Assembly: GCA_007745835.1 (NCBI GenBank)
Contig: CP036424.1
Location: 953,001 to 1,017,000 of the forward strand
DNA length: 64,000 nucleotides
DNA from: Planctomycetes bacterium MalM25
GTDB taxonomy: Bacteria; Planctomycetota; Planctomycetia; Pirellulales; Lacipirellulaceae
Direction of reading: 5' to 3'
Positions 1-64,000 of the stretch are shown here, piece by piece. Below the pieces are notes generated by a model, which saw only the letters and a list, made by a program, of their open reading frames with translations, made no database searches and was not told where the DNA came from. The number at the start of each line of letters is the position of its first letter. The first letter of the stretch is position 1. The translations under genes and the position numbers were made by a program.

Positions 1-2607
1 TCGGACGTCGGCTACCAGGGGGGGGCGGTTCCGTTGCCCGCCGTGGCGACCGCCCTCACGGTGCAACCGATCGCGGGCGACGACACGGCGAGCGTGCAGG
101 CCGCCATCGATCAGGTCTCGGCGCTCCCCCTCGGGCCGGACGGTTTTCGCGGCGCGGTCGAACTCGCGGCGGGGCAGTACGAGATCGGGGGCCAACTCAC
201 GATCGGCGCCAGTGGCGTCGTGCTGCGCGGCGCGGGTCGCGACGCGGGAGGGACCGTGCTCCGCGCCACCGGGACGGGCCAACGCGATCTGATCCGCGTG
301 CTCGGCTCCGGTTCTCTCTCGACCACCGGCTCGACACGGAGCATGATCGATAAGACCGTGCCCGTCGGCGCACGGAGCTTCCGCGTCAACTCGACATCCG
401 GTTTCTCCGTGGGCGACACCGTGCGGGTCGAACGGCCTAGCACGGCCAACTGGATCAGCGACTTGGGGATGGACATGATCCCCCCGCGGAGCGACGGCGG
501 AACCACCAACCAGTGGTCGCCCGGTTCGTTCAACATCCGCTACGACCGCGTCATCACCCGCATCGAAGGGGACCGCGTCTTCGTCGACGCGCCGCTCACC
601 AACGCGTTCGAGCAGCAGTACGGCGGCGGGACCATCAAGCGGTACAACTGGAGCGGGCGGATCGAGAACGTCGGCGTCGAATCGCTGCGGGCCGAGTCCG
701 ACTTCGCTTCCGCCACCGACGAGGACCACGCCTGGAACTTCGTCACGATCGACAAGGCGCAGCACGTCTGGGTCCGTGATACGACCTCCGCGCACTTCGG
801 TCGCTCGGCGGTGCTCAGCCACCCGGGCGCCAAGTGGGTGACCGTCGATGACGCGATCAACCTAACCCCCAAGAGCCAGATCACCGGCGGACGCCGCTAC
901 ACGTTCGACCTGAGCGGCCAGCTCGAGCTGGTCACCAACTCCGAAGCGAACGAGGGCCGCCACGACTTCGTCAACAACAGCACCCGCCCGCCAGGTCCCC
1001 ACGTCTTCCACAACTCGGTCGCCAACAACGCGCTCGACGAGGCGGGGCCCCACCAGCGTTGGGCGACCGGCTCGCTCTTCGACAAGATCACCGTCGACGG
1101 GGACCAGATCAACGCCCGCAACCGGGGCAACTTCGGCACCGGGCACGGCTGGGCGGGCGCCAACATGGTGATCTGGAACTCGACCGCGGACAGCTACATC
1201 GTGCAGAACCCGCCCACGGCCCAGAACTGGCTCGTCGGTTCGGTTGGCGACGTGATCGAGGACACCACCTTCGGCCCCCAGCCCGCGGGTTACATCGACT
1301 CGCACGGCGTCCCCGTGGAGATCGACAGTCTCTACGAGGCGCAGCTCGCCGACGCGGCAGACGTGAACCGCTTCGAGTGGTCGGGCGGCGCCGCCTCCTG
1401 GGACGACCCGGAGGCGTGGCGACAGAAGCTCGCCCCGGGTGCCTATGGCGTCGAGACCCGCGACTACCTGATCGGTGACATCGACGACTTCGTTGACGAC
1501 GGGGCGGGCAGCATCGACGAAGCCTACGTCGATCCCGGCTGGCGGAGCTTCATCGAAGGCTCGTCCACACATCCGGTGACGGGCTTCGACGACCCGTCCG
1601 GCAACGTGAACGCCGCGTTCACCGTCCAGCATCAACTCGATCCGAACGAGCGCGTTGTCCACGGGACCCTAGCGCTCTCTCTCAAGCAGACAGGCGGCTC
1701 GGTCGCCACGGACTTCGTGCGGCTCTTCGACACCAGCCCCGAGAACCGGCGCTCGTTCGGAGACCTCGGGTGGGACACCGAAGTGAATCCTTCGGAGGCC
1801 TTCGTCGGCGTGCTCGACCTTGGGGGCGACACGGATCACCTGCAGAGCGGCGAGGTCAACGTCCAGATCAACGACGACACATCCGTCGACTGGGCGCTCT
1901 ACACGGTCGTGGTCGCCGAGCCGATCGCCGCCTCTCAGGCGGAGCGGGTGACGATCACCGGCGGCGGCGAGGCGACCGTGGCGGGCGACGTCGGCGTCGT
2001 CGATGAGCTTGTCGTGGGGGGCGCCTCCGCGGGCGTCCTGCACCTCGACACGGCGGGCGCCCTCTCCGTGCAGGACGAGCTGCTCATCGAAGCGAACGGC
2101 GCCCTCCGTTTCACGCTGGACGAATCCGCGGGCGGGCTGCTCTCGGTCGCGGGCGACGCGACCCTCGCCGGCGAGGTCGAGCTGACCCAGGCCCCCGGTT
2201 ACGACCCTCAGTGGGGCGACACGCAAACGCTGGTCAATGTCGCCGGGGAGCTAACCGGCTCGCCGGACACGCTCTTGGCACCCGCGCTCGGTGACGGGCT
2301 CGCCTGGAAGTTGGAGAACTCGTCCTCGGAACTGATCGCCACCGTAGTGCTGCTGGGCGACTACAACGCCGATGGCGCAGTCGATGCGGCTGACTACTCC
2401 GTGTGGCGCGACGCGGAGGGCGGGGCCTCGCCCGAAGCTGACGGCAACGGCGATGGCGTGGTCAATCAAGCCGACTACGCCATCTGGAGCAGCGCCTACG
2501 GCGCCGGCGTGCCGGCGGCTTCGACCTCGATCCCCGAACCCCTTTCGCTCGCGCTGGTGTCCACCCTCTCAATGGCCCTCCCGGCGTTGCGCCGTGTGCG
2601 GGCCTGA
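1..2607 (+). CDS. Secreted beta-helix protein with dockerin-like repeat and PEP-CTERM tail (5' partial)
   Basis: The frame is open to base 1, so the true start and any signal peptide lie outside the window; TTG at 34 is only the first internal start. The N-terminal part (AAIDQ, then ELAAGQYEIGG, then VVLRGAGRD) resembles the opening of pectate-lyase-like right-handed beta-helices. Near residues 785-835 are two Ca-binding-like loops (DYNADGAVDAADY and DGNGDGVVNQADY), a dockerin type I pattern common in planctomycete secreted proteins. The C terminus has IPEP, a hydrophobic stretch and a basic end (RRVRA), a PEP-CTERM sorting signal. A surface or exported polysaccharide-acting protein is likely, but no catalytic residues were identified. 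Confidence 0.8.
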   Translation, partial: SDVGYQGGAVPLPAVATALTVQPIAGDDTASVQAAIDQVSALPLGPDGFRGAVELAAGQYEIGGQLTIGASGVVLRGAGRDAGGTVLRATGTGQRDLIRVLGSGSLSTTGSTRSMIDKTVPVGARSFRVNSTSGFSVGDTVRVERPSTANWISDLGMDMIPPRSDGGTTNQWSPGSFNIRYDRVITRIEGDRVFVDAPLTNAFEQQYGGGTIKRYNWSGRIENVGVESLRAESDFASATDEDHAWNFVTIDKAQHVWVRDTTSAHFGRSAVLSHPGAKWVTVDDAINLTPKSQITGGRRYTFDLSGQLELVTNSEANEGRHDFVNNSTRPPGPHVFHNSVANNALDEAGPHQRWATGSLFDKITVDGDQINARNRGNFGTGHGWAGANMVIWNSTADSYIVQNPPTAQNWLVGSVGDVIEDTTFGPQPAGYIDSHGVPVEIDSLYEAQLADAADVNRFEWSGGAASWDDPEAWRQKLAPGAYGVETRDYLIGDIDDFVDDGAGSIDEAYVDPGWRSFIEGSSTHPVTGFDDPSGNVNAAFTVQHQLDPNERVVHGTLALSLKQTGGSVATDFVRLFDTSPENRRSFGDLGWDTEVNPSEAFVGVLDLGGDTDHLQSGEVNVQINDDTSVDWALYTVVVAEPIAASQAERVTITGGGEATVAGDVGVVDELVVGGASAGVLHLDTAGALSVQDELLIEANGALRFTLDESAGGLLSVAGDATLAGEVELTQAPGYDPQWGDTQTLVNVAGELTGSPDTLLAPALGDGLAWKLENSSSELIATVVLLGDYNADGAVDAADYSVWRDAEGGASPEADGNGDGVVNQADYAIWSSAYGAGVPAASTSIPEPLSLALVSTLSMALPALRRVRA

Positions 2608-2652
2608 TCGCAATCGTTTGGATACAACCTCAACACCTCGAAGAGACCCACC

Positions 2653-3582
2653 ATGCGACCCGAACCTCAAGATGGCTTGCTACCGGCGGGCCTCGACCGA
2701 CGCCTCTTCCTCGGTGGCGCCGCGGCAACCGCGGCAGCGGCGGCGTTGCCGACCCCGGCATGGGCCGATCATCACGCCGAGGCGAGCCTCCCCGATCTGT
2801 GCGTCTTCATCAAGTTCGTGCAGTCGCTCAGCTACGACGAGATGGCCCAACGCCTCGCCGCCATTGGCTTCGACGGCATCGAGTCGACCGTGCGGGCCAA
2901 GGGGCACGTCCTGCCGGAGCGCGTGAAGGAGGACCTTCCTAAGCAGTACGAAGCGGTGAAGCGTGCCGGCATGGACATCACGATCATGACCACCGACGTG
3001 GTCGAGGTCGATCAGCCCTACACCGAGGACGTGCTCCGCATCGGCGCCGAGCTGGGCATCAGGAAGTACCGCATGGGCTTCTGGCGATACGACCCGAACC
3101 GCGGCGTGATGGAGCAGCTCGACGAGCTGCGTCCCAAGGTGAAGGAGCTCGCGGCGCTCAACCGGGAGCTGGGCCTGACGGCCGTTTACCAAAACCACTG
3201 CGGCAAGAAGTACGTCGGCGCCCCGATCTGGGACCTGCATTACTTGCTGCGAGACATCGACCCGCAGGAGATCGGCATGGCGTTCGATCTGAGGCACGCG
3301 ACCATCGAGGGCGGCCTCTCGTGGCCGCTGCAGTACGACATCATGAAGCCGCACCTCGGCGCGCTGTTCGTGAAGGACTTCGTCTGGGGCGAGAAGAAGG
3401 AGCAGCACGTCCCGCTTGGCGAGGGACGCGTCGACAAGACCTTCTACAAGAAGCATCTGAAGGAAGGCCCGAACGTGCCGATCTCGTTGCACGTCGAGTA
3501 CCTCAAGAACGGCGACGCGGAAGAAAACCTCGCGGCGATCACGCGTGATTACAAGACACTCCGCAAGTGGCTCGGGGCCTGA
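2653..3582 (+). CDS. Sugar phosphate isomerase/epimerase-like TIM-barrel protein, Tat-exported
   Basis: 309 aa. The N terminus carries a Tat-like signal (DRRLFLGG followed by an Ala-rich stretch ending near AWA), so the protein is probably exported folded. The body fits the xylose-isomerase-like TIM-barrel family (PF01261 type): GFDGIESTV early, YQNHCG mid-protein, GMAFDLRHA, and a late HVPLGEGRVD segment typical of the metal-binding end of the barrel. It follows the beta-helix gene by 45 bp and precedes an SDR gene, which suggests a shared sugar pathway. The substrate cannot be told from sequence. Confidence 0.85.
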   Translation: MRPEPQDGLLPAGLDRRLFLGGAAATAAAAALPTPAWADHHAEASLPDLCVFIKFVQSLSYDEMAQRLAAIGFDGIESTVRAKGHVLPERVKEDLPKQYEAVKRAGMDITIMTTDVVEVDQPYTEDVLRIGAELGIRKYRMGFWRYDPNRGVMEQLDELRPKVKELAALNRELGLTAVYQNHCGKKYVGAPIWDLHYLLRDIDPQEIGMAFDLRHATIEGGLSWPLQYDIMKPHLGALFVKDFVWGEKKEQHVPLGEGRVDKTFYKKHLKEGPNVPISLHVEYLKNGDAEENLAAITRDYKTLRKWLGA

Positions 3583-3655
3583 TCTTACTGCCCGCGGAAC
3601 GACCCGCCGGCTCTTCCCACAACCGATTCCCCGAGCAGGGGCACAAGGCGCCAAG

Positions 3656-4408
3656 ATGGATCTACAAGGCAAACGCGTTCTGGTCACCGGCGGCACCCGC
3701 GGGCTCGGCGAGGCGATGGCGGTGAGCTTCGCCAAGAGCGGCGCCCGGGTCGCGATCAACAGCCGCTCGGAAGACGACGCCGCGCGGGCGGTGCTAGACC
3801 GGCTCGCCGGCCTAGGCCAGCCCGCCGAGTTGATCGTCGCCGACGTGGCGCGACCCGAAGAATGTGAACGGCTCATCGCCGACACGGCCGATCGCCTAGG
3901 CGGGCTCGACGTGCTCGTCCACAACGCGGGCGGCCCGTGCGGCGGAAAGATCGAGGACGTGTCGACCGACGATTGGATGAACGCCTTCGACGTGCACGTC
4001 CACGCCGCGTACCACCTGGTGCGTCACGCGCTGCCCCACCTGCGGAAGAACTCGGAGGGGGCGATTGTGCTGGTCTCTTCGGCGGCGGGCATCCGTGGCT
4101 GCCCCGGGGCGATCGCCTACGGGACGGTCAAAGGGGCGATCGCCCAGTTCACCCGCATGCTGGCGCGCGACCTGGCGGACGACAACTTGCGGGTGAACTG
4201 CGTGGCGCCCGGCATCATCCGCACCCGCTTCCACCAGCACATGACGCCCGAGCAGCAAGAGCACAACCTCGCCAACCGGATCCCCTTGCACCGGGAGGGG
4301 ACGAGCGAAGACGTCGCCGAGGTCGTCCACCTGCTGGCCACCAACGAGTTCATGACGGGCGAGACCGTTGTGATCGATGGCGGTATGACGATGCAGATCG
4401 TCCGTTGA
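3656..4408 (+). CDS. SDR-family oxidoreductase
   Basis: 250 aa from ATG 3656. The frame is open back to 3545, but that part overlaps the preceding gene, and MDLQGKRVLVTGG is the natural SDR start. Classical short-chain dehydrogenase motifs are present: TGGTRGLGEA (NAD(P) binding), NAGG, a Ser-rich LVSSAAG strand, YGTVK (catalytic YxxxK) and a C-terminal GETVVIDGGM. An NAD(P)-dependent sugar or polyol dehydrogenase is likely; specificity is unknown. Confidence 0.9.
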   Translation: MDLQGKRVLVTGGTRGLGEAMAVSFAKSGARVAINSRSEDDAARAVLDRLAGLGQPAELIVADVARPEECERLIADTADRLGGLDVLVHNAGGPCGGKIEDVSTDDWMNAFDVHVHAAYHLVRHALPHLRKNSEGAIVLVSSAAGIRGCPGAIAYGTVKGAIAQFTRMLARDLADDNLRVNCVAPGIIRTRFHQHMTPEQQEHNLANRIPLHREGTSEDVAEVVHLLATNEFMTGETVVIDGGMTMQIVR

Positions 4409-4461
4409 AGCCCCTCTTCTCTCGATAGCGCTCCGGCGCGGCCCCTATTCTGAGGCCCCCT

Positions 4462-6165
4462 ATGGACGATCCCGCAGCGGACATCCAAGCCGACCGGCAG
4501 GCCCTCCTCGACGCCGCGGACGCCGGACCGCTCGCCACGCTGCGCGCGTTCGTCCGGCTCTCCGGGCCCGGGTGGCTGCAGAGCGCGCTGACGCTCGGCG
4601 GCGGTTCGCTCGGCAGCAGCCTCTACCTCGGGATCCTCGCGGGCACGAGCCTGCTCTGGCTGCAGCCTTTCGCGATGGTCATGGGCGTAGTCATGATGAG
4701 CGCGATCAGCTACGTCACGCTCTCGACGGGCGAGCGCCCCTTCCGCGCGATCAACCGGCACATCAACCCGATCCTCGGTTGGTCCTGGCTGATCGCGACG
4801 CTCATGGCGAACATGGTCTGGTCGTTGCCTCAGTACTCTCTGTGCTTCGCGGTCTGTGAGCAGAACTTCTTCCCGGGCCTGTTCCAGGGAGACGGCGCCC
4901 TCGCCGTGGACGGCGGAGCGGGAGACCTGGGGAAATGGATCGTGTCCGCCGCCGTGCTCGCGCTCTGCACGGCGGTCACCTGGAGCTACGGGAGCGGCGG
5001 CTGGGGCATCAAACTCTATGATCTGGTGCTCAAACTGGTGGTCGCCCTGATCGTGGTCTGCTTCTGCGGCGTCGTGCTGCGAATGGCGTTCACCGAGGCG
5101 GGCGTCGATTGGGGGGCGGTCCTGTCGGGGCTGGTCCCCAACCCCTCGCACTTCTTCGAGCCGGTGGCGTCGTTCACGCCGCTGCTCGACGCGATCAATG
5201 ACCCAGCGGCTCGCCAGTACTGGAGCGACTTGATCGTTAGCGAGCAACGCGACGTTATGCTGGCGGCGGGCGCCGCCGCGGTCGGCATCAACATGACCTT
5301 CCTGTTGCCCTATGCCCTGCTGTCGCGAGGCTGGGACAAGCCGTTCCGCGGCCTGACGATCTTCGACCTGTCGACCGGGACCTTCCTCCCCTTCGTGTTG
5401 GCGACCGGCTCGATCGTGATCGCCTCCGCCCAGCAATTCCACACCCAGCTGCCGGACGGCTTCACGGTCGACGCGCAAGGCGCCGTCAGCGCGCCGCCGC
5501 ACTTCGAGGAGCCTTACCAAGACCTGATCGCGAAACGAGCCGAGGCGATGGAGGCGCCCATCACGCCGGGCGAGGAGCGACTCGCCGGGGTGCTCGTGCG
5601 ACGCGACACCTTCGATCTCGCCAAGTCCTTGCAGAACCTGTTCGCTTCGGACGGCAGCTCCTTCGGCGGGGTGCTCGCGAACCTGGTCTTCGGCGTCGGC
5701 GTGGTCGGCATGACGCTCTCGTCGATCTCGCTGATGATGCTGATCTCCGGGTTCGTCGTCTGCGAGGTGCTCGACCGCCCCGCGACCGGATGGACCTTCC
5801 GCCTGGGCTGCCTGATCTCCGCGGTGGGGGTCTTCTGGCCCCTGCTCTGGGACGGCGACGCGCGGGCCTGGCTCACGGTGATCGCCGGGGTCTACGGCGC
5901 GATGCTGCTGCCGATCGCCTACGTCACGTTCGCGGTGTTGATGAACCAACGCACCGTGCTCGGCGCCGAGACACCCGCCGGGGCCTCACGGATCGTCTGG
6001 AACGTCCTGATGGCGATCGCTGCTCTCGCGGCGACCGCGGCGGGGGTCTCGGCGGTCTGGAAGAAGGCGGGATCCGTGGGGCTGCTCTTCGTGCTCGCCT
6101 ACATCGGCTTGGTCCTAGCGGTGCAAGTGATGCGGAGCCCGGGCAAACCAACAACCGCAGACTGA
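4462..6165 (+). CDS. Nramp-like divalent-metal transporter family membrane protein
   Basis: 567 aa with about 11 hydrophobic segments. The N-terminal RLSGPGWLQSALTLGGGSLG segment aligns with the GPG...DPGN start of Nramp (SLC11) proteins, but DPGN is replaced by a GGGSLG sequence and the TM6 MPH-type metal motif is not seen. A hydrophilic insertion of roughly 70 residues lies between two membrane segments around residue 350. It follows the SDR gene by 53 bp in the same direction. Family assignment is reasonable; transport of a classical Nramp metal is doubtful. Confidence 0.7.
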   Translation: MDDPAADIQADRQALLDAADAGPLATLRAFVRLSGPGWLQSALTLGGGSLGSSLYLGILAGTSLLWLQPFAMVMGVVMMSAISYVTLSTGERPFRAINRHINPILGWSWLIATLMANMVWSLPQYSLCFAVCEQNFFPGLFQGDGALAVDGGAGDLGKWIVSAAVLALCTAVTWSYGSGGWGIKLYDLVLKLVVALIVVCFCGVVLRMAFTEAGVDWGAVLSGLVPNPSHFFEPVASFTPLLDAINDPAARQYWSDLIVSEQRDVMLAAGAAAVGINMTFLLPYALLSRGWDKPFRGLTIFDLSTGTFLPFVLATGSIVIASAQQFHTQLPDGFTVDAQGAVSAPPHFEEPYQDLIAKRAEAMEAPITPGEERLAGVLVRRDTFDLAKSLQNLFASDGSSFGGVLANLVFGVGVVGMTLSSISLMMLISGFVVCEVLDRPATGWTFRLGCLISAVGVFWPLLWDGDARAWLTVIAGVYGAMLLPIAYVTFAVLMNQRTVLGAETPAGASRIVWNVLMAIAALAATAAGVSAVWKKAGSVGLLFVLAYIGLVLAVQVMRSPGKPTTAD

Positions 6166-6181
6166 CCATTCAAAGGTATTC

Positions 6182-7744
6182 ATGTCTTACCCCCAATCAT
6201 TCACACGCTTGGTCGTAACCGCCTGTTGGCTCTCGATCGCGCTGGCCCAAGGGCGGACGACCGAGGCCGTGGAGGTCTCCGTCCGCGAAGGCTTCGAGCC
6301 CCCCCCGTTGCGGCTCAACTTGCCCGACCTTGCCCACCACACGCCGGCGGCCGTGCGGTCGCGGCTGCCATCCAAGCTGGAAGGCCGAGCGAAGCTGGCG
6401 CCCGTCGCGGGTGAACGCTTCCTAGAAGAGGCCTTCCGACGAGAGCTCGGAGTCGAACTGGCGAAGCGCCAAGGCCGCGAGGAGGCCGTGTTCATCGCGG
6501 TCGAAGCTGGCGCCCTCACGCTCGATCGGCTCGTTGCCCAACTCGATGACCCGAGACTAGCCAGGGAGTCCGAGGGGACGGTCACCCTGCGTCTGCCGAT
6601 CCTGGTCCGGCACGGCGCGACCCTCGTGATCGACGGGGAGCGGACACCGAGCGTGCGACTCGCCGAGGACGCGGGCGCCTTGATCGCCAACGCCGGTGGG
6701 CTCTTCGTGCTGGGCAGCGAAGTGATCGGGTGGAACGATAAGTCGGACGGACCGGCCCGGTTCGTCGAGAAGAGCCGCTTCCGCCCCTACTTGGCTTCTT
6801 ACATTCGGTCGGAGACCTACTTGGTTAACAGCCGTTTCGCCCACCTGGGGTTCTCGGCTCCCACGGCCTACGGGCTCAGCCTCTCAACGCAGCCCGAGCG
6901 CAAACACGGCGAGCCGACCGAGGATTCGCCTACGGGGAAGCTGATCGGCAACGTCTTCGAGGACCTGTACTACGGCTTCTATTCCTACGAGGCACGCGAC
7001 GTGGCGATCGTGGACAACGTCTACCGCGACTCGATCGTCTACGGCATCGACCCCCACGACCGGTCGACCCGTCTGATCATCGCCGGCAACACAACGACCG
7101 GCACCAAAGAGCGGCACGGCATCATCGGCTCGCGTGGCGTCAGCAACAGCCACATCTGGGACAACAAGAGCTACGCGAACGCCGGATCGGGGGTGATGCT
7201 CGACCGCAACTGCTACGGCAACCTGGTCGCCAACAACGAGGTCTATGGAAACAATCAGGGGATCGCGGTCTACGAGAGTTCCGACAACCGAATCGTCGGC
7301 AACCTGGTCGTTGGCAACGCGAAGTCGGCCGTTCGCATCCGCAACAGCACCGACATAACGGTGCGTGAGAACCGCTTGGTCGGACACGGCGACTACGCGA
7401 TCGAGGTCTCCGCTCGCCTGTTAAGCGACCACGACAAACGCCAGGCGAGGGGCGATCGGTACACGCAGGAGCTGACCGCAAAGCTGTACGACAACGGCTT
7501 CGGCGCCAACCGGGGCCTCATGGAGGCCGACGGCCTCAACGAACTGCTGATCGCGGGGGTCGCGATCGAGAGCGATCCGCAGCAGCTAGCGGAACGTTTC
7601 GGCGTCACGATCGATCCGGACAGCATCGACGACTACAAACTGGGCGGTGATTTGAAGCCGTCCCGGGACGAAGTCCGCTGGGGTTTAAAGCGGGGAGAAG
7701 GCAAAAACGTGATCGTGATTCGTCCTGAACCCGCCGGGCTGTGA
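6182..7744 (+). CDS. Right-handed beta-helix protein, AlgG/NosD-like
   Basis: 520 aa. The N-terminal hydrophobic stretch after MSYPQSFTRL looks like a signal peptide ending near AQGRTTEA. The centre holds parallel beta-helix coils of the carbohydrate-binding CASH type (NLVANNEVYGNNQGIAVYES, then NRIVGNLVVGNAKSAVRI), which resemble mannuronan C5-epimerase AlgG. It lies 16 bp after the Nramp-like gene and is probably cotranscribed. A secreted polysaccharide epimerase or lyase role is inferred; no catalytic dyad was assigned. Confidence 0.75.
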   Translation: MSYPQSFTRLVVTACWLSIALAQGRTTEAVEVSVREGFEPPPLRLNLPDLAHHTPAAVRSRLPSKLEGRAKLAPVAGERFLEEAFRRELGVELAKRQGREEAVFIAVEAGALTLDRLVAQLDDPRLARESEGTVTLRLPILVRHGATLVIDGERTPSVRLAEDAGALIANAGGLFVLGSEVIGWNDKSDGPARFVEKSRFRPYLASYIRSETYLVNSRFAHLGFSAPTAYGLSLSTQPERKHGEPTEDSPTGKLIGNVFEDLYYGFYSYEARDVAIVDNVYRDSIVYGIDPHDRSTRLIIAGNTTTGTKERHGIIGSRGVSNSHIWDNKSYANAGSGVMLDRNCYGNLVANNEVYGNNQGIAVYESSDNRIVGNLVVGNAKSAVRIRNSTDITVRENRLVGHGDYAIEVSARLLSDHDKRQARGDRYTQELTAKLYDNGFGANRGLMEADGLNELLIAGVAIESDPQQLAERFGVTIDPDSIDDYKLGGDLKPSRDEVRWGLKRGEGKNVIVIRPEPAGL

Positions 7745-8044
7745 GGCGTCGTTCGCCCTCTTCGTCGAGGCCCAAGCCACTTTATTGGCCTAAAGGCGGC
7801 CGCTCACCGCACCGTCAGAGAAGAGATGGCTCGGGCGAGACCCCCGTCGAGCATGTTGAGCATGTCGAGCACGTCGAGCAGGTTGGGCACGGGGGCCGCG
7901 TTGGTTCCTCCGGGAAAAGCCTTCGTTGCAACGAACCTAGGAATTCGGATAGTTTGACCGCGCTCCGTCGGAGTGCGCGGGTCGGGAAGGGTTCCGAGCC
8001 GCTAGATTATTCGAGTGTTTTAATCTCCCGCTGAGGTCCACGCC
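7745..8044. other. Intergenic stretch with a 9-bp tandem repeat
   Basis: No convincing gene was seen in these 300 bases; the ORF here is low-complexity. The region holds the 9-bp tandem repeat at 7846-7890 and presumably the promoter of the small gene at 8045. Confidence 0.5.
7846..7890 (+). repeat. 9-bp tandem repeat, five units
   Basis: Five consecutive units of GTCGAGCAT and close variants (GTTGAGCAT, GTCGAGCAC, GTCGAGCAG, GTTGGGCAC) lie in the intergenic space. If read it would encode VEH repeats, but no gene is supported. Confidence 0.75.
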
Positions 8045-8251
8045 GTGAAGCTCACCGATTTCTACAACGAGGTCTCCCGCCGCGCCGACACGGGCAAGAC
8101 GGCGATCACTGCCGCCGAGACCCGCCGCGTCCTGTCCGAGGCGTTCCTCGTGCTGAACAAGCTGAAGGCGGCTGAGGCGGCCGACGTGGTCGCCAAGGGG
8201 CTCGCCCAAGCGGCCAAGAAGACCGTCAAGAAGAAGACCGCTCGCAAGTAA
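8045..8251 (+). CDS. Small conserved-looking protein with Lys-rich tail
   Basis: 68 aa from GTG 8045. It starts KLTDFYNEVSRRADT, continues with an amphipathic helix-rich middle, and ends in a Lys-rich tail (KKTVKKKTARK). The basic tail would suit nucleic-acid binding, but I do not recognise a named family. It sits 36 bp upstream of hemW. Confidence 0.65.
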   Translation: MKLTDFYNEVSRRADTGKTAITAAETRRVLSEAFLVLNKLKAAEAADVVAKGLAQAAKKTVKKKTARK

Positions 8252-8287
8252 GCGTCGCGGCGAACCCTCAACGGGCGAGCGACCACC

Positions 8288-9421
8288 TTGAGCGATCCGC
8301 CGACCTCGGCGTACTTGCACGTGCCGTTCTGCGCGCACCGGTGTGGGTACTGCAACTTCGCCGTCGTCGCGGGTCGTGAGGACTTGGCGCCGGCGTACCT
8401 GCGCGCGTTGGGGACGGAGCTCTCGTGGCTCGTAACGCCCCGGCCTGCAGAAACGCTTTACCTGGGAGGCGGCACGCCGACCCGGCTCGCGCCGGCCGAA
8501 CTCGACGAGTTGCTCACGCTCGCCCGCCGGTGGTTCCCGCCGCTGGCGGGGGCGGAGCCCGAATGGACCGTCGAGGCGAACCCGGGCGACCTCTCTGACG
8601 AGAAGGTCCGTTTGCTCGCCGAGCATGGCGTCACGCGCGTGAGCCTCGGTGTGCAATCGCTCAACGAAGCGAAGCTTCGCCGGCTCGAACGCGATCACAC
8701 TCCGGATCAAGTCCGCAGCACCGTCGAAGCGTTGCACGACGCCGGCTTGGCGGTCGCCGCCGACCTGATCTTCGCCGCCCCCGGCGAGACGCTCGACGCG
8801 TGGCGCGACGACCTGGCCGCGGTCACCGAGCTCGGCTCTTCGCACGTCTCGACTTACGGCCTGACGTTCGAGAAGGGGACCACGTTCTGGTCCCGGCGGG
8901 GGCGCGGTGATCTGCACGAGCTAGAGGACGATCTGCAACGGGCGATGTACGAGCTGGCGATCGACCGGCTCGTCGATGCTGGCTTCGAGCACTATGAGGT
9001 CTCGAACTTCGCCCGCCCCCGCGCCCGCAGCCGCCACAACGAGGCTTACTGGACCGGCCGAGAGTGGTTCGCCGCCGGCCCCGGTGCGGCGCGCTACGTC
9101 GCTGGCGTCCGCGAGACGAATCACCGCAGCACGTTCACGTGGCTCCGCCGCGTCGAAGCGGGCGAGTCGCCCGTCGCGGAGCGGGAAGAGCTGTCTGCAA
9201 GGGAGATTGCCCACGAAAGGCTGGTCTTCGGCATGCGGCGCCTGGAGGGCGTCAACCGACGAGACTTCGCCGAGTCGACCGGTTACGAGATCGACACGCT
9301 AGCGGGCGAGGCGATCGCGTGCTTCGTCGGGGCGGGCCTGCTCATGGACGATGGCGCCGTCATCCGCCTGTCGCGCGAGGGGCTGATGGTCAGCGACTCG
9401 CTGTGGCCCGATCTGCTCTAG
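8288..9421 (+). CDS. hemW: Radical SAM haem chaperone HemW
   Basis: 377 aa from TTG 8288. The HemW-type radical SAM motif CxxxCxxC is Cys15, Cys19 and Cys22 (PFCAHRCGYC), followed by the SAM-binding YLGGGTPT. Other HemN/HemW signatures are VEANPGD, RVSLGVQS and YEVSNFARP. The spacing after the third Cys is Asn-Phe (CNF), typical of HemW rather than CPO-active HemN. It probably inserts haem into respiratory enzymes; a haem-rich cbb3 oxidase is encoded at the other end of the window. Confidence 0.93.
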   Translation: MSDPPTSAYLHVPFCAHRCGYCNFAVVAGREDLAPAYLRALGTELSWLVTPRPAETLYLGGGTPTRLAPAELDELLTLARRWFPPLAGAEPEWTVEANPGDLSDEKVRLLAEHGVTRVSLGVQSLNEAKLRRLERDHTPDQVRSTVEALHDAGLAVAADLIFAAPGETLDAWRDDLAAVTELGSSHVSTYGLTFEKGTTFWSRRGRGDLHELEDDLQRAMYELAIDRLVDAGFEHYEVSNFARPRARSRHNEAYWTGREWFAAGPGAARYVAGVRETNHRSTFTWLRRVEAGESPVAEREELSAREIAHERLVFGMRRLEGVNRRDFAESTGYEIDTLAGEAIACFVGAGLLMDDGAVIRLSREGLMVSDSLWPDLL

Positions 9422-9461
9422 CCTGAGAGAACAGGACCTACTCGATGGAAGCCGATTGCTC

Positions 9462-9532
9462 GGGAGGGCGAGGCTCCCGCCGAGCCTTGAAACGGGTACC
9501 CGGGCCCGGCTCCGCAGGAGCGTCGCCCTCCC
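9462..9532. repeat. REP-like imperfect palindrome
   Basis: Left arm GGGAGGGCGAGGCTCC (9462-9477) and right arm GGAGCGTCGCCCTCCC (9517-9532) are inverted copies with one mismatch in 16, separated by a GC-rich centre containing GGGTACCC. It lies between the convergent hemW and the gene ending at 9539, so it can fold as a bidirectional hairpin. It resembles repetitive extragenic palindromes. Confidence 0.75.
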
Positions 9533-9538
9533 GCTTGC

Positions 9539-10105
9539 CTACATCGGCGCCTTCGGCAGCCGCCGCAGGTGGGCCGGCTTCTCGGAGGCCGGGGCGTCCT
9601 GGCCGGTCTCCTCCTCCCAGACCTCGCGTTCTTCGGGGCTCGCGTAGTAGCGGAGCCACGCCTCGGGGTCGTCGCCGATGTTGGCGCAGTCCCAGTGCAG
9701 GTACGAACCCTGCCGGTCCATCTTCTTCTCGTACGACGGCAGGATGTCGCGGGCGATCAGCGTGTAGAGCTGACGGTCGGAGAGGTGGTCCGTGAAATCG
9801 AGGACGATGTGCCGCGAGTAGAGCAGGTCGATCGTCTGGTCGAGCAGACGCTTGACCTCCGGTGCGGCGAGCGCCTCCGGGTCGGGCAGCGTGAGCGCGG
9901 GTTCGAACCACTGGCCGATCGGGAGCATTGGCGCCCGTTCCCAGGCGAGCATCGACTCCAGAAAGTCGTTCTCGGTGGGCGTGGACATGCGTCCGACGTC
10001 GACGACGTCGATCGACTCGTCCAGCAGGGGGTCGAGCTGGTCACGCAACTCGGCGTTGCGGAGCAGGCAGTCGACCGGATCGGGTTGGGATTTGGGAGCG
10101 AGCAT
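9539..10105 (-). CDS. Hypothetical protein, helix-rich and acidic
   Basis: 188 aa from ATG at 10105. The frame stays open to 10246, but the extra 47 residues are Pro/Arg-rich and less protein-like. The body has motifs such as LLYSRHIVLDFTDHLSDRQL, YLHWDCANIGDDPEAWL and YYASPEEREVWEEE. No family is recognised. It looks like a cytosolic conserved protein. Confidence 0.7.
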   Translation of the reverse strand: MLAPKSQPDPVDCLLRNAELRDQLDPLLDESIDVVDVGRMSTPTENDFLESMLAWERAPMLPIGQWFEPALTLPDPEALAAPEVKRLLDQTIDLLYSRHIVLDFTDHLSDRQLYTLIARDILPSYEKKMDRQGSYLHWDCANIGDDPEAWLRYYASPEEREVWEEETGQDAPASEKPAHLRRLPKAPM

Positions 10106-10473
10106 CGAGGGTCGTCGGGCCAAGCGGGGTCCGTCATCGAAAGGGCGTCGCGGACGATCCCGCACGCCTAAGTTCGACTTTATCAACGCCCCGCCCGGGC
10201 CGAAAGCGATTCGTTGGGCTCCCGGGGCAGGAGGCTCGTTCGCCATGATGCGTGACCGTTACGACACGCAGAGTCACCCGCCCAAAACTACGCAATCGGC
10301 ACAACCGACAAACCGCTATCGCCGCAGGCGCCCAAAACGTCTCAAGTCGCCGACCCGTTGTCTGTTTGTGGGGTAGGCCTCGCGCGGCGGATCGGGACCC
10401 GCGAAGAGAACGACGGAACCATGAGAACGACGGACGCTAACTAGACGCCAGGTGCAACGACTCCAGATCGGTC
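10106..10473. other. Intergenic stretch, no clear gene
   Basis: It lies between the start of the hypothetical gene (10105) and the end of the uracil-DNA glycosylase gene (10474). Apart from a possible N-terminal extension of the hypothetical protein (to 10246), I see no gene or RNA. It must hold the hypothetical gene's promoter. Confidence 0.5.
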
Positions 10474-11265
10474 CTATCGCGAGATCCCCAGCTCCGCCAT
10501 CAGCATCTGCAGGTCGGCCCAGGCGTCCTTCTTGGCGGACGGGTTTCGCAGCAGGTAGGCGGGGTGGTACGTGCAGACGACCTTCCGTCCCGCGTGGTTG
10601 TGGATCTGGCCCCGCAGGCGTCCGATCGGCGTGGTGGTCTCCAGGAAGTTCTGCGCCGCCACCCGCCCCAGGCAGCAGATGTACTCCGGATCGATCAGGT
10701 CGAGCTGCCGCGTGAGGAACCGCCGGCAGGCTCGCGACTCGTCGGGCGTCGGGTCGCGGTTCCCCGGGGGGCGGCACTTCAGCACGTTGAGGATGTAGAC
10801 CTCCTCACGGGAGAGCGTGCAGGCCTCGATCATCTTAGTGAGCAACTGTCCGGCCCGGCCCACGAAAGGCTCGCCCAGGCGGTCCTCGTCGGCGCCGGGC
10901 GCCTCGCCCATGAAGCAGAGCCGCGCGTGCAGGTCGCCCACGCCGAAGACGGTCTGCGTCCGCCGCTCGGCCAGCTCGGGACACGCCGTACAGCCGGCGA
11001 CCTCGGATTGCAGTATCTCGAGCGTCGGCGCCCCAGAAACCGACCCGATCGGCGTCGCGTGCTCCGGGCTGGGCGCCGACGCGGGAGGCGGCGCCTGGGC
11101 TGGCGGAGCCGGGGGAGCCGGCTGCTCGGGCGTCGGGGTGGCGGCGGGAGCGGCCGCCTCGACGACGCGCCCCGATTTCCGCGGCAACTGCTGCACGCCG
11201 GCCGCCGCGAGGCTCTCAAGCCGCTGGCGCACGGCGCGCGATGAGATGGGGCGGGGCTCGGACAT
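10474..11265 (-). CDS. Type-4 uracil-DNA glycosylase (4Fe-4S)
   Basis: 263 aa. After about 80 residues of Pro/Ala-rich linker, the UDG fold begins. Motif 1 is GEAPGADED (120-128), and a second motif is [10 protein letters not shown] near the C terminus. Cys92, Cys95, Cys164 and Cys180 match the four cluster ligands of family 4 UDGs (CxxC, then CRPPGNR, then CRRFL). It removes uracil from DNA in base-excision repair. The long disordered N-terminal extension is common in bacterial members with fused or tethered N termini. Confidence 0.92.
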
Positions 11266-11429
11266 GCTCCTAGCCTAACCCTTTCTGCCCGCGTTATTGA
11301 GTGGGTGGGCCGGCGTGCCCTTGGCGACCATCGTGGCTCGATTTCCACCGGGTCGGTTAGCCGCTCGGGAGGCCAGCAGCTAGAATGTCGGGTTCTCTGC
11401 AGCCTCCGTTTACGTCGCTAAGTGTTGTT

Positions 11430-12794
11430 ATGGGCGTTCCCCAAGTCGCCATCGTCGGACGCCCCAACGTCGGCAAGAGCAGCCTCATGAACTGGCTGGC
11501 CGGCCGGCGAGTGGCGATCGTCGACGACAAGCCGGGCATCACCCGCGACCGCGTCGTCTACCTGATGCAGCACGACGACCGCTTCTTCGAGCTGATCGAC
11601 ACGGGCGGCATGGGGCACATGGACGCCGACCAGCTGACCGAGGACATCGAGGAGCAGATCTCCCAGGCGATCGACTCGGCCGACCTGATCCTCTTCGTGG
11701 TCGACACCCGCAGCGGCCTGCTGACGATGGACACCGAGGTCGCCGGCCGCCTGCGGTACCTCGACACACCGATCATCTGCGTTGCCAACAAGACCGACGA
11801 CGAGACCTTCGACAACCAGGCGGACGAGTTCGGCAAGCTCGGCCACGGCGTGCCGATCAAGGTCAGCACGCTCCAGCACCGCAACAAGAACATCCTGCTG
11901 AACCGCATCGCCGCCACCTTGCCGCCCGAGACGGAGGACGAGGTCGATCCGGGCGACCCGGAGATGCGAGTCGCCATCGTCGGCCGCCGCAACGTCGGCA
12001 AGAGCACGTTCGTGAACACGCTCGCCGGCGCCGAGCGGATGATCGTCAGCGAGATCCCCGGCACGACCCGCGACAGCGTCGATGTCCGCTTCGAGATGGA
12101 CGACAAGGCGTTCGTCGCCATCGACACGCCCGGCATCCGCCGCTCGCGGGCGCAGGCGAAGTTCGACATCGACTTCTACGGCGCCCACCGCGCGCAGCGA
12201 TCCATCCGCCGTGCCGACGTGGCCCTGCTATTCCTCGATTGCACGCAGCGGATCGGCAAGGTCGACAAGCAGCTGGCGGACTACATCACCAGCGAGCACC
12301 GGCCCTGCGTGATCGTCGTGAACAAGTGGGACCAGCTCGCCGGCTCGATGCCGACCGAGAAGTGGGTCAGCTACCTCGGCGATCAGATGCCGGGATTGCG
12401 TTACGCACCGATCGCGTTCATCACGGGCCAGACCGGCAAGAACGTGAAGGCGCTATTGAACCACGCGCAGATGCTGTTCAAGCAATCGCGTGAGCGGGTC
12501 AGCACCGGCACGCTGAACCGTCTGGTGCGCGATGCGGTCAAACGGAACCCGCCGCCCGTCTACCAGAACCGCCGACCGAAGATCTACTACGCCACCCAAG
12601 TGGGCGTGCAGCCGCCGACGATCGTGCTGTTCTGCAACAACCCCTCGGCGATCCAGAAGCCGTACCAGCGGTACCTGATCGGCCGTTTCCGAGACGAGCT
12701 CCCTTTCGCGGAGACCCCGATCAAGGTCTATCTACGCAAGCGGGACAGCCACGACACCCGCGACGACGTCAGCGGCGGCAAGGACGACACCTAA
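11430..12794 (+). CDS. der: Ribosome-assembly GTPase Der (EngA)
   Basis: 454 aa from ATG 11430; the frame is open to 11385 but MGVPQVAIVGRPNVGKS is the standard start. Two tandem GTPase domains are present. The first has GRPNVGKSS, DTGG and NKTD; the second has GRRNVGKST, DTPG and NKWD. A C-terminal KH-like domain follows (YYATQVGVQPPTIVLFCNNP), as in Der. It acts in 50S ribosome maturation. It is divergent from the UDG gene across a 164-bp promoter region. Confidence 0.96.
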   Translation: MGVPQVAIVGRPNVGKSSLMNWLAGRRVAIVDDKPGITRDRVVYLMQHDDRFFELIDTGGMGHMDADQLTEDIEEQISQAIDSADLILFVVDTRSGLLTMDTEVAGRLRYLDTPIICVANKTDDETFDNQADEFGKLGHGVPIKVSTLQHRNKNILLNRIAATLPPETEDEVDPGDPEMRVAIVGRRNVGKSTFVNTLAGAERMIVSEIPGTTRDSVDVRFEMDDKAFVAIDTPGIRRSRAQAKFDIDFYGAHRAQRSIRRADVALLFLDCTQRIGKVDKQLADYITSEHRPCVIVVNKWDQLAGSMPTEKWVSYLGDQMPGLRYAPIAFITGQTGKNVKALLNHAQMLFKQSRERVSTGTLNRLVRDAVKRNPPPVYQNRRPKIYYATQVGVQPPTIVLFCNNPSAIQKPYQRYLIGRFRDELPFAETPIKVYLRKRDSHDTRDDVSGGKDDT

Positions 12795-12821
12795 AGGACG
12801 CCCCGAATCGGGAACGCGATC

Positions 12822-13016
12822 TCAGCGTTCGATCGACAGGCTCTCGGCGACCGCCATCTGCTCCAGCGGAGGCTGCTTTGCCGGCTCGACGTTGGACGAG
12901 TAGAGGATGGCCGACAGCCCGGCGATCCAGGCCATAACGAAGCCGACCGTCTCGCCGTAGTAGACGAGGCCGTTCCAGCTCAGCCAGCGGGGAGATCGGG
13001 CGCCTTTGGCGGCCAT
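12822..13016 (-). CDS. Small membrane protein, unknown
   Basis: 64 aa from ATG 13016. It has one hydrophobic segment (YYGETVGFVMAWIAGLSAIL) flanked by a basic N terminus and a short acidic C terminus, so a single-pass inner-membrane protein is likely. It is convergent with der. Function unknown. Confidence 0.6.
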   Translation of the reverse strand: MAAKGARSPRWLSWNGLVYYGETVGFVMAWIAGLSAILYSSNVEPAKQPPLEQMAVAESLSIER

Positions 13017-13203
13017 GGCAAACAATCGGGGAGGGGGTTCCGCTGCCCTGCGGGGCGGGATTCATCCATGCAGCTCACGGATTACATCACTAAACCGCAT
13101 ATCCCGCAAGGTCGATGCCCCCACCAATCGGGTGGGGCTGGCGTCCCGATTCGCCGATGGTATACTCCGTAGCTCGCTTCGGCCCCTGCCCAGCGAGCCT
13201 CGA

Positions 13204-13279
<76 letters not shown>

Positions 13280-13289
13280 GCTGTAAGTT

Positions 13290-13320
13290 GCTGCGAGATA
13301 AAGAGTTAGGCCGTCGCAGC
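13290..13320. repeat. Inverted repeat just inside attL
   Basis: Perfect 7-bp arms GCTGCGA (13290-13296) and TCGCAGC (13314-13320) with a 17-base spacer, 10 bp inside the island. Could be a recombinase- or accessory-protein-binding structure; function unproven. Confidence 0.55.
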
Positions 13321-13353
13321 GGCCAAACGTGATTGCACCCACTGCCCGCAAAT

Positions 13354-13369
13354 TTCTGGACGTCCAGAA
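13354..13369. promoter_or_regulatory. 16-bp perfect palindrome upstream of the recombinase
   Basis: TTCTGGACGTCCAGAA is a perfect palindrome 26 bp before the recombinase start. Its half-site CGTCCAGAA recurs twice as direct repeats at 54563 and 54573 near the right end, which suggests a protein-binding site shared by both ends (integrase arm, directionality factor or repressor). Confidence 0.6.
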
Positions 13370-13395
13370 GTCAGTGCCAGTTGGAGTGCATCACC

Positions 13396-14610
13396 ATGCA
13401 ACAGCGTAACTCTTCCGCCCCCTCCTCGGGGCGGTCCAAATTCCCTGCGTACTGCCTCCACGCACGCAGCGGCCGGGCCTACGTGACCATCGCCGGGCGT
13501 CAGGTTTCCCTCGGCGAGTACGGCTCACCGGAGAGCCGCGACGAGTACGACCGCGTCATCGCCGAGTGGCTGGCGTCGGGGCGTCCACGGGACGCTTCTA
13601 ATGGCCAGATCGGCCTTTCGGTCAACGAGCTGATCCTCGCCTTCCTTGGGCACGCGGACAAGCGATATCGCAAGCGTTCCGGCGAGCGTTGCGGCGAGCG
13701 GACCAGTGAGTACGAATACTTACGAGTGTCCTTGCGGGAGCTCAAGCGGCTTTACGGCCTGACCGCTGCGGACGAATTCAAGCCTAGCCACCTGGAGGCG
13801 GTCCGTGACTCGATGATTAGATCTGGTTTGGCCCGAACCGGAGTCAACGGCCGCATTTCTAGAATCGTGCGGATGTTCAAGTGGGGCGTCGGCAAAGGGC
13901 AGATCGACCCGATGACCCACCACGCCCTCTCACAGGTGTTGCCACTACAGCCATTTGAAACAGATGCCCAGGAAACTGATCCAGTAAAGCCAGTGCTCGA
14001 CGAGCACGTCGATCCAATCGCCCCCCACGTCTCACGACAGATTTGGGCGATGGTGAAGGTGCAACGACTGACTGGTATGCGACCCGGCGAGGTTTGCCGC
14101 ATGCGAACCGGGGCGATCGATCGCACTCAGAAGGTGTGGATCTATTCGCTCGACGATCACAAGACAGCTCACCGTGGCCATAGCCGCGTCGTCCCGATCG
14201 GTCCGAAGGCACAGGCGATCTTGAAGCCCTGGCTTCGTGACGATCCGAACGAGTTCCTTTTCTCCCCGGCCGAGGCCGAAAAGGAACGGCGTAAGGCTCA
14301 GCGGGCAGCGAGGAAGACGAAGGTCCAGCCAAGCCAGAGGAAAGCCCGCACGAGTCCCGGTAAGAGACGCCCGCGAGACCACTACCGTGTCGATGCCTAC
14401 TGCAAAGCAATCAAGCGTGCTTGCGCAAAGGCAGGTGTCCCACAGTGGTCCCCCAATCAATTACGGCATGCAGCCGCAACGGAGATCCAGAAGCTGCACG
14501 GGATCGAAGCAGCTTCGATCATTCTCGGGCATAGGAGTCTCACAGTCACGCAAATCTACGCCGAGCGAAATGAAGCCCGTGCAATCGATGTGGCCAGTCA
14601 GTACGGCTGA
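13396..14610 (+). CDS. Tyrosine recombinase (island integrase)
   Basis: 404 aa from ATG 13396; the frame is open to 13333 but that would run through the palindromic site. It has an N-terminal Arm/SAM-like DNA-binding part and a C-terminal catalytic domain. Visible catalytic residues are Arg in TGMRPGEVCR, Arg in PNQLRHAAAT, His in LGHRS and Tyr in VTQIYAER. The usual His of HxLRH is Asn (NQLR), a tolerated variation. It starts about 120 bp from the tRNA attachment site, which is the classical arrangement, and is followed by a terminator. Confidence 0.94.
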   Translation: MQQRNSSAPSSGRSKFPAYCLHARSGRAYVTIAGRQVSLGEYGSPESRDEYDRVIAEWLASGRPRDASNGQIGLSVNELILAFLGHADKRYRKRSGERCGERTSEYEYLRVSLRELKRLYGLTAADEFKPSHLEAVRDSMIRSGLARTGVNGRISRIVRMFKWGVGKGQIDPMTHHALSQVLPLQPFETDAQETDPVKPVLDEHVDPIAPHVSRQIWAMVKVQRLTGMRPGEVCRMRTGAIDRTQKVWIYSLDDHKTAHRGHSRVVPIGPKAQAILKPWLRDDPNEFLFSPAEAEKERRKAQRAARKTKVQPSQRKARTSPGKRRPRDHYRVDAYCKAIKRACAKAGVPQWSPNQLRHAAATEIQKLHGIEAASIILGHRSLTVTQIYAERNEARAIDVASQYG

Positions 14611-14634
14611 AGCCTCGAGGCCAACCCATCTGGT

Positions 14635-14658
14635 CGGACCCCGTCCGTCAATTTTTTT
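14635..14658 (+). terminator. Rho-independent terminator of the recombinase gene
   Basis: CGGAC-CCC-GTCCG hairpin followed by TCAATTTTTTT, 24 bp after the recombinase stop. The stem is short (5 bp) but the T-tract is strong. Confidence 0.65.
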
Positions 14659-14806
14659 CGCACCCATTTTCCGAAGCGTTTGTGAATGTCGGCTCTCCTT
14701 GGCATGCCGCCAGGATGTGGAGCCGACGACTTTCGAGCTGCGGACTATGTATGGGTATCGATCGGGAGCCTGCCTGCTAGAGCCGAGACGGACGGCGAAT
14801 CGACCT

Positions 14807-14865
14807 GGCGAGATTTTGGTCGAGCCGGAAAGGCGGGAGCGTTAGACGGCCTTCTCGGCGACCGT
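14807..14865 (-). repeat. Dispersed hairpin repeat, copy A
   Basis: Shares a 39-bp core with copies C (one mismatch), B and D. GCCGGAAAGGC and GCCTTCTCGGC can pair across a 14-base loop that holds the stop codon of the minus-strand MBL gene. The copy covers that gene's last seven codons plus about 35 bp downstream. Confidence 0.85.
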
Positions 14866-16293
14866 AGCGGAGGTGAGTGCTCCGGTTGCCAAGGCCGCCA
14901 CCCGCTGCGGCTCGAAGGTGTGGATCGGCACAATCGTCTTGGGATTGACCGTCCGCACGAACCGACGGACGTCCTCCTCCAGCAAGTGCCCGGTGGAGTG
15001 GACGACTTCCAGCCGACCGTCCGCCGCGTCGAGGGCGGCCTGCACCGGCTTCCAGCTCGCTTCTTCGAGGTAGCCGGTCCAACGTCCGTAGAGGCACAGT
15101 GTCCCAGCGGGCAACTCGCCTCCGAAGTCCATGCCGAGCATCGACTCCCGGAAGACACAGACGTAACGGTCCGGATCCTTCGTGATCTCGGGGAAAGAGA
15201 TGGCGTCTTCGGCGTAGGCGTTGATCAGCTTGGCGAACCGCTTCAACCGACCGCCTTTGGTGACGGACTTCGGCAGGAAGACCCGGACGTCGTGCTCGAT
15301 CGCGGGGCGTGGCAGATCGGTCTCGCTGTGAACCAGCTGCATGACGAACGCGGTGTAGAGATCGACGCAGAAGGTCCGGCCCGACGTGATCGCCGCTCGG
15401 TAGAAGGCGAGCAGCCGGTCGGTGTGCTGCGGCGAGAGGCAGGCGAGTACGAGACTGTCCGACTCGGCGACCAGTCGGTCAATGTCGGCCGCCACCTGGA
15501 GTTCGGGCCGTGGGTCACTAGTCGGCAGTCCGAAGTGCGTTCCTTCGACAAGCAGCGTGTCGATCCGCTTCTTGCGGAGGTCAAAGATAAGCCGGTTCAT
15601 ATCGAGATGATGCAAACCATGCATCCGCAGATCACCCGTATAGAACAACGACTCGCCATCCGCTTCGAGAAGCAGACCAACCGCTCCGTGGATCGAGTGG
15701 TCGACGCCGTACGCCGTGACGGTGATCCCACCGATCACGACCGGTGTGCAAGGATCGAGGGGTCGGAATCGGTCACGAGGCAGTTCGGGCTGTTGGGCGA
15801 AGAGCTTGCCGGCAAGCATCATCTTGCTGGTGCCCCGGGTGGCGTAGATCGGGATGTCTGGATGGGAGAAGTCAACGAGGCCCGTGTGATCCAGGTGGGC
15901 ATGCGAGAGCAGGATCGCGTCCGGACGATCTTCCAGTGAGTCGCTCACGGGGTCGCTCACGGCATCGGAGTCGGGGTCGAATAGCCCCGCCACCTCGGGC
16001 AAGAGCCCCTCGTCATCAAGGGCATTGACCGTCATCTGGCGATACCGAAAGGTGTCGGCCGCCTGTCGATCCTTGTCGAACAGGGGCAGGCCCAGATCGA
16101 GAACGAGGCGGGTCTCGCCGTGGGTGACCTCGATGCAGTTTCCGCCGACCTCGTCGGCTCCGCGGTGGATCGTGTGCTTCAAACGGCTCTCCGGCAGTGG
16201 GAGAAGCCGGGCTCGCAGAGTGCGAATGTCCGGCCCCACCACTAGTACCCGTGGGTGCTGCACACGTGGGTCACTGGCCGAGTGAATCAGCAC
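14842..16293 (-). CDS. MBL-fold (RNase J/CPSF-like) metallo-hydrolase
   Basis: 483 aa if started at GTG 16293; the fold proper begins near HRGADEVGGNCIEV, so a later start is possible. The HAHLDH metal motif (LLSHAHLDHTG) is intact, with HSIHGAVG, YTGDLRMHG and a late HSTGHLLEEDV providing further ligands. This is the metallo-beta-lactamase plus beta-CASP layout of RNase J and related nucleases. It is the first cargo gene after the recombinase, in convergent orientation. An RNA- or DNA-processing role is likely; the substrate is unknown. Confidence 0.85.
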   Translation of the reverse strand: MLIHSASDPRVQHPRVLVVGPDIRTLRARLLPLPESRLKHTIHRGADEVGGNCIEVTHGETRLVLDLGLPLFDKDRQAADTFRYRQMTVNALDDEGLLPEVAGLFDPDSDAVSDPVSDSLEDRPDAILLSHAHLDHTGLVDFSHPDIPIYATRGTSKMMLAGKLFAQQPELPRDRFRPLDPCTPVVIGGITVTAYGVDHSIHGAVGLLLEADGESLFYTGDLRMHGLHHLDMNRLIFDLRKKRIDTLLVEGTHFGLPTSDPRPELQVAADIDRLVAESDSLVLACLSPQHTDRLLAFYRAAITSGRTFCVDLYTAFVMQLVHSETDLPRPAIEHDVRVFLPKSVTKGGRLKRFAKLINAYAEDAISFPEITKDPDRYVCVFRESMLGMDFGGELPAGTLCLYGRWTGYLEEASWKPVQAALDAADGRLEVVHSTGHLLEEDVRRFVRTVNPKTIVPIHTFEPQRVAALATGALTSATVAEKAV

Positions 16294-16480
16294 CTGACAA
16301 GCTGCGAGCGGCCCCAGTCCGCTTGGACGAATCCGCGTTGGTGGAGACGACCTCGGCGGATTCGGCGTTGCCGTTCAGCTCCGAAGATGAGGAAACCTCA
16401 GCGGGTTTGCCGGCCGCATTTCGCCGCTCAGAAGGGTCACTCCCTTACACACGGGTACCCCGGAATTCGGCGTCGAGCTA

Positions 16481-16879
16481 TCAAGTCTGAACAGGCTCGT
16501 GAAAGTAGTAGCACAGCCCATCAGGGGCGACCACGAAGAAGACTTGTAGCTTCTTGCCATCGCGTTCATCGAATCGCAAGTCGTCAATACTCATTCCACG
16601 CGATTTAAGCTCTTCCTTCATGGCATTAATGTTTGTGACCAAGACGGCCGCGCCATCTTGGGAAGCATCACCACCGTTGACTGCGAATCCTATTCTCGTG
16701 CCGTCTCGTTCAAGAACAACTGTTGGACAAGGTTTGCTGTGTCGCTCTACCTCGACCATACCGAAGTGCTTTGAGTACCACTTTGAAGCGGCATCAAGGT
16801 CAACGACGGGAAGAGCAAGAACATCTTGCTGGAAGGGAAAGGCTGCCTTGAACTTCTGGCTTTCCGACATGGAGACCAT
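16481..16879 (-). CDS. VOC-family (glyoxalase/bleomycin-resistance-like) protein
   Basis: 132 aa from ATG 16879; GTG 16888 and ATG 16870 are also possible. VOC signatures are LPVVDLDAASKWYSKHFGM at the start, VVLERDGTRIGFAV in the middle and FFVVAPDGLCYYFHEP at the end, the last giving a metal-ligand-like Glu. It is visibly more AT-rich than its neighbours, consistent with separate acquisition. The substrate is unknown. Confidence 0.85.
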   Translation of the reverse strand: MVSMSESQKFKAAFPFQQDVLALPVVDLDAASKWYSKHFGMVEVERHSKPCPTVVLERDGTRIGFAVNGGDASQDGAAVLVTNINAMKEELKSRGMSIDDLRFDERDGKKLQVFFVVAPDGLCYYFHEPVQT

Positions 16880-17264
16880 TACTCGCACTGCCTGCGGATG
16901 TGAATCAGCTGCCGCTGGCTTGTTCTACCAGATGCTCAACTCCAGCGGCAGCCGGCAAGAAAGCACTGGGGCTTGAGCGAATGCACGGCAAGCTGCACTG
17001 AAGCGTGAAGTCGAGACAGGCTTCACCCAGCCGAAAGTTGCAACGGTGGCGTCCACCTGGGCAGTTCGGCTTTCCGACGAATCGCCATCGGCTGAGCCAA
17101 CCACTTCGGCCTTGTAACAAGGTCAACATCAGGCCCTGGACAGCTGCACCAAACTGAGAAGGCGGTAGCAGTAGCGGTGGGGCCACGCTCGCATCGACAT
17201 TGACGCCTCGCGGCAATCTAGCGAGAATGAGTGGTAAGAAGGTGTTTTCTCCGTAAGGGTAATT
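16880..17264. other. Gap between VOC gene and metal cluster 1
   Basis: No gene was seen. TTGACG at 17200-17205 and GAGAAT at 17223-17228 with a 17-bp spacer could be the promoter of the efflux operon, at low confidence. Confidence 0.4.
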
Positions 17265-17666
17265 GTGTTCCGACGGGCCGTCTCACTGCTGATTTGCTTC
17301 GCCGCACTGGCTTGTCCCGTGTCGGGAGGCCGCTGCTGTGAAGACGTAGATTCGCCATCAGAGTCCAACGTCAGCCAGAGCCATTGTCCGTGCGGCCACG
17401 ATTCTTCGTCTGAGCAGGAAGACAGCACTCCTCCAGACTGCCCGCGCTCGTGCACCGATTGCTTCTGTGCCGGGGCGTTGCCACCAGGGTTAGACACGGT
17501 TGAGCTGGGATTGCTCGCCGAGTCGTTCGACGCAGGCTTGGTGGCCTATATCGACGAAGAACTATGCTCGCTTCGTCTGAACCAAGACATGTGGCTTAAG
17601 ATCGGCCACGCGAAGCCGCCTTCCGGGCGAGCTTACTGCACTTCTCTCTGTGCGCTGTTGCTGTAG
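17265..17666 (+). CDS. Small Cys/His-rich secreted protein at head of efflux operon
   Basis: 133 aa from GTG 17265. A signal peptide (VSLLICFAALACPVSG) precedes a Cys-rich segment (GGRCCED, SHCPCGHD, SCTDCFC), so it is likely a periplasmic metal-binding protein. It lies 94 bp before the RND adaptor gene in the same direction. No named family is recognised. A similar signal-plus-Cys protein (36658-37179) neighbours the Cu cluster. Confidence 0.65.
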   Translation: MFRRAVSLLICFAALACPVSGGRCCEDVDSPSESNVSQSHCPCGHDSSSEQEDSTPPDCPRSCTDCFCAGALPPGLDTVELGLLAESFDAGLVAYIDEELCSLRLNQDMWLKIGHAKPPSGRAYCTSLCALLL

Positions 17667-17760
17667 GGGATTGGCCCGACGGCTTTAGTCCGTCGCTCTC
17701 CGCCAGTTCAGAGCGGGATCGGCCCGTTCGCAGTTCCTACGTCGCAGCAATGGCATTGTC

Positions 17761-19449
17761 ATGTCCACAGTATCGGGCTCGTCGGGCCCTCCGTCCGCTT
17801 CATCGGGCTCTATCGACCCTCAACCATCGACGGCTAGAAGCGAATCAGCCGCTAGTGGGGCAAACCCCACTTCACGCCAACGTGGGGCGATCGTCCGTTT
17901 CGCGACGATTGTCTTAAGCTGGATGCCTTCGGCTGTCGTGCTGTGCGGCCTCGTAGGCTTGGCGTGGCTTGGGCACCACAACGATTGGAAGCTGCCCCGC
18001 TTTGGCGCAGCCTCGTCGTCAGAGATAGCAAGCGGGCCCGAGTGGTGTGACGCTCACGGTGTCCCCGAGGCGGAGTGCATCAACTGTGTTCCAGGCCTGA
18101 TCGAGGACCGACCAAAGCTCGCTTTCTGCAATTTGCATGGCGTCCACGGCTGCGTCTTCGAGAATCCCTCCCTAGCCGAAACGAAATCGCCCACAGAAGC
18201 CCTGCCGAGCGACATCGAACGAGCGGCACGAGCCATCGCGATCCGGCCACGCCGCGAGAATTTGGCGTTGAGCCAGCTTCCAGGCTCGCGGGTTCAGTTC
18301 GCGACCACCGAGGCGATGCAGCGTGCCGGAGTCGATGTTGAGCCAGTCGAGCGACGCGACGTGATGGAGAGCATCCGGACCGCGGCCGAGGTTCGCTACG
18401 ACGCGACCAAGACGGCACAAGTCTCGCCGCCCGTCGATGGCATCGTGCGGAGCGTCATGGTCAACGTTGGAGATTGGGTTGCCGCCGGTGACGTGCTGGC
18501 GTTGCTTGACTCGGAGAAGGTAGGGCGGCTGAAGTCGGACTTGCTCGGCTCACTGTCAGAAGAACGGCTCCACCGTCAAACCGTTCTCCGCCTCAGGCCG
18601 CTCGCGGAAAGCCAAGCAATCGCCGGTAAACGTCTACTCGAAGCCGAAGCGACGTTGCAGCAGGCAGCGGTAGCGGTCGATCAGTCGGTCCGTGCCTTGC
18701 GCAACCTGGGACTTTCTATCGACGCCGAACGCCTCCGCACCTTGGAGGCTCGTGAGGCCGCGGACTTGGTGCGAACATTAGGACTGGAAGCCGGTGCCGA
18801 CTCGCTCGGCGTCGCAGATGAAGAGCTAAGCGAGAACTTCATAGCCGTTACCGCCCCGCTTGAAGGGCGAGTCGTCGAGCGGAGCACGGTCGTTGGGGAA
18901 GTGGTAGACCGCGGCAGTCAAGTCTTTCGCGTCTCCGATATCCGGACGGTCTGGTTGGACCTGCGAGTCGCGGCGGAAGAGGCGAGGCTCGCTCACCTGG
19001 GCCAGGTCGTCCGTTACCAGCCCGATGGCTCCGACGAGGAGCATGAGGGAACCATCACTTGGATTAGTTCCGACGTGGACGCCAAGACAAGGACGGTGCG
19101 TGTCCGAGCGGAGCTTGCGAACCCCAACGGCGAACTCCGCAACGAGTCCTTCGGGGCGGGCGACATCGTGCTCCGGGAAGAGCAAGGGGCGATCGCCATC
19201 CCGAGCGACGCCGTGCAATGGGACGGAGAGAACACGCTCGTGTTCGTCCGCGACAAGCGGTTCTTTGAGAAAGAACGCCCGAAGTTCTTCGTGGCGAGAT
19301 CCGTGAGGACTGGCGTGAGTGAAGACGGGTTCACCGAGATTCTCGCCGGGGTTCTGCCGGGGGAGATCGTCGCGACAAGCGGCAGCGACGTGCTGAGAGC
19401 CCAGCTACTCAAGAGCAATCTTGGGGCCGGCTGCACCTGCGGCCACTGA
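17761..19449 (+). CDS. RND efflux periplasmic adaptor (CzcB/CusB type)
   Basis: 562 aa. One N-terminal membrane anchor (near residues 50-75), then a Cys module at about 97-140 (CDAHGVPEAECINC, then CNLHGVHGC), then a barrel-hairpin-lipoyl core (VDGIVRSVMVNVGDWVAAGD, an alpha-hairpin, VTAPLEGRVVERSTVVGEVV, and VRAELANPNGELR). It ends in GAGCTCGH, another thiol cluster. It links the inner-membrane pump to the outer-membrane channel. The Cys module reappears in the lipoprotein at 22710, implying a shared metal-handling function. Confidence 0.9.
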   Translation: MSTVSGSSGPPSASSGSIDPQPSTARSESAASGANPTSRQRGAIVRFATIVLSWMPSAVVLCGLVGLAWLGHHNDWKLPRFGAASSSEIASGPEWCDAHGVPEAECINCVPGLIEDRPKLAFCNLHGVHGCVFENPSLAETKSPTEALPSDIERAARAIAIRPRRENLALSQLPGSRVQFATTEAMQRAGVDVEPVERRDVMESIRTAAEVRYDATKTAQVSPPVDGIVRSVMVNVGDWVAAGDVLALLDSEKVGRLKSDLLGSLSEERLHRQTVLRLRPLAESQAIAGKRLLEAEATLQQAAVAVDQSVRALRNLGLSIDAERLRTLEAREAADLVRTLGLEAGADSLGVADEELSENFIAVTAPLEGRVVERSTVVGEVVDRGSQVFRVSDIRTVWLDLRVAAEEARLAHLGQVVRYQPDGSDEEHEGTITWISSDVDAKTRTVRVRAELANPNGELRNESFGAGDIVLREEQGAIAIPSDAVQWDGENTLVFVRDKRFFEKERPKFFVARSVRTGVSEDGFTEILAGVLPGEIVATSGSDVLRAQLLKSNLGAGCTCGH

Positions 19450-19467
19450 CCCAAGGAACGGACTCCG

Positions 19468-22400
19468 ATGCTCACTCGCCTCATTGATCTGTCTCTTCAC
19501 CACCGCATCGCGGTCGTGCTAGGCGTGTTCGTTCTGCTGGCCGCTGGGAGCTATGCCCTCAGCCAGTTGGACATCGACGCGTTTCCCGACACGACGCCGA
19601 TCATGGTGCAGGTCAACACGACCGCCCCGGCTCTCTCGCCTGAAGAGATCGAACGGCAGATCACTTACCCCATCGAGCAATCGCTTAGCGGGTTGCCATC
19701 GCTCGACAATATTCGCAGCGTCTCAAAGTATGGCTTCTCGCAGGTCGTCGTGACCTTCGAAGATGGTACGGACATCTACTTTGGCCGCCAGGTTGTGGCC
19801 GAACGCCTCGCAACGGTCGAGCTGCCGCAGGGCGTCGGACGCCCGAAGATGGGACCGGTCGCGACGGGGCTTGGCGAAGTCTTTCACTACGTGCTGACCT
19901 ACGAAGGCGTCGATTTCAGCACGCTGCCTGAAAAAGAACGAGTGCAGGCCCTCACCGAGCTTCGCACAACGCATGACTGGGTCGTTAAGCCGCAGCTGCG
20001 AACGGTCGCCGGGACCGCGGAAATCAACAGTTGGGGCGGTTACGAGAAGCAGTTCCAGGTACGGATCGACCCAGCCGGTCTCGTGTCGCGTGGCCTGACC
20101 TTCAATGAGGTCATCGACGCGCTGCGGCTCAACAACCGCAACGTGGGCGGCGGCAACGTCGATCGCATGGGCGAGATGCTGCTCGTCCAGGGCGTCGGAC
20201 GGACGGCGACGATCGAGCAAATCGAGAACATCGTCATCACTGCAATCGATGGCGTCCCGGTCCGCATCAGCGATGTGGCCACGGTCGAGGTCGGGCACGA
20301 AATCCGTCGCGGAGCCGTCACGGCCGAGGGGGACGGCGAGGCGGTGATGGGGCTGGGGTTCATGCTGATGGGAGAGAATACGCATCAGTACACCGACCGC
20401 CTGAAGAGGAAGGTCGAAGAGGTTCGTGAGAATCTGCCGAGTGGCATGGCACTGGTGACGATGTACGACCGCACCGAGCTGGTCGATTCGGTCATCGACA
20501 CCGTCCGCAAGAACCTGTTCGAGGGCGGCCTGCTAGTCATCGCGGTTCTCTTTATCTTTCTTGGCAACCTGCGAGCTGGACTCATCGTCGCCCTTGCGAT
20601 CCCGCTCTCCATGCTCTTCGCCTTCACGGGCATGTGGCGGTTCGGGATCGCGGCAAGCCTGCTCAGCTTGGGAGCCATCGACTTCGGGCTCGTCGTCGAT
20701 AGCTCGGTGGTGATGGTGGAGAACTGCGTCCGGCACCTCTCGGCAGGCAATCCGACGGGTCGTTCACGACTAGAAATCGTGCGGGACGCGGCGGTCGAAG
20801 TTCGCGGGCCGACGATGTTCGGCGAGCTGATCATCATGATCGTCTACCTGCCGATCCTCACGCTCGAAGGCATCGAAGGGAAAATGTTCCGCCCGATGGC
20901 GTTGACCGTCATCTTTGCGTTGGCCGGTTCGATGCTGCTGTCGATGACGCTGATGCCGGTGCTGGCGAGCCTGGTCCTGCCGAGGAAGATGACCGAGCGT
21001 GAGCCGCTGCTGGTGCGGGGCCTCAAACGGCTCTACTACCCGATCTTGCACCTGACGATGCACCACAAGCTGGCGGTCATCGGATTGGCCGCCGCCGTGC
21101 TGCTCGTCTCCTTCGGGATGATCGCCCCCAATCTGGGGACCGAGTTCATGCCCCAGCTCTCGGAGGGCTCGGTCGCGATCAACGTCGTCCGGTTGGCTGG
21201 GACGCCGCTCGATGAATCAATGCGGTTCAACTCTCAGATGGAGCGGGCACTGCTCGATGAGTTCCCCGACGAGGTGCAACACGTCTGGAGCCGGATCGGT
21301 TCAGCGGAGATCGCGACCGACCCGATGGGGCTCGAACTGACCGATGTCTTCATCACTCTCACGCCGCGGAGCGAATGGAGGCGGGCCTCAACCCAGAAAC
21401 AGCTAACGGCCCTATTCGAGCGGACGCTCAGGCAATTGCCGGGCCAACGGCTCGCCTACACGCAACCAATCAAGCTGCGGATGGATGAACTCGGCACCGG
21501 GATACGGGCCGACATCGCCGTAAAACTCTACGGGGATGACCTCGACACGCTCGCCGCCAAAGCCAATGAAATCGAGCGTGTTCTGTTGCAGGTTCCCGGC
21601 TCAGCCGATGTCGGGGCGACGCAGCTAACGGGGCAGCCAATGCTCCAAGTGAAGATACGGCAGGACGAGATCGCTCGGTACGGCGTTCCCGCCGCGAGCG
21701 TCCTCGACATGGTGGAGGCGATCGGCAACAGGGCGGTTGGCGACGTCTTCCAGGGCCAACTCCGGTTCCCGCTAACGGTGCGGCTGCCTGACAAGTACCG
21801 CAATGACCCCGAGAGCATCGCCACGCTTCCGATCACCACACCTCGCGGTGAACAGATCCCCCTGGGCCGGCTGGCCGAGGTCAAGTTTACCTCGGGTCCC
21901 TCGCAGATTGCCCGCGAGTGGGGCCAACGCCGAGTCACGGTGTCGGTCAACGTCCGCGGCCGTGACGTGGGCAGCTTCGTCGCCGAAGCGGAACGACGGA
22001 TCGCTGAGGAAGTAACCCTGCCGTCGGCTCGGTACTACGTCGAGTTCGGTGGCCAGTTCGAGCACATGATCCGTGCACGGCAGCGGCTGATGATTGTTGT
22101 GCCAGTTGCTTTGGTGCTTATCTTCTCGCTGCTCTACGCCACCTACGGCAACGTCACTGATACGCTTCGCGTCTTCACCGGCATCCCCTTCGCATGGACC
22201 GGCGGAATCGTCGCCCTGTGGTTGCGAGACATGCCGTTCTCGATTTCCGCAGCGGTCGGATTCGTCGCCCTCTCGGGTGTCGCGGTCTTGGACGACATGC
22301 TGCTCGTGTCCTGCATCCGCCAGCTTCGCGAGAAAGGCGTCGAGCTTGAGAAAGCCGTCGAGCAAGCCGCTCTGACGCGTTTACGACCGGTGTTGATGAC

Positions 22401-22677
22401 GACTTTGGTCGCTGCGCTCGGCTTCATCCCGATGGCCATGAGCACCGGCATGGGAGCGGAAGTACAACGCCCCCTGGCGACGGTTGTCATAGGCGGTGTG
22501 ATCAGTGCGATGGTGATGTCACTGCTCGTGCTCCGCGTCCTCTACATGGTGTTTCAGTCGCCGGTCGGTTCCTTCACCGAAAACGTTGCGGATGCAAATA
22601 TAGAAGACGGGGCCAACAACGATTACCCAGAAAGTAGCTCTCTCCAGAGTCTCCCCGCCGGTGCGGGTCCGAGTTGA
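19468..22677 (+). CDS. Heavy-metal RND efflux pump (CzcA-like, divalent-cation type)
   Basis: 1069 aa with the 12-TM RND layout. The TM4 signature is DFGLVVDSSVVMVEN, the Asp-containing form found in divalent-cation HME pumps, not the AIG...MVD form of Cu/Ag pumps. RMDELGTGIRADIAVKLYG is also CzcA-like. It follows the adaptor by 18 bp. Export of Zn, Co, Cd or Ni is inferred; the exact ion cannot be told. Confidence 0.92.
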   Translation: MLTRLIDLSLHHRIAVVLGVFVLLAAGSYALSQLDIDAFPDTTPIMVQVNTTAPALSPEEIERQITYPIEQSLSGLPSLDNIRSVSKYGFSQVVVTFEDGTDIYFGRQVVAERLATVELPQGVGRPKMGPVATGLGEVFHYVLTYEGVDFSTLPEKERVQALTELRTTHDWVVKPQLRTVAGTAEINSWGGYEKQFQVRIDPAGLVSRGLTFNEVIDALRLNNRNVGGGNVDRMGEMLLVQGVGRTATIEQIENIVITAIDGVPVRISDVATVEVGHEIRRGAVTAEGDGEAVMGLGFMLMGENTHQYTDRLKRKVEEVRENLPSGMALVTMYDRTELVDSVIDTVRKNLFEGGLLVIAVLFIFLGNLRAGLIVALAIPLSMLFAFTGMWRFGIAASLLSLGAIDFGLVVDSSVVMVENCVRHLSAGNPTGRSRLEIVRDAAVEVRGPTMFGELIIMIVYLPILTLEGIEGKMFRPMALTVIFALAGSMLLSMTLMPVLASLVLPRKMTEREPLLVRGLKRLYYPILHLTMHHKLAVIGLAAAVLLVSFGMIAPNLGTEFMPQLSEGSVAINVVRLAGTPLDESMRFNSQMERALLDEFPDEVQHVWSRIGSAEIATDPMGLELTDVFITLTPRSEWRRASTQKQLTALFERTLRQLPGQRLAYTQPIKLRMDELGTGIRADIAVKLYGDDLDTLAAKANEIERVLLQVPGSADVGATQLTGQPMLQVKIRQDEIARYGVPAASVLDMVEAIGNRAVGDVFQGQLRFPLTVRLPDKYRNDPESIATLPITTPRGEQIPLGRLAEVKFTSGPSQIAREWGQRRVTVSVNVRGRDVGSFVAEAERRIAEEVTLPSARYYVEFGGQFEHMIRARQRLMIVVPVALVLIFSLLYATYGNVTDTLRVFTGIPFAWTGGIVALWLRDMPFSISAAVGFVALSGVAVLDDMLLVSCIRQLREKGVELEKAVEQAALTRLRPVLMTTLVAALGFIPMAMSTGMGAEVQRPLATVVIGGVISAMVMSLLVLRVLYMVFQSPVGSFTENVADANIEDGANNDYPESSSLQSLPAGAGPS

Positions 22678-22709
22678 TTTCTAGTTCCTTTGACGAATGA
22701 GAATAGAAG

Positions 22710-23051
22710 ATGCGAACGATCCCTTCCGTGTTGGTACTGATGGCTCTCGTGGTTCTGACGGGCTGCGGCTCGTCGGACTTAGCGCCCGAATCGGACACAG
22801 CAGCGACCCCCGAAGAGCACGCCGGCCATGATCACAGTGCGTGGTGGTGCGTCGAGCATGGCGTGCCGGAGGAGGAGTGCGCACTGTGCGATACGTCTCT
22901 GGTCGCCGACTTCAAAGCAAAGGGCGACTGGTGTGAGGAACACAACCGGCCCGAGTCGCAGTGCTTCACTTGCGGCCCCGAACGATTCGAGCGTTTTGCG
23001 GCACGCTACGAAGCCAAGTACGGCGAAGCTCCGCCTCAGCCCACCGAGTGA
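22710..23051 (+). CDS. Lipoprotein with two CxxHxxPExxCxxC metal-binding modules
   Basis: 113 aa. A signal with lipobox LTGC gives a lipidated Cys. The mature part has two copies of a motif: WCVEHGVPEEECALC and WCEEHNRPESQCFTC. The first closely matches the N-terminal module of the adaptor at 17761. It sits between the pump and the outer-membrane channel genes. A periplasmic metallochaperone or buffer analogous in role to CusF is inferred; no homology to CusF is claimed. Confidence 0.7.
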   Translation: MRTIPSVLVLMALVVLTGCGSSDLAPESDTAATPEEHAGHDHSAWWCVEHGVPEEECALCDTSLVADFKAKGDWCEEHNRPESQCFTCGPERFERFAARYEAKYGEAPPQPTE

Positions 23052-23165
23052 CCCGGCGGGTGTGGGAATAGCTAGCACCGGAGCAATGGTGATGGCTGGC
23101 GGCCGCCGATTGCAGCACTTGCAGTCGTTGGTCGATGTAAGAGGCATACGAAGTCAGGGAAGACG

Positions 23166-24560
23166 ATGAAGAGATGCCTATCAATAGCTTTACTGCTCGC
23201 AACCGGCTGTGCGTCGGGGCCTCCGGCTATTGATGCGCCCGTCGCCGAATCGATCAACACGAAGCCTGCTAGCAACGCCGCCAATGTCTCGCTCGCGGGA
23301 TACGACGAGTCGGCAGAAGAATTGGCTCAACCGCCCGCCATGCTGGAGCCCGTTGCAGCGGCAGCGGTTGAACTGACGACACGGGACGTGCTTACCGCCG
23401 AGTCGCTTGAAACGAGGGCCTTGGAAAACAACCCGGCCGTCTCTCAAGCGACGGCACGCGTCCAGGCATTACGAGGCAAGTGGGTTCAGGTCGGCCTGCC
23501 ACCCAACCCCACCGTTGGCTACGTCGCCGGTGAAATCGGCAATGAGGGCGGCACCGGCCAACAGGGAGGCTTCGTCGGGCAGCAGTTCATCACCGGGAAG
23601 AAGCTGAGCCGCAGCCGAGCCGTTGTGTCGGCGGAAATCACCCGGGCCGAACAAGAGCTAGCCGCCGTTCAGCGTCGCGTTCAAACTGACGTTCGGAGGA
23701 GCTATTACGACGCGCTGCTCGCCCAAAGGCGTGTCTCGTTAGCCGACGAGTTGGTCCGCGTCACTTCGGAGGCGGTCACGGCATCAAAGGCTCTCGTCGA
23801 GGCGAAGGAGGTCCCGCTTGCCGGCTTGCTCCAAACCGAAGTGCAGCAACAGGACGCGACGCTGCTTCTGCAAACCGCCCAAAACCGCCTCGCCCAGGCG
23901 TGGAGAAACCTCGCCGCCGTCGTCGGTGAACCTGGGCTGACAATCAGACCTCTGTCGGGTGACGTGGACAAACTCCCTGCGATGCTCGGATGGGAGAAGC
24001 AGCTTGCTCGGCTGCAATCGCAGAGCCCAGAAGTCGCCGCGGCGATGGCTGAGGTGGAACGGGCCCGCCGTGCCCTTAGTCGCGCCAGGGTTGAGGCAGT
24101 CCCGAATATCAACACTCAAGTCAGCGTCCAATACGACGACGCTACCGAAGACACGATTGCTGGGGTGCAGGTGGGCGTTCCGCTGCCTATCTGGAACCGG
24201 AACCAGGGCGGCATTCGGCAAGCCAAGGCGGAGATCTGCGAGGCACTGCGAAACGCCGACCGTGTCGAGCTTGACCTGCATCGCCGTCTAGCGGATGCCT
24301 TCCGCCAGTACTCCGACGCCCATGCCACAGCGCAGGCCTACGCCGACGGCATCCTCCCCCGATCAGCTCAGACCCTGGAGCTTGTGCGGTCTGCCTTCGA
24401 CCAAGGGGAGTTAGGGTATCTCGAACTGCTGACAGCACAGCGGACCTACTCGCAGACGAATCTCAGCTACCTGGACGCGTTGAGTGTCCTCTGGAGTAGC
24501 TACGTGCAGATCGATGGCTTACTGCTAGAAGGCAGCCTCAGTGAGCCGCTTAGACGCTGA
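23166..24560 (+). CDS. TolC-family outer-membrane channel (CzcC-like)
   Basis: 464 aa. Lipobox LLLATGCAS. Two long helical OEP repeats are present: NPAVSQATARVQALRGKWVQ with FVGQQFITGKKLSR, and YLELLTAQRTYSQTNLSYLD near the C terminus. It completes a lipoprotein-interrupted CBA efflux operon as the last gene and ends 78 bp from a convergent regulator. Confidence 0.9.
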   Translation: MKRCLSIALLLATGCASGPPAIDAPVAESINTKPASNAANVSLAGYDESAEELAQPPAMLEPVAAAAVELTTRDVLTAESLETRALENNPAVSQATARVQALRGKWVQVGLPPNPTVGYVAGEIGNEGGTGQQGGFVGQQFITGKKLSRSRAVVSAEITRAEQELAAVQRRVQTDVRRSYYDALLAQRRVSLADELVRVTSEAVTASKALVEAKEVPLAGLLQTEVQQQDATLLLQTAQNRLAQAWRNLAAVVGEPGLTIRPLSGDVDKLPAMLGWEKQLARLQSQSPEVAAAMAEVERARRALSRARVEAVPNINTQVSVQYDDATEDTIAGVQVGVPLPIWNRNQGGIRQAKAEICEALRNADRVELDLHRRLADAFRQYSDAHATAQAYADGILPRSAQTLELVRSAFDQGELGYLELLTAQRTYSQTNLSYLDALSVLWSSYVQIDGLLLEGSLSEPLRR

Positions 24561-24638
24561 GGTTGGACCACCCGTTCCCATTTGGCGAGTCCGCCAACTG
24601 CAGACGGTGAAGGAGACCTCCGCAGATGCCGGTGGGGC

Positions 24639-25676
24639 TCACTCGAACGCCTCGTGGTGCATCTCGATGGCTGCTTGGAGCCGTGCGACCACCAGCTCCT
24701 TGAGTTCCACGGGCTGTAGAACCCGACACCTGCCGGCCCAACTCAACACCCAGCTGACGATCTCATCGAGTCCATCGACCATGAAGTGAAACACGGCCGA
24801 ACCATCGCATGCCGCTTCGACCCGTTGGGTGCGGTGCCAGTTCACCTCGGCGACCAGCGGAGCGGCGTTGGTGTCGAACCAGACCTGAACGTGGTGGGTC
24901 GTCTCGCCTCGGTAGACGGCCCAGGCGTTGCCGAAGTGTGACGGGAGGTCGAACTCGATCGGGACCGACGAGGGCTTCGCGAGCACCCGCAGCGACTTGA
25001 ACCGGGCGACCCGCAGGGTCTTGGGTTCTTCATCTCCTTCCACCCTGCCAACGAGGTACCAGGCTTGCTTGACGAAACAGAGCCGGTAGGGGTGGAGTGT
25101 GATCCGAACGGGCTTCGCTTCGTGCGGCGATCGGTAGACGCCGCTCAGTTGCCGGAGGCCCAGCAGGGCGTGCTGGATCGCGGTGACGGTTTCTCCACAG
25201 CGGCTGTGATCGGCCAGCTGCAGGTTGAGCACTGCCACCAGGCAACCGGTGTCCGCCAGCTGGCGTCGGGCTCGCTCGTCAGCCGATCCCGAAAGCAGCC
25301 GCGTCACCCCCTTGGCGTCCCCCACCGCTCCCAGATCCTCGTTGGAGCTGAGGACGGTGGCGACGGCTTGCCCGAAGGCGTCGGCGTCGGAGAGTGGCAG
25401 GGAGGGGACCCGGCACTCGCCTGCCACTCGGTAGCACTCGTCGGCCGCATCGTAGAAGTGGGGGACGCCCGCGAAACTCAGCACCTCCAGGTCTCGATAG
25501 ACCGTGCGTTCGCTGCACCCGAGTTCTTGGGCGATCGCCCGGGCGTTGTACCGGCCTTTGGACTGGATGAGTTGCAAGACCCCGAGCACCCGGCGGAGTC
25601 GCTCAGCCTGATTCACACGCCGATCCCGATCGGGCCGGCGGTGTTGGATATCAGGCGGATCGGGGGCGGACGCCAT
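24639..25676 (-). CDS. YafY-type transcriptional regulator with HTH and WYL domains
   Basis: 345 aa from ATG 25676; the frame extends to 25751. The N-terminal helix-turn-helix is RLRRVLGVLQLIQSKGRYN followed by ELGCSERTVYRDLEVL. The central WYL domain includes AWYLVGRVEGDEE with RVARFKSLRVL, and a WCX-like C-terminal part follows. WYL proteins sense nucleic-acid or small-molecule ligands and often regulate defence or repair genes. Position suggests control of either the efflux operon (convergent) or the pol/SRAP pair upstream. Confidence 0.85.
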   Translation of the reverse strand: MASAPDPPDIQHRRPDRDRRVNQAERLRRVLGVLQLIQSKGRYNARAIAQELGCSERTVYRDLEVLSFAGVPHFYDAADECYRVAGECRVPSLPLSDADAFGQAVATVLSSNEDLGAVGDAKGVTRLLSGSADERARRQLADTGCLVAVLNLQLADHSRCGETVTAIQHALLGLRQLSGVYRSPHEAKPVRITLHPYRLCFVKQAWYLVGRVEGDEEPKTLRVARFKSLRVLAKPSSVPIEFDLPSHFGNAWAVYRGETTHHVQVWFDTNAAPLVAEVNWHRTQRVEAACDGSAVFHFMVDGLDEIVSWVLSWAGRCRVLQPVELKELVVARLQAAIEMHHEAFE

Positions 25677-25881
25677 GCCCGCAACTCTTCCGTGCACCAA
25701 TGACAGACGTGGGTCAGTGGTCCTCGGGACCCGTTCGAGACGGGACGCCACTCGGAGCTATTGTCCGAGGAATGGGGCCGATCGAAGTACCCGCATCGGT
25801 CTCTTGGTGACGCTGACGATTTCAGCGTGTTGACGACGTGTGGGCCTGAGAGACTGCCCTGGAGTTTCGCCTGAGTGGATC

Positions 25882-25938
25882 GCGAGTTTTGGTCGAGTCG
25901 GAAAGGCGGGAGCCTTAGAAGGCCTTCTCGGCGACCGT
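25882..25938 (-). repeat. Dispersed hairpin repeat, copy B, with a gene-tail remnant
   Basis: Shares the core of copy A with a 1-base gap and few mismatches. The part at 25921-25938 matches the coding tail in A exactly and would encode TVAEKAF-stop on the minus strand, like ATVAEKAV-stop of the MBL gene. No gene now runs into it, so it looks like a scar. Confidence 0.8.
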
Positions 25939-25961
25939 CCAGTTCAGGACCGTGAGCGTGC

Positions 25962-26435
25962 CTAGATCACCTGCCCCACGAGCACCGGCATCCGCTCGTG
26001 CCGCGTCATGTTGCGGTAGTAGACGCTGGCCTCGGTCGTGAGCATGTAGACGTGCGGACGCTGCTGCTCGTCACGGACGACGATGCCGCGGATCCCTTCG
26101 TCGATGGCGAACCAGACCCCCTTCTCCAGACCGAAATCGGCAGGAATCACCACCGGCTCCGGCTTCAGCCAACGCCACTTGCCTGCGTCGAGGCTCTCCT
26201 GACGACACCACCCTGACCGAGGCAACCGCGATTCCTTGTTGCCACGATTGCCCCACTCCAGGATCTGGGTCTGGCCGTCCCACTCGACGGGCAGCTCCAC
26301 CACCGGGTCGGGGAACATGAAGTGCAGCTCCGGCTCGGACGCCTCACCGCGGGCAGTCACCCGGCTGGCCAGGTTGTACTCCTCGAAGAGTTCTTGCTTG
26401 AGCTTCGCCTTGAGGATCGAGATGCCTTTGCACAT
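25962..26435 (-). CDS. Short SRAP-family (HMCES/YedK-like) abasic-site protein
   Basis: 157 aa, shorter than the usual 220 or so. The catalytic Cys2 is present (MCKGIS). IPADFGLEKG matches the FADGWFEW region bearing the catalytic Glu, TRHERMPVLV matches the HDRRPLVL His motif, and an Asn near GNKES may be the third residue. SRAP proteins form a covalent thiazolidine crosslink with abasic sites in single-stranded DNA to shield them. It lies 9 bp after the Y-family polymerase and is cotranscribed. Confidence 0.75.
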   Translation of the reverse strand: MCKGISILKAKLKQELFEEYNLASRVTARGEASEPELHFMFPDPVVELPVEWDGQTQILEWGNRGNKESRLPRSGWCRQESLDAGKWRWLKPEPVVIPADFGLEKGVWFAIDEGIRGIVVRDEQQRPHVYMLTTEASVYYRNMTRHERMPVLVGQVI

Positions 26436-26444
26436 GGGGGTCTC

Positions 26445-27665
26445 TCAGAAGCACGATTTGCCGTAGATGTCGCAGATGTCGTAGTCATTCGCCGGGTCGG
26501 CGTGGACGTCCGTGAGCGGCAGGGTTGATCCGCTGCGGAGGGCGAAACGTCCGATCCGATCGTTGATGAGCTGTTGAACGTCGGCCACCGCGGCCAGCTT
26601 CTCTGGCGACTTGATCTCGCCGCTATCCGCATCGAAGAGGCCCCGCTGCCTCACCGACCGATCCGTCAGTCGGCCCGCGATCACGTGCATGTAGCGGACG
26701 CTTCCCGCTCTCGGTTGCCACAGCTGTTCTAACAACCAGAGGGCCGCCTGGCGGATCACGTCAGGCTCGCAATGACCGCCGTGCAGGCATGCCCGTTGAG
26801 CACGGCCCGGTGCGTCGCTGAAGTGGAGGTCGAGGGTCACCTGCTCGCAAGCGAGCTGGTAGTGATCGAGGGCCTCGACCAGCCGCTCGGCGTTCCGGAC
26901 GACGAACGCTTCCACGCGGATCGGGTCGCGGGTCGCTCGGCCGATCGATCCGCCGCGGGCGATGAATTGGTTCCTCGGCTTGGCGATCACGACCGGCTTG
27001 CAGGGCGTGCCGTTCAGCTCCCACCAGAGTTCCTCGCCCGTCTTGGTCAGCAAACGCCGGATCAGAGCACGATCGGCCGCGGCGAACTGGTCGCAAGTGG
27101 TGATGCCGTAGGCGGCCAGCTTCTTCGCCGAACGTTTGGCGATCCCCGTGATCTCGGTGACCGGGAGCCCCTCCAGCAGTTGCCGGCGTTCGTGCTCGGT
27201 TGCCACGACCCCGTAGCCGAAAGGCTTGGACGAATCGCTGATCAGCTTGGCGAGCGTCTTCGTTGGAGCGAGGCCGATGCTGGCCGGCACACCGACTCGT
27301 CGGAGAATCGCCTGCTGTAGGCGTGCGGCCGCGTCGAGACTTGCTTCGCGGGCGACGAAGAACGACTCGTCGATCGAGTAGAACTCGACCCGAGGGCTCA
27401 ACTCCTTGACAATGCCTAGCATCATCCGGCTGAGCGTCTCGTACCAGCGGAAGTCGCGCTTGACGTAGACCCCCTCGGGGCAGACCGGCACAGCGTCCCA
27501 GATCGGCATCCCCGTGCCGACTCCCGCGGCCTTCATCTCGTAGCTCTTGGCGATGATGCAGGCCCCGTGGTTGCCCAATACCCCGACCGGCACGCCACGC
27601 AACTTCCCGTGCCGCACTCGCTCGGCGGAGACGTAGAAGCAGTCGGCGTCGACGTGGCCAATCAT
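26445..27665 (-). CDS. Y-family translesion DNA polymerase (UmuC/DinB-like)
   Basis: 406 aa from ATG 27665 (the frame is open to 27701). MIGHVDADCFYVSAE opens the palm with the first catalytic Asp; EFYSIDESFF holds the catalytic Asp-Glu pair, so it should be active, unlike ImuB. Nucleotide-binding VLGNHGACIIAKSYEMKAAG is UmuC-like, and the HhH region follows (EGLPVTEITGIAKRSAKKL). It carries out error-prone bypass of lesions. With the SRAP gene downstream it forms a damage-tolerance operon. Confidence 0.92.
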   Translation of the reverse strand: MIGHVDADCFYVSAERVRHGKLRGVPVGVLGNHGACIIAKSYEMKAAGVGTGMPIWDAVPVCPEGVYVKRDFRWYETLSRMMLGIVKELSPRVEFYSIDESFFVAREASLDAAARLQQAILRRVGVPASIGLAPTKTLAKLISDSSKPFGYGVVATEHERRQLLEGLPVTEITGIAKRSAKKLAAYGITTCDQFAAADRALIRRLLTKTGEELWWELNGTPCKPVVIAKPRNQFIARGGSIGRATRDPIRVEAFVVRNAERLVEALDHYQLACEQVTLDLHFSDAPGRAQRACLHGGHCEPDVIRQAALWLLEQLWQPRAGSVRYMHVIAGRLTDRSVRQRGLFDADSGEIKSPEKLAAVADVQQLINDRIGRFALRSGSTLPLTDVHADPANDYDICDIYGKSCF

Positions 27666-27679
27666 GCCACGGTGATACT

Positions 27680-27691
27680 GTACGTGCGTAC
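27680..27691 (-). promoter_or_regulatory. GTAC-N4-GTAC palindromic site before the Y-polymerase gene
   Basis: GTACGTGCGTAC lies 15 bp upstream of the chosen start. GTAC half-sites four bases apart have the geometry of LexA-type GAAC-N4-GTTC boxes. Its position favours the start at 27665. Damage-inducible control is an inference. Confidence 0.4.
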
Positions 27692-28003
27692 CCTTCGCCA
27701 AGGTCCGCTACATCTTGTGGATGCTGAGCGGACCGGGTCCAGATGCTGATGGTTGGGCAGGGTTTCGGGGAATGTCGTCCCTGCTCATGACGACGCCTCC
27801 TTTGTACTTAGCGCCGCGACAGGCCCACCTACAAGTCACCCTCGAACGGGTCGGCCGAGCAACCGAGAAGTCGCCGAGGTTGAGCTGACCGACGCAGATT
27901 CGGCGGGTCGCTAAGCCGCCGAAACTGGTCCACCCGACGACACCTGGCTGAACGGCTAATTCAGTTCAGCAAGTTTGGTCGGCAGCATCCACTCTACTAG
28001 GGC
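27692..28003. other. Divergent intergenic region between pol and Cu genes
   Basis: No gene was seen. It must hold the minus-strand promoter of the pol/SRAP operon. The main visible structure is the hairpin at 27899-27923. Confidence 0.5.
27899..27923. repeat. Perfect 8-bp-stem hairpin
   Basis: TTCGGCGG and CCGCCGAA pair perfectly around a 9-base loop. No T-tract follows, so it is not a typical terminator; it could separate the divergent transcription units. Confidence 0.5.
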
Positions 28004-28030
28004 TTGACGCATACCCCACGGGGGTATAAC
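28004..28030 (+). promoter_or_regulatory. CsoR-type Cu operator within a promoter
   Basis: TTGACG (28004-28009) and TATAAC (28025-28030) flank ATACCCCACGGGGGTAT (28011-28027), an inverted repeat of the CsoR/RcnR operator kind. The 13-base string CTTGACGCATACC recurs before the TolC gene at 37200-37212. The repressor encoded at 28976 is the likely ligand. Confidence 0.75.
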
Positions 28031-28083
28031 ATGGTTCGTGCATTCGAGCCCGCTGTGACGCGGTAGCTCCCTAATGGACGAGC

Positions 28084-28830
28084 ATGATGGAAGCCGTCTT
28101 CTCAACCGACTTACGCTGCCAGAAGTGCCTGCGGACCATCGGACCCGTGCTCGATGCCGAGGTAGGCGTGAGAGACTGGGAAGCCGACTTGGATGACCCG
28201 CGGAAGCTGCTCCGAGTGCAGCTTGACGCTCTCGACCAAGCCCCTCAAGTCCAGGAACTTCTCACGGAAGCCGGTTACTCCTCAACTCTTCTAAGTGAGT
28301 CCGAGTCGGCAGAACCCAAGTCGATAGAGCACCAGTCGCCAGTGGCATCCGGCGTGAGCCTCGCTACCTACAAACCACTGCTGCTCGTCGTTGCCTACGT
28401 GCTCGGAGCGACCCTCCTCGCCGAGTCAATCCACGGTGAGTTCGACTGGCGACGGGCCATGAGCTACTTCATGGGCTTCTTCTTCCTCGGCTTCGCTTTC
28501 TTCAAGCTGCTGGGCGTGACGGCGTTCGCCGACGCCTTCTCCACCTACGACATCATCGCCAAGCGTTCTCGGGGCTACGCCCTGGCTTATCCCTACATCG
28601 AGCTTGCCCTCGGGCTGCTCTTTGTCACGCGGACCAGTCCGGTGCTTGCCTCCGCCCTGACCGCCGTCGTCATGGGCGTCGGGCTCGTCGGCGTGGTCGC
28701 GGCAGTTCGGAAGAAGCAGGCGATTCAGTGTGCCTGCCTTGGCACGGTCTTCAACCTGCCGATGACCGTGGTGACCATCGTGGAGAACAGCACGATGATT
28801 GCCATGGCGGTCGTGATGCTCGTGCTGTGA
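28084..28830 (+). CDS. HMA-like domain fused to MauE/DoxX-like membrane protein
   Basis: 248 aa. Residues 1-70 look like a heavy-metal-associated domain with CxxC (LRCQKCLRTIG), followed by an acidic linker and about four membrane segments (LLLVVAYVLGATLLAES through TIVENSTMIAMAVVMLVL). The membrane part, with GYALAYPYIELALGLL and CACLGTVFNLP, resembles MauE. It is the first gene after the CsoR-type operator. Copper binding at the membrane is likely; the mechanism is unknown. Confidence 0.8.
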   Translation: MMEAVFSTDLRCQKCLRTIGPVLDAEVGVRDWEADLDDPRKLLRVQLDALDQAPQVQELLTEAGYSSTLLSESESAEPKSIEHQSPVASGVSLATYKPLLLVVAYVLGATLLAESIHGEFDWRRAMSYFMGFFFLGFAFFKLLGVTAFADAFSTYDIIAKRSRGYALAYPYIELALGLLFVTRTSPVLASALTAVVMGVGLVGVVAAVRKKQAIQCACLGTVFNLPMTVVTIVENSTMIAMAVVMLVL

Positions 28831-28975
28831 ACGGCAAGCGGCGATGCCGCTAGGTGCCGTGGAGGGGCATGCACCATGGGGCTTGGAGTCTCTTCTGGCC
28901 CGTTCTCGTCGGCTGCGGTAGGATAGGAGTTCTGACTGCCAAGCCCTGCGGAACCCGAGAAACGATGCCCCTCTA

Positions 28976-29260
28976 ATGCTGTCCGATGACGAAAAAACCA
29001 AGCTCGGCAATCGGCTCAAGCGTATCTCGGGGCAGGTCGCCGCGGTTCAGCGGATGGTTGACGAGGAGGAGTACTGCGTTGACATCCTCATGCAGATAGC
29101 AGCCGCCAATGGGGCACTCGGAAAGGTCGGGCAGATAATTCTGGAGAGCCATGTCAACTCTTGCGTCAAGAACGCAATGCGAGATGGCAACAGCAAGGAA
29201 CGCGAAGAGAAGCTGCAAGAGATTATCGAGCTCTTCCGCAAGTACGCTCGTATCGACTGA
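28976..29260 (+). CDS. csoR: CsoR-family copper-sensing repressor
   Basis: 94 aa, all-helical DUF156 repressor (NRLKRISGQVAAVQRMV). Cys34, His59 and Cys63 match the Cu(I) triad C-x24-H-x3-C of CsoR, not the Ni set of RcnR or the formaldehyde set of FrmR. Cu(I) binding releases DNA. Two candidate operators lie at 28011-28027 and 37208-37224. It is convergent with the GNAT gene 11 bp away. Confidence 0.9.
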   Translation: MLSDDEKTKLGNRLKRISGQVAAVQRMVDEEEYCVDILMQIAAANGALGKVGQIILESHVNSCVKNAMRDGNSKEREEKLQEIIELFRKYARID

Positions 29261-29271
29261 CTCCGCAGTGG

Positions 29272-29904
29272 CTACACCGCCGCATCTGGCCCGTAGCCGA
29301 GCACGGGACACGTGGGCCGCGGGTAGCAGCCACCAACGAAACGGCCCACGCCGTATCGCCAGTAGGACCCGACTTCCTCAAACCCCGCACGAAGAAACGC
29401 CGCTCTAGCGGAGTCGTTGACCAGCTCGGTGGTCGTTACGAAATGGGTCACACCGAGGCCCTCTCGAAGCTCGGTTGCGGCTCGTTGCAGGACCTCTAAG
29501 AGCAGCCGCTCACCGCGGGCTTCCGGCCGCGTGTAGGCGTGGAAGACAAACGCCGCGGACTCCTCCAAGGCGACCGCTGTGGCGGTCTTTGGGCTACGAC
29601 CCTGATTGAGTTCTGCTGGTGCCGAGCCGCGGTGGAGCCAAGCGAAGGATTGCAGTGCTTCACCACGCACCACGCCGAAGCAGTGTGTTCGCTCGCCGTC
29701 GAGAAGCGGCAGCAGCGTGTCACAGTAGGGAGCCTCGCCGCGTTCGATAAACGCAGCCACCTCGTCACGAGTTAGTTGGCGGGTTTCTGCCTCGCCTCCG
29801 CTTGGTTGCCCGCAGGAGTCCGTCCCGGCGCAGAGCACCACAACGCCTTCGAGCACCATCACACGTTGGAGGCAAAGGTAAGGGAAACGCAGAATCCGAT
29901 GCAT
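29272..29904 (-). CDS. GNAT-family N-acetyltransferase
   Basis: 210 aa from ATG 29904 (GAGG is 10 bp upstream). AFVFHAYTRPEARGERLLLEVLQRA resembles the acetyl-CoA-binding RGxG strand-helix, and VNDSARAAFLRAGFEEVG is the typical C-terminal GNAT end. It lies in the copper cluster, but no metal residues stand out. The substrate is unknown. Confidence 0.7.
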   Translation of the reverse strand: MHRILRFPYLCLQRVMVLEGVVVLCAGTDSCGQPSGGEAETRQLTRDEVAAFIERGEAPYCDTLLPLLDGERTHCFGVVRGEALQSFAWLHRGSAPAELNQGRSPKTATAVALEESAAFVFHAYTRPEARGERLLLEVLQRAATELREGLGVTHFVTTTELVNDSARAAFLRAGFEEVGSYWRYGVGRFVGGCYPRPTCPVLGYGPDAAV

Positions 29905-29994
29905 ACTGAGGCCCTCTCTAAAGGGCGGGGGTGACGGGGCACGTCGGCTGCGAGCAGCTTCCACGCGTCGCCACCCCCGCTAGAAACCAATGAG

Positions 29995-31215
29995 CTACCT
30001 CACGACCGGGGGTGTCACGCCCTGGTCTGCGAGCTTCTGCAAATAAGCCTTCGGGTTGGATTGCAGCTTCTTCGCACAGCCTGGGCAGCAGATGTAGACG
30101 GCCTGTCCTTCGACGACCACGCGGTACGGACCGCCCATGCCATCTAGCGGCTCGTCCATCACCGGGCAGAGCTTCTGGGCGGCGACAAACGGCTGGTCGG
30201 CCGATGACACCTTGAAGACACCTGGCCGGACCTGCTCGCCGGTAGCGGGTACCGCCACCGGTTCGCTTGACTTGAGCGTTGGGGCGGTCACCCCTTGCTG
30301 AGCTAAGACCTGGAGGTATTTGGCGGGCTCGGCGGCAATCTTCTTGGCACACCCGGCACAGCAGATGTAAATCGCCTTGCCGTTGGCGTGGACCTTGAGC
30401 GGCTCGCCCATCCCGCCAAGCGGCTCGTCCATCACGGGGCAGTTCTTCTGTGCTGCGATGAACGGCTTATCCGCGGCGGTGATTTTGTAGACGCCAGGCC
30501 GGACCTCTTCGCCGCCGAACGGGACTGTCCCGCCTTGGCCCCTAACCATGGCGAGGTACTTGGCGGGCTCGGCCTTCACCGCGTCGATGCAGCCCGCACA
30601 GCAGACGTAGAGCGTCTCGCCGCCGATGGTCACCGAAACCGGCTTCCCCATACCGCCGAGCGGTTGGCCGCTCACAGGGCAAACTGCTTGTTCCTCAATC
30701 GCCAGGGCGACCTTCTGTGCCTCCGTCATCGGGGCCCGGACGCTCTCGACGAACTTCGCGGGGCGGCGGCCCGAGCCGGGCAGGCCGACGAGCTGGTACT
30801 CTACGTTTACGTTCCGCCCAGCGATTCGCGAGAGGTCAACGGCCACCGCGAGCGAGGCCGCTGAACCATCCTTCACAATCTCGGGGTACAAGTCGTAGCG
30901 ATACCGCTTCGCACCACCCTCGACTTTGAGCATCGCGAGGCCGCGGCCATCACGGACATCCATCGGTTGCCCCTGACGGTCGTAGGCGAAGACCCGCAGG
31001 CCTCCTGGGGCCACGACGGTCTCGATTTGCATCCCGTCAACTTGCCGCAGCGTGCCGCCGTGCGGGCCCGCTTGGGGTTGCTCCATCACAGCGGCGGGTT
31101 GCTTCGTTCCCGAGCCGGGGCCCATGACGTGCCCCGCGTGCTCGTGCTGGGCCGTCGCCATAGCGACGGTTGCCAGCCACACGAGTGTGGCCAGCGACGC
31201 AGTTTTGGTTTTCAT
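29995..31215 (-). CDS. Secreted protein with three tandem CPV...YxCCxGC metal-binding repeats
   Basis: 406 aa from ATG 31215. A signal peptide (ASLATLVWLATVAMATAQ) is followed by a His-rich start (HEHAGH), a beta-type domain, and three repeats of about 47 residues with CPV, GGMG or DGMG, and YVCCAGC, YICCAGC or YICCPGC. The linkers are also repeated (EEVRPGVYKI and EQVRPGVFKV), so the whole unit was duplicated. The repeats resemble TRASH/YHS metal domains. It lies 49 bp downstream of the CusA gene. A periplasmic copper sink is inferred. Confidence 0.75.
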   Translation of the reverse strand: MKTKTASLATLVWLATVAMATAQHEHAGHVMGPGSGTKQPAAVMEQPQAGPHGGTLRQVDGMQIETVVAPGGLRVFAYDRQGQPMDVRDGRGLAMLKVEGGAKRYRYDLYPEIVKDGSAASLAVAVDLSRIAGRNVNVEYQLVGLPGSGRRPAKFVESVRAPMTEAQKVALAIEEQAVCPVSGQPLGGMGKPVSVTIGGETLYVCCAGCIDAVKAEPAKYLAMVRGQGGTVPFGGEEVRPGVYKITAADKPFIAAQKNCPVMDEPLGGMGEPLKVHANGKAIYICCAGCAKKIAAEPAKYLQVLAQQGVTAPTLKSSEPVAVPATGEQVRPGVFKVSSADQPFVAAQKLCPVMDEPLDGMGGPYRVVVEGQAVYICCPGCAKKLQSNPKAYLQKLADQGVTPPVVR

Positions 31216-31264
31216 CGTCGTCATCCTTTTCAGTTAGGTACACCGAACGCACGGCCGTGCATCC

Positions 31265-34200
31265 TTACACCGCCGTCAGTAGCTCCGAGGTCGTTTTCGC
31301 GTCTTCCACTCCGGACCAGTGACGGTCCGCGTATCCCATGTGCATCTTGAATTCCTTGTAGCCGCAGAAGACCACCGGCACGACGAAGAGCGTCACCACT
31401 TCGACAATCATTCCGCCGAACACCGGCAACGCCATCGCACGGGCCACATCCGCACCGCGGCCGCTCGACATCAGCACCGGCAACAACGCAAGCACCGTGG
31501 TCGCGGTGGTCATCAGACACGGGCGGATGCGACGCTTGCCCGCCTCAATCGTCGCTACGCGGATGTCCTCAACGCTCGTGAGCTTGAGCCGCGTAAAGAC
31601 CTGGTCGAGATAGGTCGCGATGACGACGCCGTCATCGACCGCGATGCCGAACAACGCGATGAAGCCAACCCACACGGCCGTGTTCATCTCGGTGCCGTAG
31701 AGGGCGAGCATGATCATGCCGCCCGCAAACGCCACCGGGATACCGGCGAACACCGCGAGCGTGATGGGCCAGTGGCGGAACTGCAGGTAGATGATGAGCA
31801 GGTTGATGACGATGACCAGCGGCACCAACCAGACGAGTCGACGGTTGGCCTCGATCTGGTTGCGGAAACTGCCGACCGCTTCGAGCGAGTAACCGGGCGG
31901 GAGGCTGAGCCGCTTGGAGTCGCCCTCGGGCAACGCCTGGGCCTGCCGCAGTCCTTCTTCGATTGCCGCCACCGATTCCAGGTCACCAACGCGGCCGTTG
32001 CTCGCAAACGCCACGTGAGCCACCAGCCTCGCGTTCTCGCTGTTGATGGCTCCCGGCCCCCAGGTCGTCTCCAACGACGCCAACACCTCTAGCGGCACCA
32101 CCTGGCCCGAGTGTGTCACCACCGGTAGCCGGGCCAACTGGTCAATGCGTTCCCGCATGTCACGCCGGTAGCGAAGCCGCACCGGGTAGCGTTCACGCCC
32201 CTCCACCGTGCGGATGAGGTTCATCCCCCCGAGAGCGGTCTCCACCACCTGGTTGACCATCTCGACGGTCATCCCGTAGCGAGCGGCCGCTTCCCGATTG
32301 ACCGTGAACTCGACGTAAGGCTTCCCGAGCACGATGTCGGGGTTCACCGTGCCGGAGTTGATGTAGGGCGACTCCTTGAGATGAGCGGCTACCGCCATCG
32401 CGGCGTCGGCAAGCTCGCTGAGCTTGTCCCCGTAGATGCGAATCGCCATCGGGGCCTTGATGCCACTTTGCAGCATCACCACGCGGCCTTCGATAGGCTG
32501 CAGGGCACTCGCTGGTGTCACGCCCGGCAGCGTCGCCACGCGGTTGATTTCGTCCCACACGTCTCTCGCCGTCACGCCCTCTCGCCACTCGTTGCGCGGC
32601 TTGAGCATGACGTAGGTCTCCACCATCGCCGCCGGGGCGGGGTCGAGTGCCGACTCGACGCGGCCAATCTTGCCCAGCACGTCCTTCACCTCGGGGATGC
32701 CCTTGATGAGCACGTCCTGGGCCTGGAGCACCTGCATCGCCTGGCTGAAACTCGCCGCCGGGTAGAGCGTTGGCATGTAGAACCAGCTCCCTTCGTCAAG
32801 GGCTATCCAGTCGTCGCTCTCCAGGCCGGTGAAGCGGTGCTTGAGGTCCACGTAGCCCGGCAGCTCGTTCGCGTTCACCCCGAGCCAAGAGACCGCCTTC
32901 TCGGCCGGTTTGAACACGGTCGGGAGACCTATCCAGCCGCCAAGTCCCGCCACCAAGATGGCGAAAGGCAACAGTAGGAAGGCGACCTTGTGCCGCAAGA
33001 AGAGTTCGAGCGTTGGCACGTAGGCCCGGACGATGGCCTTGCTTACCAAGCCCTCGTCGATTGGCCTCACCCGCTCCCTCGTGAGCTGCCAACCGGCCCC
33101 CGCACCGAGCAAGACCGCCACCGCCGTCGAGAAGAGCGGCGGCACGGCGTAGCTGCTCGCAATCGTGTCCGCCCACAAGAAGTGGACCAGAAGCCCGGCC
33201 AGCAGAGCCATACAGAACGCCGACACGCTGCTCGCTCGGCGTGGCCAGGAGGCACTCTTTAGCAGGTAGCGTGAGAGGGCGGGGACGAGCGTGATGGCGA
33301 CAATCAACGCCGACGCGATGGCGAACGTCTTGGTCCAAGCAAGCGGGCTAAAGAGCTTGTAGTCTCGACCGGTGAGGAAGAAGACGGGCAGGAAGCTGAC
33401 AATCGTCGTGGAGACCGCGGTTATGACCGCCGGGGCCACCTCGGTTGCCGCCTCGATGATGACCATCGAGCGTCGCTGCGAGCCGCCCTCGGAGCCGTCC
33501 TTCTCCCAGTCCGCGAGGTGCTGGTAGATGTTCTCCGAGACGATGATGCCCATATCGACCATCGTGCCAATCGCGATGGCGATGCCCGCCAGCGACATGA
33601 TGTTCGCATCGACGCCGAACGTCTTCATCGCAATGAACGAAAGCAGCACGGCCACCGGCAGCGTGGCCGCAACAATCAGGCTGCTGCGGATGTGCAGCAG
33701 GAAGAGAAGAATCACCACCGCCGTGATGAGCACCTCCTCTTGCAGGGCCTTGGTCAGCGTGCCGACCGTTTCGTCGATGAGCCCAGTGCGGTCGTAGACC
33801 CCTTTGATGCTTACGCCTTCAAGCGAGGGCTCAAGCTGCTCGATGCGGGCCTTTACCCGGTCGATGACCTCGCGGGGATTCTCCCCGTACCGCATCACGA
33901 CCACGCCGCCAACCGCTTCACCGCCGTTGTAGTCCAGAGCCCCGCGGCGGAAGTCGGGCCCGAGCTGCACGCGGGCCACGTCGCGAATCCGGAGCGGCAC
34001 GCCGTCGCGTTGCTCGATGACGGTCTCTTCGATGTCACGGACCGCTTTGGCCGTGTCGCCACCCGTGCCGAGGAAGCCCTTGCCGCGGACGATGAACTCC
34101 ATGCCCGAGGACTCGATGGTCTTCGCTCCAACGTCAACGTTGGAGCCTTTGACCGCCATCATCACGCGGTCAAGCGGCACGTTGTGAAACCGGAGCTGGT

Positions 34201-34780
34201 CCGGGTCCACCTCGATTTGATACTGACGCACGTAGCCGCCAATCGACGCGACCTCGCTCACACCCTCCACCGCCTGCAACTCGAACTTCACGACGAAATC
34301 CTGCAGCGAGCGGAGCTCGTCGAGGCTCTTGCCTTCTTCCGGGGGCACCAACACGTAGTAGAAGACTTGGCCGAGGCCCGTCGCGTCGGGGCCGAGCTGC
34401 GGGATAACCCCTTCCGGGAGCTGGGCGGCGGCCGAGCCGAGTTGCTCAGAGACCCGGCTCCTAGCCCAGTAGAAATCAACGCTGTCTTTGAACGTCACCT
34501 GCACGAACGAGTAGCCGAACATGCTCTTGCCACGCACGCTGTCCGCTCCAGGCACCGCCAAGAGCGAAACACTGAGCGGGTAAGTGACCTGGTCCTCGAT
34601 GTCTTTGGGCGAACGCCCGGGCCACGGCGTGAGCACGATGACCTGGTTCTCACCGATGTTCGGAATCGCATCGATAGGAACCGTGCGGTAGCTGTACCAA
34701 CCGTAGACGACCACGCCGAGGGCCAGCACCAACGCCAGCGGGGCTTCCTTCACGCAGAAGCCAACGAGCTTAGTGAGCAT
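31265..34780 (-). CDS. cusA: Cu/Ag RND efflux pump CusA
   Basis: 1171 aa from ATG 34780, which is preceded by GCAGGAGGTCAGC, a strong Shine-Dalgarno. The TM4 signature AIGTMVDMGIIVSEN is the Cu/Ag form, and VVMLQSGIKAPMAIRIYG keeps a Met at the CusA Met672 region. It is about 120 aa longer than usual because of an insert after LSRYLLKS that adds two likely membrane helices (FCMALLAGLLVHFLWA and LFSTAVAVLLGAGAGW). It overlaps the adaptor gene by 11 bp. Confidence 0.93.
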   Translation of the reverse strand: MLTKLVGFCVKEAPLALVLALGVVVYGWYSYRTVPIDAIPNIGENQVIVLTPWPGRSPKDIEDQVTYPLSVSLLAVPGADSVRGKSMFGYSFVQVTFKDSVDFYWARSRVSEQLGSAAAQLPEGVIPQLGPDATGLGQVFYYVLVPPEEGKSLDELRSLQDFVVKFELQAVEGVSEVASIGGYVRQYQIEVDPDQLRFHNVPLDRVMMAVKGSNVDVGAKTIESSGMEFIVRGKGFLGTGGDTAKAVRDIEETVIEQRDGVPLRIRDVARVQLGPDFRRGALDYNGGEAVGGVVVMRYGENPREVIDRVKARIEQLEPSLEGVSIKGVYDRTGLIDETVGTLTKALQEEVLITAVVILLFLLHIRSSLIVAATLPVAVLLSFIAMKTFGVDANIMSLAGIAIAIGTMVDMGIIVSENIYQHLADWEKDGSEGGSQRRSMVIIEAATEVAPAVITAVSTTIVSFLPVFFLTGRDYKLFSPLAWTKTFAIASALIVAITLVPALSRYLLKSASWPRRASSVSAFCMALLAGLLVHFLWADTIASSYAVPPLFSTAVAVLLGAGAGWQLTRERVRPIDEGLVSKAIVRAYVPTLELFLRHKVAFLLLPFAILVAGLGGWIGLPTVFKPAEKAVSWLGVNANELPGYVDLKHRFTGLESDDWIALDEGSWFYMPTLYPAASFSQAMQVLQAQDVLIKGIPEVKDVLGKIGRVESALDPAPAAMVETYVMLKPRNEWREGVTARDVWDEINRVATLPGVTPASALQPIEGRVVMLQSGIKAPMAIRIYGDKLSELADAAMAVAAHLKESPYINSGTVNPDIVLGKPYVEFTVNREAAARYGMTVEMVNQVVETALGGMNLIRTVEGRERYPVRLRYRRDMRERIDQLARLPVVTHSGQVVPLEVLASLETTWGPGAINSENARLVAHVAFASNGRVGDLESVAAIEEGLRQAQALPEGDSKRLSLPPGYSLEAVGSFRNQIEANRRLVWLVPLVIVINLLIIYLQFRHWPITLAVFAGIPVAFAGGMIMLALYGTEMNTAVWVGFIALFGIAVDDGVVIATYLDQVFTRLKLTSVEDIRVATIEAGKRRIRPCLMTTATTVLALLPVLMSSGRGADVARAMALPVFGGMIVEVVTLFVVPVVFCGYKEFKMHMGYADRHWSGVEDAKTTSELLTAV

Positions 34781-36434
34781 GCTGACCTCCTGCGGGCTGT
34801 GAGGAGCCCGCATTCGCCGTACGTCCCGGGTCCATCAGCGACGGCTTGCCGCCCAACTGCATCTGGGAGTCAATCAAGAAGTTGCCGTCGGTCGCCACCG
34901 TTTCACCCAGGCTCACCCCGTCGAGGATGACCGCCGCTTCATCGGTCATCGCTCCGAGCGTCACGTCGCGAATCTCGAACACACCCGGCTCTCGCTCCAC
35001 GTAGAGCACCGAGTTATCCCCCGCCATCAGCACGGCACTCCGCGGGACACTGAGCACGCCTTGGTCAGACAGCGGTTCGGCAACAAACCCCAGGTCGCTC
35101 GTGGGCACCAAACCCATCCCGCAGATGGGGCACTCGCCCGCTTCGCTACGGATAATCTGCGGGTGCATCGGGCTTATCCACTTCCCGGCAAGGGCCGGGT
35201 CGTAGACTTCTTCCCTCGGGATGGCTGGCACCCGGACAGTGGCTGTGGCGTAGTCGCCCGGCTTGAGCCTGCCATCGAAGTTCGACATCTCGACCCGCAC
35301 CGAGACGGTCCGCGTCTTGGGGTTCACCATCGGGTCGATGAAGGCGACCCGGCCGGTGTAGACCTCGCCGGGAAGCGACTGCAGCTCGGCCTCAACCTGT
35401 TGCCCAAAGCGAACCGCCGCGGCGTCGCTCGGGTAGAGGTCGAGCATCAACCAGACGGTCGATAAATCGACAACGCGGTAGATGGCCTCGCCCGTCTTGA
35501 CGTAGTCACCCTCGACCTTGTGCTTCTCAATCACGGTGCCGCCAATCGGCGAAGCGATCCGCATCCGCTTCTTCGCTTGCCCGGTGCGACGAAGCTCCTC
35601 GATTTGAGCCTCGGTCATGCCGAGTTCAGAGAGATTGTCGCGGGCGACGTTGCTCAGTCGCTCCCCGCCGCCCGCAAGGGCGTTCAGGGCAGGCGTGTTG
35701 AGGCTGGAGGCGTACTCCGTCTGGGCCGAGAACAGCCGTGGGCTGTAGAGCACCGCCAGGGCGTCTCCCTTGCTGACCTCGACGCCCACGTACTCGGCGA
35801 ACAGCTCCTCAAGACGCCCGTCTACGTAGGCGGCAATCGTAGCGACGCGTTCTTCGTCGTAGTCCAGGCCCCCCACCGTGCGAATAGTACGGAAGACCTC
35901 TTCCTCCTTCACCTTGGCGGTGCGGATGCCGAGGATGCGTCTGGCGGCCGAGTCAATCGCCACCGAACGCTCATCGCCGCCCGAACCGCTGTCGGCTTTG
36001 ACCAACTCCATGTCACAGACCGGGCACTTGCCTTCCACACTCGAAGGCGGGGTGCACATCATCGGGCAGATGTAGCGTTCCTCGTCTTCGGCCTTCTCCT
36101 CTGCTTTCGGAGCGTTCTTGTTGGTTGGGCTGGCCACCGCCACGAGCGTCATGCCGCAGATGGGACACTTGCCCGGTTCGTCCTGACGAATCTCAGGGTG
36201 CATCGGGCAAGTGAACTCGCTGTGCTGACTGTGGTCTTCGCTCTTGGCGGCTGGGCCTCCACCAGCGGCTCGTAGCCAGCCGGTTCGCTGGGCGATTCCA
36301 ACCAACACGATGCAAAGCACCACCGTCGCCACCATGGCGAGGCTTTGGACGGCTACCCTTAGCAGCCACTGGCGTCCGCCAAGCAGCTTCGCCTGGGCAG
36401 ACTTCTCTGGGTTTTTTGAAATGGAATCACTCAT
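34770..36434 (-). CDS. cusB: RND adaptor CusB with three heavy-metal-binding motifs
   Basis: 554 aa. An N-terminal anchor (VQSLAMVATVVLCIVLVG) is followed by two CP-type modules (TCPMHPEIRQDEPGKCPICG and YICPMMCTPPSSVEGKCPVC). The barrel-hairpin-lipoyl core comes next, and a third module sits in the C-terminal half (SPMHPQIIRSEAGECPICGM). It ends QPAGGQHAH. The modules probably load Cu(I) or Ag(I) into CusA. It is translationally coupled to cusA. Confidence 0.9.
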   Translation of the reverse strand: MSDSISKNPEKSAQAKLLGGRQWLLRVAVQSLAMVATVVLCIVLVGIAQRTGWLRAAGGGPAAKSEDHSQHSEFTCPMHPEIRQDEPGKCPICGMTLVAVASPTNKNAPKAEEKAEDEERYICPMMCTPPSSVEGKCPVCDMELVKADSGSGGDERSVAIDSAARRILGIRTAKVKEEEVFRTIRTVGGLDYDEERVATIAAYVDGRLEELFAEYVGVEVSKGDALAVLYSPRLFSAQTEYASSLNTPALNALAGGGERLSNVARDNLSELGMTEAQIEELRRTGQAKKRMRIASPIGGTVIEKHKVEGDYVKTGEAIYRVVDLSTVWLMLDLYPSDAAAVRFGQQVEAELQSLPGEVYTGRVAFIDPMVNPKTRTVSVRVEMSNFDGRLKPGDYATATVRVPAIPREEVYDPALAGKWISPMHPQIIRSEAGECPICGMGLVPTSDLGFVAEPLSDQGVLSVPRSAVLMAGDNSVLYVEREPGVFEIRDVTLGAMTDEAAVILDGVSLGETVATDGNFLIDSQMQLGGKPSLMDPGRTANAGSSQPAGGQHAH

Positions 36435-36657
36435 TCGCTTCTATCCTGTTCGCGGGCCGTCCCGTGGCTCAGCCCGCTCGGTTGCACGGACTACTTGCCG
36501 TGTTGATGACCACCGTGTCCTTCCGACTCGGCGTTGGGCTGCATTGCAGCGATGCCCCGGCTAAGCCGCTCAACGCGAAGCCTGCACCCTGAAAGGGAAC
36601 ACTGGCGCTACAGAGAGCTAACCGCGGTTAGCTGCAGGCGCACCGGTAGCGCAAGGA

Positions 36658-37179
36658 TCAGATAATCCAGATACAGAGCTGCCGCTGCGAGAATCGCGGC
36701 AGGAGAGGGACCGGCTCTAAGAAGCGAGACGCCGCCCGACTCGCCGAGGCGAGGTCGAGAGGGATTGCCGGAGCGGCTCGCTTGGGAGCCGCCTTGATGA
36801 CTTGTTCAATCGCGATGCGACCTTCGGACGCCGGAACAGCGGGCTGGGAGTCGAGCCCACAGAAACAAACTGAGAAGCCCTGCGGCACAGGCTCTTGCGG
36901 CAGGGGGTTGGCTGGCGGAGTCGCGGGGCTGCTGTTGCAGCAACTCTTGGTCGGTTTCGGGTGATCGTTGGCGGGTTGAAGCCGCTTCTTGGAGCAGCAC
37001 CCACACCGCTCACCCTCGCACTCCACCTCGCAGTGCCCGCACCCTGAACACGTCGTCGCACCGCTAGCAGTCGCCTCGCATGGGGAGACGATAGCAGTGA
37101 ACACCCCGCCTTGAGAGAGCAACAAGGCTCCGATAAGGCAGAGATTGACGGCTAATCGGATTGGAGCGGACTTCAGCAT
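36658..37179 (-). CDS. Cys-rich secreted protein upstream of cusB
   Basis: 173 aa from ATG 37179; an upstream ATG at 37209 would overlap the CsoR-like operator. A signal (LAVNLCLIGALLLSQGGVF) is followed by Cys-rich CEATASGATTCSGCGHCEVE and CEGERCGCCSKK, then SVCFCGLDSQP. Metal binding outside the cytoplasm is likely. It is separated from cusB by 223 bp of sequence without a gene. Confidence 0.65.
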   Translation of the reverse strand: MLKSAPIRLAVNLCLIGALLLSQGGVFTAIVSPCEATASGATTCSGCGHCEVECEGERCGCCSKKRLQPANDHPKPTKSCCNSSPATPPANPLPQEPVPQGFSVCFCGLDSQPAVPASEGRIAIEQVIKAAPKRAAPAIPLDLASASRAASRFLEPVPLLPRFSQRQLCIWII

Positions 37180-37200
37180 ATTTCTGGTCGATACGTGTCC

Positions 37201-37227
37201 TTGACGCATACCTCCTAGGGGTATTGT
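37201..37227 (+). promoter_or_regulatory. Second CsoR-type operator/promoter
   Basis: TTGACG (37201-37206) and TATTGT (37222-37227) flank ATACCTCCTAGGGGTAT (37208-37224). The spacing and CTTGACGCATACC string equal the operator at 28004. It faces the TolC gene at 37327, and bases overlap the 5' side of the divergent Cys-rich gene. Confidence 0.7.
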
Positions 37228-37326
37228 CCCTCGCTAGTGCGACAAAAGCAAGACGAGTCTGCTGTCCGGCCTTGAACACAAGCCAGGGGCGAACGAACCG
37301 GCTCGTCTTATGAATTAAGTGGCCCC

Positions 37327-38796
37327 ATGCGAAGCAAACCATTCAGCCTTACCACACTCTGCCTAGCGTCTCTCGCAATGGGCAGCCTCGCCGGTTGCCA
37401 GCTCCCGGGCAAGTCTTCTCCGCTAGCCGCCGGGCCGGTCCCCGAGGTCGAAGCCGAAGACGAGGTCGCAAAGCCGGTTGGCACGCCTTCGATTGAACTA
37501 GCAGACCACCAGTCCAAGCTAGAGGAAGAAGAAGTCGTCACGGCCGCTGGTGAAGAGGTGCTCGCTCCGCCTCTGTCGCTCACCCCACCCGTCGGCAGGC
37601 AACCGGTAGAGCACTACGTCGAGACCGCTCTCTCGATACATCCACGTATCCAGGCGGCACGGGCGAGAATCGCCGCGGCCTCAAACCGAGCCCCGCAGGT
37701 GAGTGCCCTCGACGACCCGCTGCTAAGCAACAGCTTCTACCCCATCTCCGACCAGGCTTTGCAAACCGCCGCTGGCCGGGCCGGAACAACGCTCGCGGTT
37801 AGCCAACGATACCCCTGGCCGGAGAAGCGTTGGACCAAGGCCGACATCGCTGACCGCGAAACCCAGATGGCCGCCGCCAGGCTTCGCCAGGTCGAACTCG
37901 AAATCGAGGAGCAAACCCGTCTCGCCTACTACGAGCTCTGGTTCGCCGACCGAGCCATCGGCATCACTGAAGAGAATCGACAGATAGCCGCCGAGCTGGT
38001 CACCCTGGCCGAAGCAAGGAACGCCGCGGGAGGCTCTCAGCAAGACGTCCTTCGTGCCCAACTCCAACTCGACACGCTCGATGACCGTCTCATCGCCTTG
38101 AGACGTCAGAAGCGAGTCGCCCAGGCAGACATCGCGGCCCTCATCGCGGCTCCAGGCTCCGCGGGCATCGAGCCCACAGAGACCCTCGACACCGTCGGCG
38201 TGCCGGAGCAAATCGAGTCACTATTTGCAGCTGCTACCGAGTGCAGTCCACGGCTGAGAGAGAGGCAATGGGCCGTCTCGCGTGATCGCCAAAAGCAGCG
38301 GCTGGCTTGCCTCCAGAAGTACCCCGACTTCACCTTCGGGGCTGGGTGGCAGAGCATCACCGAATCCGACGCTGTCTCACCGGTGGCCAACGGGCGCGAT
38401 AATGTGAGCTTCATGGTGGGGCTCACGCTGCCCATCTGGCGTGGGAAAATCAACGCCGGTATCCGGGAGTCCTCCGCCGAGGTATCGGCCTCTTCTCGTG
38501 AGTTCAATGCCGCACGCGACGATACCTTTCGACAGATACGACGCCTTAGCGAACAAGCCTACGCCGCTGACGAACAACTGCGGCTCTATGAGGACCGAAT
38601 CCTACCGCGTGCCAAGCGGACGCTGCAGCTCGCCTCGGCCGACTACCGTGGCCAGCTCGTAGACTTCGGCGAAGTCGCCGACGGGTTCACAGAGGTCCTC
38701 ATGTTCGAGCTACAAGTCGCGAGGAGCCAAGCCACTCTCGCGGGAGCATTAGCTCAAATAGAGAGAGCGGTAGGGTGCGAGGTGATTGGTCCCTAG
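37327..38796 (+). CDS. cusC: TolC-family outer-membrane channel (CusC-like)
   Basis: 489 aa. Lipobox MGSLAGCQL. Two OEP repeats: HPRIQAARARIAAASNRAPQ and GELxx-like LVDFGEVADGFTEVLMFELQ, with a coiled-coil middle (LAYYELWFADRAIGITEENR). It is driven by the second CsoR-type operator and is divergent from the cusBA unit, whose outer-membrane partner it should be. Confidence 0.88.
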   Translation: MRSKPFSLTTLCLASLAMGSLAGCQLPGKSSPLAAGPVPEVEAEDEVAKPVGTPSIELADHQSKLEEEEVVTAAGEEVLAPPLSLTPPVGRQPVEHYVETALSIHPRIQAARARIAAASNRAPQVSALDDPLLSNSFYPISDQALQTAAGRAGTTLAVSQRYPWPEKRWTKADIADRETQMAAARLRQVELEIEEQTRLAYYELWFADRAIGITEENRQIAAELVTLAEARNAAGGSQQDVLRAQLQLDTLDDRLIALRRQKRVAQADIAALIAAPGSAGIEPTETLDTVGVPEQIESLFAAATECSPRLRERQWAVSRDRQKQRLACLQKYPDFTFGAGWQSITESDAVSPVANGRDNVSFMVGLTLPIWRGKINAGIRESSAEVSASSREFNAARDDTFRQIRRLSEQAYAADEQLRLYEDRILPRAKRTLQLASADYRGQLVDFGEVADGFTEVLMFELQVARSQATLAGALAQIERAVGCEVIGP

Positions 38797-39168
38797 CAAC
38801 ACTGCTATCCGCTACTCTTTGGTGCAGATGCCTGCCGCTGTCTGGTGGTAGGCCGCGTCGGTTGCCTCATCCGGCCGCAGATGGCGGGTCCGCCAACTCG
38901 CGTCGGTGCCCGTCACCTCGGCAGGTTAGCTCGTGCGCGAATCCGTCTCCTGGCTGCCGATTCTACGCAGCCGAACCGATGGTCGCTAAGTACAAATGAG
39001 TGACCCTCCTGGGGCTTTGTCGTGCGAGTCACAACGGGCAGAAGGCAATGTCCTGTCTCGCTACTGCCGCCCACAGCCGCTGCCTAGATCTCCATAAGGA
39101 GAGCCTATCGATAGGTGATGCCGTAGCATCGCCCTCTAAAGCTGCGATAGACAGCCGGACGACGAAGC
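38797..39168. other. Gap after cusC
   Basis: No gene is supported; only shadow ORFs occur. The right edge abuts repeat copy C. Confidence 0.5.
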
Positions 39169-39207
39169 GGCGAGGTTTTGGTCGAGCCGGAAAGGCGGGA
39201 GCGTTAG
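39169..39207 (-). repeat. Dispersed hairpin repeat, copy C
   Basis: 39 bp with one mismatch to copy A. It starts 20 bp after the stop of the lectin-like gene (39227). Unlike A, B and D it lacks the coding-tail part. Confidence 0.85.
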
Positions 39208-39226
39208 GTGCCGCCGTACTCGGTTC

Positions 39227-39841
39227 TCAGCGGAGGTACCCCAGCTCTCGGCGATTCGATCGGCTGATCGCGGCGACAACGACGAGGCCTACCCCAACCA
39301 GCGACGACGGCTCGGGAACGACTTCGACGAGAGCCGACATCGGCCCGCCAGACGACGGGAAGAGACGAACGTCCGGGGCGTCGTTCCACTCGAACGCCCC
39401 GTTGGCGAAGTTGTAGAAGTGGACGTAGTCCTCGTCGCCGCCGAAGTTGTTCGGCTCGCCCGGGTTCCACCGCGTGTAGGTCACCGGGTCGCCGTTGGAC
39501 CAGACAAAGGTCCCATCGTCCGCGGCGTCGTTCAGACCGATCCAGAGATGATACGAGTCGGAGACGCCTCCTGGCTGGGGCTGTCCGGGGAAGGTGTCGA
39601 CGATCCACTCTTGCTCAGCCAGGTCGTTGATGGCAACGAGGTGTCCGCCGAGCTGCAGAGCTTCGGTCTCCGCTTCGGTCCAGGAGAGCCCGACCTGATT
39701 GATCCCATCCCCATGGAGCAGGTGGTAGGTGTGGCCGTTCGTCGGGTTCACAGCCGTCTTGGCGATGACGAGCCCGGCGTCGACTTGGCAGGCAGAGATC
39801 AGGAGAGTGGCGATGACGGCAGCAGCGATGGGGAGTCTCAT
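39227..39841 (-). CDS. C-type lectin-fold secreted protein with PEP-CTERM tail
   Basis: 204 aa. A signal peptide (AAAVIATLLISACQVDAG) is followed by a C-type lectin domain: YHLLHGDG, SWTEAETEALQLGGHLVAI, WIGLNDAADDGTFVWSNG, WNPGEPNNFGGDEDYV and EWNDAP, the last two carrying the EPN and WND sugar/Ca motifs. The C terminus VPEPSS plus a hydrophobic segment and RSNRRE is a PEP-CTERM signal. It would be exported and anchored or processed at the surface. Odd cargo for a metal/defence island. Confidence 0.85.
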   Translation of the reverse strand: MRLPIAAAVIATLLISACQVDAGLVIAKTAVNPTNGHTYHLLHGDGINQVGLSWTEAETEALQLGGHLVAINDLAEQEWIVDTFPGQPQPGGVSDSYHLWIGLNDAADDGTFVWSNGDPVTYTRWNPGEPNNFGGDEDYVHFYNFANGAFEWNDAPDVRLFPSSGGPMSALVEVVPEPSSLVGVGLVVVAAISRSNRRELGYLR

Positions 39842-39910
39842 GAGCGATCCTCGGAGTCAGGGCGGGAAGTACGAGCACCAGAAGTACCCGACTCCGCTGA
39901 CAGACGTGGG

Positions 39911-40675
39911 TCAGCCCTTCTTCGTGAGCCGCGGTCGGCTCTTCATCGCCAGGTACGTTTCGAGCCGATCGATGAGCACCCGTTCGGCCCGGCCGTAGCG
40001 GTTGCGGTTGGAGGCGATGACGCGGGCCACATCGAGGTAGCCCAGCTCGCCGAGGAACGGGAGCCTCGGCAGCTGCGGGATCAGTCGGTCGTTCGGCAGA
40101 TCGGCCAAGAGCCGTTCCGGGTCGCGGTACCGTTCGACGAGCTTCTCGCCGCGCTTCCGGGCGATCAGGATTAGCACGAAGTCGCGGCGGTCGTCGAAGA
40201 GCCGTTCTTCGTCGTACCAACCGCACCGCCAGAGCCCGACCCGGGCGTTGCGTGCCAGTTGATCGGAGGCGTAGCCGTTCTGTCCGTTGTGGTTGGAGAC
40301 CTTGGCTCCGAGCGAGCTGTGGTACTTCATCTCGACGTAGACGGTCGTCGGCGTCGGCTTCTCCCAGGTGATGACGCAGTCGACCTCGGTCTGGCCCTCG
40401 TGCCACGGGGCGAGGTGTCGCGGAAACGCCGGTTGGCGATCCCAGGGTCGTATCCGCAGACCGCGGTAGAGCTGACGCGGGAACCGCTCCTCGCCGAGGG
40501 CCGCGTTGAGGAGATCGGGAACCCACCACCGTGGGTTGAGGGCTTCGAGCACGCCGAACAGCTCGCCGGTGACGACATCCTCGGAGGTCGGCCGGACGAT
40601 CAGCGGACACTTGATCTCGCCGTCCCGGGCGTGCCGACAGACGTCGCCCCCCTTGCCACCGAGTTCGGTCAGCAT
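39911..40675 (-). CDS. PD-(D/E)XK nuclease-like protein
   Basis: 254 aa. A restriction-enzyme-like core is visible: Glu in an N-terminal helix (TSEDVVTGELFGVL), Asp in TEVDCVITW and ExK in VYVEMKYHSS. The remaining sequence is unrecognised. Its start overlaps the end of the next upstream gene by 7 nt (ATGCTGA), so translation is probably coupled to the RecB-like nuclease. Confidence 0.6.
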   Translation of the reverse strand: MLTELGGKGGDVCRHARDGEIKCPLIVRPTSEDVVTGELFGVLEALNPRWWVPDLLNAALGEERFPRQLYRGLRIRPWDRQPAFPRHLAPWHEGQTEVDCVITWEKPTPTTVYVEMKYHSSLGAKVSNHNGQNGYASDQLARNARVGLWRCGWYDEERLFDDRRDFVLILIARKRGEKLVERYRDPERLLADLPNDRLIPQLPRLPFLGELGYLDVARVIASNRNRYGRAERVLIDRLETYLAMKSRPRLTKKG

Positions 40676-41559
40676 GGTGCGGCCTCCGGGAGTCGCTCAG
40701 GGAGTGGCTCACTGGTTGGCTCACGGTAGTCGCCGAGTTGGATCAGCTCCCACTCCGTCGGCGTGGCCGGCTTCCATTCCAGGCACTCGGCTCGGTAGGG
40801 ACAGCCCGAACAGTTGAGTGGCGACTCGATCGGGTAGAAGACCTTCGCCGCGATCGCCCGTTGGATCGTCTGGACGAGATCACCGAGTCGCCCGACGTCA
40901 TCGACGCCGCGGCTCGTCGTGAGCAGTTGGGCTCGCGGCGTCTTCGTCTTGGTGAGCACCGCGTACTCGATCCGCGGCCAGACGCCCCGCGACTCGACAA
41001 CCGCGTTGGCGTAGCAGGTCGCTTGCAGAGCCGTGTCGATCTGGTCTTGGGTATAGGCCCGCTTCGAGGTCTTCAGCTCCCGGATCGTTAGCCCGTCGTC
41101 CTCGCCGTAGATCAGGTCGGCAACCGTCGCTAGCGGTGTTTCGAGCGGGTCGCCCGACGAGTTCACCAGCGGCACGAGGACCGTCTGCTCGACCTGTCGG
41201 ATGTGCTTCGGCGGTTCGAGCTTCAGGTAAGTCTCGACGAGCGTCATGCCCTGCTCGATCAGGCCGTCCCGGGTCTCGCGGGAACCGTACACGACCTTCG
41301 CCTCGTTCTCTCGGCGTTCGAACTCCTCAATCAGCTTCCAACGGACCTCCTCGACGTTGAGGTCAGGAACACTCGCCCGCTCGATCCGCTGAAGCTGGAG
41401 GTGGTACTCGGCGAGGGCCTCGTGGACCGCCCCGCCGAGCACCAATCCGCTGGCGACGGTGTCGCTTGGCAGCTTGAGGATCCGCTGAAAGTAGTACTGC
41501 AGCGGGCAGCGTTGGTACTGGCTAATAGCCGAGTACGACGTGTGGGGTCGATACCCCAT
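40669..41559 (-). CDS. RecB/Cas4-like nuclease with 4Fe-4S cluster
   Basis: 296 aa. YSAISQYQRCPLQYYF (first Cys), GGAVHEALA (the GxxxHxxLE-like helix), VADLIY (Asp), IRELKTSK (ExK) and a C-terminal CSGCPYRAEC give a PD-(D/E)XK nuclease with four Cys for an iron-sulphur cluster, as in Cas4 and AddB. It follows the TxxQ-type protein by 52 bp. End processing of DNA in recombination or replication is likely. No cas gene or CRISPR array is near. Confidence 0.85.
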   Translation of the reverse strand: MGYRPHTSYSAISQYQRCPLQYYFQRILKLPSDTVASGLVLGGAVHEALAEYHLQLQRIERASVPDLNVEEVRWKLIEEFERRENEAKVVYGSRETRDGLIEQGMTLVETYLKLEPPKHIRQVEQTVLVPLVNSSGDPLETPLATVADLIYGEDDGLTIRELKTSKRAYTQDQIDTALQATCYANAVVESRGVWPRIEYAVLTKTKTPRAQLLTTSRGVDDVGRLGDLVQTIQRAIAAKVFYPIESPLNCSGCPYRAECLEWKPATPTEWELIQLGDYREPTSEPLPERLPEAAPC

Positions 41560-41611
41560 CGGGGACCTCCATGCGGATCGAGGACGGGTAAGAACTTGCC
41601 GACGACGCCCG

Positions 41612-42127
41612 CTAGGTGCGAGCAGGCTGCTCCGCGGTGAGTCGGTCGAGGACCGTACCCGCCTCCCGCTTCGTCAGGTCGTAGAGGCCGACCGACTTGC
41701 CGAGGATGTCGGCGATGCGGCCTTCGAGCTGCGGCGTCGAGAGGTCGCTCCGCTTACTGATCGAGACGAGGTACTGGACCTGCTTGTTGGTCGCCGGCTC
41801 GTCGGGCTTGCCCTTGGCGGGACGCGTCTCGGTAGGGGCGGTCGGCTGCGTCCCGATCCGATTGACCGGTTGGGTCCGCGGTGCGGCGGCCGGTCGGGGC
41901 GTCGCCGGTGGGGCGTCCCGATGGGCGATCGCCGACTCGCCCTCGTACCGTTCGATCTGGTCGGTCAGCGAGGCGTCGGCTAGGTCGTAGATCTCGCGGA
42001 CCTTCTCGATGACGCCGTCGGGGTCGTCGAGCGGGACGCCGACCTCGCCCTCGACGTTGATGCTGAAGCCGGTCGAGTTGTAGTCACGGGTTAGCTTGCG
42101 GCTCAGGCCGACGTTGACGCGGAGCAT
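41612..42127 (-). CDS. Unknown protein, recombination-associated type
   Basis: 171 aa. The N-terminal half (MLRVNVGLSRKL followed by STGFSINVEGEV) resembles a family found next to RecB-like nucleases and recombinases in mobile elements. A Pro/Ala-rich linker follows, then a C-terminal TNKQVQYLVSI...LTKREAGTVLDRL helical motif. The exact function is unknown. Confidence 0.55.
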   Translation of the reverse strand: MLRVNVGLSRKLTRDYNSTGFSINVEGEVGVPLDDPDGVIEKVREIYDLADASLTDQIERYEGESAIAHRDAPPATPRPAAAPRTQPVNRIGTQPTAPTETRPAKGKPDEPATNKQVQYLVSISKRSDLSTPQLEGRIADILGKSVGLYDLTKREAGTVLDRLTAEQPART

Positions 42128-42159
42128 GACGAATCGCCTCGGGGTGCTAGGGGGACGAC

Positions 42160-44013
42160 CTAGGTACCCGAGTCGGCAGCGTCTGCCGATGGCTTGGCTG
42201 GTATGAACCCCGAACGCCCGTGTTCTGCGGCCGTGAACCGATAAACGTTCGCGACAGTTTCGATGTCTTCTGGAGGTTCCTCGTTCTCGATCACTAGCAC
42301 TTGCAGTGCTCCAGAATAGGTTGCCAGCGACCTGTAGAACTGCTCCTTAAACATCCTTGGCAGCGTGATGTCTTCCTTGTCGGGCTCGCGATAGACCGCC
42401 AGCGGAGTGTCTACGACTACGATTCCCGGATGGGGTTTGCCCTCTTCGATGCAGTAACGAGCTAGGCCGAGGTTGAACGCCGTACGCAGAACGGCACGAA
42501 CGCCCTTGCCGTGGTCGGCTCTTTTTCGACCACCGATCACGATGTCTTGATCTTCACTGCTGTAGACCACTTCTGCGGCACCGGGGAAACCCCACTCATC
42601 CAGGAGTGCTCTTATCGACGCACCAAGTTTCTCGTACTCCACGGTGCGGAGCGTGCTACTCGGTTTACGACGGGCTTTCTTTCGGTTCTTCTCTTCCGCG
42701 AGGATGGACTCGTAGTTGTCGAGTTCTTCGTAAAGTACTTGACACCTCCCCAGTCGATCTCGGATTTCACGCAGCTCGCTGGATTGGCGAACGTACGTAT
42801 CAATCCTCCCTTCGATCGTGGTCGCGAGGATCCGATCGAGTTCCGTGAGGCGGTCACGGAGGTCTGCCAGCCCATCATCGAGCGTCCGAAGCTCTTCGTC
42901 GGTGGAAGCACGCGTTTTCTGAAGATCGGTGAGCAGCCGCTTCACTTTCTCCGATTCTGCTTTCGCGGCCGTCACGACGGCTTCGGGAGATGCGGCCTGC
43001 TCAGCATGAGACTGAGAGTGATGTTCGTGTTGTGCTCCGCACACAGGACAACGGACTTCAGTGTGCTCTAGCAGAAGTCGTCCCGCTATACCGACTGCTT
43101 CCAAACGCTTTGCATCTGACTCGTACTGCGTCTGCAGCATGTCGAATCGCCGAGATACTTCATCGAGAACTCGCACTCGTGCCTCTGCAGACCTTACTCC
43201 TTGAAAGACTTCGGTGCGTTCTGCGTCATAAGATTGAGCTGACTCCTCCGCCATGGCGAGTTCGGCCAGGACACCGTCGAGAGCCCCTTCTACTTTCTCT
43301 AGCCTGCTGGCTACTTCCTCGGCGTCCTTCCCCGCGTCTAGCTTTTCGATACTCGCCTTCGTCCTGCTGATCAGCGAATCCAAGAGCTCTCGACGTCCTT
43401 GGGTTTCCCCTCTCAGGTGCTTTGGATCAGGTTGTTCTTCAACGTCGCTATCGTCGTTGCCTGTCAGCAGCAGATGAAGGACTCGTTCGGCTCCAGTTTG
43501 CTGCTCGTACGAATCAGCCGGTAAAGGAGATGAGTCGGAGACGATGTCCGTCTCGGTAACCACGACGAGCTTCGCGAGGTCGCGGAAGCTCAATGCCTTA
43601 GTGGTTCCCCTCTGGTTCGTCCTCACTTTACGATCTTCAAGGCCCGTCAGCCTGAGAAGCACTGATGAGATCGACTCGTCGTTCTGGCTGGCCGAGTCCT
43701 TGATGGGCACGCGGTCGCCATCAGCCTGGCGATACTCGACTGCCCCCGTCGCCAACGAACGCGAGATCTCGTGGAGACTGTCGTCGGAACGGCGAACTAA
43801 AGTTGCCGCGATATGGGTGTAGCCGACTGCTTCCGGAATGGCCTTCGGCGGCGTACGTGCCCCGAAGACGTAGTCGAGACAGTCGACTACGTAAGTCTTG
43901 CCGGTCTCAGACGCCCCTACGATGACACTAAGCCCATCCTCGAAACTGAGCGATGCCTCGGGGAGTGCCGTGCCGACGACGCTGATTCGGCGTATGTAGA
44001 ATCCGGAACTCAT
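42160..44013 (-). CDS. ABC-3C system ATPase (SMC/Rad50-like)
   Basis: 617 aa from ATG 44013, overlapping the upstream gene by ATGA. Walker A GASETGKT (33-40), coiled coil with a Rad50-type zinc hook CPVC (Cys322, Cys325), and Walker B near PGIVVVDTPL. This ATPase, the middle component and the REase-type gene form a three-component system of the ABC-3C kind described from comparative genomics, thought to act in conflict and defence. It is AT-rich for this genome. Confidence 0.85.
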   Translation of the reverse strand: MSSGFYIRRISVVGTALPEASLSFEDGLSVIVGASETGKTYVVDCLDYVFGARTPPKAIPEAVGYTHIAATLVRRSDDSLHEISRSLATGAVEYRQADGDRVPIKDSASQNDESISSVLLRLTGLEDRKVRTNQRGTTKALSFRDLAKLVVVTETDIVSDSSPLPADSYEQQTGAERVLHLLLTGNDDSDVEEQPDPKHLRGETQGRRELLDSLISRTKASIEKLDAGKDAEEVASRLEKVEGALDGVLAELAMAEESAQSYDAERTEVFQGVRSAEARVRVLDEVSRRFDMLQTQYESDAKRLEAVGIAGRLLLEHTEVRCPVCGAQHEHHSQSHAEQAASPEAVVTAAKAESEKVKRLLTDLQKTRASTDEELRTLDDGLADLRDRLTELDRILATTIEGRIDTYVRQSSELREIRDRLGRCQVLYEELDNYESILAEEKNRKKARRKPSSTLRTVEYEKLGASIRALLDEWGFPGAAEVVYSSEDQDIVIGGRKRADHGKGVRAVLRTAFNLGLARYCIEEGKPHPGIVVVDTPLAVYREPDKEDITLPRMFKEQFYRSLATYSGALQVLVIENEEPPEDIETVANVYRFTAAEHGRSGFIPAKPSADAADSGT

Positions 44014-44504
44014 TGCGCCCAGAGCTCCCAATCAGCGTCAGTCGCCATCTCGAACTCTGCCCCCCAATCTCCGAGATGGCGTTTGGCGTAAGCCCTTAGC
44101 TGTCGATCGTTTAGGGTCTTAAAGCGGCGATCTACCCACGACGCTCTGTCTCGAAGGGCAGCCAGATAGACTCCGTCACACGCATCCAGGAAGACCCCTG
44201 TATAGTCATTGGCGGAGTAGTAGATGCCGGCTTTCTGGTACCGCGTAGTCACCAGGCTGCGGCTGTAGAACAGCTGGAGACCTTGCCTCAGTGGGCCACG
44301 ACGCACGAGTATCTCGCCGCTTCGGTATGGCGTATCGGGGTGGAGGCTTTCGGGGCCTTCCTCGATATCCGAGGAGTGGACGCACAGATAGTCGTAGATG
44401 ACGAGCCTGCTTAGCGAAGCTTTGCGGGGAAAGATGGCTTCGAGGATCGTAGCCGCACGCAGTCCGAGCTCGACTGAGGAGTTGAAAGGATCTACGTTTG
44501 CCAT
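44010..44504 (-). CDS. ABC-3C middle component
   Basis: 164 aa from ATG 44504; GTG 44516 would overlap the upstream gene. Family features are LVIYDYLCVHSSD, SLHPDTPYRSGEILVRRGPL, GIYYSANDYTGVFLDAC and LRDRASWV. It probably bridges the ATPase and the effector. No catalytic residues were seen. Confidence 0.75.
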   Translation of the reverse strand: MANVDPFNSSVELGLRAATILEAIFPRKASLSRLVIYDYLCVHSSDIEEGPESLHPDTPYRSGEILVRRGPLRQGLQLFYSRSLVTTRYQKAGIYYSANDYTGVFLDACDGVYLAALRDRASWVDRRFKTLNDRQLRAYAKRHLGDWGAEFEMATDADWELWAQ

Positions 44505-44506
44505 CG

Positions 44507-45586
44507 TTACACCCACTTGAGCCGGTCGTCGTTAGACAGCTGGAAACAGATGCCGCTCCGATCGTTTGTGTGCATCCTTTCTACAAGGGCGTGATCGGTA
44601 ATCTGTAACGCCCGTGCCTTTTCAACGACTGCCTTCACACGTTCGTAGCCGTCGGGATGCAGGTCGCGTGCCACCTGCTTGAGGCCATCATAGTACTGGT
44701 CCTTTAGCTGCTGGTACGATTCCGGGGGAAGGTTATCTCGTGAGAACGTGCGAAGAGATTCGGCACAGTAGAAGTCTCTCCTTGAGTCTTCAAAGTGCTC
44801 GGTTAGCACGGGGTCCGGCTGAAGGTCATCGACTGCTTGGATTGCGTGTTGAGAGTGACTGTCGTACGCGTCGAGCAGATGCTGCACGTACGTTAACTCT
44901 TCTTGAGTAATCGTCTTTGGGGCAGCCTTGGGGAGCGGCTTCCGTGGAGGCATTCCACCAAAGCGGTTCGTGTAGTACGGCGTCGATCTGTGCCCTTTGA
45001 TGAGTTCATATGGCGATTCGTAGGAGAAGACGCTGAAGTCTGCCGCCTCAATGAGGCTCTTGAGTCCACCGGATAGTCCGATAGCTTGCTTCTTGATGAT
45101 CTTTTCCTTGACCCACTTGTCCCAGTTAGACATCAGGCCATCGCGGAGGGCCTCTTGGTTACGGAACAGATCGCAAAGACTGGTACCAGCCCCTTGCGGA
45201 GCGACAAATCGATACTTGGAGGGCATCGAGTAGTCGCCACGCTCGACGTAGTAGAACAGCTTCCCCAGTTCGACCCAGATGTTGGTCGGAGTGAGTGGGT
45301 TCTTGTAGTGCTTGCACTGATAATTGTCCCACTCGCCAGCAGTCTCGTCGATCCATCCGATCACATCGCGGCCTTTGTCGCCGGCACCCCCGCACTGTTC
45401 AATCCGTTCGTAGCATGCCTCTAGCGAGGTGGCCCACTCGACCGTGAATGCCTCCCATTCACCGGAGCTGTAGGCCCGAATGCGATCGATTGGTTGAAAA
45501 GGTAGGCCCTGACGAGCGATATCCGGGGGTGGTGCCGCCAATTTCGGCGGCTTGGGCATGTCGATAGTCGTAAGCTTATCTGGCAT
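44507..45586 (-). CDS. ABC-3C effector with PD-(D/E)XK nuclease domain
   Basis: 359 aa. Mrr-like nuclease residues: Glu50 (FTVEW), Asp74 (GRDVIGW), and Gln90-Cys-Lys92 (NYQCKHY). The C-terminal half is an alpha-helical interaction region ending QLSNDDRLKWV. It is the first gene of the trio. DNA cleavage triggered by the ATPase/middle component is inferred from the family. Confidence 0.8.
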   Translation of the reverse strand: MPDKLTTIDMPKPPKLAAPPPDIARQGLPFQPIDRIRAYSSGEWEAFTVEWATSLEACYERIEQCGGAGDKGRDVIGWIDETAGEWDNYQCKHYKNPLTPTNIWVELGKLFYYVERGDYSMPSKYRFVAPQGAGTSLCDLFRNQEALRDGLMSNWDKWVKEKIIKKQAIGLSGGLKSLIEAADFSVFSYESPYELIKGHRSTPYYTNRFGGMPPRKPLPKAAPKTITQEELTYVQHLLDAYDSHSQHAIQAVDDLQPDPVLTEHFEDSRRDFYCAESLRTFSRDNLPPESYQQLKDQYYDGLKQVARDLHPDGYERVKAVVEKARALQITDHALVERMHTNDRSGICFQLSNDDRLKWV

Positions 45587-45805
45587 TCCTTCACCCTACT
45601 CCATCGGCTCAGCGATCTGCCGAGTGACGTCGTCGTTCTTTAGGAGTGTGCCACGCGGCCCAGCTTTCCATGCGATCGAACGCGACCCGTAGGTCGGGAC
45701 GGCTGTCAGGTTCTACCAGATCGCAGCAGCGTGCCGGAGGGTTCGAGGACTTGCTCCGCCTGATCGGGGACGAGAGCGACGCGAGTAGGGTCGCTTATGT
45801 GGTCT
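45587..45805. other. Region upstream of the ABC-3C genes
   Basis: No gene was seen. It should hold the ABC-3C promoter on the minus strand and ends at repeat copy D. Confidence 0.5.
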
Positions 45806-45864
45806 GGCGAGATTTTGATCGAGGTCGGAAAGGGGGAGGCTCAGGTGGCCTTCTGGGCAATTGC
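45806..45864 (-). repeat. Dispersed hairpin repeat, copy D
   Basis: The most diverged copy, matching A in the GGCGAGATTTTG and GGAAAGG blocks and in the coding tail (the RNase H-like gene ends AIAQKAT-stop). The coding tail is part of the gene at 45841. Confidence 0.75.
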
Positions 45865-46569
45865 CGGTGGTGAGGATTCGGGGTCGATCCGCCGGCGACC
45901 TTCACGGGTTTGGTAGCGAGCCCCGCAGGCTTTGCACCGCAGGATCCAGTCCCAGTAGAAACGCTGGCCGGGCTTACGGACTTGCCCCTTGACCGATCGG
46001 TGAGTGACAGCCGTCTGGCAACGGGGGCACGGATCGCCGTCGACGAGGATTCGGGTCTGTCGGGTCTTGGGCCGGGATGCGACCGACTTCGGGGCCGGCC
46101 GGCGATGGTAGGTCGGATCGGTGTGCTTGAGGGGGGACGCGTTCGCGAGCCTCGCTCGACGGACGCAGTCGGCGAAGGCCTCGTCGTGAGGGTTGGCTAG
46201 AACGACGGACACCTGCCGGTCGGTAAAGGCCTTGTCGAGCTCCTTCCACAGATCGGCGTCCTTAATCGGCCGTCCCCCGACCCGGGCTCGCCAGTTATCG
46301 AGCCGCCACTGCTTTAGCCTTCCGGCGGCAATCGCGTCATAGACCCGGCGATTGCCGAGGTGTAGCTCAACTGTAGATCCCCGTGGGCAGTGACGCAGGG
46401 CCGCGGTCGCGGCGGCGATCGCCATGCGATCTTTGGTTGAGTGTCGGTAGGCCCGCTGGTCGCGGCTTCGACCGGTGGGGGTGACGACGAGGAGGCCATA
46501 GGCACCGGGGCCGCTCGGGTGGGCGGCGAGGCCGTGGGCGTAGGCGTAGGTGGTGACCTGTTCGGACAT
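45841..46569 (-). CDS. Catalytically degenerate RNase H-like protein with zinc ribbon
   Basis: 242 aa from ATG 46569. The RNase HI fold is clear from YAHGLAAHPSGPGAYG (compare TDGSCxxNPGPGGYG), RMAIAAATAALRH and DADLWKELDKAF. The active-site Asp10 is His12, the Glu48 position is Ala50 and the Asp70 position is Gly/Asn, so nuclease activity is unlikely. Cys181-x2-Cys184 and Cys212-x2-Cys215 form a zinc ribbon. A nucleic-acid-binding role is inferred. Copy D of the repeat covers its last codons. Confidence 0.75.
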   Translation of the reverse strand: MSEQVTTYAYAHGLAAHPSGPGAYGLLVVTPTGRSRDQRAYRHSTKDRMAIAAATAALRHCPRGSTVELHLGNRRVYDAIAAGRLKQWRLDNWRARVGGRPIKDADLWKELDKAFTDRQVSVVLANPHDEAFADCVRRARLANASPLKHTDPTYHRRPAPKSVASRPKTRQTRILVDGDPCPRCQTAVTHRSVKGQVRKPGQRFYWDWILRCKACGARYQTREGRRRIDPESSPPAIAQKAT

Positions 46570-46731
46570 CGCGACAGCTCGATTGGGAGGCGTGCACGAC
46601 CCGCTCACGGAGTCGCTATCGAACACCCGTCGGGGACCTAATCTCGACGAGGCTACTGGGGTGAGGCGGGCCAACTAAGGACAGCCACCCGTCAGGACCC
46701 GGCGGTCATGGTCGCCAACGCCAATGGCGGC

Positions 46732-46777
46732 GTAAGCTCACGAGCCAGTAATTTCAGCCACCGACCCGTGAGCGTAC
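46732..46777. repeat. Inverted repeat in the gap near the RNase H-like gene
   Basis: GTAAGCTCACG (46732-46742) and CGTGAGCGTAC (46767-46777) pair with one mismatch around 24 bases. It could be a regulatory or replication structure. Confidence 0.45.
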
Positions 46778-46827
46778 AGCCGCATCGTGTCATCGTCTCA
46801 GGCTATAGAAGAAGAGGCGGTCAAAGC

Positions 46828-47076
46828 CTAGCACGTTTCGGCTGTCTCCTGCGGAGCGAACCTGGCGACCGCGTCGCAGCGTTCACCATCGAAGCGGTAA
46901 ACGATCAGTTCGGGGTCCGATTCCTCGGTCTCATCGAACAGGGTATTGTCGGTCCGCTTGGCTGAGGTCATCTCGACGGCGAATCGCATCGCGTCAGATT
47001 CGCTCTCAAACGACTTCATTGTCGTTTCATTTAACAACCAGTTCGTGGTCACAATAAAGCTGCCGAGCTTATGCAT
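46828..47076 (-). CDS. Small acidic hypothetical protein
   Basis: 82 aa from ATG 47076. MHKLGSFIVTTNWLLN, then an amphipathic helix and an acidic C-terminal half. No family recognised. It is coding-like in composition but could be spurious. Confidence 0.4.
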   Translation of the reverse strand: MHKLGSFIVTTNWLLNETTMKSFESESDAMRFAVEMTSAKRTDNTLFDETEESDPELIVYRFDGERCDAVARFAPQETAETC

Positions 47077-47242
47077 CTTTCTTACTTTGAGCTTGGTGAG
47101 AATGGGCGTCGGTATGGCCGAGAACGATGCGGCCGAAGTGGACCGACGCCGCTAACTCCTATACCCTCCAAGCTGTTACCCGCTACATACTGCCAGGGAG
47201 ATCGGTGGCGAGCTGATACGGACGGCGGATCTAGGAAAGCCC

Positions 47243-48658
47243 CTTAACAGCCCGTTGATTTCTGTTGGTCGATCGTTCGGATGAGCCAGTCGAGGGCGGC
47301 GGTGAGTAGTTGGGCGAGTTGATCGAGGAGGCCCGCCAGGGCCTTGGGCTTGCCGGCCCCCAGGAGGCTCCGCAGGAGGATCGCCAGGTTGTGGGCGGCG
47401 GCCACGATCAAGTGTCGCTTCCGCACCTTCTCGATCCCCCGCAGCCGCGTCCGCCTCGCCCCGCCCGTCTCGCATGTGTGGGCGAACGTGCGTTCGACTC
47501 GTTCCGATCTCAGCTTCTGCAAGCGGCTGTTCTTCTCGGTCTTCGTCCGCCGCCGGTTGGCGACCACCGCTTCCTTCAGCCCGCTCGGTTTATCGGTCCA
47601 ACGCCGCTGGTAAGGCGAGTTGGGCTCGGGGATGTAGGTCCGCACGTTCAGGCTCTCGACCAACTCCAACTGCCCCGCCGCGTGGTACCCCTTGTCCGCC
47701 ACCACCTCCTCGAAGACCTCGCCCCGGCCCGCTTCGGACACGTGGGTCCGGGCCGCCATCGCCGTGTCGGCCAGCGTTCGCGAGTCGCTCTGGTCGGCGT
47801 GGTAGACCTCCGCCGCGACCACCAGCTCGGTCTCCAGGTCGATCGCGTGCTCCGCCTTGTACGCCAGACGCGTGCGGCCGTCCTTCAGCTTCGCGATCCG
47901 CGCGTCCGGGTCGGTCGGGGACTCCCACTCGGCGTTGCTCGTCTTCTTGTTCTTCCGCTTCTTGTCGAACCGCCGCAGGTCCTCGTCCGTGGGGTCTTCG
48001 CCTTCTTCGATCTCACCCGCTTCTTGCATCAACCGCTTGACGTACGCCTTCCAGTCCTCGCCCGACTCCTTGCGAACGATGCTCCGCATCGCCGCGTCCG
48101 CTTCGAGTGTCGTGGAGTCGACGCCGAGCGTCTTGCCCTTCAAGAGGCCCTTCTCGGCCGCCGCGGCGAGCACCAAGCGGAACGCCAGCTCATGGACCTC
48201 CAAGGGGAGCCGGTCGCGGGTCTTGCTCAAGGTCGAGTGGTCGGGGGTCCGTTCGGTGAGCTTCACCCCCAAGAACTCCCGCAGGCTGAGGCTGTCGGCG
48301 CACCGCCAGGCGATCCCACGCTGGCTGTCGATCGCTTCGAAGTACCCGACGAACAGCATCCGGAAGTACGTGCCCGGCGCGATCGAGTCGCGACCGCCCT
48401 GGGCGTCGTAGTACGGCACGCACGCCGCCTCGACCGCGTCGTCGAAGCCGCACTCCCCCAGCAGCCGGTTCAGCCGCCGGTAGAACGCGTGCCCCGGGCT
48501 CGCCGCCAGCTCGCCCGACGGCACGAACAGCTCCCCCTGCGACTCCCGCCGCCGCTTACCCATCCCCATCGCGATCCCTCCGTCGCGTCGACCTAGAAGC
48601 TCACAGACTAGCGCTATCTCGCCGCGATCGCGAGCGAGAAAATCAACGGGCTGTTAAG
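47243..48658 (-). mobile_element. Insertion sequence, IS1182-like
   Basis: The ends carry a 19-bp perfect terminal inverted repeat (CTTAACAGCCCGTTGATTT at 47243; its complement ends at 48658). The transposase stop lies inside the left repeat. It abuts the DUF932 gene, whose stop codon lies in the right repeat. The family name is by protein resemblance. Confidence 0.8.
47244..48569 (-). CDS. DDE transposase (IS1182-like)
   Basis: 441 aa. YDAQGGRDSIAPGTYFRML is the N-terminal domain typical of these transposases. DDE residues are in VDSTTLEAD, VVADKGYH and VERTFAH. A coding region spans nearly the entire IS. A very long opposite-strand frame here is a shadow. Confidence 0.88.
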   Translation of the reverse strand: MGMGKRRRESQGELFVPSGELAASPGHAFYRRLNRLLGECGFDDAVEAACVPYYDAQGGRDSIAPGTYFRMLFVGYFEAIDSQRGIAWRCADSLSLREFLGVKLTERTPDHSTLSKTRDRLPLEVHELAFRLVLAAAAEKGLLKGKTLGVDSTTLEADAAMRSIVRKESGEDWKAYVKRLMQEAGEIEEGEDPTDEDLRRFDKKRKNKKTSNAEWESPTDPDARIAKLKDGRTRLAYKAEHAIDLETELVVAAEVYHADQSDSRTLADTAMAARTHVSEAGRGEVFEEVVADKGYHAAGQLELVESLNVRTYIPEPNSPYQRRWTDKPSGLKEAVVANRRRTKTEKNSRLQKLRSERVERTFAHTCETGGARRTRLRGIEKVRKRHLIVAAAHNLAILLRSLLGAGKPKALAGLLDQLAQLLTAALDWLIRTIDQQKSTGC

Positions 48659-49637
48659 TGGCGAGGGCGAGGGCCTGCTCGAAGGCCCGCTGCTTGAGGC
48701 TGCGGCCCGGTCCGAAGAAGGCCGAGTGGAGGCGGCGATCGGCCCGGGTGCGGTCGTCGGGGCCGCGGGTGCGTTGATGGTGATCGACGTGCTCGCTGAC
48801 GGCATTGACCGCCGCCCACAGGGTGCGGCGGACGCCGGGTAGGTCCTGGCCGAGACCTGTCTCGAACAGCTCGACAAGTCGTTCGTGGGTGCGGTGCCGT
48901 CGGCGTCGGGGGCTGTCCTTGGGTGGCGGCGGTAGGAGGTCGGTGAAGAACCGATCGACCTCGTCGCTGCTCATCGCGTGACGGGCGAGGAGGTTCGCCT
49001 GCTCGTGGTAGGTTTGGAACCGACGCTGGGCGAGGCCGAGGATCTCACGGGCCTCTTCGAGCCGGCCGCGGATGTCGCCGCGGTGGCGGATCGAGACGCC
49101 CTGACCGCGGCGGCGGCGGCGGTGGGCGAGCTGGTAGGTGTTGTGGCACACCGTGCGGACCGCCGTCGGGAACACGCGGAGGGACGCCGAACCGTCGTGC
49201 GTGTTCGACAGCATCAAGTAGGGGCGGGTGACGTCGTCGGTCTGGTTGATCCGCAGCTCACCGGGCATACGAGCGAGGAGCCAGATCTTCTCGCCTCGGC
49301 CGAGGGCCCCGGCGACCTCGTACCGCAGCTCGCCCTCCTCCACAAGGGCGTCCAGGAAGGCGAAGCAGTCGCGGTTGGCTATCACCTCATAGGCGGGGCC
49401 GACCGTGCCGAGCACTTCGAGGCTGTCCTGCCGGACGGTCGCCCTCCGCCCCGGGACGGGTAGTCCGCAGCTCGTCTGGAGGTCACACGTGGTGACCTCG
49501 TAGTCGAGTCCCGCCGCCTCGATCACCTCGGCCGCCGTCGCCGGTCGGTGGAGTCTTGTGCCGAGGCCGTGCCACGGCGTGATGCCGGAGTAGGCGATCG
49601 CGGGTTTTCCGTTGGTCGTCGCGAGGTCGTGCGGCAC
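48654..49637 (-). CDS. DUF932-family (phage/plasmid-type) protein
   Basis: 327 aa. PWHGLGTRL and VRTVCHNTYQLAHRRR are DUF932 features; the C terminus (FFGPGRSLKQRAFEQALAL) is also in keeping. The family is encoded by phages and plasmids and its role is unclear. The stop codon is supplied at the IS boundary, so the last residues may have been altered by the insertion. Confidence 0.8.
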   Translation of the reverse strand: MPHDLATTNGKPAIAYSGITPWHGLGTRLHRPATAAEVIEAAGLDYEVTTCDLQTSCGLPVPGRRATVRQDSLEVLGTVGPAYEVIANRDCFAFLDALVEEGELRYEVAGALGRGEKIWLLARMPGELRINQTDDVTRPYLMLSNTHDGSASLRVFPTAVRTVCHNTYQLAHRRRRRGQGVSIRHRGDIRGRLEEAREILGLAQRRFQTYHEQANLLARHAMSSDEVDRFFTDLLPPPPKDSPRRRRHRTHERLVELFETGLGQDLPGVRRTLWAAVNAVSEHVDHHQRTRGPDDRTRADRRLHSAFFGPGRSLKQRAFEQALALAT

Positions 49638-49692
49638 GGGTCGTCCTGGTCAGTATTGTAGGGGTTGCTGACCTGAGTACCCGCAAGTGGAC

Positions 49693-51573
49693 CTAGAGGT
49701 TGTTGCGGGGGTGAGCCCACGAGTCCCTGACGCTCCTCCGCATCTCGTCTCGGAGTGCTTGGACGTCGTCGGGGTCAACGTGTCTTCGCGGCACGGTGCG
49801 ATGCTCGTTTCCGTACTTGATCCGCGAGCTGATCGGTCGCCGCTGGCGTTCGCGAAGTTCTTCGAGGGGGTGTTGCCTTGGGCCTGCGATGGCGCCTGTT
49901 TGACCATCGCCTCGCTTGCTGTTGGTTGTTCTTTCTCTTTGTCTCCGTATCCCCCAAAGGGGTACATTCCAATACGTGTCACTTTCTGCGTTGAGACGCT
50001 CAGACGCCGCCCTCACTAGCGAGAGGGCATAGGCGACTGCGGCGTCGACGTCGAGCGGCACTTCCTTGTTCTGGCGTGACCTCTCTTCGAGAACGGGTTG
50101 AACCGCGAGACAATAGGTGCGAGCCCGACCGGTTCCGTTGGTGCTCCGCTTCTCGTTCCTAACCAGCCTCATCACACCACGCTCCACGACGGCATCAAGC
50201 AGCGGCTTGTAGCGTTTGCCGCTGCAGCGGGGCCAGGTGCGGAAGACACTTTTGGCGGCCATGGGTGCCTCCCAACCCTCGGGCTTCCCCACTCCGCAGG
50301 TCTTGGCGAACTCCAGGGCTCGGCAAGCGAACGCGACCTCGTCTTCGAAGGAGCCTTTGGTCCAATCGAGTAGCTCGACGATTCGAGCGATCTCTTCTGG
50401 GAAGAGCCGGGGCCGCCTGGCCGCACCCGCATCGGTCTCTGCGTCCATTGTCCACCGGACGATGTCGGCGTTTTGATCGGCGACACGGCGGGTGCCTCTT
50501 CGTAAGTCCTCATCGACGTCCTTTGAGACGCCTTCGCCGGTTGCGTAGACCCACTCGTTGAGAAACCTGATGGCTTCTGTTGCAGAGCAGTCTTTGACTT
50601 TGATTAGGTGCCACGCGATGTGCTTCGTGACAGTGACCCGGGTACCCGGACCCGGGATACCCTCTTCAATCATCCGCTTGGCCTCTGCGCGACTGCGGGG
50701 TGCCCGCACCAACGGTGGTTCGGTGTCGTCGCGTTCCGCAACGGTTCGATGACGACGTACATCCGCTCGTGGCGATCCACAGACCGACATGTACATCGGC
50801 TGGTGACTGGAAATTGCTGTGCTCGGTGTCCGGTGATTCGTGACGCTACCCGGTTCGAAGGTCGATCGGGCTCGGGCCCAAACGTCCTGCCATTTGGGTG
50901 TAAAGACTTCGCCCGCTTGGAATCTGCGGATGAACTCGATCCATGCCTCGGGGTCGAGCTGGCGATCGGGGAGCTTCCCGAACGGCAGTCGGAGCCCGTG
51001 GTTCTTGTGCGGGTAGACCTCGGTCTGACCGCGAGCGTCTTGGACGCCGATCATGTTGAACAGCGTCGCGACGTCCACGACGGGCATCGTCGAGCTGAAG
51101 AAGCCGATGAGATGCACACCGCCGCTGGGCGTATCAGAGATAAGCAGGCTCTGACGGGGAAACCCGAGCTTGATCATCGCCCCCAGGGCACGGTTGTACC
51201 GCCGCTGGTAGTCTTCCAGATCGTCGCCATGACAATCGACGTCGAGGGCGACCCAACGGGTGTACTTGGTCGGCCAAGGGGCCACCCACTGCGGTGGACG
51301 CCCTGGCACCCGGTCGCCGAGCAAGTGCCGGATGACGCGAGCCTCGTCGAGCCGGCCTTTCGCTTTGACCCAGTCTCGTGGATCACCGGATGCGGCCCTT
51401 GTCACCGAGAACTCGGGGTGGGCCGGGCAAAAGAGTTTGATGAAGGCGTTCAGTTCGGCTTGGGTGGCCCCGAGCATTCTTAGCTGCTCCTCCGGGCTGT
51501 AGCGTTTCTTCCATTGGCCGGCTTTGGTCTTGGTCGAGACGCCGTTGATCTCGTCGGGGTAGTTCGTGGACAT
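49693..51573 (-). CDS. AEP-type primase / replication protein
   Basis: 626 aa from ATG 51573. The archaeo-eukaryotic primase core has hDhD (ALDVDCH, Asp111 and Asp113), an SGGVHLIGF strand with the His motif, and HGLRLPFGK with the late basic motif. A long C-terminal part is less clear. Primases of this class start replication of plasmids and islands. It is the probable initiator of the element's own replication. Confidence 0.75.
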   Translation of the reverse strand: MSTNYPDEINGVSTKTKAGQWKKRYSPEEQLRMLGATQAELNAFIKLFCPAHPEFSVTRAASGDPRDWVKAKGRLDEARVIRHLLGDRVPGRPPQWVAPWPTKYTRWVALDVDCHGDDLEDYQRRYNRALGAMIKLGFPRQSLLISDTPSGGVHLIGFFSSTMPVVDVATLFNMIGVQDARGQTEVYPHKNHGLRLPFGKLPDRQLDPEAWIEFIRRFQAGEVFTPKWQDVWARARSTFEPGSVTNHRTPSTAISSHQPMYMSVCGSPRADVRRHRTVAERDDTEPPLVRAPRSRAEAKRMIEEGIPGPGTRVTVTKHIAWHLIKVKDCSATEAIRFLNEWVYATGEGVSKDVDEDLRRGTRRVADQNADIVRWTMDAETDAGAARRPRLFPEEIARIVELLDWTKGSFEDEVAFACRALEFAKTCGVGKPEGWEAPMAAKSVFRTWPRCSGKRYKPLLDAVVERGVMRLVRNEKRSTNGTGRARTYCLAVQPVLEERSRQNKEVPLDVDAAVAYALSLVRAASERLNAESDTYWNVPLWGIRRQRERTTNSKRGDGQTGAIAGPRQHPLEELRERQRRPISSRIKYGNEHRTVPRRHVDPDDVQALRDEMRRSVRDSWAHPRNNL

Positions 51574-51660
51574 GCTGAACGTATGAAAGAGAACAGCGGG
51601 CACCGGTAAGAACCGATACCCGCTGTCGTGTTGGAGTCGCTCACGGTGTAACTTGGCCGA

Positions 51661-52485
51661 CTACCAAGACTCTTCAAGCGGCTCCATGTCCTGGACGACG
51701 AGAGCCGTCGAATCCGATTGCCCGTACAGGTCCGTGATGGCCGCCTGGGTCAACGAGGTGTGCCCGCGGTTCTTGAGCTGGAAGGGCAGCGTGTCGAGAC
51801 CGTAGGGATCGAAACCGATCGCCTCCACCGCTTCAACCACGACTTCCGCGGACTCGAAAGTCATCCCTTCTTCTTGGAGCCGGCAAGTGAGGAAGCCGAC
51901 CGCCTCCTCTTCCGACGGTAGATCGACACGCACCAGGTGCGGCAGGAGCAATCTCGCCAGATCATCGGCGAGCTTGTTTTCGTCGTCGCACGTCAGGAAG
52001 ATCACGCGATTGGGCTGATCCAAGTGATCGCGCAGCTCACTGCACAGGACCTTCTGCTGAGCGTCGTCGAGCTCGTCGATCCGCGTGATGATGAACACGT
52101 CGGCATCCAGTGCGGCGATGCGTGTGACATTCGCTCCCGGACCCGACGGTTTCGCCCCTTTGAGGATCGTCGTTGCTTTCTCCTCAAAGATATCCGTGCG
52201 ATCCGTTCGCCCGATTCGCCGGCAAGCGGAGCAGGGGTTGTCTCGGCAAAGCTGGCCGGACTTCTGTCCGGGTCCGTCGCACAGTGCTATAGCGGCGGCG
52301 TGCCGGGCCATGAACCTTTTGCCGACTCCTTGCTGTCCGTGGAAGGATACTAAGTGCAGCATTCCGTTCCGGTTGGTCTCGTCAAGCTGATTGACGACGG
52401 CAGACTTGCCTACTTGGTGGACTCGGCGATCGCCCCGGCAACGGGAACGCAGTTGGTTAGCTTTTAGGCGTGAGACGTAGCTCAT
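51661..52485 (-). CDS. DnaX-like AAA+ ATPase (clamp-loader type)
   Basis: 274 aa from ATG 52485 with Shine-Dalgarno AAGGAG. Walker A GQQGVGKR; a four-Cys knuckle (CDGPGQ, LC, NPCSAC) as in DnaX; Walker B DVFIITRIDELDD; a sensor region LTCDDENK. The layout equals the AAA+ domain of clamp-loader gamma/tau subunits, without their C-terminal domains. Loading a primase, helicase or clamp during island replication is inferred. Confidence 0.75.
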   Translation of the reverse strand: MSYVSRLKANQLRSRCRGDRRVHQVGKSAVVNQLDETNRNGMLHLVSFHGQQGVGKRFMARHAAAIALCDGPGQKSGQLCRDNPCSACRRIGRTDRTDIFEEKATTILKGAKPSGPGANVTRIAALDADVFIITRIDELDDAQQKVLCSELRDHLDQPNRVIFLTCDDENKLADDLARLLLPHLVRVDLPSEEEAVGFLTCRLQEEGMTFESAEVVVEAVEAIGFDPYGLDTLPFQLKNRGHTSLTQAAITDLYGQSDSTALVVQDMEPLEESW

Positions 52486-52585
52486 GGTCTTTCTCCTTGA
52501 AGTTATGAAACTAGAACGCAAGTTGTGTCGCTGGAACCACTTGGGGTTTCAGGGAGGGCGTGCGAAGCCGATCGTTTGGGCTGCG

Positions 52586-53764
52586 TCATGCATCGGGAGG
52601 CAACTCCTTGGGGAGACGACGGAAGGGATTCTGAGCTTTGAAGGGCGGCACAGCGTCATCAGTGAAGCGGTAGACTTGATGCTTCCGTTTCGTCTTGAGA
52701 TTCCGCTCAGGCCGCGATTCGAGGAGTCGTTCCGATTCGAGTTTCTTCAGGTACTTGGCGACGGTGTTCCATGAAATGTTCGTCGCCTCCGCAATTTCGC
52801 GGATGCTGAAGGCTTCACCAGACGGCGTCATGCGACGACGGGTCCGCTGTTGCGACTTCTTGCTCGCATAGGCATAGACGTGTTCGGCAAAGCTCGCCTC
52901 CTTCGGCGTTAACCTCACGTCCTCGGTGAGCACGCTGGAGCTGTTGAGGAGCCGACGAACGAAGCCGTAGTCGCCGTCGGCAACGGCCCAGTCGGCATCC
53001 CCATCGGTCGTGCACCGGAGCCAGACCGCAGCGGAGATCAATGCGTTCAGGACGAGCCAGTGATTGCCCGTTGGCTTGATTCGCAGGTCGTCGAGTCGTC
53101 CGAGACGAAGTAGAGGCTGGTCGCCTCGGGCCTGATGCAGGAGCTTGGTGATGAGCAGGCCCTCAGGCGATATGTTGATGACGGGGCGTCCAAACTGATG
53201 GCTGGCATGCCTGGCAGCGAAAGCGTGCTTTCCAGGCGGGCTGGCTAGCGCCAGCCGTGGTCCCGCCACGGAGCGACTGGGACCTGTGGTAGAGATCACG
53301 ATCGACGTCGAGCCCTCACCGTCGAAACGCGTCGCCGTGTCTTCGAGAAGGCGATCCGCCACCTTATGACTGGCGGCTGTCGCTATGACGACGGTGTCGG
53401 CCTGTTGCCTTGCCTCGACTATTCGAGACAGCTGCGGCTGGTAGCCGAGCACTGTGGCCCGGTCTGGACAAAGCGTCAACACGCGGCTGATGGCCTGCTG
53501 CGTTTTCGTCAGGTCGTCGGCAACGACCCACAGCTGGAGCCCCGACTTATGAACGCCGAGCAACATCCAGAGGTAGGTCGTCAACGACAGGAGATCAACA
53601 CCGTCACGCAGCCAAGCCGCGAGATCCGTGACGACATGTCCCACCGGGTGGTCGCCGACAACCTCGATCACTTCCGAGGTCAGCTCGGGCGGCGATTCGC
53701 CCGGTGATGTGGAGCCATCGTGCGATTGATCGACGCCGACGGGCAGGATGATATTTGAGTGCAT
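52586..53764 (-). CDS. Unknown protein with C-terminal winged helix
   Basis: 392 aa. The first 250 residues, with strand/loop patterns such as LQLWVVADDLTKTQ and ADTVVIATAASHKVADRLLE, are unrecognised. The C-terminal FSIREIAEATNISWNTVAKY is a winged helix-turn-helix. In the replication-like module it could be a helicase loader, copy-control or partition factor. Confidence 0.6.
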   Translation of the reverse strand: MHSNIILPVGVDQSHDGSTSPGESPPELTSEVIEVVGDHPVGHVVTDLAAWLRDGVDLLSLTTYLWMLLGVHKSGLQLWVVADDLTKTQQAISRVLTLCPDRATVLGYQPQLSRIVEARQQADTVVIATAASHKVADRLLEDTATRFDGEGSTSIVISTTGPSRSVAGPRLALASPPGKHAFAARHASHQFGRPVINISPEGLLITKLLHQARGDQPLLRLGRLDDLRIKPTGNHWLVLNALISAAVWLRCTTDGDADWAVADGDYGFVRRLLNSSSVLTEDVRLTPKEASFAEHVYAYASKKSQQRTRRRMTPSGEAFSIREIAEATNISWNTVAKYLKKLESERLLESRPERNLKTKRKHQVYRFTDDAVPPFKAQNPFRRLPKELPPDA

Positions 53765-53808
53765 ATCGGTTTCTCCGACTGCTAGGCAGACCCATGAGGC
53801 CCGCGGTG

Positions 53809-54117
53809 TCAGAGAATCCGATCAAGCTCGGCACCGGCACGCTCGGCGGCGGCACGGGCCCGCGACGGCGTCCGCGTGGGAGCGGGTCGCTTGGCGTCAC
53901 CCGAGTGACGCCGCTCGACGGCGTCGGCAAACCGCTCCAGGGCCTCTACGCTTGTCATCAACCGGCCAAGCCGGATCGTTTCGAGGCGTACGCCGAGTCG
54001 TCCGGCGGTGGTCCAGCGGAAGATCGTACTGCGGTTAATGTGTTGCCCCGGCTTGGCACCGGGGATCATCGCAGCGGCTTCGCTCAGGGTAAGGAGTCGC
54101 TCGTCGATCAGGGACAT
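53809..54117 (-). CDS. DUF1580-type helix-turn-helix protein (excisionase-like)
   Basis: 102 aa from ATG 54117; an upstream start at 54165 is possible. LIDERLLTLSEAAAMIPG and HINRSTIFRWTTAGRLGVRLETIRLG form a MerR/excisionase-like DNA-binding domain (DUF1580, common in planctomycetes). It lies 607 bp from attR. A recombination-directionality role is inferred from position. Confidence 0.65.
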   Translation of the reverse strand: MSLIDERLLTLSEAAAMIPGAKPGQHINRSTIFRWTTAGRLGVRLETIRLGRLMTSVEALERFADAVERRHSGDAKRPAPTRTPSRARAAAERAGAELDRIL

Positions 54118-54562
54118 CAGAGATAGGTGGGTAGACGGTGTGCCAATACCCGAGCTACCCGCCAAAGCGAGAAGGCCCGAGTCGTTGACACCACCGCCGA
54201 CCGACAGGAATCATCTGTCCGCTTGCCGACGCCCGTGCGTGTACGGGTTCGCGTTGCACGAAGTGCTCACCGAGAGGACCTATGCGTCTCGGCTGGGGCT
54301 ATGCCCCTGAGCTACCTTCACCCGCTGGATGATGACGCGGGCAACATTGCCCACGCAGATGCAACGATAACGCTCGCTCTCCATCCGTCCAGAGGTTTGC
54401 GTTTCGGAACCGTTGCTGGAACAGTGGGCCGGGAGAAGCTTCGGCTCAGATTCGCCACCTGTTGGGCGATCTCAGGGAGAACGCCCAGCCGAACTTTTTC
54501 TGATTTCTTTTTTGGAGCCAGATCAATACGTTGCTCTTGGTCTCATTCACGACGCTGTTGCT
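54118..54562. other. Right-end non-coding region
   Basis: No gene was seen. It contains CGTCCAGAG (54386-54394), a one-base variant of the half-site found at the left end, and is the likely site of binding by integrase or DUF1580. Confidence 0.45.
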
Positions 54563-54581
54563 CGTCCAGAACCGTCCAGAA
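54563..54581 (+). repeat. Two direct copies of half-site CGTCCAGAA
   Basis: Copies at 54563-54571 and 54573-54581, 10 bp apart (one helical turn), about 150 bp from attR. The same 9-mer forms each arm of the palindrome at 13354. Confidence 0.6.
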
Positions 54582-54723
54582 TTGCCAATCGGCGAGAGCG
54601 TTTTCCAGCGGCTGGAGGCACCCCACTGCCAAGTGAAGAAACACTTGATGCGTCACGGCCTTTTCGCGATAACTCCTTCGTGCGAGCCATCTTGCACACC
54701 AGAAGTTTGCGAGCTTAGCAATC

Positions 54724-54769
<46 letters not shown>

Positions 54770-54836
54770 CGACATAATCCCTTCTGCTACAACGGTTTCT
54801 AAATCGCAGCGACGCTTGGATGCGGCCCCGGTGCTA

Positions 54837-55025
54837 TCACTCGATAGGCCCGGTAGGGGGCTCTTTGTCCGCCTCCTCGGGACGGACCGGCTCCTCGAAC
54901 AGCATCCGGTGAGCGGGGGTTTCGACGTCGTCGAACTGGCCGTCGCGGGTCGCCCAGATGAACGCCCCCACGGCGATCGCCGCCAGCAAGAGGGCGACCG
55001 GAGCCATGACGAAGACGACCGACAT
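54837..55025 (-). CDS. ccoS: cbb3 oxidase maturation protein CcoS
   Basis: 62 aa. One N-terminal membrane segment (VVFVMAPVALLLAAIAVGAFIWA) then GQFDDVETPAHRMLFEE, the CcoS layout. It is the last gene of the cbb3 cluster, 2 bp after ccoI. Confidence 0.85.
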   Translation of the reverse strand: MSVVFVMAPVALLLAAIAVGAFIWATRDGQFDDVETPAHRMLFEEPVRPEEADKEPPTGPIE

Positions 55026-55027
55026 CG

Positions 55028-57532
55028 TTACCCGCCCCGGGGCTTAGCGGCTGCGCGTGCCGCGACGCGCTGAGGGGCGCTGAAGCCGACCGCCGACGCC
55101 AGCACCGTGAGCGAGCTTAACGGCATCAGCAGCGCCGCGGCGAGTGGGGTGATCCAGCCGGCCGCCGCGAAGCCGACCGCCAGCGTGTTGTAGGCCAACG
55201 AGATCACGAGGTTCCGCCGGGTGGTCCGCATCGTGCGACGGCCGAGTTCGACCAGCTCGACCAGCTTGCCGAGCCCCGGCTCGGTGAGGTAGACGTCGGC
55301 CGCCGCCAGCGAGGCCTCGGCGCCCCCGTGCACCGCGACGCCCACGTCCGCGGCGGCGAGCGCGGCGGCGTCGTTCACGCCATCGCCGACCATCATGACG
55401 GTCGGATGCGATTCACCCGCCGTGGCGGTTTGTACGCGTGCGAGCTTCTCTTCGGGCGTGACGAGGGCGTGCGCCGCGTCGTCCGGCAGGCCGACCTCCG
55501 AAGCCACAGCGGCGACCGGCTCGGGGGCGTCGCCCGAGAGGATCTCCGCCCGCCAGCCGTTCTGTCGGAGGTGCTTGACCCCATCGCTCGCGTCGTCTTG
55601 CAGCGTGTCGCTCAGCCAGACGACCGCCTCGACGAGTCCCTTGAGAGCGACAACCACCACCGTGTGCTGCGCGGATCGGCCCGCTTGGATCGACTCCGAC
55701 ATCTCCTTAGGCAGCCGGACTCGCTGCTCTTCCGCGAAGCGAGGCGAGCCGACGAGCAGCTCGCCGACTGGGGTGTGAGCCGTAACGCCATACCCATGAA
55801 GCTCAACGCGTTCGCGTAGATCGTTCGCGTCGGACGGCTCGCAGAGCCCCGCCAAGGCGGCGCCGATCGGGTGGGGCGACTCGCCCTCAAGGGCCGCGAC
55901 CCAAGGCTTCAGCGTCTCGTCGCCTCGCCACGCGACGACGCGCATCTCGCCGCTGGTAAGCGTGCCCGTCTTGTCGAGGAAAAGGCGCCCGGGCGTTTCG
56001 CGATCGACGCGGGCGAGCCGCTCCAGCACGCTCGCGCTCTTGATGAGCATCCCCCGTTTGGAGCCGCGCCCGATGGCGATCGCCATCGTGAGCGGCGTCG
56101 CGAGGCCGAGCGCACAGGGGCAGGCGACGATCAGCAGCGCGACGGTCGAGTCGATCGCCGCGGCGAAGCCGGACGTCGCCGCCCACGCGGTGAAGTTGAT
56201 CGCCGCCAGTGTGACCACCCCGGCGACGAACCAACCGGCGACCCGGTCGGCGAACAGCACAACGGGCGGCTTCTCGGCCAGGCCCTCCTCGACCAGCCGC
56301 AGCAGCTTGCCGAGCCGCGTCGCCTCGCCGACGGCGCCCACGCTCACGCGGAGCGTGCCCGACACGTTCTGGGCGCCGGCGCAGACCGCGTCGCCCGGCT
56401 CCACTGGGACCGGACGTGACTCGCCGGTCAGGAGCGATTGATCGATCGTTGATTGGCCGGTCGTCACCTCGCCGTCGGCCGGGAGCAACTCGCCGGGCCG
56501 GACCTCGACCAGGTCGCCCGCTTCGAGGGCGTCGACCGCCTCGTCGGCGAACCGGTCGCCGCGGACCACTCGGCAGCTGTCGGGCGTCATCGCGAGGAGG
56601 AGCCCGATCGCCTCTTCGGCCCAGCGTTGCTGGCGTGACTGCAAGAAGCGTCCCACTAACAGCAGGAAGACCAGGACGCTCAGCGAGTCGAAGTAGACTT
56701 CGCCCCTGTTGAGCAGCACGTTCGCCGTGCCGGCGAGGGCGCCGACCGCCAGCGCGAGCACGATCGGCTGATCGAGGTTCGCCGTCCGCGCTCGGCAGGC
56801 CGCCCAAGCGCCGCGGAAGAAGGTCGTCCCGGGCCACGCGAGCGACAACCAGCCGATCGCCATCGAGAGCCAACGGAAGAGCCGCTCGAAATGGGGCTCG
56901 ATGCCGTCGAACACGCCCGCGTAGAGGGCGACCGCGATCAGCATGTTGTTGCCGGCCAGCGCGCCGGCGATCGCCAGGTTGATCAGTCGCTTGCGATCGG
57001 CCCGGTCATGGGCTTCTCGGGCGGAGGCGTCGCGCGCCGGGTGGGGGGCGTAGCCGAGCCGGTCGAGCGCCGTCGCCACGGCGGAGAGCGCCGTTGTGTC
57101 GGGGTCCCAAACGACCCGCGCCCGCGACACGCCGAGCGACAGCCGCGCATCAACCACGCCCGGCACGATCTGCGGCAGCCGCTCGACGAGCCACACGCAC
57201 GCCGCGCAATGCACCCCTTCGAGGCGGAGGTCAATCGTGCGGTAGCCGCCGCCGGTCGTGGCGACGTGCCGCTCTTGGAAGACTTCCGAATCGAACGACG
57301 CGTACTGCTTACCCACGCCGCGCGAGGCGTGACGATCCTCGGCGAGGCGGTCGCGGTACGCGTAGTACGCGTCGAGGCCGCAGCCGTGGATCGTCTCGTA
57401 GGCGACCTCGCAACCGCCGCAACAGAACGGATGCTCGGCCGCCGCGTCTTGCAAAGCGGCGGGCACGGTGAGGCCACAGTGGTCGCACAGCACGGCGGTT
57501 TCGGCCGGCTTGTCGAGCGTGCCGGCGCTCAT
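55028..57532 (-). CDS. ccoI: Cu-translocating P-type ATPase CcoI
   Basis: 834 aa from ATG 57532; the frame runs on into the upstream gene, so that part is not coding here. An N-terminal Cys-rich domain (CDHCGLTV, CCGGCEVAY) is followed by an HMA domain (GVHCAACVW), VACPCALGLATPL (the CPC ion site), DKTGT and GDGVND. It delivers Cu for the cbb3 oxidase. Start and TauE/SafE stop overlap by ATGA. Confidence 0.93.
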   Translation of the reverse strand: MSAGTLDKPAETAVLCDHCGLTVPAALQDAAAEHPFCCGGCEVAYETIHGCGLDAYYAYRDRLAEDRHASRGVGKQYASFDSEVFQERHVATTGGGYRTIDLRLEGVHCAACVWLVERLPQIVPGVVDARLSLGVSRARVVWDPDTTALSAVATALDRLGYAPHPARDASAREAHDRADRKRLINLAIAGALAGNNMLIAVALYAGVFDGIEPHFERLFRWLSMAIGWLSLAWPGTTFFRGAWAACRARTANLDQPIVLALAVGALAGTANVLLNRGEVYFDSLSVLVFLLLVGRFLQSRQQRWAEEAIGLLLAMTPDSCRVVRGDRFADEAVDALEAGDLVEVRPGELLPADGEVTTGQSTIDQSLLTGESRPVPVEPGDAVCAGAQNVSGTLRVSVGAVGEATRLGKLLRLVEEGLAEKPPVVLFADRVAGWFVAGVVTLAAINFTAWAATSGFAAAIDSTVALLIVACPCALGLATPLTMAIAIGRGSKRGMLIKSASVLERLARVDRETPGRLFLDKTGTLTSGEMRVVAWRGDETLKPWVAALEGESPHPIGAALAGLCEPSDANDLRERVELHGYGVTAHTPVGELLVGSPRFAEEQRVRLPKEMSESIQAGRSAQHTVVVVALKGLVEAVVWLSDTLQDDASDGVKHLRQNGWRAEILSGDAPEPVAAVASEVGLPDDAAHALVTPEEKLARVQTATAGESHPTVMMVGDGVNDAAALAAADVGVAVHGGAEASLAAADVYLTEPGLGKLVELVELGRRTMRTTRRNLVISLAYNTLAVGFAAAGWITPLAAALLMPLSSLTVLASAVGFSAPQRVAARAAAKPRGG

Positions 57533-58323
57533 GGCGGCGCCTCCGCTGCGGCGCGGCAGCAGGGGGGCAGCTCGTTCGGGTCGGGCGTGGCGGCGCCGGA
57601 GGCTTCGGCCTCGAGGGCGACCTGCTGGGCGAGCGTCTCCGCGGAGAGGGTCAGCCGTCCCGAGAGGGTGAACAGCCCGACGGCGATCAGCGCGACCGCG
57701 GTCGCCATCGGCAATCGCTGCCCGAGCACGCCGGCGAGCGTCCGCACCCCGACCCCCAGCGAGAGCATCACGGGCAGCGTGCCGAGCCAGAAGAAGGCCA
57801 TCACCGCCGCGCCCCCCAGGGCGCTTCCCGATCCGGCCGCCGTGACGACGAATGCGTAGAGCCAGCCGCAGGGGAGCAGCGTTGTGAGCAACCCGATGAT
57901 CAGCGCGCGGGGCAGCGGACTCCGCTTCGCCGCGAAACGCTGGCCCCGCTGCACGAGGCGCGTCCACGCCGCGGGCGGGCGCCAGTGGCCGAAGCGGGCG
58001 AGGCCGATCTTCCAATCGCCCAGGCGGGCCAGCTCGGACAAGCCGTAGAGGACCATCACCCCGCCGGCGAGCGCCAGGGCAATCGGCTGCAAGCCGACCA
58101 GGGTCGAAGCGAGGTCGAGCAGCGCCCCCGCGGCGCCGGCCGCCGCGCCGACAAGTGTGTAAGTGACCAAGCGTCCGCCGTGGTAGGCGGCGTGTAACAT
58201 CGCCGCCTCGCGTTTTGATCGCCCGCCGCTCACGGCGACACCACAGAACGGCCCGCACATGCCGGCGCAGTGCATCGAGCCGAGCAGGCTCGCCGACAGG
58301 ACGGCCAACAGCATGCCGGTCAT
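57529..58323 (-). CDS. TauE/SafE-like membrane protein of the cbb3 cluster
   Basis: 264 aa from ATG 58323. About six membrane segments; SMHCAGMCGPFCG near the N terminus and TTLLPCGWLYAF later are features of the CcoI-linked subgroup, which may handle copper. It overlaps ccoH and ccoI by 4 bp each. Confidence 0.85.
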   Translation of the reverse strand: MTGMLLAVLSASLLGSMHCAGMCGPFCGVAVSGGRSKREAAMLHAAYHGGRLVTYTLVGAAAGAAGALLDLASTLVGLQPIALALAGGVMVLYGLSELARLGDWKIGLARFGHWRPPAAWTRLVQRGQRFAAKRSPLPRALIIGLLTTLLPCGWLYAFVVTAAGSGSALGGAAVMAFFWLGTLPVMLSLGVGVRTLAGVLGQRLPMATAVALIAVGLFTLSGRLTLSAETLAQQVALEAEASGAATPDPNELPPCCRAAAEAPP

Positions 58324-58847
58324 GGGCGGGCCCCCTTGGCGGCGGCGACCCACTGGTCGGTCTCGACACGGAACCGCTCGTCGCCACGGGTGGCGACGGC
58401 CGCCAGCCTCCAGAGGCCCACGCGGTTCATGGAGAGGGTGGTTGCGTACTCGCCGGGCGTCGAGGCGTTCGGTACGCGATCGACTTCGATCGGTTGTTGA
58501 GGACGACTGTGGTGATAGAGCGTCACGTCCAGGTCGGCGCCGTTCAAGGGCACGCCGTCCGCGTCGGTCAGGTTGAAACGGACCAAGCGGTCGCCGTTCA
58601 CCTCGGTCTGGTCGGTGGGCGTCATTGTGAGGGTCCACCCGAGACGGTCGCTGGCGGCCCGCTCGGCTTGTAGCGTGTCCCACTTCAACGCCGCTTCGTA
58701 GCCGCTCGGCGCCGTGGTGGCGGCGGGGATCCAGGTCGAGGAGAGTAGCAGCGAGCCGGTGATCAGCACGACGTGCCCCAGCAGCAAGACCACGACCAGC
58801 GCGGGCCAGAAGAAGCGGCTCGCGGGGAGCGGGGCGGCTTCGGTCAT
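58320..58847 (-). CDS. ccoH: FixH/CcoH-like protein
   Basis: 175 aa from ATG 58847 with Shine-Dalgarno GGAGGAG. One N-terminal membrane segment (FFWPALVVVLLLGHVVLITG), then a periplasmic beta domain (FNLTDADGVPLNGADLDVTL). The family helps assemble the oxidase. It overlaps both neighbours by 4 bp. Confidence 0.8.
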   Translation of the reverse strand: MTEAAPLPASRFFWPALVVVLLLGHVVLITGSLLLSSTWIPAATTAPSGYEAALKWDTLQAERAASDRLGWTLTMTPTDQTEVNGDRLVRFNLTDADGVPLNGADLDVTLYHHSRPQQPIEVDRVPNASTPGEYATTLSMNRVGLWRLAAVATRGDERFRVETDQWVAAAKGARP

Positions 58848-60271
58848 GGCTTGGCTCCTCCGGCGCCGGGGGGCCGCGCGGGGCCGAACAGCGTGTAGCT
58901 CCGCTCGATCGTCTCGCCCGTGCTGTCGATGAAGCGGAGTGTCGCCTCGACGCGACCGCTCCCTTCGATGAATTCCTCGGGCGGTGCGATCAGGTGCAGC
59001 GGCTCGGTGACCGACTCGCCGGCGGCGATCGTTAGCTCCACGTCGCTCTCGAAACGCAGCGACATGGGTTCGACCGGTTCGATCCGGTAGACGCGTTCTT
59101 CTTCGGAGCGGTTCACGAGCTTCGCGCGGACGAGGTTCTCGATGGCGCCCGTTTCGGTAACCGCGTACGGCCGTCCAAGCCCGCGGAGCAGCGTGACGTC
59201 GAAGGCTTGGCGCCCGCTGAGCAGGACAATGAACAGGACGGCCAGCAGCGCGATCACCCCCGAGTAAGCGACCAACCGTGGCCGGACGAGGCGGTTGGGC
59301 TCGCCGTCGAGACCCGCTTGCGAGCTGTAGCGGATTAGCCCCTCCGGCTTGCCGACGCGTTGCATGACGGTGTTGCACGCGTCGATGCACTGGGTGCAAT
59401 TGACGCACTCGAGTTGCAGCCCGTCACGGATATCGATGCCGGTCGGGCAAACCTCGACGCACAGGTGGCAATCGACGCAGTCGCCCAGGCCCTTCGCCTC
59501 GCGGTCGCGCCCCCGACCGCGCGGCTCGCCACGGTTCGGGTCGTAGCCGACGATCAGGCTCGAGCGGTCGAGCATCACCGATTGGAAACGCCCGTAGGGG
59601 CAGCCGATGATGCACAGTTGCTCGCGCCAGTAGCAGAAGTCGAACAGCATCAGCCCCGTGACGAACGCGACCAGGGCGAACGCGCCCGGGTGCTTCCAGG
59701 GGGGCTGGGTCCAGATCCACTCATTCAGCGCGTCGACGCCCACGAAGTAGGCGAGGAACGTGTTCGCGAGGTGCCAGCAGATGAGCAGGAACGTGACGTA
59801 CATCGCCACGATCCTCCAGCCGGCGACCTCTTTCTTCGGCTTGCCCCCCTTGCCGGTTGTGCCGGTGAAGAGCCGCTCGATCGGCCGGAAGACGAATTCC
59901 AGGTAGATCGTCTGCGGGCACGCCCAGCCGCACCAGACCCGGCCCAGGACGGCCGTTGCGAAGAAGATGCCGAGGAAGACCATCAGGCCGAAGACCGCGA
60001 GCAGCTCCAGGTCGGTCGGGCGGAATTCGAAGCCGAACAGCGCGAATCGGCTGTTCCAAATGTCGAGCTGGATGGCCGGGCGCCCGCCGATCTTGATGAA
60101 CGGCAGCAGCGTGTAGACGGCGACGAGGGCATAGGCGACGATCCGCCGGCGGCGCCAGAGCGGGCCTCGGGAGAGCCGCGGGTGGAGCCAACGCCGGCTG
60201 CCGTCGCTCTCGAGCGTCGAGAGCACGCGCCCTTCGGCTTGCAGCACCGGCAGTTCATTCGGCTCGGACAT
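58844..60271 (-). CDS. ccoG: Iron-sulphur membrane protein CcoG
   Basis: 475 aa. Several membrane segments, a NapH-like CGWACPQTIYLEFVFRPIE and two 4Fe-4S motifs (CVDCHLCVEVCPTGID and CVNCTQCIDACNTVM), with an immunoglobulin-like C-terminal domain. CcoG reduces Cu(II) for oxidase assembly. It follows ccoP by 4 bp. Confidence 0.92.
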   Translation of the reverse strand: MSEPNELPVLQAEGRVLSTLESDGSRRWLHPRLSRGPLWRRRRIVAYALVAVYTLLPFIKIGGRPAIQLDIWNSRFALFGFEFRPTDLELLAVFGLMVFLGIFFATAVLGRVWCGWACPQTIYLEFVFRPIERLFTGTTGKGGKPKKEVAGWRIVAMYVTFLLICWHLANTFLAYFVGVDALNEWIWTQPPWKHPGAFALVAFVTGLMLFDFCYWREQLCIIGCPYGRFQSVMLDRSSLIVGYDPNRGEPRGRGRDREAKGLGDCVDCHLCVEVCPTGIDIRDGLQLECVNCTQCIDACNTVMQRVGKPEGLIRYSSQAGLDGEPNRLVRPRLVAYSGVIALLAVLFIVLLSGRQAFDVTLLRGLGRPYAVTETGAIENLVRAKLVNRSEEERVYRIEPVEPMSLRFESDVELTIAAGESVTEPLHLIAPPEEFIEGSGRVEATLRFIDSTGETIERSYTLFGPARPPGAGGAKP

Positions 60272-60275
60272 CGGT

Positions 60276-60947
60276 CTAACGCTTCAGCGGCGTGGCGGCG
60301 CTCGCCTGTTGGTTGGGATCGGGCTTCGCGTCCTCCGCCGGGCCTTCCACGTTGGCGGGCGGCTCGGGCCACGGATCGATCGGCTTCCCCTTGTCGCCGG
60401 CGTACTTGCTTTCGGCGTTCTTACCGCGGAGAGACGCCACGTACGACGAGACCAGCACCACCTCGTTCGGGTGCAAGCGGTTGACCCAGGAGGGCATCGC
60501 GCCGTTCTTGGCGCCCTCGCGCACGACCTTGGCGATGTCGGCTACGCCCTTCACGTGGAGGTAGAGATCGTCGGTCAGGTTCGGGCCGCTGATCCCCCCG
60601 CCGTCAGCCCCGTGGCAAGAGACGCAATTCGTGATGAATGTCGCCTCGCCCACTTTGAGCCAGTCGGGTTCGTTCATGTACTTGAGGATCGTCGGCTCGT
60701 CGCCTACCAGGTCCCCGATCTCGCCAAACTGCAGGACCATGTTCGCCGCCAGATCGGCCTGGTACTGCTCTTCGATCGTGCGTCCCTGACGCGGGGCGTG
60801 GAACCAGACCATGTAGACCGGCGCGAACAGGATGGTCGCGACGAACAGCAGGTCCCACCACAGGGGCGTCGGGTTATCGAACTCCTGGATGCCGTCGTAG
60901 CTGTGGGTCGTCGGCTGCTCTTCGGCGGGGGTGGGTTGTTCGGCCAT
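60276..60947 (-). CDS. ccoP: cbb3 oxidase subunit III CcoP, single haem c
   Basis: 223 aa. NPTPLWWDLLFVATILFAPV is the FixP N-terminal membrane anchor; one haem-binding motif, Cys108-x2-Cys111-His112 (CVSCHG), with Met ligands downstream. The usual CcoP has two c-haem sites, so this one is short. Confidence 0.9.
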   Translation of the reverse strand: MAEQPTPAEEQPTTHSYDGIQEFDNPTPLWWDLLFVATILFAPVYMVWFHAPRQGRTIEEQYQADLAANMVLQFGEIGDLVGDEPTILKYMNEPDWLKVGEATFITNCVSCHGADGGGISGPNLTDDLYLHVKGVADIAKVVREGAKNGAMPSWVNRLHPNEVVLVSSYVASLRGKNAESKYAGDKGKPIDPWPEPPANVEGPAEDAKPDPNQQASAATPLKR

Positions 60948-60998
60948 AGCGTTTGACGGGTCGAGTGGGCGGCGGGGCCGCGTTCGGGTTGGCTAGGA

Positions 60999-61277
60999 TT
61001 ACTCGTTGATCGTGATTGGGGTGACCGCTTGGGAGTTCTGGCAGTCACAGTTCTCGCACTTGCCGCAACCGTTCGAGGCCTTGGTGGTTTCACCGCCGAT
61101 CGCGATGACCGGAAGCCTCGCGCCGTCTTCCAACGGCAAGGACGACCAACCGACCACCTGCCGACGCCCCCGGGTCATAGCCCAGAGCGCGACGCCCACG
61201 AAGACCGCTACGAAGATCATCAGCCCCAGCACCGCCAGCGGCGCTAGGCCCGCCTCGGACATCGCTTGCTTGATCAC
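60999..61277 (-). CDS. ccoQ: CcoQ-like subunit with Cys-rich tail
   Basis: 92 aa from GTG 61277, which overlaps the ccoNO stop (GTGA); ATG 61262 is an alternative. One membrane segment (LAPLAVLGLMIFVAVFVGVAL), then TRGRR and an unusual C-terminal CGKCENCDC. Confidence 0.75.
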   Translation of the reverse strand: MIKQAMSEAGLAPLAVLGLMIFVAVFVGVALWAMTRGRRQVVGWSSLPLEDGARLPVIAIGGETTKASNGCGKCENCDCQNSQAVTPITINE

Positions 61278-63667
61278 GACTCGGTCTCCTCGGGATTGGG
61301 GGTTTCGTCGTTTGGCCTTTCGGCCGGGTCCGTCGCCTCGGCGGTTTCGACCGCCGGCTCGGCGGGAGTCTCCGCGGCGGCCGGGTCCTCGGGCGTTTTG
61401 AAGAGATCGGTACCGACTCGCTGGACGTAGGCGATCAAGGCGATCACCTGCTTGTCCGACAGATCGACCACCTGACCCCGATCGACGTAACCCTCGCGTT
61501 CCTCCGTACCTGAGATGAGCGGTGTCTGTTCGACAAACTCCTTGGCGATCTGTGCGGCCTGCGCCTCGGCGTCGGCCTTCGCCTGATCGCGGGCGTTCCC
61601 TTCGTACTCGGGGTACGGCACGCCGAGCGTCTGCATCGCGGCGATGCGGAGCGGGATCGATTCGAAATCGAGCTCCTTCCGCATGAGCCACGGGTAGGCG
61701 GGCATGATCGAGCCCTTGGTCATCTCGTCCGGATTGCGGAAGTGCAGCACGTGCCACAGGTGGCTCTGCTTGCCCCCTTCGCGGGCCAGGTCGGGACCGA
61801 TCCGGCGAGAGCCCCACTGGAACGGGTGGTTGTAGACGCTCTCGCCCGGCTTGCTGTACTCGCCGTAACGCTTGGTCTCCGCGACGGTGGGGCGGATCAT
61901 CTGCGAGTGGCAGTTGTAGCACCCCTCGCTGACGTACAGGTCGCGCCCGGCCAGCTCGAGTGGCGTGTAGGGAGTCACGGTGCTGATGGTTGGCACGTTC
62001 GAGCGGATGACGAACGTCGGGATCAGCTCCATGAGCGACGCCGCTCCGACGGCGAGCGTGGTGAGCAGGGTGAACTTGATCGGGGCCCGCTCCCAGGCCC
62101 GGTGCCACCACATGCTGGTGAAGACGTCCATCGTGCGGCCGAGATCGGTCACCTGGTTGAGGTGCGACTCGGGCGCGTCCTCGCGGGCGACGGCGGTCGC
62201 GCTGAGCGAGGGCGCCTCGTAGACGGGCTCGTCGTACGCGGCGGGGCGGGCCTGCCAGGTCTTGTAGAAGTTCCAGACGCCGATCAGCGTGCCGACGATG
62301 TACAGCCCCCCGCCGATAGCGCGCAGATAGTAAAAGGGGATGATCGCCTGCGTGGTTTCGACGAAGTCCGGATATTCGAGCTGTCCGCTCGAATTGATCG
62401 TTCCCCACATCAGCCCCTGCAGGACGCCGGCCACGTAGAGCGGCAAGACGTAAACCAGGATGCCGATCGTCGAGGTCCAGAAGTGAGCCTCGGCGAGTGA
62501 CTTGCTGTGCAACTCGGTCTGGAAGAGCCGGGGGGCCAGCCAGTAGCACATGCCGAAGACCATGAAGCCGTTCCAGCCGAGCGCGCCGGCGTGGACGTGG
62601 GCGATGGTCCAGTCCGTGTAGTGCGACAGGGCGTTCACCGCCTTGATCGAGAGCATCGGGCCCTCGAACGTGCTCATCCCGTAGAACGTGATGCCCACGA
62701 CAAAGAACTTGAGCACCGGGTCGCTGGTGACCTTGTGCCAGGCGCCGCGGAGCGTGAGCAGGCCGTTGATCATGCCGCCCCAGCTGGGCATCCACAGCAT
62801 GAGCGAGAAGACCATGCCGAGCGTTTGCGCCCACTCGGGGATCGCTGTGTAGTGCAGGTGGTGCGGGCCGGCCCAGATGTAGATGAAGACCAACGACCAG
62901 AAGTGCAGGATGCTCAACCGGTAGCTAAATACAGGCCGATCGGCCGCCTTGGGCATGAAGTAGTACATCAGCCCGAGGAAGGGGGTCGTCAGGAAGAACG
63001 CGACCGCGTTGTGGCCGTACCACCACTGCATCATCGCGTCCTGCACGCCCGCGTAGATCGGGTAGCTCTTGATGAGCGTCGGCGAGAGGATCGGCACCCA
63101 CAGGTTGTTGAAGATGTGCAGCACCGCCACGGTGATGATCGTCGCGATGTAGAACCAGAGCGCCACGTACATGTGCCGCTCGCGCCGGTTCACCAGCGTC
63201 ATGAAGAAGTTCACGCCGAAGAAGCCGGCCCAGACCACCGCGATGGCGATGTCGATCGGCCATTCGAGCTCGGCGTACTCCTTGCTCTGCGTGATGCCGA
63301 ACGGCAGGGTCAGCGCCGCGGAGACGATGATCGCTTGCCACCCCCAGAAGTGCAGGCGGCTCAGCGTGTCGTTGAACATCCGCGCCTTGCAGAGACGCTG
63401 TGTGGAGTAGTAGATCGCGGCGAACACACCGTTGCCCGCGAAGGCGAAGATCACCGCGTTGGTGTGCAGCGGGCGCAAGCGTCCGAAGCTGATCCATTCG
63501 ATTCCCCCGTTGAGCGAGGGGAAGGGGAGCTGCAACGCGAGCAGGAGGCCGACGGCGAAACCGACCAACGCCCAGACGAGCGTGGCGGCGAAGAACATGC
63601 GGACGATCGCGTCGTCGTAGCTGAAACGCTCGAGCCGGGTGTCGGCGGCGTCTTGGGGCTCGCTCAT
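61274..63667 (-). CDS. ccoN-ccoO: Fused cbb3 oxidase subunits CcoN-CcoO
   Basis: 797 aa from ATG 63667. The N-terminal two-thirds is CcoN: about 12 membrane segments with His ligands (LHTNAVIFAFAGN, WWYGHNAVAFFLT, GPHHLHYT and HVHAGALGW). The C-terminal third is CcoO with one c-haem site (GCYNCHSQMIRP), as in other planctomycetes and Bacteroidetes with the fusion. A Pro/Glu-rich tail ends it. It is the first gene of the operon, with the Rrf2-type regulator just upstream. Confidence 0.93.
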   Translation of the reverse strand: MSEPQDAADTRLERFSYDDAIVRMFFAATLVWALVGFAVGLLLALQLPFPSLNGGIEWISFGRLRPLHTNAVIFAFAGNGVFAAIYYSTQRLCKARMFNDTLSRLHFWGWQAIIVSAALTLPFGITQSKEYAELEWPIDIAIAVVWAGFFGVNFFMTLVNRRERHMYVALWFYIATIITVAVLHIFNNLWVPILSPTLIKSYPIYAGVQDAMMQWWYGHNAVAFFLTTPFLGLMYYFMPKAADRPVFSYRLSILHFWSLVFIYIWAGPHHLHYTAIPEWAQTLGMVFSLMLWMPSWGGMINGLLTLRGAWHKVTSDPVLKFFVVGITFYGMSTFEGPMLSIKAVNALSHYTDWTIAHVHAGALGWNGFMVFGMCYWLAPRLFQTELHSKSLAEAHFWTSTIGILVYVLPLYVAGVLQGLMWGTINSSGQLEYPDFVETTQAIIPFYYLRAIGGGLYIVGTLIGVWNFYKTWQARPAAYDEPVYEAPSLSATAVAREDAPESHLNQVTDLGRTMDVFTSMWWHRAWERAPIKFTLLTTLAVGAASLMELIPTFVIRSNVPTISTVTPYTPLELAGRDLYVSEGCYNCHSQMIRPTVAETKRYGEYSKPGESVYNHPFQWGSRRIGPDLAREGGKQSHLWHVLHFRNPDEMTKGSIMPAYPWLMRKELDFESIPLRIAAMQTLGVPYPEYEGNARDQAKADAEAQAAQIAKEFVEQTPLISGTEEREGYVDRGQVVDLSDKQVIALIAYVQRVGTDLFKTPEDPAAAETPAEPAVETAEATDPAERPNDETPNPEETES

Positions 63668-63804
63668 GTCGCGGAGGATCCTGTTCGTCGTGGGGACGCG
63701 CTGCGCGCCCTCTTGCTGGTTTGCTGGCTTATCGCCGTTGGAATGATTGAATCGTCGCGCCGCTTTCAAGGAAACGCGTCATGTCGCCGCATCTCCTTCG
63801 CCGT

Positions 63805-64000
63805 TCATGAAGGGGGCCCTAGGTCGAGCTGTACGACTCCCGGGCCATCCTCACAAAGCGGCTTGAGGTTCGACTCTTGCCGGAGCAAGCCGGCGATGGT
63901 GGTCTCGGCGTAGCGACGTTCGAGGTCGGCGATTGCGTCGTCGAGCATCCGGTGCAGCGGGCAGAGCCCGCCGGTGTGAGTCGATAGCTTCAGCGGACAG
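63805..64000 (-). CDS. Rrf2-family transcriptional regulator (C-terminal part)
   Basis: At least 65 codons; the start lies past the window. CPLKLSTHTGGLCPLHRMLDD and ETTIAGLLRQES match the C-terminal region of Rrf2 proteins, including the two Cys of the cluster region. It probably controls the cbb3 operon by O2 or NO, by position. Confidence 0.75.
   Translation of the reverse strand, partial: CPLKLSTHTGGLCPLHRMLDDAIADLERRYAETTIAGLLRQESNLKPLCEDGPGVVQLDLGPPS

Follow-up and report, generated by a model that had tools for sequence, protein, structure and literature searches.

A conserved primase, DnaX-like AAA+ and winged-helix gene set in a tRNA-Val island of Planctomycetes bacterium MalM25: a candidate replication module

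In Planctomycetes bacterium MalM25, the genes of an AEP primase, a truncated DnaX-type AAA+ protein and a winged-helix (wH) protein are clustered at one end of an integrative island, and the best reading of this module is a role in copying the element. We read it in this way because the module lies at an att-bounded island end and is conserved in related islands. The probability that it serves to initiate and prime the replication of a cryptic integrative element, by the mechanism proposed below, is about 0.5. The window, that is, the whole stretch of DNA analysed, comprises 64,000 nucleotides of a 4.72 Mb single-contig genome (G000:C1:953001-1017000). An earlier note on this DNA had called the three genes an island replication module; the bounded island and the conserved module agree with this proposal, but no origin was found.

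The window contains a 41.5 kb tRNA-Val island, which is genuinely att-bounded and integrative (Table 1). Both a full-length integrase and att repeats in a tRNA gene, marks of an integrative mobile element, are present. The integrase occupies one end of the island and the three-gene module the other, and they are neighbours across the circle junction. The GC content is about 0.56-0.65 over most of the island versus 0.65-0.73 outside. The cargo includes RND/metal efflux genes, a DinB-type polymerase (PF00817; 26445-27701) and a Lamassu system (LmuA, LmuB and LmuC; ABC-3C with MC2 and CTD6) at 42160-45586, which is inserted into the island backbone. An IS-type DDE transposase gene (DUF772/DDE_Tnp_1; 47244-48569) sits between the DUF932 gene and an RNase H-like gene. 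In the main island ORFs scanned (small ORFs were left out), Pfam revealed no relaxase or type IV secretion genes, and no phage structural genes were seen in the ORFs scanned. The island therefore belongs to the class of cryptic integrated MGEs (PMC5862659). The congeners do not provide a clean empty site for comparison: tRNA-Val is missing at the orthologous place in G059 and G082, and G092 has tRNA-Val without this island. In G092, a partial copy of the tRNA-Val 3' end (52 nt, 88%; L026 7703-7753) is found some 3.1 kb away from the intact tRNA gene and is perhaps a scar of another integration.

Table 1. Borders, module and backbone genes of the island. Positions are those of the window; G013 is a Pirellulales MAG (JALHMI010000014).
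Feature	Position	Strand	Evidence
attL, 3' part of the tRNA-Val(GAC) gene (13204-13278)	13234..13279	+	exact 46 bp match to 54724-54769
Tyrosine recombinase/integrase adjoining attL	13333..14610	+	PF00589 E 5e-18
254 aa backbone protein	39911..40675	-	50% identity to G013 neighbour
PD-(D/E)XK (RecB/Cas4-like) backbone nuclease	40669..41559	-	PF12705 E 6e-24; PADLOC Cas4 1.6e-11
P171, 171 aa backbone protein of no assigned family	41612..42127	-	46% identity to G013 neighbour; present in G563, G022, G021
DUF932 / TIGR03299 phage-plasmid-like protein, conserved downstream neighbour	48654..49637	-	PF06067 E 1.6e-60; 52% identity to G013 neighbour
Putative AEP-family primase (DVD, PSGGVH, EVYP motifs)	49693..51573	-	motifs invariant in six family members
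Terminator-like 16-pair hairpin between AAA+ and primase	51592..51627	-	-30 kcal/mol with flanks, z -5.6
DnaX-like AAA+ (domains I-II only), four-Cys knuckle, Walker A GQQGVGKR	51661..52485	-	NCBIfam and profile matches
wH protein, N-terminal domain resembling a P-loop-less MGE helicase; candidate initiator/loader	52586..53764	-	PF13412; hhalign
DUF1580 / HTH_17-like small protein, candidate excisionase	53809..54165	-	PF07618 E 1e-9; weak phrog_66 excisionase match
attR, 46 bp copy of the tRNA-Val 3' part	54724..54769	+	exact direct repeat, 41,490 bp away

The primase ORF (49693-51603, with a better ATG start at 51573) gave no match above the cut-off in Pfam or NCBIfam; PF22548 matched only the G013 relative, and weakly (E 0.019). 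Nevertheless, the AEP primase claimed in the earlier note is borne out by the catalytic motifs. The DxD (D111/D113, numbered from the ATG start), PSGGxH and E-x-x-P motifs do not vary among six members of the family, drawn from five genomes, and they correspond to the DxD, sxH and third acidic motif of the AEP superfamily. The best match among proteins of solved structure is the CAPP Prim-Pol (7NQF/7P9J; 7P9J is described in PMC10345425), weak at E 0.23 but with all three motifs aligned. Judged by these motifs, the protein appears to be a divergent AEP. No helicase domain was seen in it. The gene is single-copy in the genome, and a search against plasmids and phages gave no match.

The AAA+ ORF (51661-52521, better ATG start at 52485) by itself matches the NCBIfam holB/DnaX models at 1e-4 to 1e-6, and its G013 relative at 3.9e-21. 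A profile of four members matches E. coli gamma/tau with an E value of 6e-24 over residues 8-246. Bacterial DnaX (gamma/tau) and HolB thus share with the window protein AAA+ domains I-II, the RecA-like and lid domains, and the four-Cys knuckle, whose cysteines occur in every member. The previously proposed clamp-loader-like ATPase with four cysteines and no tau extension is therefore recognisable in every part, and it deviates further from DnaX and HolB. The homology ends at gamma residue 246 (the window protein has 274 aa and that of G013 has 259 aa), and the collar domain III is absent along with tau. Walker A is atypical in the window protein only: GQQGVGKR lacks the usual Ser/Thr, whereas G013, G021, G022 and G066 have the canonical GPTGSGKT, GPTGVGKT, GIFGYGKT and GPSGSGKS. 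A clamp loader without the collar domain cannot form the canonical pentamer. Since the collar is absent here, the protein is unlikely to be a clamp loader proper.

The third protein, earlier described as unknown with a winged helix, indeed matches PF13412 at its C-terminus (E 4.4e-6, residues 320-347). Its layout was first likened by eye to that of mobile-element helicases. Helicase-wH genes of Pirellulales were found with a hand-written consensus, and only the actual genes retrieved were used for the comparison. With hhalign, the wH protein aligns colinearly to the profiles of these genes over 307 columns, at probability 90 and E 1.8e-6. When the 300 N-terminal residues are compared by themselves, the match to the helicases is weak: they score 27.8, and the best of 100 column shuffles scores 24.7. 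The helicase P-loop GPSSSGKS aligns to VADDLTKT in the window protein. This is moderate evidence that the wH protein may be a P-loop-less derivative of MGE helicase-wH proteins. In several other Pirellulales loci, the helicase-wH gene is flanked by a primase gene, of Prim-Pol or CHC2 type, on one side and a tyrosine recombinase gene on the other (domains were named by eye). These primase, helicase-wH and integrase elements (L077-L089) resemble the window module in gene order and domain plan, but they have an intact GPSSSGKS-type P-loop, whereas in the window the P-loop is lost and a separate AAA+ gene is present. A search of the wH protein against plasmids gave no match. AlphaFold models from two-sequence alignments reached a mean pLDDT of only 36 and 41.

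All three ORFs are on the same strand and have a coding-type GC3 of about 0.72. The earlier note considered them cotranscribed, which is doubtful given gaps of 100 bp (wH to AAA+) and 87 bp (AAA+ to primase) and hairpins in the two islands that agree best in gene order; the gap from the primase to the DUF932 gene is 55 bp. The window hairpin has a short T-rich tail and is single-copy in the genome. In none of 1000 shuffles were 16 pairs reached. At the same place, G013 has a 13-pair terminator-like hairpin followed by TGTTTTT; no such hairpin was found at the AAA+-primase junctions of G022 and G066. Because these hairpins separate the AAA+ gene from the primase gene, the primase gene is probably transcribed at a different level from wH-AAA+ in the window and G013. 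In 39-56 kb, Rfam gave 0 matches.

The gene order of G013 is identical to that of the window: wH, AAA+, primase, DUF932, P171, PD-(D/E)XK nuclease and 254 aa protein. In the window, the IS, the RNase H-like gene and Lamassu have entered between the DUF932 and P171 genes. In G022, a serine recombinase is followed by a protein ending in a winged helix, AAA+, primase and DUF932, and the backbone genes come at some distance after these. The 9 kb contig of G066 contains AAA+ and primase but shows no backbone genes. The contig of G021 ends after wH and the start of AAA+, and the backbone genes are on another contig. In G563, the primase has no AAA+ gene beside it. AAA+ is thus directly upstream of the primase in four of the five readable islands (G000, G013, G022 and G066), and in three genomes wH immediately precedes AAA+. 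The proteins upstream of AAA+ in G022 and G066 were also considered as wH homologues, and the homology was not convincing. DUF932 and the P171, PD-(D/E)XK and 254 aa genes share a contig in G000, G013 and G022.

The closest relatives of the PD-(D/E)XK nuclease (E <1e-69, all others >1e-33) come from exactly five genomes: G000, G563, G013, G021 and G022. The primase and/or wH gene is present in all five, so closely related islands do carry genes of the module; their absence would have spoken against the earlier proposal. Strong matches to wH were found in 3 of 397 sampled Pirellulales genomes and, among 334 sampled genomes of the phylum, in the window's own genome only; the samples of the separate searches overlap partly, and the relatives are few, divergent and in many cases on short MAG contigs. 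The viral contigs scanned gave no match. The module is rare and, as far as sampled, limited to one order. It is kept in islands with differing integrases, with a serine recombinase in G022 instead of the tyrosine one, and is therefore a conserved and exchangeable module. GC3 is 0.71-0.73 in the wH, AAA+, primase and DUF1580 genes and 0.82-0.90 in the DUF932 and backbone genes. This gap suggests that the module and the DUF932/backbone set have separate histories.

The closest studied precedent for the island is ICETh2 of Thermus thermophilus (PMC7693054). Both use a tRNA-Val site, a tyrosine integrase and an excisionase, and in both a presumed replication module includes an AEP-type primase. 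ICETh2 combines a primase-polymerase (Ppol) with a helicase (Hel) in 11.3 kb (PMC7693054), whereas the 41.5 kb island has the DnaX-like AAA+ and P-loop-less wH proteins as partners and carries metal-efflux and Lamassu cargo. The island also resembles the PrimPol-PV1 elements (Kazlauskas et al. 2018, PMC5862659), in which the AEP is found in cryptic integrated elements with att repeats at tRNA genes; in chromosomes, nearly all AEPs of this group lie in integrated MGEs, and these are frequently at tRNA genes. It differs from them in that no helicase domain was detected in the primase and none of the Pfam AEP models matches it above the cut-off. The helicase linked to PrimPol-PV1 has no counterpart here, as no P-loop helicase (GK[ST]) was found in the primase or wH protein. 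The words "clamp", "DnaX" and "planctomycete" are absent from the main text of PMC5862659. In a limited check of the open-access literature, we found no description of a truncated DnaX-type AAA+ paired with an AEP primase. In planctomycete islands, this pairing is part of a recurrent gene set. If the module drives element replication, it would show how mobile DNA can recruit clamp-loader ATPases as initiator partners, and the mobile elements of planctomycetes are little studied.

From the established island borders, gene identities and gene set conserved in related islands, we infer a mechanism of circle replication. Int/Xis recombination between the att sites would release a circle. The wH protein, related to the helicase-wH proteins but now without their P-loop, would bind a site in the element, and the collar-less DnaX-type AAA+ would be its nucleotide-dependent partner. 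The AAA+ protein could then load or tether host DnaB and/or Pol III, with no clamp loading by a canonical pentamer. The AEP enzyme would lay primers, from which the host replisome would copy the circle. The hairpin between the genes would probably set AAA+ and primase at different expression levels.

Several observations favour an initiation and priming role: the module is kept across the integrase change, the AAA+ profile matches gamma/tau, the wH protein aligns to helicases, and other Pirellulales elements have a primase, a helicase-wH and a tyrosine integrase at the equivalent place. Against it are the lack of a P-loop helicase in the module, the atypical Walker A of the window protein, the G563 primase without an adjoining AAA+ gene and the weak match of the wH N-terminus. 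The Ppol of ICETh2 is also dispensable for replication (PMC7693054). In addition, the origin search proposed earlier, by repeats and GC-skew, revealed only scattered short repeats, with no iteron or other origin-like array and no skew switch. That the helicase-like and ATPase functions of the initiator are split between a helicase-wH protein without a P-loop and a collar-less DnaX-derived AAA+, the latter acting in trans to load parts of the host replisome and forming no clamp-loader ring, seems rather unlikely to us.

The main alternative to initiation and priming is a DNA-processing or barrier role, because ICETh2 does not need its Ppol for replication and because the linked genes accompany defence systems. 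The module would then be an accessory defence or repair unit that processes foreign or damaged DNA, which we consider improbable. The nearest solved structures are the CAPP Prim-Pols noted above, and a role of this kind has been proposed for CRISPR-associated Prim-Pols. The linked backbone contains the Cas4-like nuclease and the island contains Lamassu; the backbone genes also adjoin Wadjet JetD in G021, and elsewhere in the MalM25 genome they lie in a restriction-type locus. The Ppol of ICETh2 is reported to be a barrier to environmental DNA (PMC7693054). However, the PADLOC matches of the module itself are generic HTH only, it lies by the att/xis end outside the defence genes, its GC3 differs from that of the backbone, and G066 shows an AAA+-primase pair with no backbone genes visible on its contig. 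Less likely still, the module is a decaying remnant of an immobile island whose AAA+ has lost its ATPase function. The Ser/Thr of Walker A, kept in four relatives and missing here, and the entry of the IS-type transposase gene and long cargo into the backbone are consistent with decay, but all ORFs are intact with coding GC3, the att repeats are exact, the integrase is full length and the AEP motifs are preserved. Just as doubtful is that the wH protein merely regulates transcription of the module while AAA+ and primase act with the host helicase alone. Its best HTH matches are to generic regulators and its N-terminal domain has no P-loop, but it also has a full-length colinear match to replication helicase-wH proteins and a conserved place upstream of AAA+.

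The backbone genes also occur outside the island. A second set of P171, PD-(D/E)XK and 254 aa genes, 74-85% identical, is present in the same genome without the module (G000:C1:4119600-4121900; L057 15663-17873). Its neighbours are a large methyltransferase-like gene, a UvrD-like helicase gene and a gene for a 2055 aa DEAD/MZB helicase (L058), and a metallo-beta-lactamase gene nearby is also duplicated (87%). Replisome parts recur around the backbone nuclease gene set: in other Pirellulales loci, the nuclease genes lie near a DnaE fragment (PF17657; L061 12097-13407) or near a short DnaN-like sliding clamp (PF02767/PF02768; L062 1717-2433).
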